64,000 nucleotides of DNA from Cantharellus purpuraceus. Taxonomy: Eukaryota; Basidiomycota; Agaricomycetes; Cantharellales; Hydnaceae. The stretch is from NCBI GenBank assembly GCA_025174535.1, contig JALBUN010000045.1, positions 1,798,001-1,862,000 of the forward strand, given 5' to 3'. Under the pieces are notes generated by a model that saw only the letters and a program-made list of their open reading frames with translations, ran no database searches and was not told the origin of the DNA. Below are positions 1 through 64,000 of this stretch, one piece after another (within the stretch, counting starts at the first letter, position 1; every line of letters begins with the position of its first letter). The translations under genes were made by a program, and so were the position numbers.

Positions 1-450
1 TTCGTTTCCTGAGCTGATTAGCACAGCTATGGGTAGGCACAGCTTCTATTGAACTCTCCACTGAAAATGGAGTCAGGAGGTACAGTGGTTGCGAAGATAT
101 TGAGGATTTACTGGCAGTGATGACCAGATTGAGTCGGAGATTGAAATGAGTCATGTGATCGAAAATGAGTCAGTTGTCTGGGTGACTCCGGGTGACTTTG
201 GGGCTGCTGACATCTGCGAAGGTTTGTGGGTCCATGTGGGTCCCAAAACTTCGCCCAGCAGAACAATAAGTTTGTAGACTCATTTCTGCATGGAAAATTC
301 CTGAAAAATATGAAAAAATAGAGAATATTTGAATGGCCCTGAATCAAGAGAAAGCAGCACATATATGCTGATATTTTAAGGCCATGAAGCGAAATTGTAC
401 AGTTTCGGGACTTTAAACAAGATCTTTAAGGGAAAACCAGTTCCTATACA
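1..450. repeat. Dispersed repeat E, copy 1
   Basis: This stretch is nearly identical to 20316-20768 and in the same orientation. Both copies end at the same place (near 450 and 20768) with unrelated sequence after. No convincing protein is encoded; an 84-residue frame on the minus strand occurs in both copies only because the DNA is repeated. It is probably part of an LTR or non-autonomous element, truncated here by the window edge. Confidence 0.75.
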
Positions 451-707
451 TCGACGCATAGATGGAGTGATCTGTCCTTTTTGCAGACAAATAGGACTGG
501 AGCTCCATGTGGGGATAGGGATGGGCAGATAAAGCCTGTGGCCAAGTTCTCATCTATGAATGTTCAGAGAGCCAGCAGCTCTTTTGGGATAGTGAGTAGA
601 TAGGGCCAAGCAGAGGGGTGGAGTTGTCATCCAACTCAATCTTGAGATCGTATGGTCGGTGTTCCACTAGGGAGTCAGCTTTAGACTTGCTGAACACATT
701 GGCAAAC
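451..707 (-). pseudogene. Family B pol fragment (start of reverse transcriptase)
   Basis: Read on the minus strand this matches the protease-to-RT linker and RT N-terminus of the family B element at about 35340-35600 (GPIYSLSQKELLALRTF and [11 protein letters not shown] are shared). It is one piece with 1070-1323, split by the solo LTR at 708-1069. Both outer ends are truncated, so it is a dead fragment. Confidence 0.7.
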
Positions 708-1069
708 TGTCAGGGTTCAAATAAGTCATATTCTATTTTTAGTATTTTCTCTTGACACCCCTATCAGCGCAGCCTGTCAGGGTGCGTCTCCCCTATTTCA
801 TTGCCCCTATCACTTCCCCTATCTTTCCTCCCCTATCTTGGTTCTCCTATCCGTCTCCATCATTTAGTATAAAGACTCACCTTGGTGCAGTGTGATCCCC
901 TCAGCTTGATCTCTGAGGATATCCGCTGTACCAGGTAAGTCCCATGTATTTATCAGAAACAGCTGTATAGACTGAGGATATCCGCTGTACCAGCTGGCAT
1001 TATTTCTTATCGGCTCTCACTTATTGAGTATCTTGTTGTTGTGGCCTCGTCATCAGCATTGCCCTCACA
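708..1069 (+). mobile_element. Solo LTR of family A with 5-bp target duplication
   Basis: A complete 362-bp LTR beginning TGTCAGGG and ending CCTCACA. It is bracketed by the direct repeat CAAAC (703-707 and 1070-1074). Removing LTR and one CAAAC restores the family B pol reading across the site (compare about 35340-35360). This is therefore a genuine insertion later reduced to one LTR by LTR-LTR recombination. The LTR carries a TATAAAG box and two copies of CTGAGGATATCCGCTGTACC about 57 bp apart. Confidence 0.92.
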
Positions 1070-1323
1070 CAAACTCATGATACTCCTTAGGAACCATACA
1101 TAGGTCCGGTGGAGCTGATTGGGTGGAATGGGCGGCAAGGAATATCGGATCAGAGAGGTGAATCTGGAACGTGTGAGAGCCATCCAGTTTGCTTAGTCTG
1201 GCAAAGACCATAGCGTCCACCATTGATATAAATGGAGGGGTAGATGGAGTATCTATTGGAGTGGAGTCAGCGGAGGTGGAAGATAATTTCACACCTAAAG
1301 TTGCTGGTGACGTCGGGGATGAC
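1070..1323 (-). pseudogene. Family B pol fragment (protease C-terminal linker)
   Basis: The minus-strand translation reads [14 protein letters not shown], then [16 protein letters not shown] and VPKEYHEF. It matches the B protease region at 35095-35345. The reading continues into 451-707 once the solo LTR is removed. The fragment ends abruptly at 1323 against the family A 3' LTR, with no target duplication visible there. Confidence 0.75.
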
Positions 1324-1684
1324 TGTGAGGGCAACGCTGATGACGAGGCCACAACAACAAGATACTCAATAAGTGAGAGCCGATAAGAAATAATGCCAGC
1401 TGGTACAGCAGATATCCTCAGTCTATACAGCTGTTTCTGATAAATACATGGGACTTACCTGGTACAGCGGATATCCTCAGAGATCAAGCTGAGGGGATCA
1501 CACTGCACCAAGGTGAGTCTTTATACTAAATGATGGAGCTGGATAGGAGAACCAAGATAGGGGAGGAAAGATAGGGAAGTGATAGGGGCAATGAAATAGG
1601 GGAGATGCACCCTGACAGGCTGCGCTGATAGGGGTGTCAAGAGAAAATACTAAAAATAGAATATGACTTATTTGAACCCTGACA
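1324..1684 (-). repeat. 3' LTR of a minus-strand family A element
   Basis: Reverse complement of the family A LTR at 708-1069, with TG..CA ends. Its inner side (1685 upward) is preceded on the minus strand by the purine run TAAGAGGGAGGTGA, the expected polypurine tract, so this is the 3' LTR. Flanks 1319-1323 (ATGAC) and the left flank of the other A LTR at 8899 (ACCTC) do not match. Confidence 0.88.
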
Positions 1685-1698
1685 TCACCTCCCTCTTA
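1685..1698 (-). promoter_or_regulatory. Polypurine tract of family A
   Basis: On the minus strand TAAGAGGGAGGTGA directly abuts the TG of the 3' LTR. This is the position and composition of the plus-strand DNA primer of LTR retrotransposons. Confidence 0.7.
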
Positions 1699-1904
1699 AT
1701 GCATGTCCTCTCGATATGCACTATCGTCCCATCCATCTCAAGAGAGACACACCCTGAAGCACTCTGCAAGGTCCCTTCTCACTCTCTGCCAAAGTAGAGC
1801 CCATGACGAGTGTTGATGGTGACTCTTCTCTGCCTTGGGGTAAAGTGGGATGGTGAACTCTCCAGTGGATATGGGATTGTTCGTGCTGAAAACTGCCCCA
1901 AGTA

Positions 1905-2174
1905 TCATCTCCCTCCCTCATAGGTGACTTTACCAGCGAGCCCTTGGAAGGCGTATGGTATGTCATAGTTGCCAATGAATAGAGGGTCCCCGATGTAGTA
2001 TGTCTGGCGTCTTGATGGATTACAATGCCAGAAGGGGAAATGAACTTGTGGAGGTGGAGATGGGAGGTTATAATCCTCTACAGCACGTGCAGTATCCCTT
2101 GAGTCAACTGACCAAGTGATTGATGGGTAGGAACGGAGTGAGCGTAGAGGGGTGGATTCAGACTGGTAAGGCAT
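1905..2174 (-). CDS. Family A accessory ORF after pol (sense strand)
   Basis: An 89-residue frame starts at ATG 2174, downstream of pol on the same strand. It contains YYIGDPLF, then IPYAF. The family D protein at 19164-19598 has the same pattern (YAIGDPIF, then EPYTF) at the same place in its element. A second frame (1721-1910) resembles the D protein's C-terminal QR/ER-rich part, so this copy is probably frameshifted near 1910. No signal peptide or membrane segment is visible, so it is not an obvious env gene. The function is unknown; I recognise no domain. Confidence 0.55.
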   Translation of the reverse strand: MPYQSESTPLRSLRSYPSITWSVDSRDTARAVEDYNLPSPPPQVHFPFWHCNPSRRQTYYIGDPLFIGNYDIPYAFQGLAGKVTYEGGR

Positions 2175-2234
2175 GGTGGGTTGGGTAGTGAACGATGATG
2201 GTTTTACTGAGGAAGGGGAAGTGGATTCACTGGC

Positions 2235-2241
2235 TTATATA
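2235..2241 (-). promoter_or_regulatory. TATA box for the family A accessory ORF
   Basis: The minus strand reads TATATAA, about 40 bp after the repaired pol stop (2281) and about 61 nt before the accessory ATG (2174). The gap is C-rich with no upstream ATG. This suggests a separate internal promoter rather than expression as part of Gag-Pol. Confidence 0.5.
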
Positions 2242-2280
2242 CAGTTAGTGGAATTTCGGCATGGATGAATTTGGTGAGTG

Positions 2281-5200
2281 CTAAGCTTCACTGTGCCTAT
2301 TCTGCGGCTCTGAAATGTGTCCAATACCACGTGTTGGGTTCCTGCCAGCTGTCCAATCAAAGAGGACCTGTTTGGGAGGTTCTGTGAAGTCCTCAAAGCA
2401 TCTGAAGGGAAGAGCCACATAGGTGGCTGCCAAAATACGCCTTGGGGCTTCAGGATTTTCCCAATGGAAGTCTGCAATGCACCTTCTAGCCCCACTGGCA
2501 TCCTTAGCTGGGATCCAGAGGTCGTCAGCAGCTCCATAGCCCTTCCAACGCACCAGGTATTCCAGTCTTCCTCGGAAACTCTGCTGTCAAGGATCTTCTC
2601 AACTTCGTATTCCTGTACTCCATCTCGAATGACTGGGGGTGGTGGAGGAGATGACTGGCGTTCAGGGATGGGATCCTTTTCATAAGGACGGAGTAAGACA
2701 ACAGAGAACACTGGATGAGTGCGGCCAAAGATTGGGGGAAGTCGTAGGCCATAGGCATTTCGTGAGACCACCTTATTAATCACATACGGTCCTAACCATT
2801 TGTGATCAAGTTTCTTGGTTGGACGGGTGGTGGTGATATTTTGTGCATTGAGCCAGACCTTGTCACCAAGTTTGTATACTGGGGCTGCTTGCCAATGGGC
2901 ATCATAGAATCGTGCCATATCATCTGCTGCCTTTTCCAGGGCAGAGTGAGCCTCAGTGGTGGCCATCTCCATATGCTCAGTGAATTCTTCCAGTGCTTCA
3001 AGTCGTGTCTCTCGGATTGGCTCTAGCCCAAGCCTTGGGTGTTGGCCTGTATCAAGCATGAAGGGGGTTGATTGCGTGGAGGAGTGGATGCGGTTGTTGT
3101 ATGTGAATTCAGCAAGAGGAACCCACTCAATCCAGTCATCCTGGCGCTGATTGACGAAAAGCCTCAAGTATTGTTCAATTTCTTGATTGACCCTTTCCGT
3201 CTGACCATCGGTTTGTGGATGATATGCTGTGGATGCTGCAACCTTGATCCCCAAAAGCTAATTGAGCTCGCGCATAAATTGAGAGACAAACTGGGTGCCA
3301 CGGTCACTGATGATTTCCTCAGGAAGGCCGTGGTGTTTCCACACATGGTCTCAGAAAAGTCGTGCAACTCCTATGGAGTTGATGTCAGAGGTGGTAGGGA
3401 TAACATGTGCTCGTTTGGAAAGACAATCCACAACGACAAGGAGTGCATCATAGCCATGGCTGATGGGTAGTTCTACAATAAGGTCAACAGATATCACTTG
3501 CCACCTCCGATCTGGGACACGATTAGGCAGGAGTTTACCCATAGGAGGAGCAGGGAAAGTTTTTGTCCGATTGCAGAGTCACATCCCTTGACGTATTTGG
3601 CAATGTATCGTCCAAATCCAGGCCACCAGTAGCTGCAGGATACAAGTTCTGTTGTTCTCCAGCGACCAGGGTGACCTGTAATGTGAGTATCGTGGTGTGC
3701 CCTTACAATGTCATGGCGCAATTTTGGGTCAAGAGGGACATATACCTTGCCACGATAGAGGACAAGTCCATTCTCCTCGGTCCATTCCTGTCCTCGTAAA
3801 TTCCGAGAGGGACCAAGTTCCTTAAGAGCCTTTACAACCTTTTCATCTCTGTTGGTGCAGTTCCACACACGTTCCAGGAATATGTCTCCTTCTCCTGTGA
3901 TCATTTGAGCTTCTGGCCCTGGATAGGTGGATGTCGCATCAATGTGGAACAGCTCAGGGCCAAGAAGAACCTGGTTCTGGTTATCTTCCTCCCCCCGCTT
4001 ATGATCTACACGTCGTGAGAGGGCATCAGGTTTGGCTGAATGTCGTCCAGGATGGTGGATCAGTTCAAAGTCAAAATGAGAAAGGTATAGTGACCAGCGA
4101 GCTTGTCGATGATTGAGATTCTGAGCTGTACGGAAATATGTGAGGTTTTGATGGTCGTTAAGGATTTCAATCTTGTATTTGGTCCCTTCCAAGATGTGGC
4201 GCCATTCTTCCAGTCCACGGATGACTGAGAGCAATTCCTTATCATGGATGGCATAGTTGCGCTCTGCATCTGAAAGGCTCTTGGATACAAAACCTACCGG
4301 CCTCCATTTCTCATCGTCACAGAGTTGAGATAGAACAGCACCTGTTGCATATGCTGAAGCATCTGTCTCTAGTCGAAAATGCTTGGTTTGATCTGGGAGG
4401 ACAAGGATTGGAGTTGACGTGACAAGCTGCTTGAGTTTATCAAAGGCTTCTTGTTCTGGGCCATCAGGTATCCAGGACCACTGTGTATCTGCCTTTGTTA
4501 ACCGATTCAGAGGCTTTGCGATATGTGAGAAGTCCTCAATGAAGCGACGATAGAAATTGATGAAACCCAGGAAGGATTTGACTTCTGTCACATTGTGCGG
4601 TGTGGGCCAGTCCCTGACTCCAGCCACCTTAACTGGGTCCATAGCTACCTGTCCCTGTGAGAGAATCAATCCAAGGTAATCTACCTTCTGTTGCGAAAAG
4701 GCATTTCTCTGGTTTGAGGTACAGGTGGTTGGCCCGAAGAATTTCAAGGACAGATTGCACGATCATGTGGTGTTGTTCTAGGGATTCAGTGAAAATGAGG
4801 ATGTCATCCATGAACACTACCATAGTGCCATCGTCAATGAGCTCCTTGAAAATGCCATTCATCATTGTCTGAAAGGTTGCTGGGCTGTTTGTGAGACCAA
4901 AGAACATGACCAGGGGTTCAAATAGACCACGATTGGTTCGAAAGGCTGCCTTCCACTCATCACCCTCTTTAATACGCACATTGTTATATCCCCATCGGAT
5001 GTCAAGCTTGGTAAAGTACTTGGCATTGGCTGCGGCAATTTTATTCATGATGTCTGGTACCAGGGGTAGTGGGTAGGCGTTCTTGATTGTGATATCATTC
5101 AGCTTGCGGTAGTCTTGCACAAAACGAAGATTACCGTCCTTCTTCTTCACAAAAAGACAGGGGATGCCATGGGTGACTTGGAAGGGCGTATCACGATGAT

Positions 5201-6017
5201 TCCATAGGTTCTCCTCAAGGAATGCGTCCAACTCCTTCTGCTCATTTGGGGACATTGGATAGACCTTTGTGCTGAAGGGTTGCGCTCCTGGAGTGAGTTC
5301 AATAGCGTGGTCCCACAGTTTTGAGGTGGAAGTTGGTCAAAGGACTCCTTTGCAAAAACATCCTTAAATCCCCAGTATGCCTTTGGGACAATCTCCTCAA
5401 AGGTTTTGACTGGAGTAGATTCTGCAGCCTTCTGTGCGAGCTGTTGAGAAACTGTTGAACCAGCATAGATATTCTCCAAGTCTTCTTCTACAAAGATAAC
5501 AAATGTTTGGTCTCCCTCGTATTGGGGTTGCCCGTGTGAGTTCTTGCCATTTGAAGGAGTTGTACCAAGCGAATGCTCTTTGTGTTCTGGTACTTCTCCA
5601 CATGAGTCAGGGCAGCGAGTCATCTGTACCTTTCCTGTATGCCAGTCTACCTCTGGGTTGTGCTTCACAAGCCAGGTGTGCCCAACAATTATGCCAAAGG
5701 TTCCCAGGCTTGTGACTGAAAATGTGGCACGTTCAGTATGGGTCTCATATGTGCAGATGAGATCGACTTCTTCCTTGATTGAACCTGCTTCATTTGGGGT
5801 CCCATCAATGTTATAAACAGGTATGGCACGTGGTAGAGGGCGTGTTTGAAGTTTCTCTGCTTTGACATATTCTGCATCAATGAACATTCCTGTAGCACCA
5901 CTATCGAGGAGTGCATCCACGGCTAGAGGGTATCCAGTGTCTACCGAGTGGATTTTCATGGGAATTCTTGTACATCGACGGATGTCTGCAGATTGAAGGT
6001 AGAGACGAGGAGGGTCA
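2281..6017 (-). pseudogene. Family A pol (protease, RT, RNase H, integrase, chromodomain)
   Basis: Minus-strand order: retropepsin motif LLDSGATGMFID near 5900; RT with FMDDIL near 4800; RNase H with LETDAS and HDKELL (4390-4200); integrase zinc finger H..H..C..C (3680-3600); integrase core with [15 protein letters not shown] and an intact final Glu (3500-3150); GPY-type segment; chromodomain (2600-2450). The catalytic Asp, Asp and Glu of integrase are present. The frame breaks near 5250-5150, 4690, 3560, 3350 (TGA), 3255 and 2580. It ends at 6017 by an inversion junction; the matching 5' half is at 8899-10550 on the other strand. Confidence 0.88.
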
Positions 6018-8081
6018 CAGTTCCACTGACTCATTTAACTCGTAAAGGAACTCCATGGGAGTTCTCGGACTCCTGTCGGACATCCTTCAAAATGTTAAAG
6101 AGAGCTTTCATCACAGCTCCGGTCTTATCCCAATAGAACCCAAGATCCCCAATCATTGTAGAAACCGACGCCTCTGACTACGCACTAGCGGCCATCCTAT
6201 CAACCGTCTCTCCAACAGATAATGAGGTCCACCCAATAGCTTTCCACTCCCAGACTTTCACTCCGGTGGAACTCAACTATGATGTCCATGATAAAGAACT
6301 ACTCACAATCTTTGAAGCTTTCAAGTCCTGGTGACATTACCTCAAAGGATCTCCAACTCCAGTCGATGTCATCACAGACCACAAGAACCTTGAATACTTT
6401 TCAACTACCAAACTCCTTACATGGTGGCAAGCCCGCTGGTCCAAATTCCTGTCCCAGTTCAATCTGGTAATCTGATTCCGTCCTGGCAAACTTGGTACAA
6501 AACCAGACTCGTATGCAGCAGTAAATCCGCATAATTTTAGGCCTGTGTTCACTAATGAACAGTTAATGGCATCCCTCCGAGCTATGACGTTCTACTCCCC
6601 AGTCCTCCAAGCAGCCATCACTATGGACGTTGACACACTCCACTCCAATATCCGATCTGCACTCCGATCAGATCCAGCCATCTCCAATCATCTCAATAAA
6701 CCGACCAATCGCTGGTCCATTGATTCGGAAGGCTTACTCATCTAGACAACCGCATCTACATTCCTGATGTGAACAATCTCCAACTCCGCGTACTCCAGAA
6801 TAAACATGACCATCCGATCTCGGGTCATTTTGGACAAAACCAAACTATAGACCTAATCAGGCAAGACTACATCTGGCCCGAACTCCGTGGTTCCGTTAAG
6901 TCCTACATCAAATCATGTACCACTTGTATGTGCTCAAAGTCACAGAGACATCATCCTTATGGACTACTCAAGCAACTCCCCGTTCCGGAGAGGCCGTGGA
7001 ACTCCATATCCATGGACTTCATTGAGAAGCTTCCAGCTTCCTCCAGTTACAACACCATCCTAGTTATTGTGGATTGCCTCACCAAGCAGTCCATTTTCAT
7101 TCCTACAGTCGACACCATCACAGCTCCTATGCTTGCAAAATTATTCGTGCTCCATGTCTTCTCCAAGCATGGAGTTCCATCACACATTACCTCCAACCGA
7201 GGTATGGAGTTCATGTCCTCTTTCTTCCAAACCCTCAGAAAGGCCTTGGACATTAAACTCCACTTCACCTCCGGATACCATCTGGAAGCCGATGGACAAA
7301 CCGAACGAATGAACCAGACTTTGGAACAGTACCTCCGAGTCTATTGCAACTACCAACAGGACAACTGGTCTGACTTACTCCCACTCGCAGAATTTGCATA
7401 TAATAATGCTCTGAACGCCACTACTGGCTTATCTCCATTCTTTGCCAACAAGGGTTACCACCCAAACATCTCCATACATCTGGAACGAGACCTCACTTCT
7501 TCAAGAGCTCAAGACTTCGCTGTGGATCTCCATGAACTCCACCAGCATCTCCGAAAGACCATCTCCGATGCCCAACTCCATTACTCCACCTCCACTGACC
7601 ACTGTCGATCTCTGGCTCCAGACTTCAAGGTTGGAGACAAGGTTTTCGTCAAATCTGACAGCATACATACTATGAGACCTTCCAAGAAACTATTGGAGAA
7701 ATATCTTGGTCCTTTTGAAATCATCGCTCAAGCAGGCTCTAACTCCTTTACCCTCCATCTCCAAGAAAGCATGTGCTCCATACACCCGTCTTCCACATCT
7801 CCATGCTCAAACCATCAACTCCAGATCCATTCTCTGGACCAACTCCAGTTCCTCCTGTCATCATAGACGGAGAACCAGAGTACGAATTATCAGCAATTCT
7901 GGACTCCAAGATCGACAAGAGACGAAAATGTAAACTGCAATACCTTGTCAGGTGGGCAGGATACAAAGGAACAGATGAAGAAACTTCCTGGCTACCAGCT
8001 TCGGAATTAGGACATGTGATGGAGATCATCTCCAATTTCCACATGGCCTATCCTCATAACCCTGGTCCCATTTTGCCTTAA
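6014..8081 (+). pseudogene. Family C pol, 3' part (RNase H, integrase, chromodomain)
   Basis: The plus-strand reading begins at the RT/RNase H boundary (LTRKG). RNase H follows with VETDASDYALAA and HDKELL (6155-6300). The integrase zinc finger (H..H..C..C) is at 6790-6930 and the core (SMDFIEKLP) at 7010-7330. The second catalytic position reads TSNRG, Asn instead of Asp. A chromodomain follows (YLVRWAGYKGTDEETSW) with stop at 8081. In-frame stops lie near 6146, 6332, 6472 and 6744, and a frameshift near 7775. The upstream half (10551-13188) sits on the opposite strand. Confidence 0.88.
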
Positions 8082-8139
8082 TTCACTCCATTTTCTCCAA
8101 GAAACTCCAATCAATCATTCATCACATTCTCTAACTACA

Positions 8140-8898
8140 TCAAGACTCCATGATCTCCAACTCCCCTACATCCAATTCCTCAGAACCCCCATCCACTGTC
8201 CCCCCCTTCTCCAAAATCTCCTGCTCTGGAATCTCTGACTCCAGTCTCTGATCCTCAAGCATCCTGTTGATCTCCTCCCATGGCCTCCACTCCTTGTCAT
8301 CCAACCCATCAAAGTTATCCATGGTATCCCAAGACCCAGAGGAGTTTGAGTCCATGTCGTATATGGCACCCAGGAGTTCCAGCTTCAACGAGTCCAACTC
8401 CCCTTGGAGTGGACCCCATCTCGGTTCCGTCATGTAGTGATGGAACATTCCCGTGAGCTCACCCAAATGAGCCTCGATGCCCTGAAGGGCTGCAATTGTT
8501 CCTTCGCCATGATTGGACACGTTGATCAAACGATGAGCCACCGTGGCCGAGTTGAGGCTGACGTCCTGCATGGCCTCTACCAATGCTGGCGGTATTGACT
8601 CAACCCCAGGACCTGAGGACATGGTCCACGTCCTACGATGTTTGGGAGACGGATCCACTGCACTTATGCCCTCCTCATGATCACGTTTGCGTCGTGGAGG
8701 AGCGCTGCCTTTCACCTTGCATTTCAGCTGGTTACTCTGGCATGCGAGACAGGAGCAAGATTTTCCAGCCTAAAAACAAAAAAAAGAGAAAAAATCTGCA
8801 TTCACTGATCCACTTACTGTGCATACATCCTCACGCTTAATGCACATATCACAGACAAGGTCCAGCTCAGACTCCTCATCGAGGTCTCGGATGACCTC
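8140..8898 (-). CDS. Antisense Zn2Cys6-type gene of family C, 5'-truncated
   Basis: This lies after the C pol stop but on the opposite strand, tail to tail with pol. Exon 8818-8898 reads LDLVCDMCIKREDVCT. A 48-nt intron (8770-8817, GTAAGT..TTTTTAG) follows. Exon 8140-8769 begins AGKSCSCLACQSNQLKCKVK, then a basic PRRKRDHEEG and a helical acidic C-terminus ending at TGA 8140. Spliced, the cysteines are C-x2-C-x6-C-x7-C-x2-C-x6-C, the fungal Zn(II)2Cys6 spacing. The N-terminus is cut off by the family A LTR at 8899. The splice sites make sense only on this strand, which argues for a real antisense gene. Confidence 0.75.
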
Positions 8899-9260
8899 TG
8901 TCAGGGTTCAAATAAGTCATATTCTATTTTTAGTATTTTCTCTTGACACCCCTATCAGCGCAGCCTGTCAGGGTGCATCTCCCCTATTTCATTGCCCCTA
9001 TCACTTCCCCTATCTTTCCTCCCCTATCTTGGTTCTCCTATCCGTCTCCATCATTTAGTATAAAGACTCACCTTGGTGCAGTGTGATCCCCTCAGCTTGA
9101 TCTCTGAGGATATCTGCTGTACCAGGTAAGTCTCATGTATTTATCAGAAACAGCTGTATAGACTGAGGATATCCGCTGTACCAGCTGGCATTATTTCTTA
9201 TCGGCTCTCACTTATTGAGTATCTTGTTGTTGTGGCCTCGTCATCAGCGTTGCCCTCACA
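8899..9260 (+). repeat. 5' LTR of a plus-strand family A element
   Basis: A complete 362-bp LTR (TGTCAGGG..CCTCACA) followed by leader and gag, so it acts as 5' LTR. TATAAAG is at 9059-9065. AGCTTGATCT at 9094-9103 lies 35 nt downstream and is the exact complement of the primer-site sequence at 9263-9272. A strong splice-donor match (CCAGGTAAGT) lies at about 9121-9130. Confidence 0.9.
9059..9065 (+). promoter_or_regulatory. TATA box of family A LTR
   Basis: TATAAAG sits 35 nt upstream of the predicted transcript start at 9094. The same box is conserved in the LTRs at 708, 20769 and 23093. Confidence 0.65.
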
Positions 9261-9262
9261 GA

Positions 9263-9272
9263 AGATCAAGCT
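9263..9272 (+). promoter_or_regulatory. Predicted self-priming primer-binding site, family A
   Basis: AGATCAAGCT, 2 nt inside the LTR end, is the perfect reverse complement of AGCTTGATCT at 9094-9103 in the same LTR. No TGG-type tRNA primer site is seen at this junction. The pair is conserved in the diverged copy (20857-20866 with 21030-21039). Confidence 0.6.
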
Positions 9273-9328
9273 CATAAGACGACCCACCACCTCATAACAC
9301 TTTCCCTATTAACTACTTCACCGATACC

Positions 9329-10393
9329 ATGACTGATCAGCTCCAGCAGCTGCAACTCCAGAACCAGCACCTTCAAAGCCAGTTCGCCAATGTCCAGAAC
9401 AACCTAGCAGATGCTGCCACTGCTGCCGCCATCGCTGCAGCGCAGACCATCTCTCAGACCACCTCATTTCCCACACCTTCTCCTACATCGTCATCCGTTC
9501 GCCCAATAAGGGCAGCTGAACCAGCCAAATTCAATGGAGATCGTGCAGAGACGGAAGGTTTCATTCGCTCTATCAGGCTTGCCATTGCAGTCCAGCCTAC
9601 ATCTTTCCCAGATGAGCGGACCAAGATCCTCTATGCCCTCTCTTTTATGACAGGAGGTTCTGCTGAAGTATGGGCGCACAATGAGACACAGGCAGTCATT
9701 GACAGGACCTCACCGCTCTCCACCTTGGAGGAATTCATTAAGCAGGTGGAGAATGCTTTTGGGGACCCTGACCGCTCTCGAACAGCACGAACAAAGCTAC
9801 ACAATCTTAGGATGACACCTGGCATGTCAGCGGATGAATACACGGCACAGTTTGAGATACTAGCAGGAAGGACTGGGTTTAATGATGCAGCACTGGAAGA
9901 TGCCTATGCCCGAGGGCTCCCTGCAATGATTCTTGACAAGATCCATGCACAGCCATCCCTCCCATCCGATCTCAAGGCATGGAAGGAAGCGGCCTGTCAA
10001 ATTGACCGCAACCACCGTCGTCTTCTAGAAGTGAGACGTGCTCAGACTTCCCTCACTCCTGCCCGCTCTACCCCATCCCGCCCTCACAGCACTCCGGTCA
10101 TCTCTGTACCAACTACCTTGGCAACCTCTAATGGTGCTGCACCTATGGATATTGACTCCAACCGCCATCGCATTGAGACTCGGACGTGCTATAACTGTGG
10201 AAAGCGTGGCCATATATCCCCAGCATGCCCTGAACCACGCAAGGAACGTATCCGAGCTGATCTCACACAAACAGCAATTGCAGGCATGATATCAGAGTCA
10301 GTAGCAGCTGCACTGAAGGCCAAGGAAGAAGCGCAGAAGGCAGTAATTCCAAAGCAAGAGGAGAAGCAGGATTTTCAGGCCAGTCAGCAGTGA
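9329..10393 (+). CDS. Family A Gag with CCHC zinc knuckle
   Basis: An intact 354-residue ORF from ATG 9329. The N-terminus is Gln-rich and coiled-coil-like (about 1-45). A retrotransposon capsid domain follows (FNGDRAETEGFIR through WKEAACQIDRNHR, about 65-235), then a Ser/Thr/Pro linker. The nucleocapsid knuckle is CYNCGKRGHISPAC (about 286-299). It would bind and package element RNA in cytoplasmic particles. The stop at 10391 is overlapped by the -1 frame, which continues toward protease. It is the best-preserved coding unit in the repeat region. Confidence 0.92.
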   Translation: MTDQLQQLQLQNQHLQSQFANVQNNLADAATAAAIAAAQTISQTTSFPTPSPTSSSVRPIRAAEPAKFNGDRAETEGFIRSIRLAIAVQPTSFPDERTKILYALSFMTGGSAEVWAHNETQAVIDRTSPLSTLEEFIKQVENAFGDPDRSRTARTKLHNLRMTPGMSADEYTAQFEILAGRTGFNDAALEDAYARGLPAMILDKIHAQPSLPSDLKAWKEAACQIDRNHRRLLEVRRAQTSLTPARSTPSRPHSTPVISVPTTLATSNGAAPMDIDSNRHRIETRTCYNCGKRGHISPACPEPRKERIRADLTQTAIAGMISESVAAALKAKEEAQKAVIPKQEEKQDFQASQQ

Positions 10394-10550
10394 AGAGCAT
10401 GCCCTGCCTGACAAACTGGTTTTCAGTTCTTGAATCATGTACTGTAGGGCTCACAAGCGATATGTTACACGCACACTCCCTTGTCCATCAGACTGAAACC
10501 AAAACAGCCATGCCTGAAAACCCTTCTCAACTTCCAGCTAAACATGATGA
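10394..10550 (+). pseudogene. Start of family A pol, cut at an inversion junction
   Basis: The -1 frame relative to gag reads SMPCLTNWFSVLESC and on to about 10550. There it joins family C sequence of opposite strand. The next expected residues (PRLYLQSADIRR) are found on the minus strand just below 6017. Confidence 0.7.
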
Positions 10551-12034
10551 ATGAAACACCTATAGAAATTGGCAAATCCTAAGAAGGATTGCACGTCCTT
10601 GACTTTGCGAGGTTCTGGCCAATCTTGTATTACCTGGACTTTGCTGGAGTCCATAGTAAGTCTGTTTGGAGATAATATATATCCAAGGTACTCAACCGTG
10701 CTCTCGTGGAAAGAACATTTGTTGGCTTGAGCATACAGCTTGTGCTTCCGGAGTTGGAGAAGGACTTCACGGACATGGTTGCTGTGTTCATTGGAGTTGT
10801 CAGAGTATATCAGGATATCGTCCAAGTACACGAGGACGCATATATCCAGGAGGTCGGAGAAGATATCATTCATAAGACGCTGGAATACTGCCGGAGCGTT
10901 GGTAAGTCCAAAGGGCATAACACACCACTCAAACGAGCCGTAGCAAGTGTGAAACACAGTCTTCCATTCGTCACCTTCATGAATCCGGACAAGGTGGTAA
11001 GCATGCCGGAGATTGATTTTGGTGAAGAATCGAGCCTTTCGAGGACTGTCAAGCAAATCGGAGATGTGAGGAAGTGGATAATGGTCTTTTTTGGTGATTT
11101 TATTGAGACCCCTGAAATTGATGCAAAGTTGGAGGGATCCATCTTTTTTCTGAATGAAAAAGACTGGAGCACTGCCCAGAGATCAGGTCGGCTGGATGAA
11201 ACCATAAGATAGGTGCTCATCAATGAATTCTCAAAGAGCCTGGAGTTTGCTCTGGGACAAGGAGTAGATTGGACCAAAAGGAGGAGATGTTCCATCTTCC
11301 ATTTCAATCTTCAAATCGTACGGCTTGTGAGCGGGTAGTGTGTCAGTATGGGTTTTGCTAAAGACATCTGTGAATTCGTGATATTTGGTTGGAACGTTTT
11401 TCATGTTGACTGGAGGGTCCTCAGAGTTCTTTGGAACTGTTGAGGAGATGAACAACTTGAATGTTTGCACGTCGGCTCAGGAAGAGTCACAGGCGAAGGC
11501 TGCTGCGTTGATGAAAGCTATTTTCAGAGCAACGGGTGGAGACGGAGTTATGGAGTTGAGTAGAGCTAATGCTACCAACTCAGATGGCGCCAAGGATTTA
11601 GTCTCTATTGGAGTTCAGAACAAGATACTGCCCAATACCCAGTCAATCAACGGATTGTAGCAGGTGAGCCAGTTGTGTCCCAGAACTGCCAAGCAACTAA
11701 CATCCAACAGAGTTACATAGAAAGTAATGGAGTGGCAATTCAATTGTGGAATTGATAACAGAGTTAGAGGACCCATTGAAAAGCCGTAATGGAATCGGAG
11801 TGATGTCTTTAGACCAGAGATGATGTCCGGAGACAAACAAAGTGTCAAGGAAACAGTGAGTGGAACCGGAGTCCACTAAGGTTGGGATCGGAGTTAAGGG
11901 AATGAGATTGGAGGTAAGTCAGAGTGTCAAGGAGTTAGGATCAGAAAGAGCAGATGTGTTGAGACGTAGCTCTGTGAAAACACCGATGAGTTCAACACAA
12001 CCCTTGTTTGATGCCAGAGTCGGAGGGTTGCTTA
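10551..12034 (-). pseudogene. Family C pol, 5' part (protease and reverse transcriptase)
   Basis: Minus strand: protease with [10 protein letters not shown] (about 11860) and [16 protein letters not shown] (11680-11630), a linker (KYHEFTDVFSK), then RT with [29 protein letters not shown] and catalytic YLDDIL (about 10800). It ends at FLGFANFYR/FIH near 10551. The rest of pol is at 6014-8081 on the plus strand. The protease-RT linker has several stops and frame changes; RT itself (10551-11056) is open. Confidence 0.85.
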
Positions 12035-13158
12035 TTATTTTTTTGGCTCCATAGCCTTGGCTTCGGAGCTCTTGTTGGACTTGTTGTCCGTCAAGGCAGC
12101 ACGGGCTTTCGTGGCTGCAGAGGTGGTCTTTGGACAATCCTTGGCAACGTGACCTATTCGTCCACAGAAGAGGCAGAGACTCTGCTTGATATGACGTTGT
12201 CGTTCCTGTAGAGTAAGTTTACCGTCTTTACCAAGCTTGGTAGAGAGGTCGGGGGTCTGTTTGGAGTTCTGGAGGTAGAGGCTGTGGGGGTGGATCTGGG
12301 GTTTCCAGATTTACTGGAGTTGGGCTGCTCCTTGTTGTTGCTGCCCTGGGTGTTAGGAGGTGGACTTGCCCTTGTCGTTGGACTTGTCCTGGTTCTTGCC
12401 CAAGGCGGTCTCATGAGCTACCTCGGAGCATCGTTCCCAGTACCGAGCATCAATGGACTGTGCTAGAGTCCAGAGTTCGGCTAGGGTGACGGGTTTGCCT
12501 ACTCTGGCGACCTTGTCCTTAATCCAGGACGGGAGGCCATTGTATAACTGGTGTTGGAGTGCAGCGTTTCCCCATTGGACATGAGCAGCTAGTCAATTGA
12601 AATCAACTAGATACTTAGTGATCCTCTGGTTATCACACATTTGGAGATTCTCGAGTTCAGCCTCGGCTTCGGCCTCCGGGTCATGAGGTCCGAAGTTGGT
12701 TTTCAACTTGGACACGAACTTGGAGTAGTTGTCTAGCTGAGAGGCTTCGGAATCGGAGGTTAGGGTGGGTTCGAACCAGTCGAGTGCAGTTCCCTTCAAA
12801 TAGCATAAATAACTTTAGCACTATCATTGGAGAATGCATCAGGACGGTCATGGAAATTGAGGGTACATTGTGTGAAGAAAGGCTGGAGTTTGTGGGAATT
12901 GGATCCATCAAAGGTATCTGGTTCTCGGACCTTGGTCTGAGCAGAAGACTTCTTCGCAGATGATATGGAGTTAGCCAACATACTGAGGGCTTCCGCAAGG
13001 TTAGGGATTGGGACGGATGATGGATTGGCTGGAGGAGTGCCTTCCTGGAGGTTAGCCTCGAGCTCCTGGTCAGATGATGGTGCTTCTCCAGGGACTTCCT
13101 CAATGGTAGCAGGTGGTACTCCCGCTTGGATGGAGGTCTGGGTGCTTCGGGGTGGCAT
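12035..13158 (-). pseudogene. Family C gag (frameshifted)
   Basis: From ATG 13158 the frame runs through EPDTFDGSNSHKLQPFFTQ, matching family B Gag. It breaks near 12800 (an indel before LKGTALDWFEP), with in-frame stops near 12597 and 12400. The zinc knuckle is CLFCGRIGHVAKDC (about 12165-12125). It ends in EPKK at TAA 12035-12037, directly after seven A residues. Pol follows in the -1 frame. Confidence 0.8.
12038..12044 (-). promoter_or_regulatory. A7 slip site at family C gag/pol junction
   Basis: On the minus strand the gag codons CCA AAA AAA TAA contain an A-AAA-AAA heptamer in the gag frame, immediately before the stop. A -1 slip there enters the protease frame (GAKKIISN). The same arrangement is in family B at 34622-34631. 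Confidence 0.55.
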
Positions 13159-13177
13159 GACGATTTGAGGGTGTAAA

Positions 13178-13186
13178 TTCATATAT
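13178..13186 (-). promoter_or_regulatory. Predicted self-priming primer-binding site, family C
   Basis: The minus-strand sequence just inside the LTR contains ATATATGAA, complementary over 9 nt to TTCATATAT at 13489-13481. The AT-rich match is weaker evidence than in family A, but position and spacing agree. Confidence 0.45.
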
Positions 13187-13188
13187 AC

Positions 13189-13782
13189 TGTTAAGTGCTG
13201 AAAACTCGGAGTTTAAAGGAGTAGCTGGTGTTTGGATACTAGTGAGGAAGGGGATGGGACTTTACTGTTCCAGTTCAACCGGAGACAGATGGGGACAAAT
13301 AACTATTGAGTCGGATCAAGTGGACTTGGCTTCAACTTATGTGTTGCACCCCCTTGAATCGTTGGTCCAATATTTCGGAGTTCAGAGTATGGAGTTGGAT
13401 CAAAGATCCAGAATTCGACTTGTCAAGAAGGTACTTGTCAAGAAGCTAGTAACCAAGAAGCTGATGGGGAATCTTAGTCAATATATGAACTACTGTAACA
13501 TACAAGAAGTAGCCTGTATAAGTATGTAGAGAATTGAATGGTAAAACTAAAAGCGATAAGACAATAAGACTAATATGGAATACAACATGGAAAGGAGTTC
13601 AGAGTTCAGACTCATGTCCGAACTAATACCAAACAATTAGAAAGTATAACGGTTGTTGTAACCCATAAGAAGAAGACTACTAATGAGGAGAACAATGGTG
13701 GGGTCCGGAGTTGACGGAGGTGGAGTTGATGGAGGTGGAGATGGAATCCGGAGATCGGAACTTGGTGTTACAGGATGTAACA
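13189..13782 (-). repeat. 5' LTR of family C (minus strand)
   Basis: 594 bp on the minus strand from TGTTACATCC (13782) to CTTAACA (13189), giving 5-bp inverted ends TGTTA..TAACA. It matches the plus-strand LTR at 15135-15729. A TATA-like TATACA starts at 13520 and TTCATATAT (13489-13481) lies 31 nt downstream, complementary to the primer site at 13178-13186. Confidence 0.88.
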
Positions 13783-13970
13783 AGATTCTGGACTCCAAGA
13801 TCAACAAGAGATGAAAATGTAAACTGCAATACCTTGTCAAGTGGGCAGGATATGAAGGAACAGATGAAGAAACCTCCTGGCTACCAGCTTTGGAACTAGG
13901 ACATGTGACGGAGATTATCTCTGATTTCCACCAGGCCTATCCTCATAAACATGGCCCCATATTGCTTTGA
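13783..13970 (+). pseudogene. Family C chromodomain remnant (second copy)
   Basis: The plus strand reads ILDSKINKR, a TGA where copy 1 has CGA, then KCKLQYLVKWAGYEGTDEE and SDFHQAYPHKHGP. It matches the end of C pol at 7893-8081. Everything 5' of it was replaced by the minus-strand C LTR at 13782. Confidence 0.8.
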
Positions 13971-14014
13971 TTCACCCCGGTTTTTCTCCAAGAAAACCAG
14001 TCATTCACTAGTCA

Positions 14015-14988
14015 TCATGTTCTCCAGATACATCCCTTCTCCTCTATCTCTGATTCTCCTACACCCAACTCCTCTGATTCTCCATCCACTGTTCCCTCCT
14101 TCTCCAAATTCTCTGATTCCAACTCCTGCTCCCTAAGCATCCTATCTATCTCCTCCCATGACCACCACCTCTCATCATCCAACCTATTGAGATTCTCTGT
14201 GGAGTCCCAAGATCCTGAGGAGTTTGAGTCCATGTCATATACAGTGCCCATAGCTTCCAGCTCCAGTGCATCCAACTCCCTTTGGAGCAGACCCCATCTC
14301 TGTCCTGTCATATAGTGGTGGAACATCCCTGCGAGTTCACCCATATAGGTCTTGATGTCCTGGAGAGCCATGTTTGTCCTTTTGGCATGCTCAGAAACCT
14401 CAATTAATCAACAGGCCACAGCAGCTGTGTTAATACTAACATCCTGCATGGCTTTGACCAATGCAGGAGGAATGGCCTCCATGGTAGGACCCATACTTGT
14501 GGCTCTAGTCTGTCAATGCTTGGGAGAAGGGTCCACCACACTGCTGCCCTCCTTGCAATCGCATTTCCATCAAGGAGGAGCACTACCTTTTACCTCACAT
14601 TTCAGCTGGTTTGACTGGCATGTGAGGCATGAGTGAGATTTTCCAGTCTAGGAAACAAAAAACAATAATCAGTATGATATCCAAAAAATCTAGTCACTGT
14701 TTCACTCACTGTTGCCCACTTGCACACATTGTTGTGCTTGACACATGTATTGCATACGAGGTCCAGTTTGGATTCCTCATCCAGATCCCTGACCACTTAC
14801 CCTTTTAATGCCCTTTTCTTTGCAGCCTCTGCCCTGACTCAAGCCACCTCAGCAGCCCTCTTGTGAGCCGCTTCCTCCCTTGTGATCCTCTTCTCCTCTT
14901 CCACCTTCTTTTTCTCTGCAGCATCAGCCTCAGCAATCAACTTATCCAACTTGGTGTGTTGCTGGCAAAGTTCTTCAGCAGAAGGCAT
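14015..14988 (-). pseudogene. Antisense Zn2Cys6-type gene of family C, second copy (5'-complete, decayed)
   Basis: ATG at 14988 lies about 145 bp inside the 3' LTR. The N-terminus is a charged coiled coil (MPSAEELCQQHTKLDKLIAE, then a Lys/Glu-rich helix). Then come VVRDLDEESKLDLVCNTCVKHNNVC, an intron (about 14641-14706, GTGAGT..TTCCTAG) at the same site as in 8140-8898, and SCLTCQSNQLKCEVKGSAPP. Spliced spacing is C-x2-C-x6-C-x10-C-x2-C-x6-C. A conserved acidic C-terminus follows. In-frame stops (for example near 14850, 14515 and 14405) show this copy is dead. Confidence 0.72.
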
Positions 14989-15134
14989 ATCAGATGGTGG
15001 TAAGAGATAAGGAGAGAGGCAACATGTGTTTAATAAACTGGCCAGCCTCGTGCACCAATTCAAAATGCATATGCCAACAATTTTCCCATGATGCTGACTA
15101 AAGATCTTGTGGGCTTGATCTAGAAGGGAGATAC

Positions 15135-15729
15135 TGTTACATCCTGTAACACCAAGTCTGATCTCTGGATCTCCATCTCCATCTCCATCTCCTTCATCTC
15201 CATTCTCCATCAACTCCACCTCTGTTAACCCTGAACTCCATTATTGTTCTCTTTATGTGTAGTTTTTTCTTATGGGTTACAACAAACCTTCTTTTTATAT
15301 TGCTTAGTATAGTTTGGACTTGGGTCTGAACTCCAAATTCCTTTCCATGTTGTACTCCATATCTGTCTTATTGTCTTATTGCTATTAGTTTCATCATTCA
15401 ATTCTCCACATACTTATATGGGCTACTCTCTGTCTATTACAGTAGCTCATATATTGACTAAGATTTGCCCCATCAACTTCTTGGTTGCTAGCTTCTTGAC
15501 AAGTACTTTCTTGACAAGTCAAACTCCAGATCCTTGATCCAACTCTGGACTCTGAACTCCAAAAGATTGGACTGACAATCTGAGGGGGCACAACACACAA
15601 GTTGAAGCCAAGTCCACATTGCCCCATTCTGTCTCTGGTTGAACTGGAACAGTAAAGTCCCCTCCCCTTCTTCACTAGCAGCCAAACTCCAGTTACTCTA
15701 TTGAACCTCTAGTTTCCTAGCCCTTAACA
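15135..15729 (+). repeat. 3' LTR of family C (plus strand)
   Basis: 595 bp, TGTTACATCC..CTTAACA, preceded by the polypurine stretch GAAGGGAGATAC (15123-15134). Sequence after 15729 is family B protease, so this C copy had inserted into a B element; the matching left target site is lost. Confidence 0.88.
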
Positions 15730-16638
15730 CTCTGATTATTCAATGGCACTACTAATGCTGTTATTTTGCAAACTATAGATTTGTCTATCTGTTTTTCTGT
15801 CAGAGAAATCCAGACCATTACATTCTATGTTACTCCACTTGATTCCAGCCATTCTGTGGTTCTCAGACACAATTGGCTCACCTGCTACAATCCATTGATT
15901 GACTGGGCATTGGGTCATATCACATTCCATTCTCCAGTACAGGCTGTGTCATCCTTGATGTCACCAGCAACTCTAGGTGCAAAATCATCTTCTGCCTCCA
16001 CTGACTCCACTCTGATAGATACTCCATCTACCCCTCCATCTATATCAATAGTGGACACTATGGCCTTTGCCAGACTAAGCAAACTGGACAGATCACAAAC
16101 ATTCCAGGTTCACCTCTCCAATCTGATTCTTCTTGCCATCCACTCTGCTTGATCAGCTTTGCTGGACCTATCTATGATTCCTAAGGAGTACCATGAGTTC
16201 ACTGATGTGTTCAGCAAGTCCAAAGCCAACTCTCTAGCAGAACACTGACCATACAATCTCAAGCTTGAGTTGAACAACAACTCTGCCCCTCCGCTTGGCC
16301 CTATCTACTCTCTATCCCAAAAAGAGCTCGTGGCTCTCTGAACATTCATAGACAAGAACTTGGCCATGGGCTTCAACCACCATCCCTATCCCCCCACAGG
16401 GCTCCAGTCCTATTTGTCTGCAAGAAAGATGGATCACTCCACTTATGTGTTGATTTCTGTGGACTCAACAAAATCACCAAGAAAGACCAGTACCCAATAC
16501 CCTGTACTGCAGACCTGCTCAAGAGTCCATGCAAAGCTAAGATCTATTCCAAAATATATCTCCAACATGCCTATCATCTAGTCTGTATCTGAGAAGGTGA
16601 CAAATGGAAAACAACCTTCCACACTCAATATGGATCTT
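15730..16638 (+). pseudogene. Family B pol fragment (protease to RT start)
   Basis: This matches B at 34870-35785: [43 protein letters not shown], then the RT start (KITKKDQYP). Many TGA/TAG interruptions are present. It ends at 16638, where a B LTR begins. Confidence 0.8.
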
Positions 16639-17163
16639 TGTTATGACTATATTCATTAACACCCAGATCCCTGTCCAATCCACTCAGATCCCTGCACACA
16701 TGAAATCTATACTCCATTTGGGAACCATCACATCTCCATTTAGTCTGTCTGATTGTCACTGTCGATCTCGCTCATCCACCTCCAGTTCTGATTGATGCAT
16801 GAGCATCACCATAGGAACCTGGACATCCATCCCCATTGGACTTGGACATATTCACATAAGGCTGCCTCAGAGGCCCATCACTGGAGTAATTATTATTAGA
16901 TTTCAAATATGTATTTAAAGTTGCCTGACTGGGGACTTCATTCCCCAGTTCGAATATTGAATCACACCTAGCTCCTAAGTCTGATCCAAACTGTTGAAGT
17001 CATACTCTGTCTCTGAAATCTTGGACACAGGTATTAGTGAGGGTGTAGCATATAAGCTGAAGCCAAGTCTGTTCTGACCCCACGATGCACCCTGATCCCA
17101 GTTCTGACTCCAACCCAGACTCCAAACCAAACTCTGACCTCCAATTGGACCTAGTGCATAACA
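16639..17163 (+). repeat. 5' LTR of a truncated family B element
   Basis: 525 bp, TGTTATG..GCATAACA, with TATTTAAAG at 16912 and CAGTTCGAATAT at 16946-16957, 34 nt downstream. The latter pairs with the adjacent primer-site sequence 17166-17177 (11 of 12 bases; the mismatch is a CpG transition). Confidence 0.88.
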
Positions 17164-17195
17164 GTATATTCAAACTGCCATACTCACTCCTACCA

Positions 17196-17522
17196 ATGCC
17201 ACAATCCACCACCAATTCCAAATGTGCACGAACCATTGAGGTGCCCACTCCCAGCATCAACACCATCCCTGAGGTCATCAAAGAACTGATGGGCCATATA
17301 GAGACTGTCAATGAAGAGGACAATACTCCACCCTCCCTGAATCTGGTGCAGGCCATCTCCCTGCTCACCAGCAGCATCCATACCCCACAAGCTCCTAAGT
17401 CCCAGACCAAGGTCCAGGAACCCAACCCATTTGACAGTTCCAATCCACACAAGCTCCAACCATTCTTGATGCAATGCTGGTTGGATTTCTGCAACTGCCC
17501 TGACACGTTCACATCCAATCAG
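17196..17522 (+). pseudogene. Family B gag, 3'-truncated
   Basis: From ATG 17196 the frame encodes PQSTTNSK, then IPEVIKELMGHIETVNEEDN and HKLQPFLMQCWLDF. It matches the B Gag N-terminus at 33489-33830. It is cut at 17522 by a family D LTR. Confidence 0.8.
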
Positions 17523-18155
17523 TGTCAGTTCGCTTATGGAATAGATCCTATAAGCCTGCACACAATGGTCCTAGCAAACAGATGGTGTGTAATGCAGTTG
17601 TCCAGCACACCAAAGAACAGTCAGGCCAAGGGGTAGCACTGAGTAATGGGTAAGTGTAATAGTGCTCTGTGTCTGGTGAGGGTGAATGAAGAGAGTGCTG
17701 ATGAGCTGATTTATAGTGCTCTGTGACTGGAGGATGATGGGGAGTGAAAAGGACAGTCAAGATGGTAGATCACACTCTGGGACTTTCTAGCGAGATGGTT
17801 GATCATGCTCTGTCACTGGAGGACGATGGGGAGCCTGGTTAAGAGGTACACAAAAGCTGGTTTCAGGAGATGTGACCTCTCAGTGGCAGAGGGAAATCTG
17901 ATTGTTGAACCAAGGTGCTTTACCTCAGTGTAGAGCTGATGGATTGTGATGTAGAGTGTAGAGCATAGACTTAGAGCATGGACTTTGACTTTAGGGCGTT
18001 GGCTGAAAACTTGTTGATTGATCCAAAAGGTGAAAACTAGTGCCCTTTTATATACAAATCCCCAGGGCACAATGACACAATATGAGGAGCAAATGATGCA
18101 ATATGATGCAAGAAATGCTGATCAAGCCAGCTGATGAAGTGTGTGAAGTTAAACT
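17523..18155 (-). repeat. Family D LTR, partial copy 1
   Basis: Starts TGTCAGTTCGCTTATGG and matches 18389-18915 and 30141-30680 until about 18155. It reads as an LTR on the minus strand, with a TATATAAAAG box near 18050. The right part is missing. Bases 18156-18281 match nothing else I can see. Confidence 0.75.
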
Positions 18156-18281
18156 TCAAGGAAATAAGATTCTCTAAAGTTCTACATGTACCCACATTGC
18201 GAAATAACCTACTAGCAGTCATTTGCCTCTCTACCCACCATGCATTCATACCAATATCACCAAAGAATACATCTCCTTTTC

Positions 18282-18388
18282 TGTCAGGGTTCATATGACT
18301 CAGTTTCTATTTTTAGTCCCTTTCTTATCGCCCCTATCAGCACAGCCTGTTAGGGTGCACTCTCCTATCTCTCTGTTTTGGAACCCGC
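18282..18388 (+). repeat. Fragment of a diverged family A LTR (5' end)
   Basis: TGTCAGGGTTCATATGAC and the CCCCTATCAG / CAGCCTGTTAGGGTG segments match the first ~100 bp of the A LTR. It is truncated by the D LTR starting at 18389. Confidence 0.7.
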
Positions 18389-19110
18389 TGTCGGTTCGCT
18401 TAAGGAATAGATCCTATAAGCCTGCGCGCAACGGTCCTAGCAAGCAGACGGTGTGTAACGCAGTTGTTCAGCACTCCAAAGATCAATCAGGGCGAGGGGT
18501 ACGTAACAGGGAAGTGGGATAGTGCTCTGTGGTTGGATGAGGATGGGAGCAAAAGGTCGGTCCCGATGGCTGATCGTGCTCTGTGACTGGATGACAATGC
18601 GGAGCCCGGTTGGGAGGTACGCGAAAGCTGGTTTCAGGAGAATCAACCTCTCGGTGGCGGAGGGAAATCTGATCGTTGAACCAAGGTGTTTTACCTCAGT
18701 GTAGAGATGATGGATTGTGATGTAGAGCGTAGAGCGTAGACTTAGAGCGTGGACTTTGACTTTAGAGCGTTGGCTGAAAACTTGTTGATTCATTCCAAAG
18801 GCGAAAACTAGCGCCCTTTTATATACAAATCCCCAGGGCACAACGACACAATATGAGGAGCAAATGATGCGATATGATGCAAGAAATGCTGATCAAGCCA
18901 GCTGACAAAGCGTGTGAAGTTGAACTACTAAAGGGGGTAATCATGGAGAAATGAAATGACAGATAGGGGTAATCTTTGTAAGAATAGGGGGTGATGAGTA
19001 ATAAAAGAACCAAAAATAGAACAAGGATGAGTAAGTCGTGTATGAATGAATTAAAAGATGAAACAGGGGTGAGTCATATAAAAGAACAATAGAAACGTCC
19101 ACCAATACCA
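18389..19110 (-). repeat. Family D 3' LTR, copy 2
   Basis: On the minus strand it runs from about TGGTATTGG (19110) to AACCGACA (18389). The start is inferred from a preceding purine run (AGGGAAGA), so the right boundary is uncertain. A TATATAAAAGGGC promoter motif lies near 18815-18827. A family D accessory ORF lies immediately inside it. Minus-strand frames such as 18437-18841 are LTR sequence, not a gene. Confidence 0.7.
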
Positions 19111-19163
19111 TCTTCCCTACGGCTCCGAAGGTTAATTGACCCTGAGTCACATGAGGACTTCCG

Positions 19164-19598
19164 TCAGCATCCACAACAAATACTCCTTATTGTCTTAGTG
19201 ATCCGTCTCCATATGGTATCCCGTTCCAAGAGTATTTGGTCCCTTTGCCTGACACGATGTAACCTGAGTCGGATTGAAGTGGGAGGATAGGTCAGCGATG
19301 GTGACCGAAATTCTACCTCACGTTCGACTCTTCTATCCGTGTTACGATATAGAGGTGAAATGTCGAGGAATGTATATGGTTCAATGGAATTGTGAAAGAA
19401 TATGGGATCGCCAATGGCATAAGAGAGACATGGTGGGGATCTTGGACGTTGAAAGAGTTTTGGAAGTATTTTGACATGTGGAGGTGGCTTAACATGCCCG
19501 TGGAGCTCAGCGTATTTTTGATAGTCCTCGGTGTCCAGAGACCAGTGTGACGTATTATTAGAAGTGATGTTGGAGAGGGGAATAGAATGGGAAGCCAT
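19164..19598 (-). CDS. Family D accessory ORF (best copy)
   Basis: An intact 144-residue ORF from ATG 19598. It is predicted soluble: a Ser/Asn-rich start, DTEDYQKYAELHGHVKPPP, the core YAIGDPIFFHNSIEPYTF, and an Arg/Gln-rich C-terminus (RVRQRDQILLERDTIWRR) ending in CCGC. It lies between pol and the 3' LTR on the sense strand and has its own AT-box about 120 nt upstream. Two further D copies (23586-23905, 30926-31333) and a family A relative (1905-2174) show that the gene belongs to the elements. I recognise no domain. It occupies the env position but has no transmembrane segment. Confidence 0.65.
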   Translation of the reverse strand: MASHSIPLSNITSNNTSHWSLDTEDYQKYAELHGHVKPPPHVKILPKLFQRPRSPPCLSYAIGDPIFFHNSIEPYTFLDISPLYRNTDRRVEREVEFRSPSLTYPPTSIRLRLHRVRQRDQILLERDTIWRRITKTIRSICCGC

Positions 19599-19716
19599 GT
19601 GAATGATGATGAAAGGATCGGTGTGAATAGAAGGCTGATAATGATCGATGGCGATGAAACACGAGTGATGATCGATGGCTCGAATTAGAGACTGAGGTGG
19701 ATAGGGAGTTGCGGCG

Positions 19717-19727
19717 CTATTTAAAAG
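19717..19727 (-). promoter_or_regulatory. TATA-like box for the family D accessory ORF
   Basis: The minus strand reads CTTTTAAATAG about 120 nt upstream of ATG 19598, after the end of pol. The same box is conserved upstream of the other two D copies (near 24000 and 31460). Confidence 0.45.
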
Positions 19728-19814
19728 TTGATACGAAAAGACGCTGGCGGAGTTGGACTGTCAGAGTGGTTCGATATGCGTCCTCGATGCGTCCTGGCTC
19801 GTCAACGCAAGGTA

Positions 19815-20315
19815 GATACTACACTCACGCCCAAAGCAGGACAATCACTACTTCGAGTGCAATTGAATACAGTTACACAACTGTAAGCGACCCTTGAACT
19901 GGACAATCAACAGTTACTGAGATATAGAGGATGACACTGTATGTCACTCTAGTCACACTGATGTGCAGATGATGGGGTAGAAATGGTTATTTATTCAGAG
20001 GCAGAATGGGCTCCTTTTATATTGTATTTACAGGGGCTGACTAATACTACTGGAAACTTCTACCTATTAATAGATGGAAACTACTGGAAGCTAGTGGAAT
20101 ATGTGAGAAGGGGGTGGAAGTTTCCTAGCCAATGAGCTGCTTGGATTTGCTCTGACTCATGGCATGAGTCATGGATGGAGTCATAGTGTGACTCAGAGCA
20201 GGAGTCATAGTATGAGTAATCACAGGAGTCATGGTATGAGTCATGGAAGGAGTCATAGCATGAGTCATGGCAGGAGTCATTGCATGAGTCATTACTCAAA
20301 TAACTCGGTCAATAC
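19815..20315. repeat. Unclassified AT-rich segment with a GAGTCAT tandem array
   Basis: No protein is recognisable. 20155-20300 is a degenerate array with GAGTCAT every 12-13 bp, giving a spurious DSCYDS/HSMSHGRS repeat in translation. A TTTTATATTG box lies near 20015. It leads directly into repeat E (20316) and may be the rest of the same LTR-like element. Confidence 0.5.
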
Positions 20316-20768
20316 TTCGTTTCCTGGGCTGATTAGCACAGCTATGGGTAGGCACAGCTTCTATTGAACTCTCCACTGAAAATGGAGTCAGGAGGTACAG
20401 TGGTTGCAAAGATATTGAGGATTTACTGGCAGTGATGACCAGATTGAGTCGGAGATTGAAATGAGTCATGTGATCGAAAATGAGTCAGTTGTCCGGGTGA
20501 CTCCGGGTGACTTTGGGGCTGCTGACATCTGCGAAGGTTTGTGGGTCCATGTGGGTCCCAAAACTTCGCCCAGCAGAACAATAAGTTTGTAGACTCATTT
20601 CTGCATGGAAAATTCCTGAAAAAATATAAAAAAAAATAGAGAATATTTGAATGGCCCTGAATCAAGAGAAAGCAGCACATATATGCTGATATTTTAAGGC
20701 CATGAAGCGAAATTGTACAGTTTCGGGACTTTAAACAAGATCTTTTAAGGGAAAACCAGTTCCCATAC
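20316..20768. repeat. Dispersed repeat E, copy 2
   Basis: Direct repeat of 1-450, with a few substitutions and small A-run indels near 20620. It joins a diverged family A LTR at 20769. Confidence 0.75.
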
Positions 20769-21027
20769 ACTCTCCCCTATTGTTCCCCTATCTTGGTTCC
20801 CCTATTCCTTGCATCATCTAGTATAAAGAACTTGCCTGGTGCAGCACGGTTTCCTCAGCTTGATCTCTGAGGATATCTGCTGTACCAGGTGAGTCCCATG
20901 TATTTATCAGTGACAAGTGTATAGACTGAGGATATCCGCTGTACCAGCTGGCATTATTATCTCTTATCAGCTCTCACTTATTGAGTATCTTGTTGTTGTG
21001 GCCTTGTCATTCAGCATAGCCCTCACA
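20769..21027 (+). repeat. Diverged family A' 5' LTR, 5'-truncated
   Basis: This matches the last ~260 bp of the A LTR, ending GCCCTCACA at 21027. TATAAAG is near 20822 and AGCTTGATCT at 20857-20866. The first ~100 bp are replaced by repeat E. Confidence 0.8.
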
Positions 21028-21029
21028 GA

Positions 21030-21039
21030 AGATCAAGCT
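21030..21039 (+). promoter_or_regulatory. Predicted self-priming site, family A'
   Basis: AGATCAAGCT is perfectly complementary to 20857-20866. Both partners are unchanged even though the rest of this LTR has diverged. Confidence 0.55.
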
Positions 21040-21093
21040 CATAAGACAACCCCACACTTTATAAACACTTTCCCTATTACCCTCTACACCAAT

Positions 21094-22225
21094 CATGGCC
21101 AATCAACTTCCTGAGGCATATTGGGGCACTCTGGGTGAAAGTGGTGCCTTCTTGTGAGCCTTGCTCAACAGCCAAGTGCAGCAGCTCCAACAGCTGCAAC
21201 TCCAGAACCAGCACTTCCAGGGCCAGTTTGCCAATGTCCAGAACAACCTAGCTGAGGCTGCCACAGCTGCTGCTGTCACTGCAGCACAAACCATCTCCCC
21301 TCCAACATCTCCTCCTGCATCATCATCTGCTCATCCCATAAAAGGTGGCTGAACCAGAGAAATTTAGTGGAGACCATACAGAGACTGATGGGTTCATTTG
21401 TGCTATCAGGCTTGCCATTGCAATCCAGCCTGCATCTTTCCCAGATGAGCAGACCAAGATCCTCTATGCCCTCTCTTTCATGACAGCAGGTTCCGCTGAA
21501 GTATGGGCCCACAATGAGACCCAAGCAGTCATTGATGGGACTTCATCACTCTCCACTCTTGAAGAGTTCATTAGACAAGTGGAGAATGCCTTTGGAGACC
21601 CTGATCGCTCTTGAACAGTATGAACAAGGTTACATGATCTCAAGATGACAGCTGGCATGTCAGCAGATGAATACATGACATGGTTTGAGACACTGGCAGG
21701 AAGAACAGGGTTTAACAATGCGGCACTCAAAGATGCCTACATACGAGGGCTCCCTGCAATGATTCTTGAAAAGATCTACGCACAGCCAGTACTTCCAGTA
21801 GGTCTCAAGGCCTGGAAGGAAGCAACCCGTCAAATCAACCGCAACTACCATCACCTTGTAGAAGTGAAACAGGCACAGGCTCCCCACACCTCCCCCCGCC
21901 CCACTCCATCTTGAGCTCCCAACCCTCCTGCCATCTCTGCACCCACCACTCCTGCACCATTTAGTGGTGCTGTACCCATGGACATTGACTCCAGCCATCA
22001 TCATATTGAAACTTGAATGTGCTATAATTGTGGCAAGCGTGGCCATATCTCCCCAGCATGCACTGAACCACACAGAGAATGTATTCGAGCTGATTTGACA
22101 AAAGCAGCCATTGACAGTATGGTCTCTGAATCAGTTGCAGCTGCAATGGATGCCAAAGAAACAGCACAGAAGGCATCCACTCCAGCACAAGAGGAAAAGC
22201 AGGGTTTTCAGGCCAGTCAGCGGTG
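21094..22225 (+). pseudogene. Family A' gag (decayed)
   Basis: This is homologous to 9329-10393: an N-terminal QLQQL coiled coil, the capsid region (FSGDHTETDGF through ATRQINRNY) and the CYNCGKRGHISPAC knuckle. It is broken by a frameshift near 21350 and by TGA codons near 21614, 21620, 21912 and 22014, most where the A copy has an arginine codon. Not functional. Confidence 0.85.
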
Positions 22226-23092
22226 AAGAGCATGCCCCGCTTGACAAATTGGTTTCCAGTTCTTGAATCATGTACAATAGGGCTCACAAGTGATATGCTA
22301 CACTCATATCCCCCCTGTGATCAAACTGAAACCAAAACAGCCATGCCTAAAACTTCTTCTCAACTCCTAACTGAACACAATGACTTTCCCCGCATTTATG
22401 TTCAATCTGCAGACATCCGTTGATGTACAAGAATTCCTCTGAAAATCCACTCTGTAGACACTGGATACCCTCTAGCAGTGGACGTGCTTCTTGACAGTGG
22501 AGCTACAGAGATGTTCATTGATGTAGAATACGTCAAGGCAGAAAAACTCTAAACACGTCCCCTGCAACGTGCCATACCTGTTTATAACATTGATGGGACC
22601 CCCAACGAAGCCGGTTCAATCAAGGAAGAAGTTGACCTCATCTGCACATATGGGACCCATAGGGAATGTGCCACATTCTCTGTTACAAGCTTGGGAAGCC
22701 TTGGTATCATCATTGGTCACACTTGGCTCGTAAAACACAATCCAGAGGTGAACTGGTGCACAGGAGAGATAAAGATGACTCATTGCCCTGATTCATGTGG
22801 AGAAGTACCGGAAAACAGAGAGCCCTTAACTGGAACCACTCTGTTGAATGGCAAGAACCCACACAGGCAACCCCTACTTGAGGAGGGATTTGTCATCTTT
22901 GTGGAAGAAGACTTGGAGAAGATCTGTGCAGGCTCAACAGTCTCACAACAGCTTGCACAGAAGGCCACAGAATCTGCTCCTGTCAAACTCCTTGAAGATA
23001 TCATCCCAAAGGCATATTGGGGATTTAAGGATGTTTTCTCAAAGGAGTCGTTTGATCAGCTTCCACCTCAGCAACCATGGGACCATGCCATT
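22226..23092 (+). pseudogene. Family A' protease region
   Basis: Contains VQSADIR, then TGA where the A copy has CGA, then the retropepsin motif LLDSGATEMFID (22490-22530), IVGHTWLVKHNPEV and YWGFKDVF. It ends at 23092 at a complete A LTR; RT, integrase and the rest are missing. Confidence 0.8.
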
Positions 23093-23454
23093 TGTCAGAG
23101 TTCAAATAAGTCATATTCTATTTTTAGTATTTTCTCTTGACACCCCTATCAGCGCAGCCTGTCAGGGTGCGTCTCCCCTATTTCATTGCCCCTATCACTT
23201 CCCCTATCTTTCCTCCCCTATCTTGGTTCTCCTATCCGTCTCCATCATTTAGTATAAAGACTCGCCTTGGTGCAGTGTGATCCCCTCAGCTTGATCTCTG
23301 AGGATATCCACTGTACCAGGTAAGTCCCATGTATTTATCAGAAACAGCTGTATAGACTGAGGATATCCGCTGTACCAGCTGGCATTATTTCTTATCAGCT
23401 CTCACTTATTGAGTATCTTGTTGTTGTGGCCTCGTCATCAGCGTCGCCCTCACA
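23093..23454 (+). repeat. Family A LTR
   Basis: Complete 362 bp (TGTCAGAG..CCTCACA). It is closer to the LTRs at 708 and 8899 than to the A' LTR at 20769, so it is probably not the partner of the A' 5' LTR. No 5-bp duplication is visible (CCATT left, GTCCC right). Confidence 0.85.
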
Positions 23455-23585
23455 GTCCCATGTATTTATCAGAAACAGCTGTATAGACTGAGGATATCCG
23501 CTGTACCAGCTGGCATTATCTCTTATCAGCTCTCACTTATCAAGTATCTTGTTGTTGTGGCCTCATCATCAGCGTCACCCTCACA
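23455..23585 (+). repeat. Tandem partial family A LTR
   Basis: Repeats the last ~131 bp of the LTR (GTCCCATGTATTTATCAG..CCTCACA) directly after the complete copy. Family D sequence starts at 23586. Confidence 0.85.
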
Positions 23586-23905
23586 GTGGGAGGATAGGTC
23601 GGCGATGGCAACTGAAATTCTACCTCACGTTCGACTCTTCTATCCATGTTACGATATAGAGGCAAAATGCCGAGGAATGTATATGGTTCAACAGAATCAT
23701 GAAAGAATATAGGATCGCCAATGGCATAAGAGAGACATGGTGGGGATCTTGGATGTTGAAAGAGTTTTGGAAGTATTTTGACGCATGGAGGTGGCTTAAC
23801 ATGCCCGTGGAGCTCGGCGTATTTTTGATAGTGCTCTGTGTCCAGAGACCAGTGTGACATATTATTAGAAGTGATGTTGGAGAGGGGAATAGAATTGGAA
23901 GCCAT
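23586..23905 (-). pseudogene. Family D accessory ORF, 3'-truncated copy
   Basis: ATG 23905. It has the same core (YAIGDPIFFHDSVEPYTF) as 19164-19598, is open through the core, and is cut at 23586 by LTR sequence that replaces the C-terminus. It sits directly after the D pol end (24114), which fixes the gene's place in the element. Confidence 0.65.
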
Positions 23906-24113
23906 ATGAATGATGATGAAAGGATTGGTGTGAATAGAAGGCTGATAATGATCGATGGCTAGAATTAGAGACTGAGGTGGAGAGGGAGTTGTGGCGCTAT
24001 TTAAAAGTTGATACGAAAAGATGCTGGTGGAGTTGGACTGTCAGAGTGTTTCAATATATGTCCTCGATGCGTCCTGGCTCGTCATCCACCCTTCTCTTAA
24101 AATTTGACTGTCC

Positions 24114-27100
24114 TCAGTCAACTAATTCTTCATCAGAATCATCGTCAGATGCATCATCAGGTTCATCCAAAGGAAGCTTATCAGGAGAGAGAGGTTTTCC
24201 ATCTCGAAAGTGGTAAGGTAGGAGGCGGAATGATGCAACTCCTCTTTTTGAAATCATCCCATCTAGTTCCTTCAAGACATATGATCCTCCTGCAGTACGT
24301 TGCACAACTTCGAATGGCCCAAGGTAACGTGGTTTCATCTTCCGACCCAATTCCTTCTCAACTCTGGAGTTCCAAACTAATACCAAATCTCCTGGCTTGT
24401 GCTCTCCCTTCCATAATCGGTGCTGGTAATGTCGCTCAAATTCAAGTTTGCCCTTTAATCGTGACTGGTGCAAAGTGTCTGCTGCTTTGTGGACATCAGC
24501 ATCATGCTTGACTAGCTGACGAATTCGAAGTGCAAGGAGTTCATGTGTGGGAAGATTCTTCTTATACCCTGATAAGATAAGTGGCTTCGAAAAGATCAAG
24601 GGGAAGAATGGGGTTGATTCCATAGAGAAGATAATATGGTGAAAATCTGGTGGCTTTCCTGATTGTAACACGATCAGCAAAGAATGCATGATGGACTAGG
24701 TCTGGCCATTTGGATATGTTTCCTTTGCATGCCTTGACTAGGGCTTCTCAAATCATGAAATGTCCCCTTTCAACAATTCCATTGGCTCGTGAATTGTAGG
24801 GTGATATCCGAATCTGTGGAATTCCATAGCGTTGAAGCAGTTCTTCTGTTGCACCTTTGGCTTCTGAACCATTGTCTGTCACAATCTCTGCAATGCTCCC
24901 ATAACAGCAAATGAGTTCCTCAAATATAAATTGAGAGACAGCATGTGCTGAGGCCTTCTTCAGTTTCCATCCTTCTGCAGCTCCTGAAAGGTCATCTCAA
25001 GCAGCAACAATGTACCGGTAACCATGAACCTTGGGCATCAACATAATGTCCAGATAAACCTTTGTGAATAAAGTAGCTGGAGTCGAAATAGTAGGTGGAA
25101 TATGAACTTTGAATGTGGAGCAAATTTGACACTGGTGGCATGTGCGAACAAAGTGTTTGACATCTGTGATGTATGATGGCCACCAAAATCAAAGTGAAAT
25201 GGTCTTGGCAGTTGAATAAGCTCCTCAATGTCCTAAGTTGTCATGTGAGAGTCAAATAATTTGAGTACGTCTCTTGGGATCAAGGATAACTTGGAGAGGT
25301 CGAGTCGCAGTACGCTTCCATATCTTGTCATTTTTGAGAAAATAATATCACACTTTCTTGTCAAGGAATGCTTTCCTTTGCATGCTGTTGGCAAACGCAG
25401 GAAGCTGGAGATTAGAAAGGAACTGGTAGATCTGGTGTAGCAGCTCATCAGAGTGTCTGGCACCATAAGCTTGAAAGACGTTATGCCACCCTCCTCTTTG
25501 AGGTGATCCGTATAGTGCTGTCCAACCTTCTCCTGATCGTGAATGAATGTGATAAGCTTCTTCAAACCAGTCATCTTCTTCATCTTCCTCTACCTCAGAG
25601 TCCTCTTCTGTAACAGGTCAACATGAAAGAGCATCTGGTCCTTTGTGCTGTGAAGCTGGTACATGAACGAGGGTGAAGTCAAAAAGAAGGATGCCTGCAA
25701 TCCAACGATTTAGTGTCACATTTGGCTGAAGGTCAGGATTATTAATCATGTCCTTTATGTACTTCGCATCAACTTTGATGTAGAGGTTCTTGACACCTGT
25801 GAGGTGCAAACGATTTTGACAAAGGGCACGATAGAGACCGAACAGTTCTAGCTTGGATTGACTGTAACGTGCTTCTCGTTTGTTGACTGGAATAGAACTG
25901 AATCGTATGAGGCATCGATGATTTTGGGAATCAATGTGGTAAATGATATATCCAATGGCAATGGAGGATGTGTCCATGGCTAGGATAATGGGCCGTCCAG
26001 ACTTGTAATCAATTGCAATAAGAGCTGGTGATGTTGCAACTGCTTCCTTGAGAATGTCCATGGCTTCTTGGTGTGACTCATTCCACTCAAATGGTACATC
26101 TTTTCAGAGTAGTTCTGTCAGTGGACGTGCAAGCTCAGAGTACTTCTCGATCCATATGCACATTGTGCCACAAAGTCCTAAAAATCCTCTGACATGTGTC
26201 GTATTTGTTGGTGCATGTGATGGATCTGGGAGTCATCCTTCATATGTAAGCCTTTGGCCAACTAGGGTCACTTCGGGTCGAGCAACTTGAGACTTCTTTG
26301 GAGAAATCGTGGCTCCAGCATGTGTGATGTAATGTAAGACTCAATTGACAACAATGGCATGTTCCCATACGAAACATCTGATTCCTGGGTTTTCTGGTAT
26401 GGTCTCGTACAATCCATCTGGCAATTCATATCGTGTGGGTGGACCTTTGATTCCTATATCATCCATCATGACACCAACATTATGAGGAATTTCATCCTGA
26501 AGAATGAATGTAGTGCAGTTCTGAAATTCAGCGACAGCATTAGTGTATCCCATAGGATAACCAGATAGAAGATCGAAACTGGAGTAGATGGAATGTGCTG
26601 CAAATGGTTCCACGAAAGCGTCCAGGTTTGGAGGGAGTCCAGCATCTTTGATCGTAATACTGTTAAGTGATCTGAGGTCAATCACGTTTTGCAGTCTGCC
26701 ATCACTTTTAGGCACACAAAACATGGATGATCGATACGATCCTTGGCTTGGCTCGAAAACTCCAATGTTAAGCTTTGTTCGAATGATCTGGACAACATTG
26801 TCAACCAGTGCTGGGGGTATAGGGATTTGTCGATCTGTCCAAGGGACATGCTTGATAACTGGGATAATATAATCTGAGAAATAATCCTGTCAAAGGGTTC
26901 TGCGTTCTTCTTCAATAAAAGCTAGGACTTCCTGATTATTAGCGAGTGCCATAATAAACAACTTCTCTTCTTCTGGCCATAAGAAACCTTCTGGATTAAT
27001 TTTTAGAATATTAAGACATTCTTGGGTGAGTTTGGGAGTGGGGGTGAATTCTGGAGGATGAGGCAAAAGGGGAATAAGGGATAAAAGGGGATCTTCTGGG

Positions 27101-28875
27101 AATTTTCTTGTTACATGAGCTTCTTCTGGAAACGTAGCTGGAACAGGACGAATTCTTTGATCAACTGAAGAGAATTAGATAGTGAATTTGGAATTAAAGA
27201 ATGGTGAAATTGGGTATTGGGTGGTAGTTTAATGTCATTCTGGACAAAAGGGGTCGACTTGTCTAGGTGATGTCCTCATCTGTCTCCACTTCTTCCAGTT
27301 GCTGTGCTGATCTGATCGTCATTTGTGCTAGAAGCAAATCTGGAGAGGGGTAATCTCAGCCAAAAAAATGGTTCTGAAAGGTACCAAAAAGTCTTCTGCA
27401 TGCTTGGCTGGAATGATGCATGTTTCCCATATCTTCCTATCATTAGGGTCCTGTCGGCAGAGCCATGTCCCTGTTTCTCTTTCATCAATAGAAATGCAGT
27501 TTCATTGCTGCCAAGGTCGACCTAATAACAGTGAGAACGGAACCTTTCCACCAACCCAAAGGTCTGTAAGGGTTACAAGATTGCCTGCCGTGAGAGTAAC
27601 ATTATGGCAACGTCCTTCCATTGGAGTTTCATGTTGACCAGCATCTCGCATAGACATGAATGGAGTAGTGTTGATTGGAATATTGCATTGGATACACATC
27701 CTCTTGTTGATAATGTCAAGTTCTGATCCACAATTGATAATAGTGTTGACGGTATACTTGTCATCTAATGTCATCCTGATGGAAATGAGATGTGCGTCAT
27801 GGGGGTGATATGATGCTGTCATTCCCATGGAATGGACTTCTCCAATCTGGTTGGTCTGAGAGACTCTAGTTAGCTGCAAATACTCCCGCATACGTTTGGC
27901 CATAAGTGGGGATGATCCAAGGGCTTCTGAAATAGTAATAGTAATGGGTGTATCGCATATCTTCTGGAAAAATTGATCTGTGTCAAAATCCTTGTGACAC
28001 TGCGATTGAAGCTTGGAAGATGCTGGAATCGTAGCAGAAGGAGGTCGTGGGAGAATCTTTGGAAGAGTTTTAGGTGTCTTGGGAAGCTTCGGTTTGATTG
28101 CTGGTTTGACTGGTTTTGCAGATGTAGTAGGGGTAGTAGTTGGCGGTACAGATTTCCTAGACCTTGACTGTTTAGCTGGTGTGCTAGGAGGAACGTACTG
28201 TGGTACATCTGAATCATTGACGTCTTCCATGATTTGATCATCATCATTTGGATCGAAAGGTAATGCTGTCATATCGTAGGGGATAATGGTAGGTCCTGGA
28301 ATCACTGGTGCTTGTACTGGAATAGGAGCTGATTGTCGAACAGGTGGCGACACATAAGGAGCTGGTGTCACAACTGGTGCTGGGGTTGAAAATAATGGTG
28401 GTACGACAGAAGACTGTGGCATAGGTGCTGGTGTAGAAGGTGGTGCCGGTGTAGTGGTCCTTGGAAGTTTAGGAGCCATGGGTTTCTTTGGAACTGAGTT
28501 CTCCTTCTCATATTCTTCATTCCTATGAGACCTTTCCAATGGCGGTGGATATACCCCCTCAAATTTGACCCTCTTCAAATGTTCCGTACGGTGCTCATCT
28601 CTTGATCTTGCCGCTGGATAAACCTCTGATGCATATACATTCCCTAAGATATCCTGTTCATCATCATCATCAGACGAAATGCTGCTGTGGTTGTAACATC
28701 CAAGTATGAGATTGGTTGCAGAAGTAGGTTGGTCTACATTAACTCTGCTCCGGAAGGCAAGTTCCCGGTTGATCGCATTCAAGATCATTTCTGTGCCATT
28801 TTGAAGGATATTAGTTCCATCAGACCATGCTATGCGTCCTTCAGATGTGTGTATTATGGTTCCTGCCTTAATCAT
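24114..28875 (-). pseudogene. Family D pol (protease, RT, RNase H, integrase)
   Basis: Minus strand: a Pro-rich N-terminal region with protease (28875-27502; active-site position reads IINCGSELDIIN, Asn for the catalytic Asp); RT with SDGRLQNVIDLRSLNS, FDLLSGYPMG and MMDDIGIKGPPTRYELPDG (26724-26341); RNase H (26061-25618, AMDTSSIAIG through HKGPDALSC); integrase zinc finger and core (25250-24690, several breaks); a GPY-like C-terminus (PRYLGPFEVV), ending acidic at 24114. No chromodomain is visible. This RT type (MDDI..KGPPTRYELPDG) is common in Agaricomycete gypsy elements. Numerous stops and frameshifts make it non-functional. Confidence 0.85.
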
Positions 28876-28884
28876 TGTGTCAGC

Positions 28885-29978
28885 TTATAGGCATCGCTTT
28901 GTTGAGTGTCCTTGTTCTCCGCAAAAATAACATTCATATGGGCTACCATTAGACATCTGGTTGGGACTCAAGTGAGCAGTGCTGGTTCTAGTGACACTGT
29001 CACTTGGATGTTTGGGGGGGATGGTAAGAATGCTGGCAGTACTGGGTGCTTTCGTGACAATTCGAAAATATAGGGAGGCGTACGATGGGTCATTTAGATT
29101 CATTCTCTGGAGTTTGTCAATCAGGTCGGCAACTTCATCTGCATCCTTCTGGGTGGGTTCTGCTACCATCTTTGATTTCTTCTGCACATCCTTGGTATGC
29201 TTGCCATGGGCTTTCTCCTTCACTTTCCCCTTGGAAGTATACTTTGTCCTTCTGACATCTTCATCAGTGCTGTCGCTGCTGTCATCGGAGTCGTCGTTGT
29301 GGTTATCTGAGTCAGAATCATCAGAATCATCTTCTGAAGGAGGAGTCGTCCAAGTCCTCATCATAGAAACATGAGATATCAAAGACATGCTGAGCTGCTG
29401 CAACAATAATATCAATGGGGAAAGGGGTGGAACGTGTGAGTCTGGGGTTCTCCTGAAGCATTCGATCTTCAAGCTTCTTCTGCGTAGATCGAGGGATTCC
29501 CTTACAGAAATACTTCCAGTACTCCTCAATCGTAATCTTCTTGTTCTGATACAGCCATCCACCGATCCGAGCGAACTTCCGCTGGTGCTTGTGGAAATTG
29601 GAGAGACTGCGAATACGATGGTTATGAGCTTTGGAAATGAACTTGACGAGGTCTTTCTCTTTGAAGCGCTTCTCAGTCTTTGACATGATCGAAGAGTTTC
29701 CAAAGGGTGTCAGCAAAAGGTCTCCATTCCTTTGCCGTATACTCCTCTAGTCCTTCAATCGTCTCCCGAATGGATTTCTTGACATGACGAGTAATAATTT
29801 CAAACCAATCGTCGTTACTGAGGTTGTAGGCCTGTGCGAGTGATTCAAACTCCTTGAGGAATCAATCGATTTTGTCGTATTGCCCAGTAAAATATTTTGG
29901 TGCATTTTGAGAGTGAGGGATAGGAAAGTCGAGTTTGGAACGTGTGGAGGAAGGTATCGAGGTGTTAGGTTGAGCCAT
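28885..29978 (-). pseudogene. Family D gag with zinc knuckle
   Basis: ATG 29978 (MAQPNTSIPSS). The capsid-like part runs to about 29330, then an Asp/Ser-rich acidic stretch (29330-29200), a basic Lys stretch, and the knuckle CYFCGEQGHSTKRC (about 28925-28885). An in-frame TGA lies near 29862 and frame changes near 29690 and 29330. Confidence 0.8.
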
Positions 29979-30118
29979 TGCAATGGATTTGAGGGGAGGT
30001 GATGCTTGTATGTTGTTGAAGGGAGATCAGGTGTGTAGTTAGAGCGTACTCAGAGGTTGGAATAGTTAGATATCTCCCAGCTGCCAGTCAACAATTCATC
30101 CTTTATGGTCTTTGACAT

Positions 30119-30136
30119 GCCTCTCTGGGGCAGCCA
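30119..30136 (-). promoter_or_regulatory. Candidate tRNA primer-binding site, family D
   Basis: On the minus strand TGGCTGCCCCAGAGAGGC begins 4 nt beyond the LTR end at 30141. Starting with TGG, the complement of CCA, it looks like a conventional tRNA primer site, unlike families A-C. I cannot name the tRNA. Confidence 0.4.
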
Positions 30137-30140
30137 CTTA

Positions 30141-30872
30141 TGTCGGTTCGCTTAAGGAATAGATCCTATAAGCCTGCGCGCAACGGTCCTAGCAAACAGA
30201 CAGTGTGTAACGCAGTTGTTCAGCACTCCAAAGATCAATCAGGTCGAGGGGTAGAGGTAGCAATGAGTAATAGGGAAGTGGAATAGTGCTCTGTGGTTGG
30301 ATGAGGATGGGAGCAAAAGGTCGGTCCCAATGGCTGATCGTGCTCTGTGACTGGATGACAATGGGGAGCCCGGTTGGGAGGTACATGAAAGCTGGTTTCA
30401 GGAGAAGCGACCTCTCAGTGGCAGAGGGAAATCTGGTCATTGAACCAAGGTGCTTTGCCTCAGTGTAGAGCTGATGGATTGTGATGTAGAGCGTAGAGCG
30501 TAGACTTAGAGCATGGACTTTAACTTTAGAGCATTGGCTGAAAACTTGTTGATTGATTCCAAAGGCGAAAACTAGTGCCCTTTTATATACAAATCCCCAA
30601 GGCACAACAACACAATATGAGGAGCAAATGATGTGATATGATGCAAGGAATGCTGATCAATCCAGCTGACGAAGCGTGTGAAGTTGAACTACTAATGGGG
30701 AAATCATGGAGAAATGAAGCAACAGATAGGGGTAATCTTTGTAAGAATAGAGGGTGATGAGTAATAAAAGAACCAAAATAGAACAAGGATGAGTAAGTTG
30801 TGTATGAATGAATTAAAAGATGAAACAGGGGTGAGTCATATAAAAAAACAATAGAAACGTCCACCAATACCA
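30141..30872 (-). repeat. Family D LTR, copy 3 (shared by two D units)
   Basis: Minus-strand LTR, TGGTATTGG..AACCGACA (start inferred), with a TATATAAAAGGGC promoter near 30570-30590. Its 3' side leads to the gag at 29978, so it acts as 5' LTR. Its 5' side abuts a D accessory ORF, so it is also the 3' LTR of a second D unit. Confidence 0.7.
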
Positions 30873-30925
30873 TCTTCCCTATGGCTCCGAAGGTAAATTG
30901 ACCCTGAGTCACATGAGGACTTCAG

Positions 30926-31333
30926 TCAGCATCCACAACAAATACTCCTTATTGTCTTAGTGATATGTCTCCATATGGTATCCTGTTCCAAGGATATTTG
31001 GTCCCTTTGCCTGACATGATGTAACCTGAGTTGGATTGAAGTGGGAGGATAGGTCGGCGATGGCAACTGAAATTCTACCTCATGTTTGACTCTTCTATCC
31101 ATGGAATGTATATGGTTCAACGGAATCATGAAAGAATATAGGATCGCCAATGGCATAAGAGAGACATGGTGGGGATCTTGGACGTTGAAAGAGTTTTGGA
31201 AGTATTTTGACGCATGGAGGTGGCTTAGCATGCCCATGGAGCTCAGGGTATTTTGATAGTCCTCTGTGTCCAGAGACCAGTGTGACGTATTATTAGAAGC
31301 GATGTTGGAGAGGGGAATAGAATTGGAAGCCAT
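30926..31333 (-). pseudogene. Family D accessory ORF, frameshifted copy
   Basis: ATG 31333 (MASNSIPLSNIASNN). It shifts frame at EDYQ near 31255 and lacks about 25 bp around the PYTF motif. The C-terminal part (RVRQRDQISLEQDTIWRH, CCGC) is recovered in another frame. Upstream bases 31340-31540 hold the D promoter region. Confidence 0.65.
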
Positions 31334-31544
31334 GTGAATGATGATGAAAGGATTGGTGTGAATAGAAGGCTGATAATGATCAATGGCGATGAAACACGAG
31401 TGACGATCGATGGCTAGAATTAGAGACTGAGGTGAAGAGGGAGTTGCGGCGCTATTTAAAAGTTTGATACAAAAAGATGCTGGCGGAGTTGGACTGTCAG
31501 AGTGTTTCAATATACGTCCTTGATGTGTCCTGGCTCATCAGCAT

Positions 31545-32935
31545 TCCGTAGGGTTTGTGCCTTTGCAATTTTGAGCGCATACACGTGGTGCAGGAGTTAC
31601 AGTAGTGTTGAATGTATTCTCGCATTTTTGGCCATATGTAATCTCGTCGGATTAATCCTTGTGTGCGATTTTGCCCGAAATGGCCTGAGATCAGGTGATC
31701 ATGGTAATACTGCAGAACTCGGAGTTGGAGACTCTTGGCATTGGGGATGTATATCCGGTTGTTGTGTCGGAGGTGTCCTTTGGGGTCAAGTAACCATTTC
31801 GGATCGGAAGGGTCGTCCAAGTGTTTAACTGCAACAGGATCCAATCGGAGTGATGAGCGGATGTTGGAGTGGAGTTGGTCAATGTCCATAATGGTGACAG
31901 CTCGGAGGGTGGGAGTCATGAGGGTGGATGCTCGTAGGGATGATGCCAGCTGCTTGTTAGTAAACACAGGGCGAAAGTTGTGTGGGTTTACAGTGGCATA
32001 GTTGCTATTCCCCTCTTTAGGGTAGACGTCCCATCATCTAGTTAAAGCATTGGGCTTTGCTCCGAGTCGACCAGGATGGAAATGGATAATGAGATTGAAC
32101 TGAGATGGGTATTCAGACCATCGGACTTGTCTCTGGGTGAGCAGTTTCGTTGTGGAGAAGTATTCCAAGTTCTTGTGGTCAGTTATGACATCCACCGGAT
32201 CGGAGGGACCTTCAAGGTAGTGTCTCCATATCTGGAAGGCTTCATATATGGCAAGGAGCTCTTTGTCATGGACATCATAGTTCAGTTCGGGGGGCGTAAA
32301 TGTACGTGAGTGAAAAGCGATTGGATGGACTTGTCCATTGTCCGGAGAGATGATGGACAGGATCGCAGCAAGTGCATAGTCGGAGGCATCAGTCTCTAAT
32401 AGGATAGGAACGTCTGGAACCCAATGAGTCAGTATCAGAGCAGAAGTAAAGGCCTTTTTCAAGGTCTCAAAGCTCTGTCTACATTCGTCAGTGAAATTCC
32501 ATTGGATACCCTTCCTAGTGAGTCAGGTGAGCAGAACAGTGATATCGGAGTAGCCATGAATGAAGTGGTGGTAGAAGTTGGTGAACCCTAGGAAGGACTG
32601 TATGTCCTTGACTTTCTGGAGTTCTGGCCATTCCTGTATGGCTTTGATTTTGTCATCAGACATTGTCAATCCTGCTGGGGAGAGGATATAGCCTAGGTAT
32701 TTGACCGAGTCGGAGTGGAATTCGCATTTGTCAGCGCGGGCGAAGAGGCCATGTTTTTGGAGACATCAGAGTACCTCTTGGACATGTGTCCGATGTTCTT
32801 CTTTGTTGTCCAAATATACCAAAATGTCATCTAAGTAAACGAGGACAGTCACATCAAGGAGGTCGGCAAAGGTATCATTCATGAACCTCTGGAAGGCAGC
32901 CGGAGCATTGGTTAGTCCGAAGGGCATGATGCACC
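31545..32935 (-). pseudogene. Family B pol fragment (RT to integrase), inverted arm
   Basis: The minus strand is near-identical to 35793-37183 in the adjacent plus-strand B element. Coordinates sum to 68728 throughout, so there is no net indel, and a 142-residue RNase H frame is identical in both. It contains YLDDIL (RT), LETDASDYALAA (RNase H) and the integrase zinc finger. Even the TGA stops are shared. It ends exactly at the first base of the B LTR (32936) on one side and at D sequence near 31545 on the other. Confidence 0.88.
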
Positions 32936-33456
32936 TGTTATGACTATATTCATTAACATCCAGATCCCCATCCGATCCACTCAGATCCCCACGCATATGA
33001 AATCTATACTCCATTTGGAAACCGCCATCTCCATCTACCTGTCCGATTGTCACTGCTGATTCCACCCATCCATCTCCGGTTCCCATTGATGCATCAGCAT
33101 CACCATAGGAACCCAGACATCCGTCCCCATTGGACTCGGACATACTCATGTAAGGTCTTCGGCCTTGGAGACCCATCACCGGAGTAATTATTATTAGATT
33201 TCAAAATATGTATTTAAGTTGCCCAACTGGGGACTTCATTCCCCAGTTCAAATATTGAATCACGCCTAGTTCCTAAGTCTGATCCTAACTCTCTAAGTTA
33301 TACTCCGTCTCTGAAATCTCGGACACCGGTATTAGTGAGGGTGCAGCACATAAGCTGAAGCCATGTCCGTTCCGACCCCCACGACATGCTCCGACTCCGA
33401 CCCAACCTCCAACCTCGATCTCCGACCCAATCTCCAATTGGACCTAGTGTGTAACA
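32936..33456 (+). repeat. 5' LTR of the nearly complete family B element
   Basis: 521 bp, TGTTATG..GTGTAACA. TATTTAAG starts at 33211 and a perfect 8-bp inverted repeat AACTGGGG / CCCCAGTT lies at 33225-33248. It differs from the 3' LTR (40866-41392) at many sites, often CG versus TG/CA, so the insertion is old or strongly mutated. Confidence 0.9.
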
Positions 33457-33458
33457 GT

Positions 33459-33470
33459 ATACTCAAACTG
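33459..33470 (+). promoter_or_regulatory. Predicted self-priming primer-binding site, family B
   Basis: ATACTCAAACTG just inside the LTR. Its reverse complement resembles CAGTTCAAATAT at 33244-33255 (9 of 12). In the other B copy the match is 11 of 12 (17166-17177 with 16946-16957). Confidence 0.45.
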
Positions 33471-33488
33471 CCATACTCACTCCTACCA

Positions 33489-34631
33489 ATGCCACGATCC
33501 ACTGCCAATTCCAAACATGCACGAACCATCAAGGTGCCCGCTCCCAGCATCGACACCATCCCTGAGGTCATCGAAGAACTGACGGACCACATAGAGGCCG
33601 TCAATGAAGAAGATGACACCCTGCCCTCTCCAAATCTGGCGCAAGCCATCTCCCTGCTCACCAGCAGCATCCGTAACCCACAAGCTCCTAAGTCCCGGAC
33701 CAAGGTCTGAGAACCTGACCCCTTTGATGGCTCCGATCCACAAAAGCTCCAACCGTTCTTGGTGCAATGCCGGTTGAATTTCCGCGACCGCCCCGATGCT
33801 TTCACATCCAATCGGGCAAAGGTCACCTTCACCATGTCCTATCTCAAAGGCACCACACTGGACTACTTTGAGCCAGCGCTCATGGACAACTCCAATGACC
33901 CGATATGGTTGGAGGACTACTCCAACTTCATCTCCGAACTTCAGACCAATTTCAGTCCTTACAACCCCAAGACCAATGCCGAGAATGAACTCGATCGACT
34001 TTGGATGAAGGAAAATCACAAAATCACAAAATACATTGTGAGTTTCCAGCAGCTAGCCCCAAAAGTCCAATGGGGCGACGCTGCACTCTGATGCCAATTT
34101 TACATTGGACTCCCATCCCGCATCAAGGACAAGATATCATGTGTCAGTAAGCTGGATACTTTGGTTAACCTCCGCAAGCTCACCCAATCCATCAACGCCC
34201 GTTATTGGGAACGTCAATCCGAAGTCTCCCATGAAAACTTGGCCAACAACAAATCAGACAAATCATCGGACAAGACCCCAAAGTCCAACAAGGGGTCCGA
34301 TAAGAGGACCACCGCCAACTCAGGCCAGAAGTCAAACACTGGTAATGCTGCTGCTTCCAGTTCCAGTCAGAACAATTCCGGCACCAGCAATAACTCCGGA
34401 GCTCGCAAGAGTACTCCAGACCTCTCCACCAAGCTGGGGAAGGACAGAAAACTTACCCAGCAGGAATGCCAGCGTTGCATGGACAACAACCTCTGTCTGT
34501 TCTGTGGAAAACCTGGCCACCAAGCCAAGGATTGCAACAAGGCAACCTCGTCTGCAGCGAAGGCAAAGGGCCACGCTGCCAATGCCATGACGGACAAGTC
34601 CAACACAAAAGCGACGGACCCAAAAAAATAG
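33489..34631 (+). pseudogene. Family B gag (two nonsense mutations)
   Basis: One reading frame from ATG 33489 to TAG 34629-34631, interrupted only by TGA at 33708 and 34089. At 33708 family C has arginine (KVREPD), so CGA to TGA. It has a capsid region (FEPALMDNSNDP..NENELDRL type), a Ser/Asn-rich linker, and the zinc knuckle [14 protein letters not shown] (about 34495-34536). It ends DPKK directly before the stop, with A7 at 34622-34628. Confidence 0.88.
34622..34628 (+). promoter_or_regulatory. A7 slip site at family B gag/pol junction
   Basis: The gag frame reads CCA AAA AAA TAG: an A-AAA-AAA heptamer immediately before the stop. Slipping back one base gives CCC AAA AAA ATA GTA, which opens the protease frame (GPKKIVSSP). 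Pol stays in this -1 frame to 38311. Confidence 0.6.
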
Positions 34632-37600
34632 TAAGCAGTCCTATAGCCTCTGTACAGGCTGAGGGCTGCATTGGTACTCCCCGTACAACAAATGAGGTCT
34701 GCCTGAACGCATCTGCTCTTTCCCACTCTGACTCCCTTACCCTCCTCGTCTACTCTGACTCCATTCCCGATACCGCTATTCAAGTGTTAATTGACTCCAG
34801 TTCTACTCACTGTTTCCTTGATTCCTCTTTTTCCGATTTACATAAACTCCATACATACACCATAACTCCGATACCACTCCGATTATTTGATGGCACTACT
34901 AATGCTGTTATTTCACAAGCTATAGATCTGTCCATCCGTTTTTTTGTCGGAGAAATCCAGAACCTTACATTCTATGTTACTCCACTTGACTCCAGCTGTT
35001 CTGTGGTTCTTGGACATAACTGGCTCACCTGCTACAATCTGTTGATTGACTGGGCATTGGGCCATATCACATTCCGTTCTCCAGTACAGGCTGTGTCATC
35101 CCCGACGTCACCAGCAACTTTAGGTGTGAAATTATCTTCCGCCTCCGCTGACTCCGCTCCAATAGATACTCCGTCTACCCTGCCATTTATATCACTGGTA
35201 GACACTATGGTCTTCGCCAGACTAAGCAAACTGGATGGTTCTCACACATTCCAGGTCCACCTCTCCGATCCGATATTCCTCGCCGCTTGTTCTGCCTGAT
35301 CAACTCCACCGGACCTCTCTATGGTTCCGAAGGAGTATCATGAGTTTGCTGACGTGTTCAGCAAGTCTAAAGCTGACTCCCTAGTGGAACACTGACCATA
35401 CGATCTCAAGATCGAACTGGATGACAACTCCACCCCTCCGCTTGGCCCTATCTACTCGCTATCCCAAAAAGAGCTACTGGCTCTCCGAACATTCATAGAC
35501 AAGAACTTGGCTACAGGCTTCATCCGCCCATCCCTATCTCCTCATGGAGCTCTGGTCCTATTTGTCTGCAAAAAGGACAGATCACTCCGTCTATGCGTCA
35601 ACTTCTGTGGACTCAACAAGATCACCAAGAAAGACCGATACCCAATACCCCACACCGTGGACCTACTCGAAAGTCCTCGAAAGGCTAAGATCTATTCCAA
35701 AATAGATCTCTGACATGCTTACCATCTAGTCCGCATCCGAGAAGGCGACAAATGGAAAACAACCTTCCGCACATGATATGGATCTTTCGAGTGGTGCGTC
35801 ATGCCCTTCGGACTAACCAATGCTCCGGCTGCCTTCCAGAGGTTCATGAATGATACCTTTGCCGACCTCCTTGATGTGACTGTCCTCGTTTACTTAGATG
35901 ACATTTTGGTATATTTGGACAACAAAGAAGAACATCGGACACATGTCCAAGAGGTACTCTGATGTCTCCAAAAACATGGCCTCTTCGCCCGCGCTGACAA
36001 ATGCGAATTCCACTCCGACTCGGTCAAATACCTAGGCTATATCCTCTCCCCAGCAGGATTGACAATGTCTGATGACAAAATCAAAGCCATACAGGAATGG
36101 CCAGAACTCCAGAAAGTCAAGGACATACAGTCCTTCCTAGGGTTCACCAACTTCTACCACCACTTCATTCATGGCTACTCCGATATCACTGTTCTGCTCA
36201 CCTGACTCACTAGGAAGGGTATCCAATGGAATTTCACTGACGAATGTAGACAGAGCTTTGAGACCTTGAAAAAGGCCTTTACTTCTGCTCTGATACTGAC
36301 TCATTGGGTTCCAGACGTTCCTATCCTATTAGAGACTGATGCCTCCGACTATGCACTTGCTGCGATCCTGTCCATCATCTCTCCGGACAATGGACAAGTC
36401 CATCCAATCGCTTTTCACTCACGTACATTTACGCCCCCCGAACTGAACTATGATGTCCATGACAAAGAGCTCCTTGCCATATATGAAGCCTTCCAGATAT
36501 GGAGACACTACCTTGAAGGTCCCTCCGATCCGGTGGATGTCATAACTGACCACAAGAACTTGGAATACTTCTCCACAACGAAACTGCTCACCCAGAGACA
36601 AGTCCGATGGTCTGAATACCCATCTCAGTTCAATCTCATTATCCATTTCCATCCTGGTCGACTCGGAGCAAAGCCCAATGCTTTAACTAGATGATGGGAC
36701 GTCTACCCTAAAGAGGGGAATAGCAACTATGCCACTGTAAACCCACACAACTTTCGCCCTGTGTTTACTAACAAGCAGCTGGCATCATCCCTACGAGCAT
36801 CCACCCTCATGACTCCCACCCTCCGAGCTGTCACCATTATGGACATTGACCAACTCCACTCCAACATCCGCTCATCACTCCGATTGGATCCTGTTGCAGT
36901 TAAACACTTGGACGACCCTTCCGATCCGAAATGGTTACTTGACCCCAAAGGACACCTCCGACACAACAACCGGATATACATCCCCAATGCCAAGAGTCTC
37001 CAACTCCGAGTTCTGCAGTATTACCATGATCACCTGATCTCAGGCCATTTCGGGCAAAATCGCACACAAGGATTAATCCGACGAGATTACATATGGCCAA
37101 AAATGCGAGAATACATTCAACACTACTGTAACTCCTGCACCACATGTATGCGCTCAAAATCGCAAAGGCACAAACCCTACAGAACACTTAAGCAACTTCT
37201 GGTCCCGGAGCAACCATGGAACTCCATCTCCATGGATTTCATAGAGAAGCTCCCCCCATCGCTCGGATACAACACCATACTCATGATTGTCGACAGGTTC
37301 ACTAAATAGTCACTATTCATTCCGACACATGACACCATCACCTCCGCCTCACTAGCTAAATTGTTCGTTCTCCACGTATTCTCTAAACACAGAGTCCCAT
37401 TGCATGTCACATCCAATCAGGGCTCAGAGTTTGTCTCCTCCTTCTTCCACACACTAGGAAAGGCTCTCAACATGAAACTTCACTTCACCTCCGGATACCA
37501 TCCTGAAGGAGATGGACAAACAGAACGAATGAATCAGTCCCTGGAACAATATCTCCGAGTCTATTGTAACTATCAACAAGACAACTGGGCTGATCTACTT

Positions 37601-38311
37601 CCGATCGCAGAATTTGCCTACAACAACGCTCCAAACGTGACTACTGGCATCTCTCCGTTCTTTGCTAATAAAGGCTATCACCCAAACATCTCCGACCACC
37701 CTGGGAAAGAACTTGCCTCCACCAAAGCCCGCCAATTTGTAACCGACCTTGATCAACTACACCAACATCTCCGAGAAACCATCTCCGAAGCCCAGAAACA
37801 ATATCAAGTCTCCACAGACCAACACCACATTCTGGCTCCAGACCTGCAAATTGGAGACAAAGTATTCATTAAGGCCGATCACTTCCAGACCACCCACCCA
37901 TCAAAGAAACTCTCCGAGAAATACTTAGGTCCTTATGAGGTCATTGCTCGTACAGGCAGCAGGTCCTTCACCCTCCACCTCCCGGACCACTTCCGAGCAG
38001 TTCATCCGGTTTTCCATATATCAATGCTCGAACCCGCTACTATGAACGAGATCTCTGGTCGCATGCAACCTCCACCTCCCCCGATCATCATTGGGGGAGA
38101 CAACGAATATGAGATATCTGAGATCCTGGACTCAAAGATCGACCGTCGATACAAGTACAAGCTCCAGTACTTAGTCAAATGGACTGGATATGAAGGCACC
38201 GATGAAGAGTCTTCATGGATCTCCACGTCTGAACTCGATCATGCATCCGAATCTGTCTCTGACTTTCACTCCACTTATCCAGACAAACATGGCCCCCTTA
38301 TGAATCTTTAA
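34632..38311 (+). pseudogene. Family B pol (protease, RT, RNase H, integrase, chromodomain)
   Basis: The whole 3.7 kb stays in one frame without indels. It is broken only by TGA at 35297, 35393, 35711, 35774, 35960, 36203 and 36692 and TAG at 37307. Protease has [12 protein letters not shown] (34786) and [10 protein letters not shown] has MPFGLTNAP and YLDDILVY (35890); RNase H has LETDASDYALAA (36330) and HDKELLAIYEA; integrase has an H..H..C..C finger (37030-37150), SMDFIEKLP, and TSNQGSEF (catalytic Asp replaced by Asn). A GPY-like segment and a chromodomain follow (YLVKWTGYEGTDEESSW, 38160-38220). Dead by point mutation only. Confidence 0.92.
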
Positions 38312-38465
38312 GTTTGATTACTAATGCTAATTCTATTATTTCGCATCATCATTTTATTACAAGTCACAAGGGAAATTACCAGCCTGCCCAAAAAACTCCA
38401 AAGGAATATCACTCCAACTCATTTTTCTCCACTCTGAAATTTATAATCATTTTCATTTTTTATTT

Positions 38466-40721
38466 TTATACATTGTGTTTCCTTTTGACCTTCCCCTTAT
38501 CTACCTCAGGCTCCATCTCCGATGCCGTCTCCAACTCATCATCACTCTCTACATCCAACACCCAATCTTTCTCATCCCCCATGTCCGAATCCTCGTCCAA
38601 AGGGGCCATGAACTTCCGCAACCGACGTAACTCAGCTGTCTGACGACCCTCCAGAACCTCCTTCCGTTTCATCATCTTCACCAAGTCCACTAGCAACCCC
38701 TCCATCCGCTGGAGGTGCTCCAACTGCAGGTTAACCAGCTGGATAAGCTGGCCCACGGTACTATTGGGTGCAGAGACGCGCCCTGTACCTGCACCGGTCG
38801 TTGCCCCTTCTGATCCGACACCACTACCCCCAGCTGCCATAGCACCTGTCTCCATCTGCCGCTTTTTGGTCAGACGACCTTCCGATTCTTTCTCTGCCCC
38901 TCCTTGTACCACTAGTTGGGGCTTGACGCTCCGACTCTGGGGATCAAACTTTCCATCGATCCTACACCCTCCTTTCCGACCCTGACAACAATCGCAGGAC
39001 CAAAGGCAGTGAGTTGGGCCGGCAGGCCACATGCACTCCACACCCGCATCATGACACAAGTCGCATGTTACACCAGGCCCGCCAAATGGCTCCGTTGGAG
39101 CCAGAGCCTTGGGTGGTCTGCCCCTTCTTGCTGCGGCCTCCAAATGTTCCCTCTCCTCCTCCTTGTCCTGCTGTTCTGCTGCCGCCTTCTCCATCTCGTG
39201 CTTGCGAAGCTGGATCACTGACCTAGCAACATGCAGCTCCTTCTTACGGGTCACCAACACGTGACTCTCCGCCTTACACCATATGACCCTCCAATCCGCC
39301 TCCCGCTTCTCCGTATCAGCACTCGGGTATGCCTTCAATGAAAAGACCGCGACATCAAGATTCTTCTTGGTGGTAGCAGCATAGAGCTCTGCTCTTTTGC
39401 GGGCCTCGACCACGGCTACCCAAGCCATCTCCTCATAACAATTTGAAGTTGGATCCGGCTCCACATCTGTCCTGACATCCACACCCGCCTCAGGCTCCAC
39501 ATTTGCATCAAGCCCCATATTGGCATCAGGATCCGCCTCCACCTCCGCCCTCTCCACCTCCGCCACTTCATCTTCCTCAGCCGCACCCAACCCAAATAAT
39601 GGCCGTACCCACGGACGTAACGACGAGTCAACCACAGTGACAGTTTTTGGATGAGTTGCCTCCATCCGTGTAATGGAGATGATGGCGACCTCAGGGGTCC
39701 CTGTCCATATTGGCACACTTGGACTTCCTGGGTGGCTGGTTCCCCCTGCCCTGGTCACCTCCTCCTCTACCTCCATGGTGGCTTCTAGCTCGTGCGCCCG
39801 CTCCTCCACTTCCTTCAGTCTTGCAGCCTCCATCGCGGCTGCAAGTTCCTTGACCCTGCAGGCTCTCTCGGCCTTTGCTTCCTCCTCTTTCCTTCTCCAT
39901 TCCATCTCCGCCGCCTCTTTCTGCCTCTGCTCCTCCTCCTCCTTCCGTCTCCATTCTGCCTCCTCCTCCTCCTTCTGTCTCCGTTCCGCCTCCTCCTCCT
40001 CCTTCCGTCTCCGTTCCGCCTCCTCCTCCTCCTTCCATCTCCATTCCTCCTCCTCCTCCTCCTCCTTCCATCTCCATTCCTCCTCCTCCTCCTCCTCCTC
40101 CTCCTCCTCCTCCTTCCATCTCCATTCCTCCTCCTCCTCCTCCTCCTCCTCCTCCTCCTCCTCCTCCTCCTCCTCCTCCTCCTCCTTCCATCTCCATTCC
40201 TCCTCCGCCTCCTCCTTTTCCTCCTCCTCCTCCTCCTCCTCCTCCTCCTCCTCCTCCTCCTCCTCCTCCTCCTCCTCCTCCTCCTCCTCCTCCTCCTCCT
40301 CCTCCTCCTCCTCCTCCTTCCGTCTCCATTCCTCCTCCTCCTCCTTCCGTCTCCATTCCTCCTCCTCCTCCTCCTTCCGTCTCCATTCCTCCTCCTCCTC
40401 CTCCTTCCATCTCCATTCCTCCTCCTCCTCCTCCTTCCATCTCCATTCCTCCTCCTCCTCCTCCTTCCATCTCCATTCCTCCTCCTCCTCCTCCTTCCGT
40501 CTCCATTCCTCCTCCTCCTCCTCCTTCCATCTCCATTCCTCCTCCTCCTCCTCCTTCCATCTCCATTCCTCCTCCTCCTCCTCCTCCTCCTCCTCCTCCT
40601 CCTTCCGTCTCCGTTCTGCTTCCTCCTCCTCTTTCTGTTTCCACTCCTCTTCCTCTTCCTTCCATCGGGCCAAGAGCAACTGCTCAAGCTCAGCCACGCT
40701 CATGCTTGCCAAAGGGTTTGA
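38466..40721 (-). CDS. Antisense Zn2Cys6-type coiled-coil gene of family B
   Basis: One open frame of about 752 residues on the strand opposite to pol, from ATG 40721 (MSNPLASMSVAELEQ) to TAA 38466; it meets pol tail to tail, 154 bp apart. Order: a short helical N-terminus; Glu-rich repeats of WRWKEEEEEE type (about 15-300) encoded by a TCC/GGA tract; a KELAAAMEAARLKE coiled coil; an acidic linker; an AR/EE-rich helix; then CDLC-HDAGVE-C-x12-CDCC-QGRKGG-C, the fungal Zn(II)2Cys6 spacing (C-x2-C-x6-C-x12-C-x2-C-x6-C). A leucine-rich coiled coil (LIQLVNLQLEHLQRMEGLL) and an acidic tail follow. Family C has a homologue at the same place. It has no stop codon, while gag and pol of the same element have ten. 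It may be a DNA-binding regulator; function unknown. Confidence 0.78.
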   Translation of the reverse strand, partial: SNPLASMSVAELEQLLLARWKEEEEEWKQKEEEEAERRRKEEEEEEEEEEEEWRWKEEEEEEWRWKEEEEEEWRRKEEEEEEWRWKEEEEEEWRWKEEEEEEWRWKEEEEEEWRRKEEEEEEWRRKEEEEEWRRKEEEEEEEEEEEEEEEEEEEEEEEEEEEEEEEEEKEEAEEEWRWKEEEEEEEEEEEEEEEEEEEEWRWKEEEEEEEEEEEEWRWKEEEEEEEWRWKEEEEAERRRKEEEEAERRQKEEEEAEWRRKEEEEQRQKEAAEMEWRRKEEEAKAERACRVKELAAAMEAARLKEVEERAHELEATMEVEEEVTRAGGTSHPGSPSVPIWTGTPEVAIISITRMEATHPKTVTVVDSSLRPWVRPLFGLGAAEEDEVAEVERAEVEADPDANMGLDANVEPEAGVDVRTDVEPDPTSNCYEEMAWVAVVEARKRAELYAATTKKNLDVAVFSLKAYPSADTEKREADWRVIWCKAESHVLVTRKKELHVARSVIQLRKHEMEKAAAEQQDKEEEREHLEAAARRGRPPKALAPTEPFGGPGVTCDLCHDAGVECMWPAGPTHCLWSCDCCQGRKGGCRIDGKFDPQSRSVKPQLVVQGGAEKESEGRLTKKRQMETGAMAAGGSGVGSEGATTGAGTGRVSAPNSTVGQLIQLVNLQLEHLQRMEGLLVDLVKMMKRKEVLEGRQTAELRRLRKFMAPLDEDSDMGDEKDWVLDVESDDELETASEMEPEVDKGKVKRKHNV

Positions 40722-40755
40722 CATTCTTGAGGATAAGACCTCAATCATGCCCCTC

Positions 40756-40764
40756 CTTTTATAT
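40756..40764 (-). promoter_or_regulatory. TATA box of the antisense gene, family B
   Basis: The minus strand reads ACATATAAAAGG at 40766-40755, about 35-40 nt upstream of ATG 40721 and inside the element, about 100 bp from the 3' LTR. This suggests independent transcription toward the element interior. The longer frame from ATG 40805 would begin upstream of this box, so I chose 40721. Confidence 0.55.
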
Positions 40765-40851
40765 GTCTCCAGACCCCCAGTATAACTCCAACTATGCCCA
40801 ACCATCTCACCTATTCAATCCACGGACATGAGGCCTCAGGGGCTCAGCCTT

Positions 40852-40865
40852 AAATGGAGAGATAC
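40852..40865 (+). promoter_or_regulatory. Polypurine tract of family B
   Basis: TAAATGGAGAGATAC directly abuts the 3' LTR at 40866. Family C has a similar GAAGGGAGATAC before its LTR at 15135. Confidence 0.6.
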
Positions 40866-41392
40866 TGTTATGACTATATTCATTAACATCCAGATCCCCA
40901 TCCGATCCACTCAGATCCCCACGCATATGAAATCTATACTCCATTTGGAAACCGCCATCTCCATCTACCTGTCTGATTGTCACCCCCGATTCTGCCCATC
41001 CCTCTCCAGTTCTGATTGATGCATCAGCATCACCATAGGAACCCGGACATCCGTCCCCATTGGACTCGGACATACTCATGTAAGGCCATCGGCCTCGGAG
41101 ACCCATCACTGGAGTAATTATTACCAGACTTCAAAATATGTATTTAAGTTGCCCAACTGGGGACTTCATTCCCCAGTTCAAATATTGAATCACACCTAGT
41201 TCCTAAGTCTGATCCTAACTCTCTAAGTCGTACTCCATCTCTGAAATCTCAGACACCGGTATTAGTGAGGGCGCAGCACATAAGCTGAAGCCAAGTCCAT
41301 TCCGACCCCCACAACATGCTCCAACTCCAACTCAACCTCCGACCTGACCTCCAACCCAATCTCCGACCCCCAATCAGACCTAGTGCGTAACA
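40866..41392 (+). repeat. 3' LTR of the nearly complete family B element
   Basis: 527 bp, TGTTATG..GCGTAACA, homologous along its length to 32936-33456. Flanking pentamers (GCACC before the 5' LTR, CAGTT after this one) do not match, so the right flank has been rearranged. Confidence 0.9.
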
Positions 41393-41670
41393 CAGTTTCC
41401 AAATGGAGTATAGATTTCATGTGCGTGGGGATCTGAGTGGATCAGATGATCTGGACGTTAATGAATATAGTCATAACAGTATCTCTCCATTTAAGGCCGA
41501 GCCCGGTACTACCCCTTGACCTGACAATTCTTTGGCATGCTGAATGACAGTGTTAAACACCATCTGTTTGCTAGGACCATTGTGCACAGGCTTATAGGTA
41601 CTATTCCATAAGCAAACTGACAATGGGTTAATCGGACAGGGATCTGAGTGTTAATGAATATAGCCATAAC
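41393..41670 (-). repeat. Mosaic of LTR fragments at the edge of the repeat block
   Basis: 41393-41478 is the first ~85 bp of a B LTR on the minus strand, followed by its polypurine region (41479-41500). 41505-41625 resembles the end of the D LTR (CTTATAGGTACTATTCC). 41630-41670 is again the B LTR terminus (GAATATAGCCATAACA). No repeat is recognised beyond about 41700. Confidence 0.65.
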
Positions 41671-41940
41671 ATGCTGAACAAATAGAATTTGATAGGGAAA
41701 AGGTGATTCCCATATTGGCACTTATATTGTGAGTTTATAAAATTCAATTATCTGACCTAATAATCATTAATAACATATACTCTCACATTATTGGAAAATA
41801 GTGAAAAAGATATCTATGTAGCCATGACCACCCGCCTGACATCCCTAGCAACTTAGATAAGCTGGTGTGGGTACCATAGGTGAATAACGGAGTTTCCACT
41901 TCGGGTTTCTCCGCAACTCAATATTGATTAGCGCCTCGCG

Positions 41941-41955
41941 TGATTGGTTATAAAA
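41941..41955 (+). promoter_or_regulatory. Promoter elements of methionine synthase gene
   Basis: An inverted CCAAT box (ATTGG, 41943-41947) is followed by TTATAAAA (41948-41955), about 50 nt before ATG 42006. The rest of 41671-42005 holds no recognisable feature. Confidence 0.5.
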
Positions 41956-42005
41956 TTTCACTACTTTCACCTCGCCCACACATCTTTTCTCTTTATTCTG
42001 ACACA

Positions 42006-44753
42006 ATGGTTGTTGCCTCAAGCGTCCTTGGTTTTCCTCGCATCGGTCTGTTTCATCTCTACTCCATGTGTCTCACCACTGACCCAACTCCCCTCCAAGG
42101 TGCGAACCGTGAAATCAAAAAGGCTGTTGAGGCGTACTGGGCAGGGAAGATCTCCAGTAACGAGTTGGCCAAGGCATCTGCGGATGTCAAGAAGACAAGC
42201 TGGTCCACTGTCAAAGAGAGAGGTGTAACCTTCATTCCCAGGTATTTTTTCCTGCTGCGCCTCTGAGATTTGGGATCAAGCATCATTGTCATTTCAGTGG
42301 AGAGTTTTCTTTGTACGACCATGTCTTGGATCACTCTACTACTTTCAATGTCATCCCTTCTCGGTACACCGGTCATGGTCTCTCTGATCTGGATATCTAC
42401 TTTGCTATGGGTCGTGGCAGACAAGCAGACGGTGTGGATGTCCCTGCATCCGAAATGAAGAAGTGGTAGGTATTTTTACTAATTATTCTATTTCTACTCA
42501 GATTTTATATAATTCAGGTTTGACTCAAACTACCACTACGTTGTTCCGGAACTTTCCGACGCCGTTGACTTCAAGCTTACTTTCAACAAGGCCCTTGCAG
42601 AGTACACGGAGGCCAAGAAAGCCGGGTTTGAGACTCGCCCCGTCATTCTTGGACCTATTTCGTATCTTGTCTTGGGTAAGGCCGCCAGGGACGCCCCCAT
42701 AGGCTTCCAGACCATATCCCTCCTTTCGCGGCTTCTTCCTCTCTATGTCCAGCTTTTATCCCAACTCAAGCAGGCCGGTATCGAATGGGTCCAGGTCGAT
42801 GAGCCCATTCTCGTCCTCGACTCTGCAGTGAACTACCAGACACAATTCACTGATGCTTACACGGAGCTCGAGAAGGTTGCTCCTAAGATTATGCTTACCA
42901 CGTACTTTGGCCGCCTTGACAGCAACCTTACGTTTGTCGCCAAGCTTCCGGTTGCTGGCCTCCACATTGACCTCGATCGCGAGCCTCGACAGCTCGATTC
43001 CGTCGTTGCGGCTGCCAAGCCGACAAGCATCGTCCTGTCCCTTGGTCTTGTATCTGGTCGTAACATTTGGAAAACAGACTTGTCAACAGCCATTGCCCTT
43101 GCTCAAAAAGCGATTGATGCACTTGGCGCTGACCGTGTTATCATCGCGACGTCTTCCTCTCTTCTTCACACCCCTGTGACCCTGTCCTCGGAGACTCAAC
43201 TCACACCTCAGCAGAAGGATTGGTTCTCTTTTGCTCTCGAGAAAGCTGGTGAGGTGGCCACTATCGCTTCGGTTCTGTCCGGGTCACAGGATAGCAGCGT
43301 GTCTGCAGCGCTCGAGGCAAACAAGGTCTCAATTGCCAAGCGTCGCGAATTTGAGAGGAGCTCGGATGACGCTGTCCGGAAGCGTGTTGCTGCAATCACC
43401 CCAGACATGCTTCACCGCAAGAGCCCCTTCCCTGTTCGTCGTGAGGCTCAGAAGAAGTATTTGAACCTACCCAAGTTCCCAACTACCACCATTGGTTCCT
43501 TCCCTGTATGTTCTGCACATTCGTATATGACTGGCATTAACAAAACTATATTTCTTCGCATAGCAAACCAAGGAAATTCGTGCCGTTCGTGCCAAGCTCA
43601 CAAAGGGTCAAGTCACAGAGGCTGAGTATGAAGAGTTCATTAAAAAGGAGATCGAGATGGTGGTTCGCTTCCAAGAGAAGGTTGAATTGGATCTGTTCGT
43701 GCATGGCGAACCGGAACGCAACGATATGGTCCAATACTTTGGTGAGCGCCTCAATGGGTTTGTCTTCACCCAGAACGCGTGGGTGCAAAGCTATGGCAGT
43801 CGGTTCGTGATCATTTACCATCGCTGAGGTTGGAGACTTGATACTTGTCTTTTGCTAGTTACGTTCGTCCCCCTATCATCGTGTCTGACGTCAGTCGCCC
43901 TGGACCTATGACTGTCAAGTGGAGTAGCTATGCACAGAGCCTTACAAAGAAACCCATGAAGGGTATGCTTACTGGACCTGTTACCATTCTGAACTGGTCT
44001 TTCCCTCGCGTCGACGTTTCACGAGAAATTCAGTCCAAACAACTGGCCTTGGCACTGCGTGATGAAGTCATTGACCTTGAGAAGGCGGGAATCCAGGCTA
44101 TTCAGGTCGATGAGCCTGCTATTCGTGAAGGAGTGCGTCTCAGCCTCTATATTTCGACTGCAGATAATTAATACTTTTCTCTTCATCCATAGTTGCCTCT
44201 TCGTCGTGTCGATTGGGATAACTACCTCACCTGGGCTGTGGATTCGTTCAAGCTTGCCACTGCTGGTGTCACCGACTCCTTGCAAACTCACTCCCACTTT
44301 TGCTACTCGGATTTCAATGATATTTTCCCCTCGATCCAACGTCTCGATGCCGACGTCATCTCCATTGAAGCCTCTAAGAGTGATCTGAAGCTTCTGAGCG
44401 CGTTCAAGCAATTTGGCTATTCCAATGAGATTGGCCCGGGTGTCTACGATATTCACTCCCCTCGCGTGCCATCCGAGCAAGAAATCAAGGATCGCATCAA
44501 GGCGTTGCTAGAACTGGTCCCTGACCACCTTCTTGTCATCAACCCTGTAAGTTCATACTATTAGTAGTGGACACTTACTGTAAGGAAGCTGACGGTTGTT
44601 CAGGACTGTGGTCTCAAGACCCGTGGCTGGAAAGAGACCGAAGGTTTGTGGTTCACTAGTAACTTACTTTATTGACTTGTTTGACGCTCTATCTCAGCCT
44701 CGTTATCAAACCTGACCAAGGCAGCGAAATGGGCTCGTGTCACCTACGCCTGA
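42006..44753 (+). CDS. MET6: Cobalamin-independent methionine synthase
   Basis: Transfers a methyl group from 5-methyltetrahydropteroyl-triglutamate to homocysteine, the last step of methionine synthesis, in the cytosol. Nine exons: 42006-42045, 42100-42241, 42298-42465, 42518-43505, 43564-43802, 43859-44132, 44193-44546, 44604-44643, 44698-44753. Together they give an in-frame 766-residue protein, the usual fungal length. The N-terminus VLGFPRIG and NREIKKA and the C-terminal catalytic barrel are clear. Zinc ligands are visible: His and Cys in SHFCYSD, Glu in SIEAS, Cys in DCGLKTRGW. All introns are GT..AG, 45-60 nt. It appears intact and borders the retrotransposon block. Confidence 0.97.
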
Positions 44754-45095
44754 GCGTGCCGTTGTCCTTGCGCTTCAACAGCGTCCATTCGGTTTGCAGC
44801 CGGGATCCAACGGTCCGTAAGCTGTGAGCACTTGAGTAGTTGTTGCGATAGCAGGTCACGCCGGAGCCATGGCTCCTGTGTTCGAAGGTAGATGAGAAGT
44901 GTAAGCATCGTACGTTGCACAGGATTCTCAACAATCCTTCAATTCACGTGTTTTGTAATTGATGATTCGTTGAGTACAACATTTGCAAGTCTGTTCAAGA
45001 ATGTCTACTTTCAACGTAGGCATCTTCCACATCCGTGGTTGTCTAGTGATGGGGAGTGATGGGGATTAGTCATAGCGACTTCAGGGATCGAAATA
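44754..45095. other. Intergenic region between convergent genes
   Basis: 342 bp between the stop of the methionine synthase gene and the stop of the DUF2985 gene on the other strand. I see no ORF, RNA gene or repeat; presumably it holds both 3' untranslated regions. Confidence 0.6.
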
Positions 45096-47325
45096 TTACG
45101 GGGAAGTTAGGTTGCTGGACCTATTTGACATTCTGTTGACTGCCACGAATGCAGCTGGCACACCTGTGTGGCTCTCCGTCTCGAGTGCGGTACGGAGCCT
45201 CCCTTCAACTTCCCTTGTTCTCTTCGTTTTCTGGCCACCTCTCCAAATCAGGATAGCGGCGGTAATGCCACATATGAATGAAGCCGGAATAAGTGTGCCT
45301 ATAAAATCCTTTACGTCAAGCTAGTGCTGCACATTTGGCCTCACCTGTAGTCCATGCTGGCCTCTTAAGATGGATGGTATGAGTATGTGAAAGATATGTC
45401 AGTTATACGGTGCGTCACACCTGAAAGCGATTCATACTCCACATGCAGGCGCATAGGATTGCTTGGAAAAATGAGTTACCATCAACAAACAAGCATATCA
45501 ACAAGGCCGTCCTAAGGTTTGCATTAAATGACATGTTATTGGACACGCCTTCCAACTCACCCTATGGGAAAGGCCTATGAAGGTGTTGAGAAACTAGGGG
45601 AAAAGATGGCAAGAAAGACATACTCGATGGGTCTCCGTACCATGCGGCCGGTACCATGTTTGTGAATTCGCGAACTCTTTCTGTTCTGTACGAATTCAAG
45701 CTCGGTCACCTATATTCAATCTGGAGAAACAATATCCTACGATGATGTAACTCTTTTTGCTGCATATCTGTAAGTACGTGGACATAGTTCGGATCATACC
45801 GTGGATCCTGTGAAAATTCGTGGTAGGACTAAGTCAAGACGATCAGAAGTCTGAAAACGGATTGGCCTCACCGGCAGGTCATCTTCGTCATATAAATCAG
45901 GAAGTCCTGCCTTTCTACGAAGCCGAGTCGAGATTTGTTTCAACTTCCATATTTGAAATATACCTTGCAAATAACTAGGGTTACTACCATGAACGACTCA
46001 TCAGAGGACGCACGATAAGTGTCGACGACTCTCCAAGGAAGTAGTCCAATTCCCGTTACAGTAAAAAGCGCTGGTGTAATCATAATGTATTTTACGACGT
46101 CGATGGATCATGAAACATACCGTTTTCAACTTGAGAGGAAACTTCAACCCAAAATCCTTGTCGGTCTTTACTGCTTATGGGTATCCAATTGAGTAGAAAT
46201 AGCACGATAGCTGCGCCCCAGAAGCCTTAAAGAGAGGCCGAACATGTAAATTCTGCGAGAACAAGAGACTGAACGTCATACAAACACAAAATCCATAGAA
46301 TGCGGTGATGATCTGTTATCCTGACTGTGAGGTACGTGCCAGATGAACTAGTTGAGCAGACGCACGCCCATCGCTGCTTACGAGTAAAGGATATGAAATC
46401 ATCTACAATCAACATACGCACGAGTCTTTATGAATGACCATATACCAGCTGCAATGTGCCGTAGTTTGTCGCGCCTGCGTAATACATGATCCACATGGTA
46501 GTCTAAATCATCCATGAGTCCCTCGTGTGGCTTCCCTGACCCTATGGGACTTGTAGGTAGATAAATAACGGGACGGCGAGAGTAAATCGACATGGGCGGT
46601 CTATGAGGGAGTGTGAGCAGTGAATATCCGGTGAAGTGAGCCAAGACAGACATAAGAATTGAATTCGCTGCGTTACTGAGGTGCGAAACGGTTGCAACAT
46701 AGGGATCTGAAAGCATTAGAAACAAGCTGCAGACTAACTGAAGGCACACACCAATTGCTTCAAGATGCTCCACGATTTCATCTACGTGGTGCTGATCCTC
46801 TAGTTGATTGTCAAGAGAATCATCCAGTGCATTCTCATCCAGACAGGAATCAGGATCATTTGGAACAAGGATATCCAGTTGAGAATCATGAAGAGCGATC
46901 CTGCTCGGTGTTGGAAGGTTCGAAGTCTTTAAGACGTTAAGCGTGGACAGGCTTCGCTTGGAACTGAAATGATCAGTGACAAGGCCATGCGAAGGTGTCC
47001 GGACCATATTGCATCGTGCTCTTCTTCCTTCAACAGTATGACTAAAGCCTGACCGTGTAGAAGTCTTGCAGGCGGGCATTGCTGAGCGTGGAACGCCTGA
47101 TGCGCAAGCTCGACTCTGTGGTCTAGTCGACTCTGAGTGATAACGACATACACCATTCTCGCTTGCTGGCTGCAAATGAAACGTTAATAGCCATGAGTCG
47201 GCTCATCCTGATCATTTGGTGAAGGAGTTGTCTACCTCAGAAGTTTGCTTCACTGCGTCATTTGAAAGGGAGGCACATGTCGGTGGAGGAAAAGTAGCTC
47301 GACGAACCCTGCATGACGCTGGCAT
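45096..47325 (-). CDS. DUF2985 family membrane protein
   Basis: A multi-exon gene from ATG 47325 to TAA 45096. Exons I can place: 47236-47325, 46422-47169, an 8-nt microexon 46366-46373, 46282-46312, 46120-46225, 46014-46070, then five or more short exons down to 45096. Spliced, it reads GIWSFIKT-PMG-IITAFYGFCVCFWGAAIVLFLLNW (first membrane segment), VENALFTVTGIGLLPWRVVDTYR, RRKAGLPDLYDEDDLPDPRYDP, SQTWYRPHGTETHRAFPIG, and two further hydrophobic stretches before an Arg/Lys-rich tail. These match the fungal DUF2985 integral membrane family as I know it; its function is not established. The N-terminal ~230 residues are poorly conserved and acidic. Confidence 0.85.
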
Positions 47326-47539
47326 TGCAAGGACTTAGAGGCGTGTGGTAATTGCAACTATGTCGGCGCCACAGACGGTTATACAGAACGTGAGCACATT
47401 GGCAAGTCGGGTGTCGCTACGTCATAATTAGTAAGCAAATATGATTGGTACATAAACTAGTAAGTATAGGCTAGAAGCTACATGGAAGTCTGAGAACCAA
47501 CAAAGAGCAATAAATAATGCTTATCGTGATCTCCAACGA

Positions 47540-50500
47540 TCAGGGAATCGGTTTTCGCTTCTCGGCGCGTCGAAATAAACTGCTTACTCGTGACCTACTT
47601 GCGGAATGTTGGCGAGATAACGGTTGTTGCATTACAGCTTCCTCATGATTTCCTGCTCTGCTATCAACCCTTTGCGACGGGAACTGATGTGTATGTGCAA
47701 ACGGCAAATCCGAAGAGTCAGGAAGAGGATGCTTCCGATCATCCTCAGATGAGTGGTTGATGATCTTTCGCCTCTCGGATGGATTGGTAGGTTCTGGACC
47801 TTTGCCTAGTCTACCCCATTGTGTTTTCGTGATGAGTTCCTTGACTACTCCCCCAACACTGAATACCGGCTGCTGCCAAGCAACTTTAACCCAACCTCGC
47901 AATGAAGGGTCTGATGGGATAAACTGGTTGATAAGTTCTTCGAACTGAAAATTTCGATGAGAATACTCTGAGACTCCGAAATAAAACTCACACTTGAAGT
48001 TCGGTTTCTCCATTCGAGATCATGAGTACGCAGGCGCGCATCGCGCACTAGAAACCCTCGTCCCTTCTGAAGGTAGCACACGTTAGACAGGTAAAGCTGG
48101 TTTCGTGTGACAAGGAATACCATAACGCTGAGCAGCACATGCACACTCGTATGCAACGTGAGCTTGGCAGCTAGGAGGGTGAGCGCAGGGTATCGTACCT
48201 GGGAACCTTTACATGGACGAAAGTTTTTTGGGCAGATCTTTGTCTCATTTCCGAAGCGTCACCTTCCGCATTGTTCATTGCTATACTAGACTTGGGTGTA
48301 AAGCCAACTTTCATGACATCGTTGGAATCCATAGAGGCTTTGCGATCGACCAACGCAGTGGAAGAACTCGACTTAGGTAGCCCTGGTGCGTGATACCCAG
48401 TGTTTTGGGACTCAGCAGCAGCCGTTCTAAGGTTAGAAAAAGAACGAGATGCGGTTGGTCGCGCCTTTCTTTTTGTCTCTTGATGTGGTGCGAATGTACA
48501 AGACGACATGCTCCCGCCAGGTGACTGGACCGTGAATTGGGGTGTGACAACAACATCAAGTGGCTCTGTTCCAGCGTTGGATGTCGATGGACCAGGTATA
48601 ATCACCGATGAACTGGCAACTATAGCTGTGTCTGACCGTATCGCTTCTCGTCGAGAACGCCGACCAGGGATCAAATAATCCACAATTTTGTTTCCCAGTT
48701 GCGTCTCTAGTGCAAGGCGAATGGGATGTAATTCCAATTCGAAATAATCATATATTGATATGCCTCCCACGGGCGCCAGGACCCTCCATTGAGCCTCAGC
48801 AAAGAGCCCACGCTATATGCATTGTCAGATGGTCTTGCCCTTTTATGTTAATAGGCGCAGGAACGTACTCTAATCATACGGTGCGTCGGAGGATCGTCAT
48901 GTTTCGCCAATATCTCAGGCCAGAGGGCGTTGGGCGAGCCATCAAAGGCTTGAAGATCCGCAGCCAACAAAACTGATGTAGTCGAGCTATCTTGACGACT
49001 GAGCCAAGAATAATCGATTCCACGAACAGCCAGTTTCGCAAGAAGCTCCTGGTTTTCGTCTAGCATCTGCCACGAGATCTCGGACGACGATACTTGAAGA
49101 CGCAAGGCCGACTTTTTCTCTTGGTTGCGGTCATCGGTCTTATCTTGCGCAAGTCTGATGGCATCGAAAATTAAATTGAGTTCCTGGGACAGGGCAAGGA
49201 TATGCGCCTTGCTAGCTAGTAAGTCCTGTTGAGCATAGGGACTCAGATCAGTCGCTTTGAGAGTATATCCCCCTTCAATGCGAGTGAACCGCCTTATCCG
49301 CGACTGCAAATCCGCAACCACTTTGGCAGCGGAGGGCAGATCAGTAAAGTCATAACTAAACAACATCGTCTCAAGTTGTGTCATACGGGCCTTATGGACC
49401 GGGTCGCTGAAAAGAAGAAGATCCGTGACAACGTCAGCCATAGATGCAAAGGCGGATGCGTCGGCGGACATTTGAAAACGGGGAACTTGGATAATAATCA
49501 AATCCTACAGCACCTCATCAGAGGTTGAACAGCAAAGGCTAAGCATACCTTACCATTTCATGTAGTAGATGGTCGACCATATCCATTTCTACTGTACCAT
49601 CCTTTGAAGAAATGGCTACAGTTGTCACGTCATTGCGCAGCCGCAAGCGATTGAACTTGTCATAGCGAAGTGTGGCGTTTGTTTGGGGGACCAATCTATC
49701 AAAATCGTGTGATTCACAGCGGAAGTCAAGGAAAACCTCCAAAGGAAGATGATCCGCGGAGGCACCATCCACCGGTTGAAAGACCTGGAGGCTGTCGATA
49801 TTGGCATAATTCCTATTGCCACGTATGATGAACCTTCTACTCGGTGGGGTACATGAGCGTACCGTTGCATCACATATCCGCTGACTGGATCTTCGGCATT
49901 GAAAGTATCAAGTATTCCATAGTTCCGCAGAATAACATGGTCAGCAGCAAGGACAAGTATGGAACGCGTATTTCGTTTGCTGCGCAAGACAATTTGAGGT
50001 TTTAAGAGCAGGCACAGATGAGCCTTTCTTTCCGAAACTCCTCGGTCCCAGCCATACAGAGGGTCGGCATTAGTTAGTTTACTGGTTCGCTCATCGTTGC
50101 GTTGCATCTCGTTTTTTTGCCGCTCGTCACCCGTGAGCATGCGACGCACAGCATGTGCAGCAGCTTGGGCACTTCCCGCTCGAGCACGTCGTTTCTCAGG
50201 GTCCGGTTTTCGAGGCTCTACTCGGGCTCTATGAGCTTGATCTCGTATAAACTTGACAGCTCTCGCGGACATGTGATATTCGAAACCTAAGTGGATTGAT
50301 TTGCTGATTGAGTTCCACATGCTACATTGATACGCACCTCGACGCGCCCTTGACGCGAGATAATATTGTTGAAGTATCTGTGGTGGTCGATGTCTTAATA
50401 CCCAGAACCAAGGAAAACGAAATGAATTACGTCACGAGTCGCGTTGTTTAACTTGATCTGGGGGCAATGAACTTGATATACGTTCGCAAATTCGCCAAGT

Positions 50501-53500
50501 TCTTCCGGAAGTTTTATATCTGTCGGCATGTCGTAAATACCTTCTGAAACTTTCTGACCGCTTTCTTCCGTGTTTGCCGATTGTGCGCGTAGACTAGCTA
50601 GATGTTGAGTGTATCTCTCCAATAACGCTATCATCTGTGTGATACTCGTTCCTCTTGCTTCCTAGCCCGTAATATTACTGTCATGCAAACCACAAACATA
50701 CAAGAGCCTACTTTACTTCGTCCCTTAGCAGTCTGTTGGCTTGGATCGTAGTAGGATACATTGTTGTTATTAGCCTTGTGCGCCATCTGAGCATTCGTCA
50801 GTGTGGCACGCAGTTCGGCCAGCCGCTTTGCACCGAACTCAAGCTGGACCTCGTGAGCACCTGAGAGCTGAAGTCAAATTATGAACAATGTGAAAAAAAT
50901 TTACGACCCACTGGGTTCTTTGCCCATCAGACACACGTGGGTCTCTTCGTCCCCAAACTTCGTTTGGGATCGCCCGGTACCACGTCCTTCTTGGGAAGAG
51001 CCTGTCCAAGGGGCGCGTTTGAAATATACGAACCGCGGGCAATGGGCTGCCTCATGAAGATATAAGTTTGGCTTATCGGTAGGGAGCCAGTCAACTTCCA
51101 TGAAGTCGTCTATATCTACCCAAGTGGAAAACAACGGAGTTGGGTCCAAATACTCCCAAAACCTTGTCATACTTGGTAGCGATTCCTTTAATGGGAATGA
51201 TTTCTTCTCGGGCTCAGCAAAGACAGCAAAGAGAGCTCGCAAGTCAATACCAGTGATCACAACGTCAATAGCACTGAATGGTTTGTGTCTAATGACTTTC
51301 GGCTCGGATCCTTCTCGCTGTTTTACCGACGTTTCTTCCTCCCGCTGGTGCATGTCAGCTTGGAAGTGCTCAAGAAATGCTTTGACCTGTTCGTTCATCC
51401 TATCAGCAGTGGATCAAGCCATTATACGTGACGAGCTCACCCCGACGCAATGCGTTTCACCTGCACCCCAAGAATCCCCACTGTCGATCTTGTACACATG
51501 GGCAATGTAAAGAGACGAGAATGTGATTCGATATTTGATGGTGGCTAAATGTCGACCAAATTTCATTGACGGAGGGCGTGAATCGGGAAAAAGATTCCCT
51601 TGGCGAATAGGCAACGATAAAGCACTGTCAAATAGATGCCACCAAGACCAAAAGTGTGCAAATGTCTTGGGAGTAAGGTGAAAGCTGTTATGTCTTTCAC
51701 CATCACCTGGGTTGAGCGGTGAAGTGAGAGATGTTGAAAAATGTATGAAATTAGATCGAAATCCAGCGTATGAATCGTTGATCGCCTATGGAAATATATC
51801 AGTAAACTCAGAGCAATGTGCAATGTGACTCTTGAAAGCAGACCTGCTGGCTGCCACCGGTCGAGTGTAGCATAACCTCATAGTGTGGCACGAAGGTGAA
51901 GAATCGACACTTGCGACTGAAAGTATCACCGCTGCATTTATTGCATTCAGAACCGCAAGTGCGTTCCAAAGTCAATCCAATCCCCCAGCGTATACCATTG
52001 CCGAACTTTGCGCATATCTTCCTATCATTCTTATTTGTTTGAACCGAGGAGGGATTCCCATATGCCAACGATGAGAGAGGTAAGTCGAGAATTGCGACAC
52101 TCTCATTAGCAGTTTTATGACTTGCAATCAAGTTCTGATTCAATCAAACTGAAGGAGGGATGACGAATCGGGACATACTCCGGAATTGTTATCACCATTG
52201 TGTTTGAACTGAGTTGAATCAGCTCGTTTTCGTTATTTTCATGTCCTACAATGATGGCGACATTGCCGTCCCAACGGAAATCAAAGCCTGCCCCAGTACC
52301 GACGATATGATAAGGGTCACGGGACCCTATTGAACTGGTCAGAAACATAGCATGTTACAAGCTAGTACGATGTACCTTTGAAATGCAAGTGAGCACCTCC
52401 TTGGAATGTGGCATTGATCCGCCAATGAAAAACAAGGCGAAGTTTATCCTGTGGCTTAGCTAGATCATAATCATTTCATCCAAAGGCTCGTGAACATACC
52501 CAAAATCCAATGGCGGGAGAAGGATCACGAGCAGGGTGGGTCAATGTTTCTATCTGAAACTCGTGTCTGTAGACATGGTTTGGTGCGCGAAAGAACTGAG
52601 TGTGCTTACAACACGCATTATTTCTTGGATGGCGGGATTGTAGGACACCCCCCAAGTAAACTCGGTGACAGATTTGGTACGAAAACTGACGTTGGGGTTT
52701 GCGTAACTCTTCACTGGCATGATGGTCTTGGGAACCTGAAGAACAAATGGGCGCGCGCCAATAATCCCAGCATTGTGTGGAACAATAGGACATTGGAACC
52801 ATTCGACCGAATCCGAGGGGCCGACTTCTTCCGCAATTATTAGATCCATTACAAATTCTACACTGGGACCGTCAGCGTGAAATGGGACGTTAACAAGTGG
52901 GAGAGGATAGTCTCTGATATTCATCATTGCATCGCCAAGACTGCACCTCAGATGCATAGGTAATAGCAGCGTGTATTCCGTCGACAGAGGCATACTTCCA
53001 AGCTCTGCTAGAAAGCCCTGGTAACCTGCAGGGAAACACGGTGGGGTGAGTGAGATAGAGAGTTCATTGACTACTGCACGGAACAGAGGCGGTGCCTTCT
53101 CTGCAGTGTGAACAGAGATGGGTATTGGAACATGATACCCATTAGTGTTCATGGCATGGCGAAGTTGTCTTAATATTGTATCCTCCTTTCTTCCGATTTC
53201 TGTCTTCTGATGCGAAATGGAACTAATCCAACTACTAGAATGTACCATGTTGAGTCGGGCGCGGGCATCAGCCAAGGAAGTTGTCCGTTTTGAGGTAAAA
53301 CGATAACGGAGGTCAGATGGTGCGGAATCCAAGGAAACTTGAGAATCACCGGAAGCCAAGATGGCGCGAAGCTTGGCTTCAAAAGCAAGTTCTCGTTCTG
53401 TTCGTATTTTCTGTGCTTGGAAACCTGCTCTCCAAATGAGCCCCAGCTTAGCTTCAAATGGGCTATCTGCAGCTTCCAATGTAGTAGAACGTATGAAGAT

Positions 53501-56500
53501 ATCCAAGTCAAGTAGATTCTTAGGCGCCTCTCCCCAGGCTGGTTCCAGAGGAATAAAGTACCCGAGCGGTACTATGCAATACAGGTGTCGGAGAGTCTTC
53601 ATAGCGACATTCACGTCCAAAATTAGCCTTGAAAGAACATAACCGTGAGGGATCGCAATTCGGAATCCCTCGGCTGACACTGCTACTTTGACTCTGGGCG
53701 ACTTGCAAGTCACAGTGACACTGGCACCATACAGGCGAGACAACTCCTCCCATTTGCCTTCAACGTGAGGGCTCAACACCCACGTCGCAAGAGAATTGCA
53801 TTCCATCTTGAAGGGGATGTCGGGACCCTTTTCCAAAGTCACCGAGAGCAGCCGAATGAACAGCTGCTCATATAACGGCAGGTGACAGAAAATATGTACA
53901 TTGGCCAACCGTAGTCTAAACGTGGTTCGGATGCTTGCGGATTCATGCACGCCACGAGGATCAGAATGGCGACGGCGAGGAGCAAACAGCTGCAAGGTAT
54001 GTGATGCAAGAAGGACAGAGTAGAGATTGTGAAGATCCAAGCGACTGCGAATGTGAGGTATATTCAGGGAAACCTCACATGTATTTTGGATCGGCATGTC
54101 CATCACGGGAACGGACTGTCTCTGGCCACGTAGCCGGGCCGTCGTGAACGTCCGTGGCATAAAAATAAAGTGGTCTTCGTCCTCTCCTCGCTTTGCTCCA
54201 TGACGTGCACCGTATTCGTATCGGGTAGACGTAATATTACGACAGGTCGATTGCCATGTTACGCTTTGAAAAAGAGCCGAAAGTTCTGGAGGACCCGACT
54301 CTCTGTGAGCTAGGGGTGCATGGGTCCGAAGGTCGTCTAAAAGGCCGAGTTGCTTGCGACCCTGGTCATAAGCATAAAGTGGTCCAGAAAGTGGTCTTGG
54401 ACGCTGAGCATGGCATTTCGGCATGTAACAGCATTGTATGGAGACACCCGTGCAAACTTCGAGGCCCCTAGACAATTCAAGGCCACAGAGTGGGTTTATA
54501 TCGGGACCTGTGACAGCGCAACTTAACCTCCCGATTCCAAGGTGAATGGATACCCCAGGGAAAAGGCCGTCTAGTATTGTGGACGTTGAAGCAGCTTGCT
54601 TGATGTTCCTTTGCTGCTGGACCACATCAGCAAATATGAGCATTGTAGCAATGGTTTCGCTTTTCCATAATTCAAGCGACAAATCGTCGAAAATCCACCT
54701 GACATCCAGCACAGAATCGAAAGGTTCCAGAATGACAGTATCATTGTGGCCTGTATGACCAGGGGTGGTGCAAGTCATCGAAAGCTCCATCCCATCTACG
54801 CCAAAGAACGGATCAGGCCATGAGCTCTCGTCCCATTCATAACCGGTGTTATCTTTGACCTCGTGTGTCAATCCTGCTCGGACAAACGTGGGATGGAAGA
54901 ATGTGTAACATGTAGTGTTCATATGAACGTCTCCACGATGAGAATTAAGGGACATTTCCCAGACTGCTTTCGGAATTTGCGTAGAAAATGTAGTACTCAA
55001 ATTGGCATGGAAACCTGGGTTATGAAGAACAAGCATTGAAGTAGCGTGTGCAGATCCTGTGTCACAGGCCGTGAGACAGACCCGAACGTCGTTGCACCCA
55101 ACTAGAAGTTCAAGACGAGGGAAGTTCGATAACTTCCTGGGAATTAATTCGAAAGAAGGAGAGCGGGTCCGTTTCTTCGGTATGACCGAATCAATATCCG
55201 TTCGAAGCTCCTCGGCTCGTTCAGTCACGTGCAACCCGATAAAAGATAATTCGCAGGCCACAAAAGGGCCATTCAGATCTCCAGATAAAATTCGAGGTGC
55301 TGTGGACGGCGTCATCGGCCACTGGTAAGCAAGAAGGTTCATTTCCAATTGATGTAAGGCCAGCAGACGAATAGGTGCCTTCATAACAGGGAGGCGGCTG
55401 ACTGTCGCGAGACCTGTCTTCCAGACAAGACTATATACCGATCCATACAGTGGTGAATGACTGCCAGATCCCAGCCACTTGCGATGCAACTGATTCGTCC
55501 TGGGGTTGCTGAGGCTCAGACGAAGGTCAACACTCTCAACTGTATAGAGATAATTGTGTCCATTGGGGGTGGGCAGCTCGGAAGCCGGACTGTGGACGAC
55601 ATTGATACAAGGGAAGCAAACTGCAATGGACTTTATTGCTGTGGCAAAAGGCTGTAGGATTGTTATGAAACGGAAACTGCCAAGAGGCGAACTGGCACCA
55701 TACCTGAATCTTCGGCTCTGTGAGGCGGTGGACAGAAGGGGCCGGTGAAGAGATGGAGCCATGTTTTCTTGTCTAATTCGAATTGAGATTATATGCACAC
55801 AGATAAGTAGTTTCATGGGTACACATACCATCTGAGAGAATGTGGTTATAAAGCGAGGCGACGTCGGAGAAACATGAGAAATCAAAGTCGGTGGCATACC
55901 AATCGGTGACGATACACGCGAAACTGCGGAAGACGACAAGGGCCCTGTATTCCTTGTTTGCTCTTCCTGCGAGTTGTCTGCTGAAGTAAGATCAAGAAGT
56001 GACTGGATCTGGTCTGCCGAGGCATCGATTGTAGGGATATCTAATGAACAGTCTAAGCTATGCTGTTGCAATACCAAGAGTTTCGGGCTAAATTGTGTTG
56101 ATGCCAGAATGCGGGGGGAAGCAATACGGAGAAATACATCAGGTGGAAGTTGAAAATCGGGGCCAGAGCTGATGCTCGATGAATTAAGCCATTTGTCCTC
56201 TTGATAGGACTGACAAGAGAACGAGACTGGGGACGTGAGACGCGTGCAGCCTACAATTTCACGAACGGTGACATGGACGGCCGCAAAACCCTCTGTTTGA
56301 CCCCAAACGCGTTCCCAAAAGCGGTCCGCACCACTCCGTATCACAGTGTTCCAATGCAGCGACAGACGTTTTCTCTCTGCAGACTTTTTCGACTCCGAAC
56401 TCAATGGTTCAGCGTCCTTTCCCATCTGAGAAAACTCGACTTTTGTACCGAGTGTGACACCGCGAAATCGAACCTGAGCGCCCGACAATGTTGCAAATGA

Positions 56501-57109
56501 TATAACCACCGAATCGATTTCGAAATCCAGATGCTGAGTGAGGGACGGCAGGCACCGAATGAATAATTGAGCCGCAAGAATAAAACTGGAAGAGAATGCT
56601 GTTCGTAACAACATGAATGGTGAACTCGTCAATAACCCGCCCCACAGCCATTCCAGTGACACGAGGGCCTCCCGAAAGATTGTAAAAGGAACCATTACAC
56701 GGTGCATCACAGCCAGTTGATGCAGTGGTTGGTGGCGTCGAATAGATGTCCGAGGCTTAGCAATATCGAGCTGTAATCCTTCAACTCTGACTGACAAACG
56801 ACTTGGACTCTCCCCCCAAGGATGAAATGACCAGCCAATACGATCCACTTTCCAGGTGCGCCCTGCATTATGAAAGTATAGACCTTTGATAGATCGAATG
56901 CTGATGCTACGGGCACGGATGCGCTGTGTTATCCTTGCTAGGAGGAAGGGTGCGATATTTCGACGGAATACCACTAGGACAACGATGGCCCTGATTACGA
57001 GAGTGATCCATGCCGCCCAACCAGTAAGACTGGGTGGATTGAATACCAATGCCTTCCCAATACGACTAGTAACATGCCAGGCGTCGATGAAAAGCTGCAA
57101 CGGCAGCAT
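47540..57109 (-). CDS. FMP27: FMP27 / BLTP2-like bridge lipid-transfer protein
   Basis: A giant multi-exon gene (estimated over 2,500 residues) from ATG 57109 to TGA 47540. The N-terminus has a membrane anchor (AWITLVIRAIVVLVVF) and SIKGLYFHN..TWKVDRIGWSFHPW, typical of this family. A 4.5-kb first exon block (52610-57109) is open; 55766-55826 is probably an in-frame intron (GTATGT..ACAAG). After the intron 52609 to about 52550 comes the signature GFWDKLRLVFHW, then GSRDPYHIVGTGAGF, FHLTPKTFAHFWSWWHLFDSALSLPIRQG, KFGRHLATIKYRI and a C-terminal YFGVSEYSHRNFQFEELINQFIPSD. Yeast Fmp27/Ypr117w and human KIAA0100 form hydrophobic tubes at ER-plasma membrane contacts. I annotate one gene although exon ends in 47540-52300 are not all resolved. 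Confidence 0.9.
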
Positions 57110-57396
57110 GAAATAAGTCAAGAACCCAGGGTTCGCAGGATGCAGTGACTAAGCAAATGCAAATACGGTACTCAGACGTGACGTTGTTGAACATGTCACA
57201 CTGATACATAGGTCACGTCAGTGCTGTGGGTTTTTCTCGTGAGCAGTTGCAATACTGCACTACACGATAAGTAAAAATAAATAAGGAAAATGCCTTTGAT
57301 GGAAGCGGTAACGAAAGCCTGATGCATACATAGTTCAAACATCAAGCTCGCTGGGTTGCTACATGAGATAGAAAGTACTGTAGCTCCGACGTGGAC
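57110..57396. other. Intergenic region upstream of the FMP27-like gene
   Basis: 287 bp between the FMP27-like start and the DPB2 stop, both on the minus strand. It must hold the FMP27-like promoter; no clear TATA box or repeat stands out. Confidence 0.5.
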
Positions 57397-59542
57397 TCAC
57401 GATGGTTCCGACTTTCCAGTTGCAGGATAATACGTGGAAAACCCGTAAGAAGTTCCCAAGAAACAACCGGGGTTGAAAACGTGGCAACCCTCGTATGTTA
57501 ACTCATAACGTTCATATTTATCTGCCAAGACCAACTGGGAATTGCGTGAGCAAATTTAATCATTACTGAAGTCAAAGTCAGAGGGGAAGCTTCACCGTAG
57601 TAGGCATTGGATACAGCCTCAGAGAATGATCATATTCACACAAAGTAGGCTGTATGTGAGTAGTTAAAGGGGAAAGATGGCATTGATCGATGATAGATTG
57701 AACAAGCTGAAAAAAATGCTACGATGAGCTTCAATAATTTCTTGGACAATCCGTGAAACTTACATATCGCTTGAGAACGTCCATTTCAACATTAGGTTTG
57801 ACCCCAACCAGGTTGCGGAGCATCCTAGCCATCATGTCTTCCCTGAATACAACAATCTCCTGGCCAAAAAACTTGATACGACACGGGTTGCTCGCAAAAT
57901 GTACTTTAGGTATCTTTGCCCTCAGGCGTGTTGTAAAACTAGGGAGAATTGGGCGCCTCGGAAGGATAACGGAGGAGCAAGGATCATGAGGACCCGGAAC
58001 GAATACAAAATGACATCTACGAGTGATTAGTGGGTACGATGATATCAGATCGGCCAAGGTATCAAGATCATCTGGACATATATGCTGAGCTGCAGCTCAC
58101 ATACAATCAAGTAGTATCTGACCTTGATATTGCATGATGTTCCTTCCACTGCCTTTGGCCACACCCTTACTGGAGAAATCACCGCACATGATGAAAATCT
58201 TAGGGAGCCAGTTGTTTTCAATGCAATTGTGAAACAATTTACGAATTCCAATCAGCGTCCGCGGGTGATCCAACCATAAATCAGATAAAACAAAGAACGT
58301 CAGTTGCGTATGTTCCGATAACCGGTCTGCAAGTCCGTTCTGTGAAATAGGTATCAATTTCAACAAATGAGAAGTAGGTCAATGGAGGTTTACATCTTCC
58401 AATACTGTAGTAGCCCCTTTGCCAAGGAAATCGATGTGACCATATATGGCTCTAGCGGATGTTTGTCAGACAGAGGCCTAACGAATGTGGAACTAAGTAG
58501 TTGCCTTGTCTCTGCTCGTCTCTCGCAAGGCGGGTGCCCAATGGCATTGACCACGAGGATCTCCTCATCGGTGTATGTCCCTTCCACCAACGCTAGGCAG
58601 CCGTCTGTGAAGAACCCTTCACTTGTATGCGCCTGAAACAACCAGAAGCCAATTATATCATCTGAACATCGTTGACGGTGTGACCTTACCCCATGGGTGA
58701 TGTCAAGTGTGACCTTTCCATCTAGATCCTCAAGACAAAGACTACCTTCATGGTTGTGGGCTAGCATACCGAACAATAGAAAGTCTATGCCAGTTCGGCC
58801 CAAAAGATCCTTGGTCGTTGAAAGCTACGAAGACGGTTAGCACTAAATTATACCGAGAATGGCGTAATACCAACTCTTAAAAACGTCTCCCGACCTGCTC
58901 CCCCAAAAGGTCGAGGAGAGAAATTATCGTTGCGCAAGATGGTCTGCTTGATGATATTCAGTCGATCTCTTACTGCCAAGACGCGTGATTCTGGTGACCC
59001 GGACATGGTCATTTTACGAGAGACCCTGAAAAAAAACAAAGACCATCAGATGGTAGTAACAAGAGGCGATGTCGAGTCCACTCACTTCTCAAACGTATTA
59101 CGTTCGGGAGACCAATGCCACATTGGCATATCAAATGCGTCGATAAAGAACAATTGACTATCTGTGTCTAGCTGGTCATCCACGAGATCGGTGTCTCTCG
59201 TTCTCTGTGAGGCTTGCATGGTGTCATATACTCGTTGTAACACGTCAATTCGCACAACCATCTCCGCATCTGGCACTAACTTGATCAACGTACCAAAAAC
59301 ATCCAAGGAACAACGTACCGTCTTGTCGATTATATTCTCGAGCAAGATGCTCCACAGCGCTCGCAATGTCATCGTCCTCTATGCCATGACGGTCTAGTAA
59401 ATCTTCAACAAACGAAATAACTTGAGGGCCAAGGGTGTTCTTATACTTAGTGAAAAACACCTAGCTAAGAGTGAGGCCAGTAGACGCGACCCATGGGCGC
59501 GAGACGAACCTTGACGATCACTTGCTGACGATTAGGATCCAT
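57397..59542 (-). CDS. DPB2: DNA polymerase epsilon subunit B
   Basis: The second subunit of the leading-strand replicative polymerase; it links Pol epsilon to the CMG helicase in the nucleus. ATG 59542 ([11 protein letters not shown]), an intron, then [23 protein letters not shown], the N-terminal helical domain. An OB-like region follows ([49 protein letters not shown]), then the inactivated phosphoesterase domain ([42 protein letters not shown]). The C-terminal exons read [25 protein letters not shown] and [21 protein letters not shown], ending at TGA 57397. About nine exons. It is divergent with the PHAF1-like gene. Confidence 0.92.
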
Positions 59543-59614
59543 GTTGCGGAATAGTAGAGTTCGGAAACAGCTTCTGGAAGGAACGCGTTATGGACACGTG
59601 TGGACGAGTCAAAT
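59543..59614. promoter_or_regulatory. 72-bp bidirectional upstream region
   Basis: Only 72 bp separate the DPB2 ATG (59542, minus) from the PHAF1-like ATG (59615, plus), so they must share promoter sequence or overlap into each other's 5' ends. No TATA box is obvious. Confidence 0.6.
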
Positions 59615-61091
59615 ATGCAATCGACCACGATGCAGGAAACTCCTCTACTGACTTTAGAGTATGACCTTGTCCCAGGTCACAGCTTGGGTCCGTTCATTTT
59701 GGGCTCATCCCTATGGAAGACGTTAGAATATCTCAGAGAGTCTAAGGTGTCTTATCCTCAGGTCAACGCCAAGTACGATCCAGAGAATCCAGTCATTTCG
59801 CCGATCATCCTTCACGTGGTGCCTTACCTTGACCTTCTTTTCTCTGGCTCATATCAGAGACTGCATACCATTTCCATTCGACATTTTCGGCCTGCCGGCT
59901 TGGGTATGCCACTCACCCTGCGATATAGGAATAATGTTCTCGCATCTCTAGACGAGCTGTTGCGCAAGTCGGGAGTAACAAAGGTTTTTGGACCAACCTA
60001 CCCTGGAGATGTTATGAGATACCCAGGAATTTGGTTTGGATTCCAAGAGGATGGAGAGGACGTTAATAAATCCTTAAAGCTCGGCCAAGGCGATGATCGC
60101 ACCTCTGAAGTTAGAAAGGTTGTAATCTGTCAGAAGGCACTCGAAGGCGAAACTCCAGATGTCTTGGATGAGGTCCATGAATGTCCCGTCATGTCAGGGG
60201 AACTACATAGGGCTATAGTGAAGGTATGCACTGGTATTATTCACTCTATCGTTATACGTTAATATTACCAGGTGCATGATGGAATAAGTCTCCATTTTCA
60301 TCCCTCAACGTCCTCCGTGCTTCATATACGTTTGGGCACTAGTGCTGAAGATCTGAACTGTGACCTTGGCCCACCATTGCGCATCCACTACAAAGAAGAC
60401 GACAGAATGAATATTCATGCGTCGAGACCTATGGAGGAGGAAGAAACCGACTGTGAGAGATATAGCACAATATGATACAAACGTATTCAGATTCATTACG
60501 ATGCAGATTTCTACAACTACTTCCACTTGGGGATGGATTTTCTCATCTCGGGTTCCACGCATAACGTGAAGAAGATAATACTCCATTCGAATGTGGTGAG
60601 CAGATATTTTACTATCTGTGATCGTGCCGACTCATTTCTACAGCCTGGTTCGCCTGCATTCCAACGGTATGCACGTTGCCCTTGGGAAATTCAAGGTAGC
60701 CCTGAAGATGAGGACGACGGTTAGTTTCGTGCCATTGACTCTGTGCATGGACTCAGTCGCGTTACATGTTATAGATTCTCCGCCAGATGCTAAATTCTAT
60801 GATAGGGTGCGCTGGTTCTGCGTATATTGTGCCATCAGTTTGTCATACTCTTGGCCTAGATTGATGCAATATCACGACTTCTCACTCCTGTATCCCTGGT
60901 GACGCCGCCTTCCATGGAACTTGATCGAGTGGACGATGAGAGACTCTGTTTATCAAGCTCTAAGACTCGTAGGCCATGTTTCCGCCTGTGATAAAGAGTC
61001 TGATCAAACGGTTCCCATAGAGCTGCTTGGTTTCGACGGCGTCGTTGCTGAGGTGTCTTTAGCACATGTGGTCACTCTTATGTTATTCTAG
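59615..61091 (+). CDS. UPF0183 / PHAF1 family protein
   Basis: ATG 59615, chosen over an upstream GTG-led extension. Exons: 59615-60223, 60272-60452, 60507-60595, 60644 to about 60722, about 60772-60805, then ending at TAG 61091. The reading is LVPGHSLGPFILGSSLWKTLEYLR, then VVPYLDLLFSGSYQRLHTISI, TKVFGPTYPGDVMRYPGIWFGFQ, the VHDGISLHFHP exon, YFYNYFHLGMDFLISG and SPAFQRYARCPWE. These match the C16orf70/PHAF1 family, whose human member acts with FAM134B-type ER-phagy and phagophore assembly. The last exon (IELLGFDGVVAEVS) is in the expected position, but the junction near 60970-61000 would need a very short intron and is uncertain. Confidence 0.85.
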
Positions 61092-61172
61092 CTTATCTCG
61101 ACAAGAGCGTAATTCGCTTGTTTGCTATCGAGGGCGGTGGCACAATGCTTGTATCCGTCTATCGTGTACATT

Positions 61173-62170
61173 TCATGGCTTGAAAATGTGTTTCCACAAC
61201 TTTCGCAACTCCTCCAAACTTTGTATGGTTGCATCTACACCCTCAACATCCTGACTATTGCTGGAATCTCCATCGACCGCTTTCTGTTCGCGGAAGTAGA
61301 CGCATGACCCCCAGCCTAACTTTTTTGCCGCTTGCACGTTCTGTAGATTATCATCTACAAAGTAACATGTCGAAGGGTCACTAATCTTTGCCTTTCGAAG
61401 GGCCTGAATTCAAAAGATGTCATCAGGAAAGACAGGCGTGCTCAATCTCACAGTACCTGTTGATAATATTCAGGCTCAGGTTTGCAGAAAAAGTCTGGCA
61501 CAGCGTAATCGCAATAAACGATGTCCTCGATGAGATCATCTAGCTTGAGTATACGAAGTACTCGGGTGGCATGCTGCGATATGAGCAAGAGCTTGTCTTT
61601 CAGCTCTTGTTGCCCAATGGACGTAACGTACGGTAACATATGCGTTAGTGAGTGCCCAAACACGCGTCTTGCTTCTATCCAGGTCTTCCAAAAGTTTGCG
61701 GACCTTTTTATCTTCAGATAGAAATTCCTCCAAAGGCAGAGATTGATCGCATTTCCTGTCGAAGTCGAGGCCGTCTTCACTCACAGAAGACATATATGGG
61801 ATGGCAGAAGGATTTAGAAATGTTGGATCCTACTCACCCGCGCCATGGTGTCGAACCAGCCCACGTAAAGCCAATCCATACTTGGTATAGTAGTCGCGAT
61901 GGAGAGTGGAGGCCTCGGACTCGCTAAGTCCCAGGTCGGAGACGAAGTATGCTGTGATATGTGGAGTAAATCAAATATAGCGAGGGTCAACGCAAGCTCA
62001 CAGTGAATTCTTTGCGTCATGAGTTCAGATATTTTCGCGTTGGAGGTATACAGGGTATTGTCAATGTCAAGCCACACATGAAATTGTGGCGCATCTAGGT
62101 TTGGAACAACCAGTCTGTGTGACAATCGCATATATGGAAGACTCCAAGACTCACCGTTGGAAGGAGCCAT
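61173..62170 (-). CDS. HAD-family pyrimidine 5'-nucleotidase (SDT1/PHM8-like)
   Basis: ATG 62170. The four HAD motifs are visible in order: I WLDIDNTLY (about 62070), II WALTNAY (about 61650), III CKPEPEYY (about 61470) and IV YFVDDN (about 61360). Between I and II the cap region includes LTQRIHSYF-like and YGLALRGLV segments. It ends at LEELRKLWKHIFKP, stop 61173. By family it dephosphorylates nucleoside monophosphates in the cytosol. At least five introns of about 50 nt. It is convergent with the PHAF1-like gene (81 bp between stops). An AG directly before the ATG may be a 5'UTR splice acceptor. Confidence 0.87.
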
Positions 62171-62495
62171 CTGTAAATCATTGTCAATGATCCCTCGGAT
62201 TGATATCTCTGAAGTACATTGGCTTACCAGCACCCTCGACCTAAACGCCAGTGCCGCGGAAGCAAAGTGGTAAGGCGCTTAGCTCGTAACAATCCTTCAC
62301 GCAGCTTCAACAGCCAACGCACGACGGTGAGCTCATTTCACATTTTGCAGAGACGTATGTACTCGTAGCCAATGAGGCTTAGATGCTGTTGTGTTCAACT
62401 TTTGAGTGCAAAGTATTGTGGGATGGATGACATTTTTCCAGTCCGGATGACGCATACTGCGTTGATACATACTGATTCGAAAATCTTCTTCACAG
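62171..62495. promoter_or_regulatory. Divergent promoter region, nucleotidase and RPL6
   Basis: 325 bp between two start codons on opposite strands. 62327-62495 (GTGAGC..CTTCACAG) looks like a 5'UTR intron of RPL6 ending exactly at the ATG, a common layout for fungal ribosomal protein genes. No other element is recognised. Confidence 0.45.
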
Positions 62496-63268
62496 ATGGC
62501 TCGCAGCAAGCCACTAACCTCTCACATCGGTCGTCTTTCGCGCTCGAAGGTTAACGCTCGTCGCGGCCTCCACAAAGGTCTTAAAAAATCAGATGCGACT
62601 GCGAAGCCCGAGTCCCAACCCTTCAAAGAGGTTCAGGTCGGCGGTGAGAAAAACGGACAGAAGCGTCTTGTGCCAACACAAAAGGCTGCTATATTCTACC
62701 CTGCGGAAGATATCCCTCAACCAAAAAAGAGTCGGAAGACCCAGCAGCTAACGAAACTCAGGAAGTCTATTACTCCTGGCACTATCTTGATTCTTCTCGC
62801 TGGTCGTTTCAGAGGGAAGAGAGTTGTATTTTTGAAGCAGTTGGGAAGTGGACTCCTACTTGTCACCGGACCTTATGCCATCAATGGTGTACCTTTGCGG
62901 CGAGTGAATCAGGCATTTGTCATTGCCACGTCCACAAAAGTGGATTTAGGAGATTTAAAGGTGAGTGGTCAAGTGACCCTTTGTCTTTGTAACTCCATGG
63001 CCTAATTTCATTGCAGTTGGATGAGAAAGTGAATGACTCTTACTTCGCGAAGCCCAAGACGCCACGTTCGCGCGACGCGGAATCAGAGTTTTTTGCTGAT
63101 GGGAAACCCAAAGTGAAGGAGTCTTACCCCGAGGTAAAGTCATTGGAGCAGAAGGCGGTTGATAAGGCGGTTATTGAGTCAGTGAGGAAGACGGAAAATT
63201 TGGGCAAGTACCTTAAGGCAAGCTGGGGTCTATCAAAAGGACAGCACCTTCATCAGTTGGTCTTCTGA
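62496..63268 (+). CDS. RPL6: 60S ribosomal protein L6 (eL6)
   Basis: Two coding exons, 62496-62960 and 63017-63268 (intron GTGAGT..TTGCAG), give 238 residues. The N-terminus is basic ([17 protein letters not shown]), followed by the eL6 core [45 protein letters not shown] and [10 protein letters not shown]. The C-terminus is [21 protein letters not shown]. It is a structural component of the cytosolic large subunit. Intact. Confidence 0.96.
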
Positions 63269-63738
63269 TCCAATCTGAAGGTGCTTGGAGCAGTGGGATT
63301 AGTATGTTGATGGCTTCTGTTTCCTTTAGTATGATTACATGCATAAGTTACTGCTACATGAGTCCTGACAACATGCGTAGCGCTTAGCGCTTCAGCCTAC
63401 GTGCAGCAGACGTTGCCTTTGTGGCTCACGTGCTGGTATACACAGGCAAATCCCGGCAATCAGTTATGTAATGTTAGCTTCTCACTGCTCTGCGCGAGTT
63501 TTTCAGCCAATATTCTTGTCGCGTTGCACAAAGCGATCGCAGAGAACATTTTTCACCGAAACATTGCAGTCTTTGTCCAATACATATCTGGACCTCGCCG
63601 TCGGGCTGCCCTATCCGCCAACGTGGCCCGCTTATTCTTGCACGATCATCCTAGCTGGTGTGACTTCTCGTGTAGCATTATTGCCTGTGTTTTTCTGGGT
63701 AAACCAAACACATTTCGTCTCTAACAAATACCAACCTG
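63269..63738. other. Intergenic region downstream of RPL6
   Basis: 470 bp between the RPL6 stop and the next start codon. Frames over 63401-63782 carry no conserved protein and are not supported. A short GCGCTTAGCGCT motif lies near 63379. I see no repeat or RNA gene. Confidence 0.5.
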
Positions 63739-64000
63739 ATGACGACCAATTTTCAGGCCCGAAAGCGAGAACGCAGAGCTAAAGAGAGTGTGGTTCCCTA
63801 TCTGAAAGCATACCGAGCAAGGTTGGAGGAACGAGCTCAACAGCAACTTGCCAAAGACGACAGTGAGGCGGCTCATGGTTATTATAGCCATATAATCACG
63901 GAACGGGTTAGTTAGGTATGCTCTAAAAGTTGTATTGACTTAGTGCAGATGATGCGGTAGCTCAAGGCGAAACGCGATGAGCTTTTCAAGGACCATCGCT
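63739..64000 (+). CDS. Unrecognised gene, 5' part only
   Basis: ATG 63739 opens MTTNFQARKRERRAKESVVP, then YLKAYRARLEERAQQQLAKDD and YYSHIITER. A short intron follows (about 63916-63970, GTTAGT..GCGGTAG), then LKAKRDELFKDHR to the window end. It is highly charged and helical. No domain is recognised and the gene continues beyond the window. Confidence 0.5.

Follow-up and report, generated by a model that had tools for sequence, protein, structure and literature searches.

An antisense gene with a conserved six-cysteine array between pol and the 3' LTR of a fungal Ty3/gypsy chromovirus

Antisense additional genes located between pol and the 3' LTR have been described in plants (PMC11963269, PMC7264820). 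The examples of this type (aORF-3R) in plant Ty3/gypsy elements are gene23 of maize Grande, rice RIRE2 and Silene Retand, and PMC7264820 gives their functions as unknown. According to the same paper, gene23 of Grande has its own upstream promoter and encodes a nuclear protein, and a role in nuclear import or integration is discussed for nuclear aORF proteins. TRP28 of Retand has predicted DNA binding (PF04195), and tandem repeats occur in the same region (PMC11963269). Boty of Botrytis cinerea carries the antisense gene brtn (Zhao et al. 2011, as cited in PMC8365987 and PMC7264820), and the antisense promoters of HTLV-1 HBZ lie within the 3' LTR (PMC10186651). The first-pass annotation of the locus presented here knew of no described system of this kind, but the plant genes and brtn were already in print. 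In the open-licence literature, covered mostly at the level of listings, no LTR element with an antisense gene for a zinc-cluster protein was found, and the six-cysteine protein described below appears to be a new variant among antisense genes beside the 3' LTR.

The element lies in the 64-kb stretch of DNA that was analysed (the window) and has the following features:

32936..33456, plus strand: 5' LTR (TGTTATGAC...GTAACA)
33480..34631, plus strand: gag zone, frame 0, with 2 internal stops and a CCHC zinc knuckle near its end (start approximate; knuckle read by eye from the translation)
34466..38311, plus strand: pol, in its own frame with 8 internal stops, with an SH3_Tf2-1 domain and a chromodomain at its end
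38466..40724, minus strand: antisense gene, 752 codons plus stop, a single open frame
39855..40664, minus strand: E-rich GGA/GAG repeat part of the antisense gene (residues 21-290), which differs between copies and is open in several frames
38466..39860, minus strand: non-repeat part of the antisense gene, with predicted helices, the cysteine array, a predicted C-terminal helix and an acidic tail
38964..39065, minus strand: six-cysteine array C-x2-C-x6-C-x12-C-x2-C-x6-C, residues 554-587
40756..40763, minus strand: TATA box TATAAAAG of the antisense gene
40866..41392, plus strand: 3' LTR, with its start some 100 bp upstream of the TATA box of the antisense gene

The two LTRs are 93.2% identical over 501 columns. 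The chromodomain at the end of pol matches PF00385 with an E value of 7e-08 (32.7 bits against the Pfam cut-off of 25.1), which identifies the element as a Ty3/gypsy chromovirus. The antisense frame runs on the minus strand from an ATG at 40724 to a stop at 38466, in the interval from the chromodomain end of pol to the 3' LTR, and its 752 residues agree with the frame of about that length that had been noticed there. The ten stops reported for gag and pol were likewise found, two in gag frame 0 and eight in pol frame 2. The antisense gene occurs at at least 113 genomic places (113 of 708 candidates scored), in 64 of which the matched stretch is free of stops. Its position was checked in 23 copies from 20 10-kb loci, with 19 copies retrieved without flanks left out; the LTR was on the expected side and in the expected orientation in all 23, and the chromodomain end in 21.

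Selection was analysed in the non-repeat part (38466..39860) of 42 genomic copies, using as the main set the non-CpG changes common to at least four copies. In the antisense frame 71 synonymous changes were observed compared to 30.7 expected, whereas missense changes (25 vs 62.9) and stops (1 vs 3.4) were rarer than expected. The crude omega was approximately 0.17, not near 1, and the binomial p for the synonymous excess was 6e-17 when columns were treated as independent. By the same kind of test pol had a crude omega of 0.06 in its own frame, and of the five remaining frames of the antisense-gene region, four had a value of at least 2.45. One overlapping sense frame had a crude omega of 0.31, yet it contains eight stops in the window copy. 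A sense-strand gene over the same bases was considered and rejected: the three sense frames of the window copy contain 10, 8 and 14 stops, and sites discordant between the antisense frame and the overlapping sense frame favoured the former 15 to 4 for changes in at least four copies and 8 to 5 for those in two or three, though 10 to 17 for those in one copy. Single-copy changes showed weak constraint, with omega 0.64 in the antisense frame and 0.58-0.64 in pol. CpG-type changes in at least four copies, calculated as the all-change rows minus the non-CpG rows, showed no constraint in the antisense frame (synonymous 107 vs 104.2 expected, missense 179 vs 181.9).

The array C-x2-C-x6-C-x12-C-x2-C-x6-C was found with exactly the spacing that had been read from the translation, and all six cysteines are kept in 42 of 42 genomic copies, an invariance that is partly background as 194 of 464 residues are invariant in these copies. 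Searched with its spacing ranges, the pattern has a single occurrence in the window and none in 20 mononucleotide-shuffled windows. Fifteen metagenome relatives, known from protein sequence alone, were found, and of the 12 that cover the region 11 have the exact array; amino-acid identity in relatives is 34-54%. Among the array-keeping members, invariance also extends to W, G, K, I and G residues near the cysteines, which are themselves invariant there by choice of members. The array is followed by a basic patch (TKKRQ in the window copy, PAKRRR in relatives P0004-P0006), and 17 of the 35 residues of the C-terminal tail are acidic. An AT-hook (GRP before the array) was discarded, being present in only 14 of 42 copies and missing from relative P0002. 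The viral and bacterial/archaeal contigs scanned held no relative of the antisense protein, and a protein search with the repeat-bearing protein as query gave no match. Based on the shared synonymous bias, the six cysteines present in every copy and the array present in all but one of the relatives covering it, the antisense frame is a real accessory gene of the element family.

The raw length of the frame overstates the case, because several frames, on either strand, are open across the E-rich repeat stretch. The GGA/GAG repeat makes up more than one third of the frame, and residues 21-290 of the protein are 64% glutamate. Across copies, 27 stops were found in 19208 codons of the antisense gene compared to 72 in 12427 codons of pol. 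This contrast between an open antisense frame and a broken pol is mostly a mutational-target effect, because pol is rich in CGA codons (on average 7.6 per pol piece) and the antisense frame almost lacks them (0.8 per copy). Openness was rejected as evidence by itself, since several frames are open across the repeat and the CGA codon content is in line with the stop density. A chance or decay artefact, a frame kept open by its purine repeat and few stop-prone codons, would fit both observations, but it is refuted for the non-repeat part by the shared substitutions, the discordant-site comparison, the cysteine conservation and the distant relatives, and we give it a negligible probability. It is also highly improbable that the function lies in the RNA, with an antisense transcript limiting copy number as dsRNA with the genomic RNA and the frame being incidental. 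Judging from the coordinates, such a transcript would overlap the sense RNA over about 2.3 kb; however, as the sole function this is contradicted by the codon-level constraint, and the invariant cysteines and the identity retained in the relatives also argue against it. The two functions could coexist.

TGA accounts for 66 of the 72 pol stops, which together with the heavy CpG decay suggests methylation pressure on these elements. Such pressure, and the neutral appearance of the shared CpG-type changes, would be consistent with an anti-silencing or chromatin factor that, instead of regulating a promoter in the classical way, binds to the chromatin of the element and works against cytosine methylation or repeat-induced silencing. 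VANC proteins act in this way for VANDAL transposons in Arabidopsis, and the present element already has a chromodomain. We nevertheless consider an anti-silencing factor unlikely, since the CpG decay suggests that silencing happened and not that the antisense protein opposed it, and no Pfam family was reached by the scanned members of the antisense protein.

The spacing of the array had been noted to fit the Gal4-type (Zn2Cys6) cluster. The spacing C-x2-C-x6-C-x5-12-C-x2-C-x6-8-C is indeed present in all 42 copies and in the same 11 of 12 relatives, but the PF00172 cut-off was reached by none of the 17 array-holding proteins or pieces scanned, three of which gave matches below it (best 14.1 bits compared to a cut-off of 21, E 0.052). 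A whole-genome PF00172 search returned 42 matches, none of them, by eye, at a listed place of the antisense gene. When the residues between the cysteines of relative P0006 were compared with those of host zinc clusters in the normal half order, 270 of 2000 shuffles were equally good, i.e. the likeness was not beyond chance, and with copy L016 it was beyond chance only with the halves swapped (23 of 2000 shuffles). Compared with 26 host half-clusters, the window family fits better with its halves swapped, whereas 8 of 11 metagenome relatives favour the normal order. All 42 copies of the window family have a second half that resembles host first halves, and in 32 of the 42 the first half resembles host second halves; for one copy, 4 of 5000 label shuffles were as extreme. 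A permuted cluster was nevertheless rejected, as P0002 contradicts it and swapped halves score higher in only three relatives (P0007, P0008 and P0013).

AlphaFold modelling, with the E-rich stretch left out, predicted long helices before and after the array and a C-terminal helix, while confidence at the array was low (pLDDT about 37-40 in one model and 52-60 in the other). Foldseek with the model gave no match below E 3, and PDB sequence searches gave best E values of 1.7 and 0.1, the latter for a GCN4-fused coiled coil. As the models did not extend over the E-rich stretch, the predicted helices are only a partial test of the flanking coiled coils named in the first-pass annotation, and no confident fold was obtained at the array. 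The spacing stands, and membership of the array in the Gal4/Zn2Cys6 family is not established. The array could instead be a zinc-binding or interaction module for protein contacts (dimer or partner), to which the lack of consistent likeness to PF00172 or host zinc clusters beyond the spacing would point. Its second half is basic (e.g. CDRCRSRKAGC in P0005, P0006 and P0009), as are the DNA-contacting halves of zinc clusters, and the helix predicted after the cluster is a feature of Gal4-type proteins; both argue against a module for protein contacts, and we doubt that explanation.

The antisense gene has its own TATA box (TATAAAAG at 40763-40756), as had been proposed, and TATAAAAGGAGGG of it is kept in 24 of 25 aligned rows. 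CCG or CGG, the usual zinc-cluster half-site, makes up 29 of 36 CpG sites in the LTR compared to 148 of 253 in the gene and pol (Fisher p 0.011), an excess that becomes marginal (p 0.051) without the 12-bp tandem array of the LTR. We propose that the gene would be transcribed leftwards from this TATA promoter with the 3' LTR as upstream control region. The product may be a nuclear protein in which a charged E/K/R stretch leads into a region of helices, a six-cysteine zinc cluster and the basic patch, followed by a C-terminal helix, which probably dimerises as a coiled coil, and by an acidic tail. Judged by these features, it is most likely a zinc-binding, coiled-coil nuclear regulator. Its target would be the element's own DNA (the LTR promoter or its silencing state), where it may act as a transcription or chromatin regulator. 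The likelihood of this proposal taken as a whole, an accessory gene antisense to gag-pol, TATA-driven with a 3' LTR control region and encoding a nuclear zinc-cluster protein that acts on the element's DNA, we regard as evenly balanced. With regard to the earlier suggestion that the element carries its own putative regulator, an element gene under coding constraint with TATA box and array kept was found, and neither DNA binding nor the regulator role is established.

The basic patch, the predicted C-terminal helix and the charged stretch would also suit an integration or nuclear-import cofactor that travels with the cDNA and aids nuclear entry or target choice, a role of the kind discussed for nuclear plant aORF proteins (PMC7264820). 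However, a separate antisense mRNA would seem to offer no obvious route into particles, and the integrase chromodomain could already serve targeting; such a cofactor is quite unlikely. Returning to the element's own regulator, a more far-reaching form can be put forward only tentatively and is rather unlikely in full: in one fungal chromovirus lineage the element itself may encode a zinc-cluster transcription factor, on the strand opposite to pol and with expression driven from the side of the 3' LTR, that would bind the CGG/CCG sites of the LTR and control or protect family expression. It would be common to elements of several uncultured fungi, and its cluster would either share ancestry with the Gal4 type or have arisen by convergence on it. 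If the CGG/CCG-binding reading is true, the retrotransposon would own a feedback regulator.

The locus provides a fungal case of an antisense gene beside the 3' LTR that is constrained at the codon level, has a conserved motif of metal-binding type and offers the LTR as a concrete candidate target. With Gal4-type factors the antisense protein shares the cysteine spacing, the predicted helix after the cluster and the acidic tail, but it scores below the PF00172 cut-off, has its predicted helix about 65 residues beyond the cluster, and is encoded by a retrotransposon. HBZ is a bZIP protein; no bZIP match by Pfam was found among the scanned members of the antisense protein. As with HBZ, the gene of a putative antisense regulator adjoins the 3' LTR of a reverse-transcribing element; the TATA box here is, however, about 100 bp inside the internal region, outside the LTR, whereas the HBZ promoters are within it. 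If the antisense protein regulates its own LTR, HBZ-like antisense regulators would have evolved in retrotransposons independently of retroviruses. Boty is likewise a fungal element with an antisense gene, listed among those between pol and the 3' LTR (PMC7264820), a likeness by description alone as the brtn sequence was not compared. As in the plant aORF-3R elements, most copies of which carry it, the antisense gene lies in the interval from pol to the 3' LTR. Grande, with its own promoter and nuclear protein, is matched by the conserved TATA box and a putative nuclear location, and Retand by tandem repeats in the same region, as with the GGA/GAG repeat. The fungal gene differs from these plant genes in encoding a protein whose scanned members reached no Pfam family (PF04195 included) and which has a six-cysteine array, carried by a chromodomain element in a fungal host.

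The element in the window is a Ty3/gypsy chromovirus, because the end of its pol encodes a chromodomain together with an SH3_Tf2-1 domain. Its two LTRs (termini TGTTA...TAACA) are 93.2 % identical across 501 columns; the source assembly consists of 50 contigs (40.15 Mb). The first-pass annotation had described, opposite to pol, a frame of about 752 residues with its own TATA box and an array of six cysteines, and all three were located:

32936-33456, plus strand: 5' LTR (LTR comparison)
40866-41392, plus strand: 3' LTR (LTR comparison)
40724-38466, minus strand: antisense frame of 752 codons, ATG at 40724 to stop at 38466 (translation of the window)
40763-40756, minus strand: TATA box of the antisense gene, TATAAAAG
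39065-38964, minus strand: array C-x2-C-x6-C-x12-C-x2-C-x6-C

Pol (stop codon at 38309-38311) and the antisense gene (stop codon at 38466) are convergent, with approximately 154 bp between their stops. Two internal stops were counted in gag and eight in pol of the window copy, in agreement with the ten claimed.

A stretch of the element's pol (35793-37184) recurs in inverted orientation at 31544-32935, directly against the 5' LTR. The two stretches are identical at 1388 of 1392 bases, whereas divergence is 6.8 % for the LTRs and about 8-10 % for other copies, which suggests a recent conversion, a rearrangement or an assembly artefact. Immediately past the 3' LTR, at 41395-41504, lies an inverted piece of an LTR start with adjoining internal bases. 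No target-site duplication was seen at the window element; two other copies of the family have 5-bp ones (CTAAT at L021, CACAG at L014). A cobalamin-independent methionine synthase-like gene, recognised by eye from translations in several frames, adjoins the element (42513-44564), and an open stretch of 1532 codons is found on the minus strand at 52550-57148.

Glutamate makes up 64 % of residues 21-290 of the antisense protein, which are encoded by a GGA/GAG repeat (39855-40664). Several frames on both strands are open in this repeat, and thus only the 464 non-repeat codons count as evidence. In 42 antisense copies 27 of 19208 codons were stops, compared to 72 of 12427 in 24 pol pieces. However, 66 of the 72 pol stops were TGA, which CpG decay makes from CGA, a codon present on average 0.8 times per antisense-frame copy and 7.6 times per pol piece. 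The contrast between an open antisense frame and broken gag and pol, on which the first-pass annotation had relied, is thus real but mostly mutational, and openness of the frame does not count as evidence on its own. CpG-type decay is strong throughout the family (38466-39860 and 36266-38308), with many mixed CpG columns, which suggests that cytosine methylation, or a process akin to RIP, acts in this genome.

Selection was assessed from an alignment of the non-repeat part (38466-39860) in 42 copies, comprising 40 long genome matches plus two copies contained in fetched loci; one duplicate and six shorter pieces were excluded. The rows are partly non-independent, as L021 and L027 have common flanks and L015/L019 and L018/L023 are apparently duplicated stretches. 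All variable columns were classified and compared with the outcome expected if the same trinucleotide changes were randomly distributed over that frame. Among non-CpG changes found in at least four copies, 71 were synonymous in the antisense frame (30.7 expected), 25 missense (62.9 expected) and 1 a stop (3.4 expected), which corresponds to a crude omega of 0.17. The same class gave 0.06 in the pol frame (38 synonymous, 4 missense). A dN/dS of about 1 across copies had been named beforehand as contrary to the proposal, and the value obtained in the antisense frame favours the gene. In four other frames of the region the values were 2.45, 3.62, 3.17 and 3.45. One sense frame is left, with third positions that coincide with those of the antisense frame; it gave 0.31 but contains 8 stops in the window copy. 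At sites where these two frames disagree, changes in at least four copies were silent in the antisense frame at 15 and in the sense frame at 4 (p 0.019); the corresponding figures were 8 to 5 for changes in 2-3 copies and 10 to 17 for single copies. The excess of shared synonymous non-CpG changes indicates that the antisense gene was under purifying selection while the family multiplied.

Single-copy changes gave an omega of 0.64 in both the antisense frame and pol (0.64 and 0.58, respectively, outside CpG), which we read as a mixed signal weighted towards post-insertion decay. Shared CpG-type changes in at least four copies, obtained as all rows minus non-CpG rows, showed no constraint in the antisense frame, as 107 were synonymous compared to 104.2 expected; they are read as recurrent decay of inserted copies. 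For the predicted coiled coil, synonymous and other changes in at least four copies numbered 11 to 1; the helical part had 14 to 3, the array region 9 to 2 (14 to 9 for at least two copies) and residues 61-144 (non-repeat numbering) 16 to 13.

The position of the gene was checked in 23 antisense rows from 20 fetched 10-kb loci, one place being included twice (L018, L026) and 19 copies fetched without flanks lying outside the check. The LTR was on the expected side and in the expected orientation in all 23 rows, and the chromodomain end in 21. The TATA box and following bases (TATAAAAGGAGGG) were conserved in 24 of 25 aligned rows (one place counted twice). In 7 of 22 rows the frame was open all the way from its MSNPLA start to the end of the array, and the matched stretch was stop-free in 64 of 113 scored places. 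Since about 100 bp separate the TATA box from where the 3' LTR begins, this LTR would be the natural upstream control region of the antisense gene. Zn2Cys6 factors usually recognise CCG/CGG triplets as half-sites. Among the CpG sites found in 30 % or more of copies (32 copies for the LTR), such triplets made up 29 of 36 LTR sites, 75 of 124 gene sites and 73 of 129 pol sites. The excess in the LTR over gene and pol pooled (p 0.011; p 0.051 without the 12-bp tandem array of the LTR) is a hint of a putative target.

The six array cysteines were present in all 42 copies. Among the five cysteine positions elsewhere, 195 was invariant, three were variable and one lay at the cut edge. As 194 of 464 residues are invariant among copies anyway, relatives weigh more. 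A first protein search gave none, a second gave one (P0002, 39 % identity, E 9e-47), and a profile of the copies and P0002 gave 15 including it. These 15 lie on JGI contigs 1.2 to 3.8 kb long; all but two, which have automatic names (aspartate beta-hydroxylase; SlyX-like coiled coil), are annotated as hypothetical. Of the twelve that span the array, 11 have the six cysteines with identical spacing, the first being lost in P0011. The 13-sequence alignment A5 has 18 invariant columns, including W, G, K, I and G in or just after the array and the six cysteines, which are invariant by selection as only array-keeping members were admitted. The N-terminus MSxxxxxMSxAxxExLL is common to P0005, P0006, P0014 and P0015, and closely to P0012. 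The family's long glutamate repeat is replaced in some relatives by a shorter stretch of charged residues (E/K/R/D); in the window copy (39855-40664) the repeat is much longer than in other copies (236 E in the frame, compared to 18 to 145 in other aligned rows, some stop-shortened). AlphaFold placed helices, mostly with confidence, at 2-102 and 224-274 of a 276-residue piece, with low confidence between; a second, smaller model had low confidence throughout and no structural match in the PDB. The C-terminal tail is acidic at 17 of 35 residues.

The spacing of the array had originally been noted to fit the Gal4-type cluster, and it is indeed Zn2Cys6-like. The Zn_clus domain is fungal, and its profile exceeded the cut-off at 32 places in the source genome and in none of 14 control genomes, so that the host is probably a fungus. 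By profile, however, none of 17 scanned proteins or pieces reached the PF00172 cut-off of 21 bits (best 14.1), none of 42 PF00172 matches in the genome fell at the listed places of the antisense gene, and the array halves showed no consistent resemblance to 26 half-clusters of host factors, taken from 20 fetched stretches. Because the spacing fits and the profile and host half-clusters do not, we propose, from the sequence, that the protein may work like a zinc-cluster regulator, and membership is not claimed.

The first-pass annotation knew of no described system of this kind, but comparable arrangements are in print. According to a review (PMC7264820), Grande, RIRE2, Retand and PvRetro13 carry antisense ORFs between pol and the 3' LTR, as the window element does; the Grande antisense protein is nuclear, with a promoter upstream, and Boty of Botrytis is among the listed elements. 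The title of Zhao et al. 2011 (cited in PMC8365987) reports an antisense gene, brtn, in Boty-like elements. PMC11963269 describes an antisense TRP28 gene in 97 % of Retand clusters, with DNA binding probable, and mentions HBZ. The six-cysteine antisense protein family was absent from the literature searched. As antisense ORFs of plant elements and Boty are in print, the arrangement is rated as already known, and the six-cysteine protein family as the new part.
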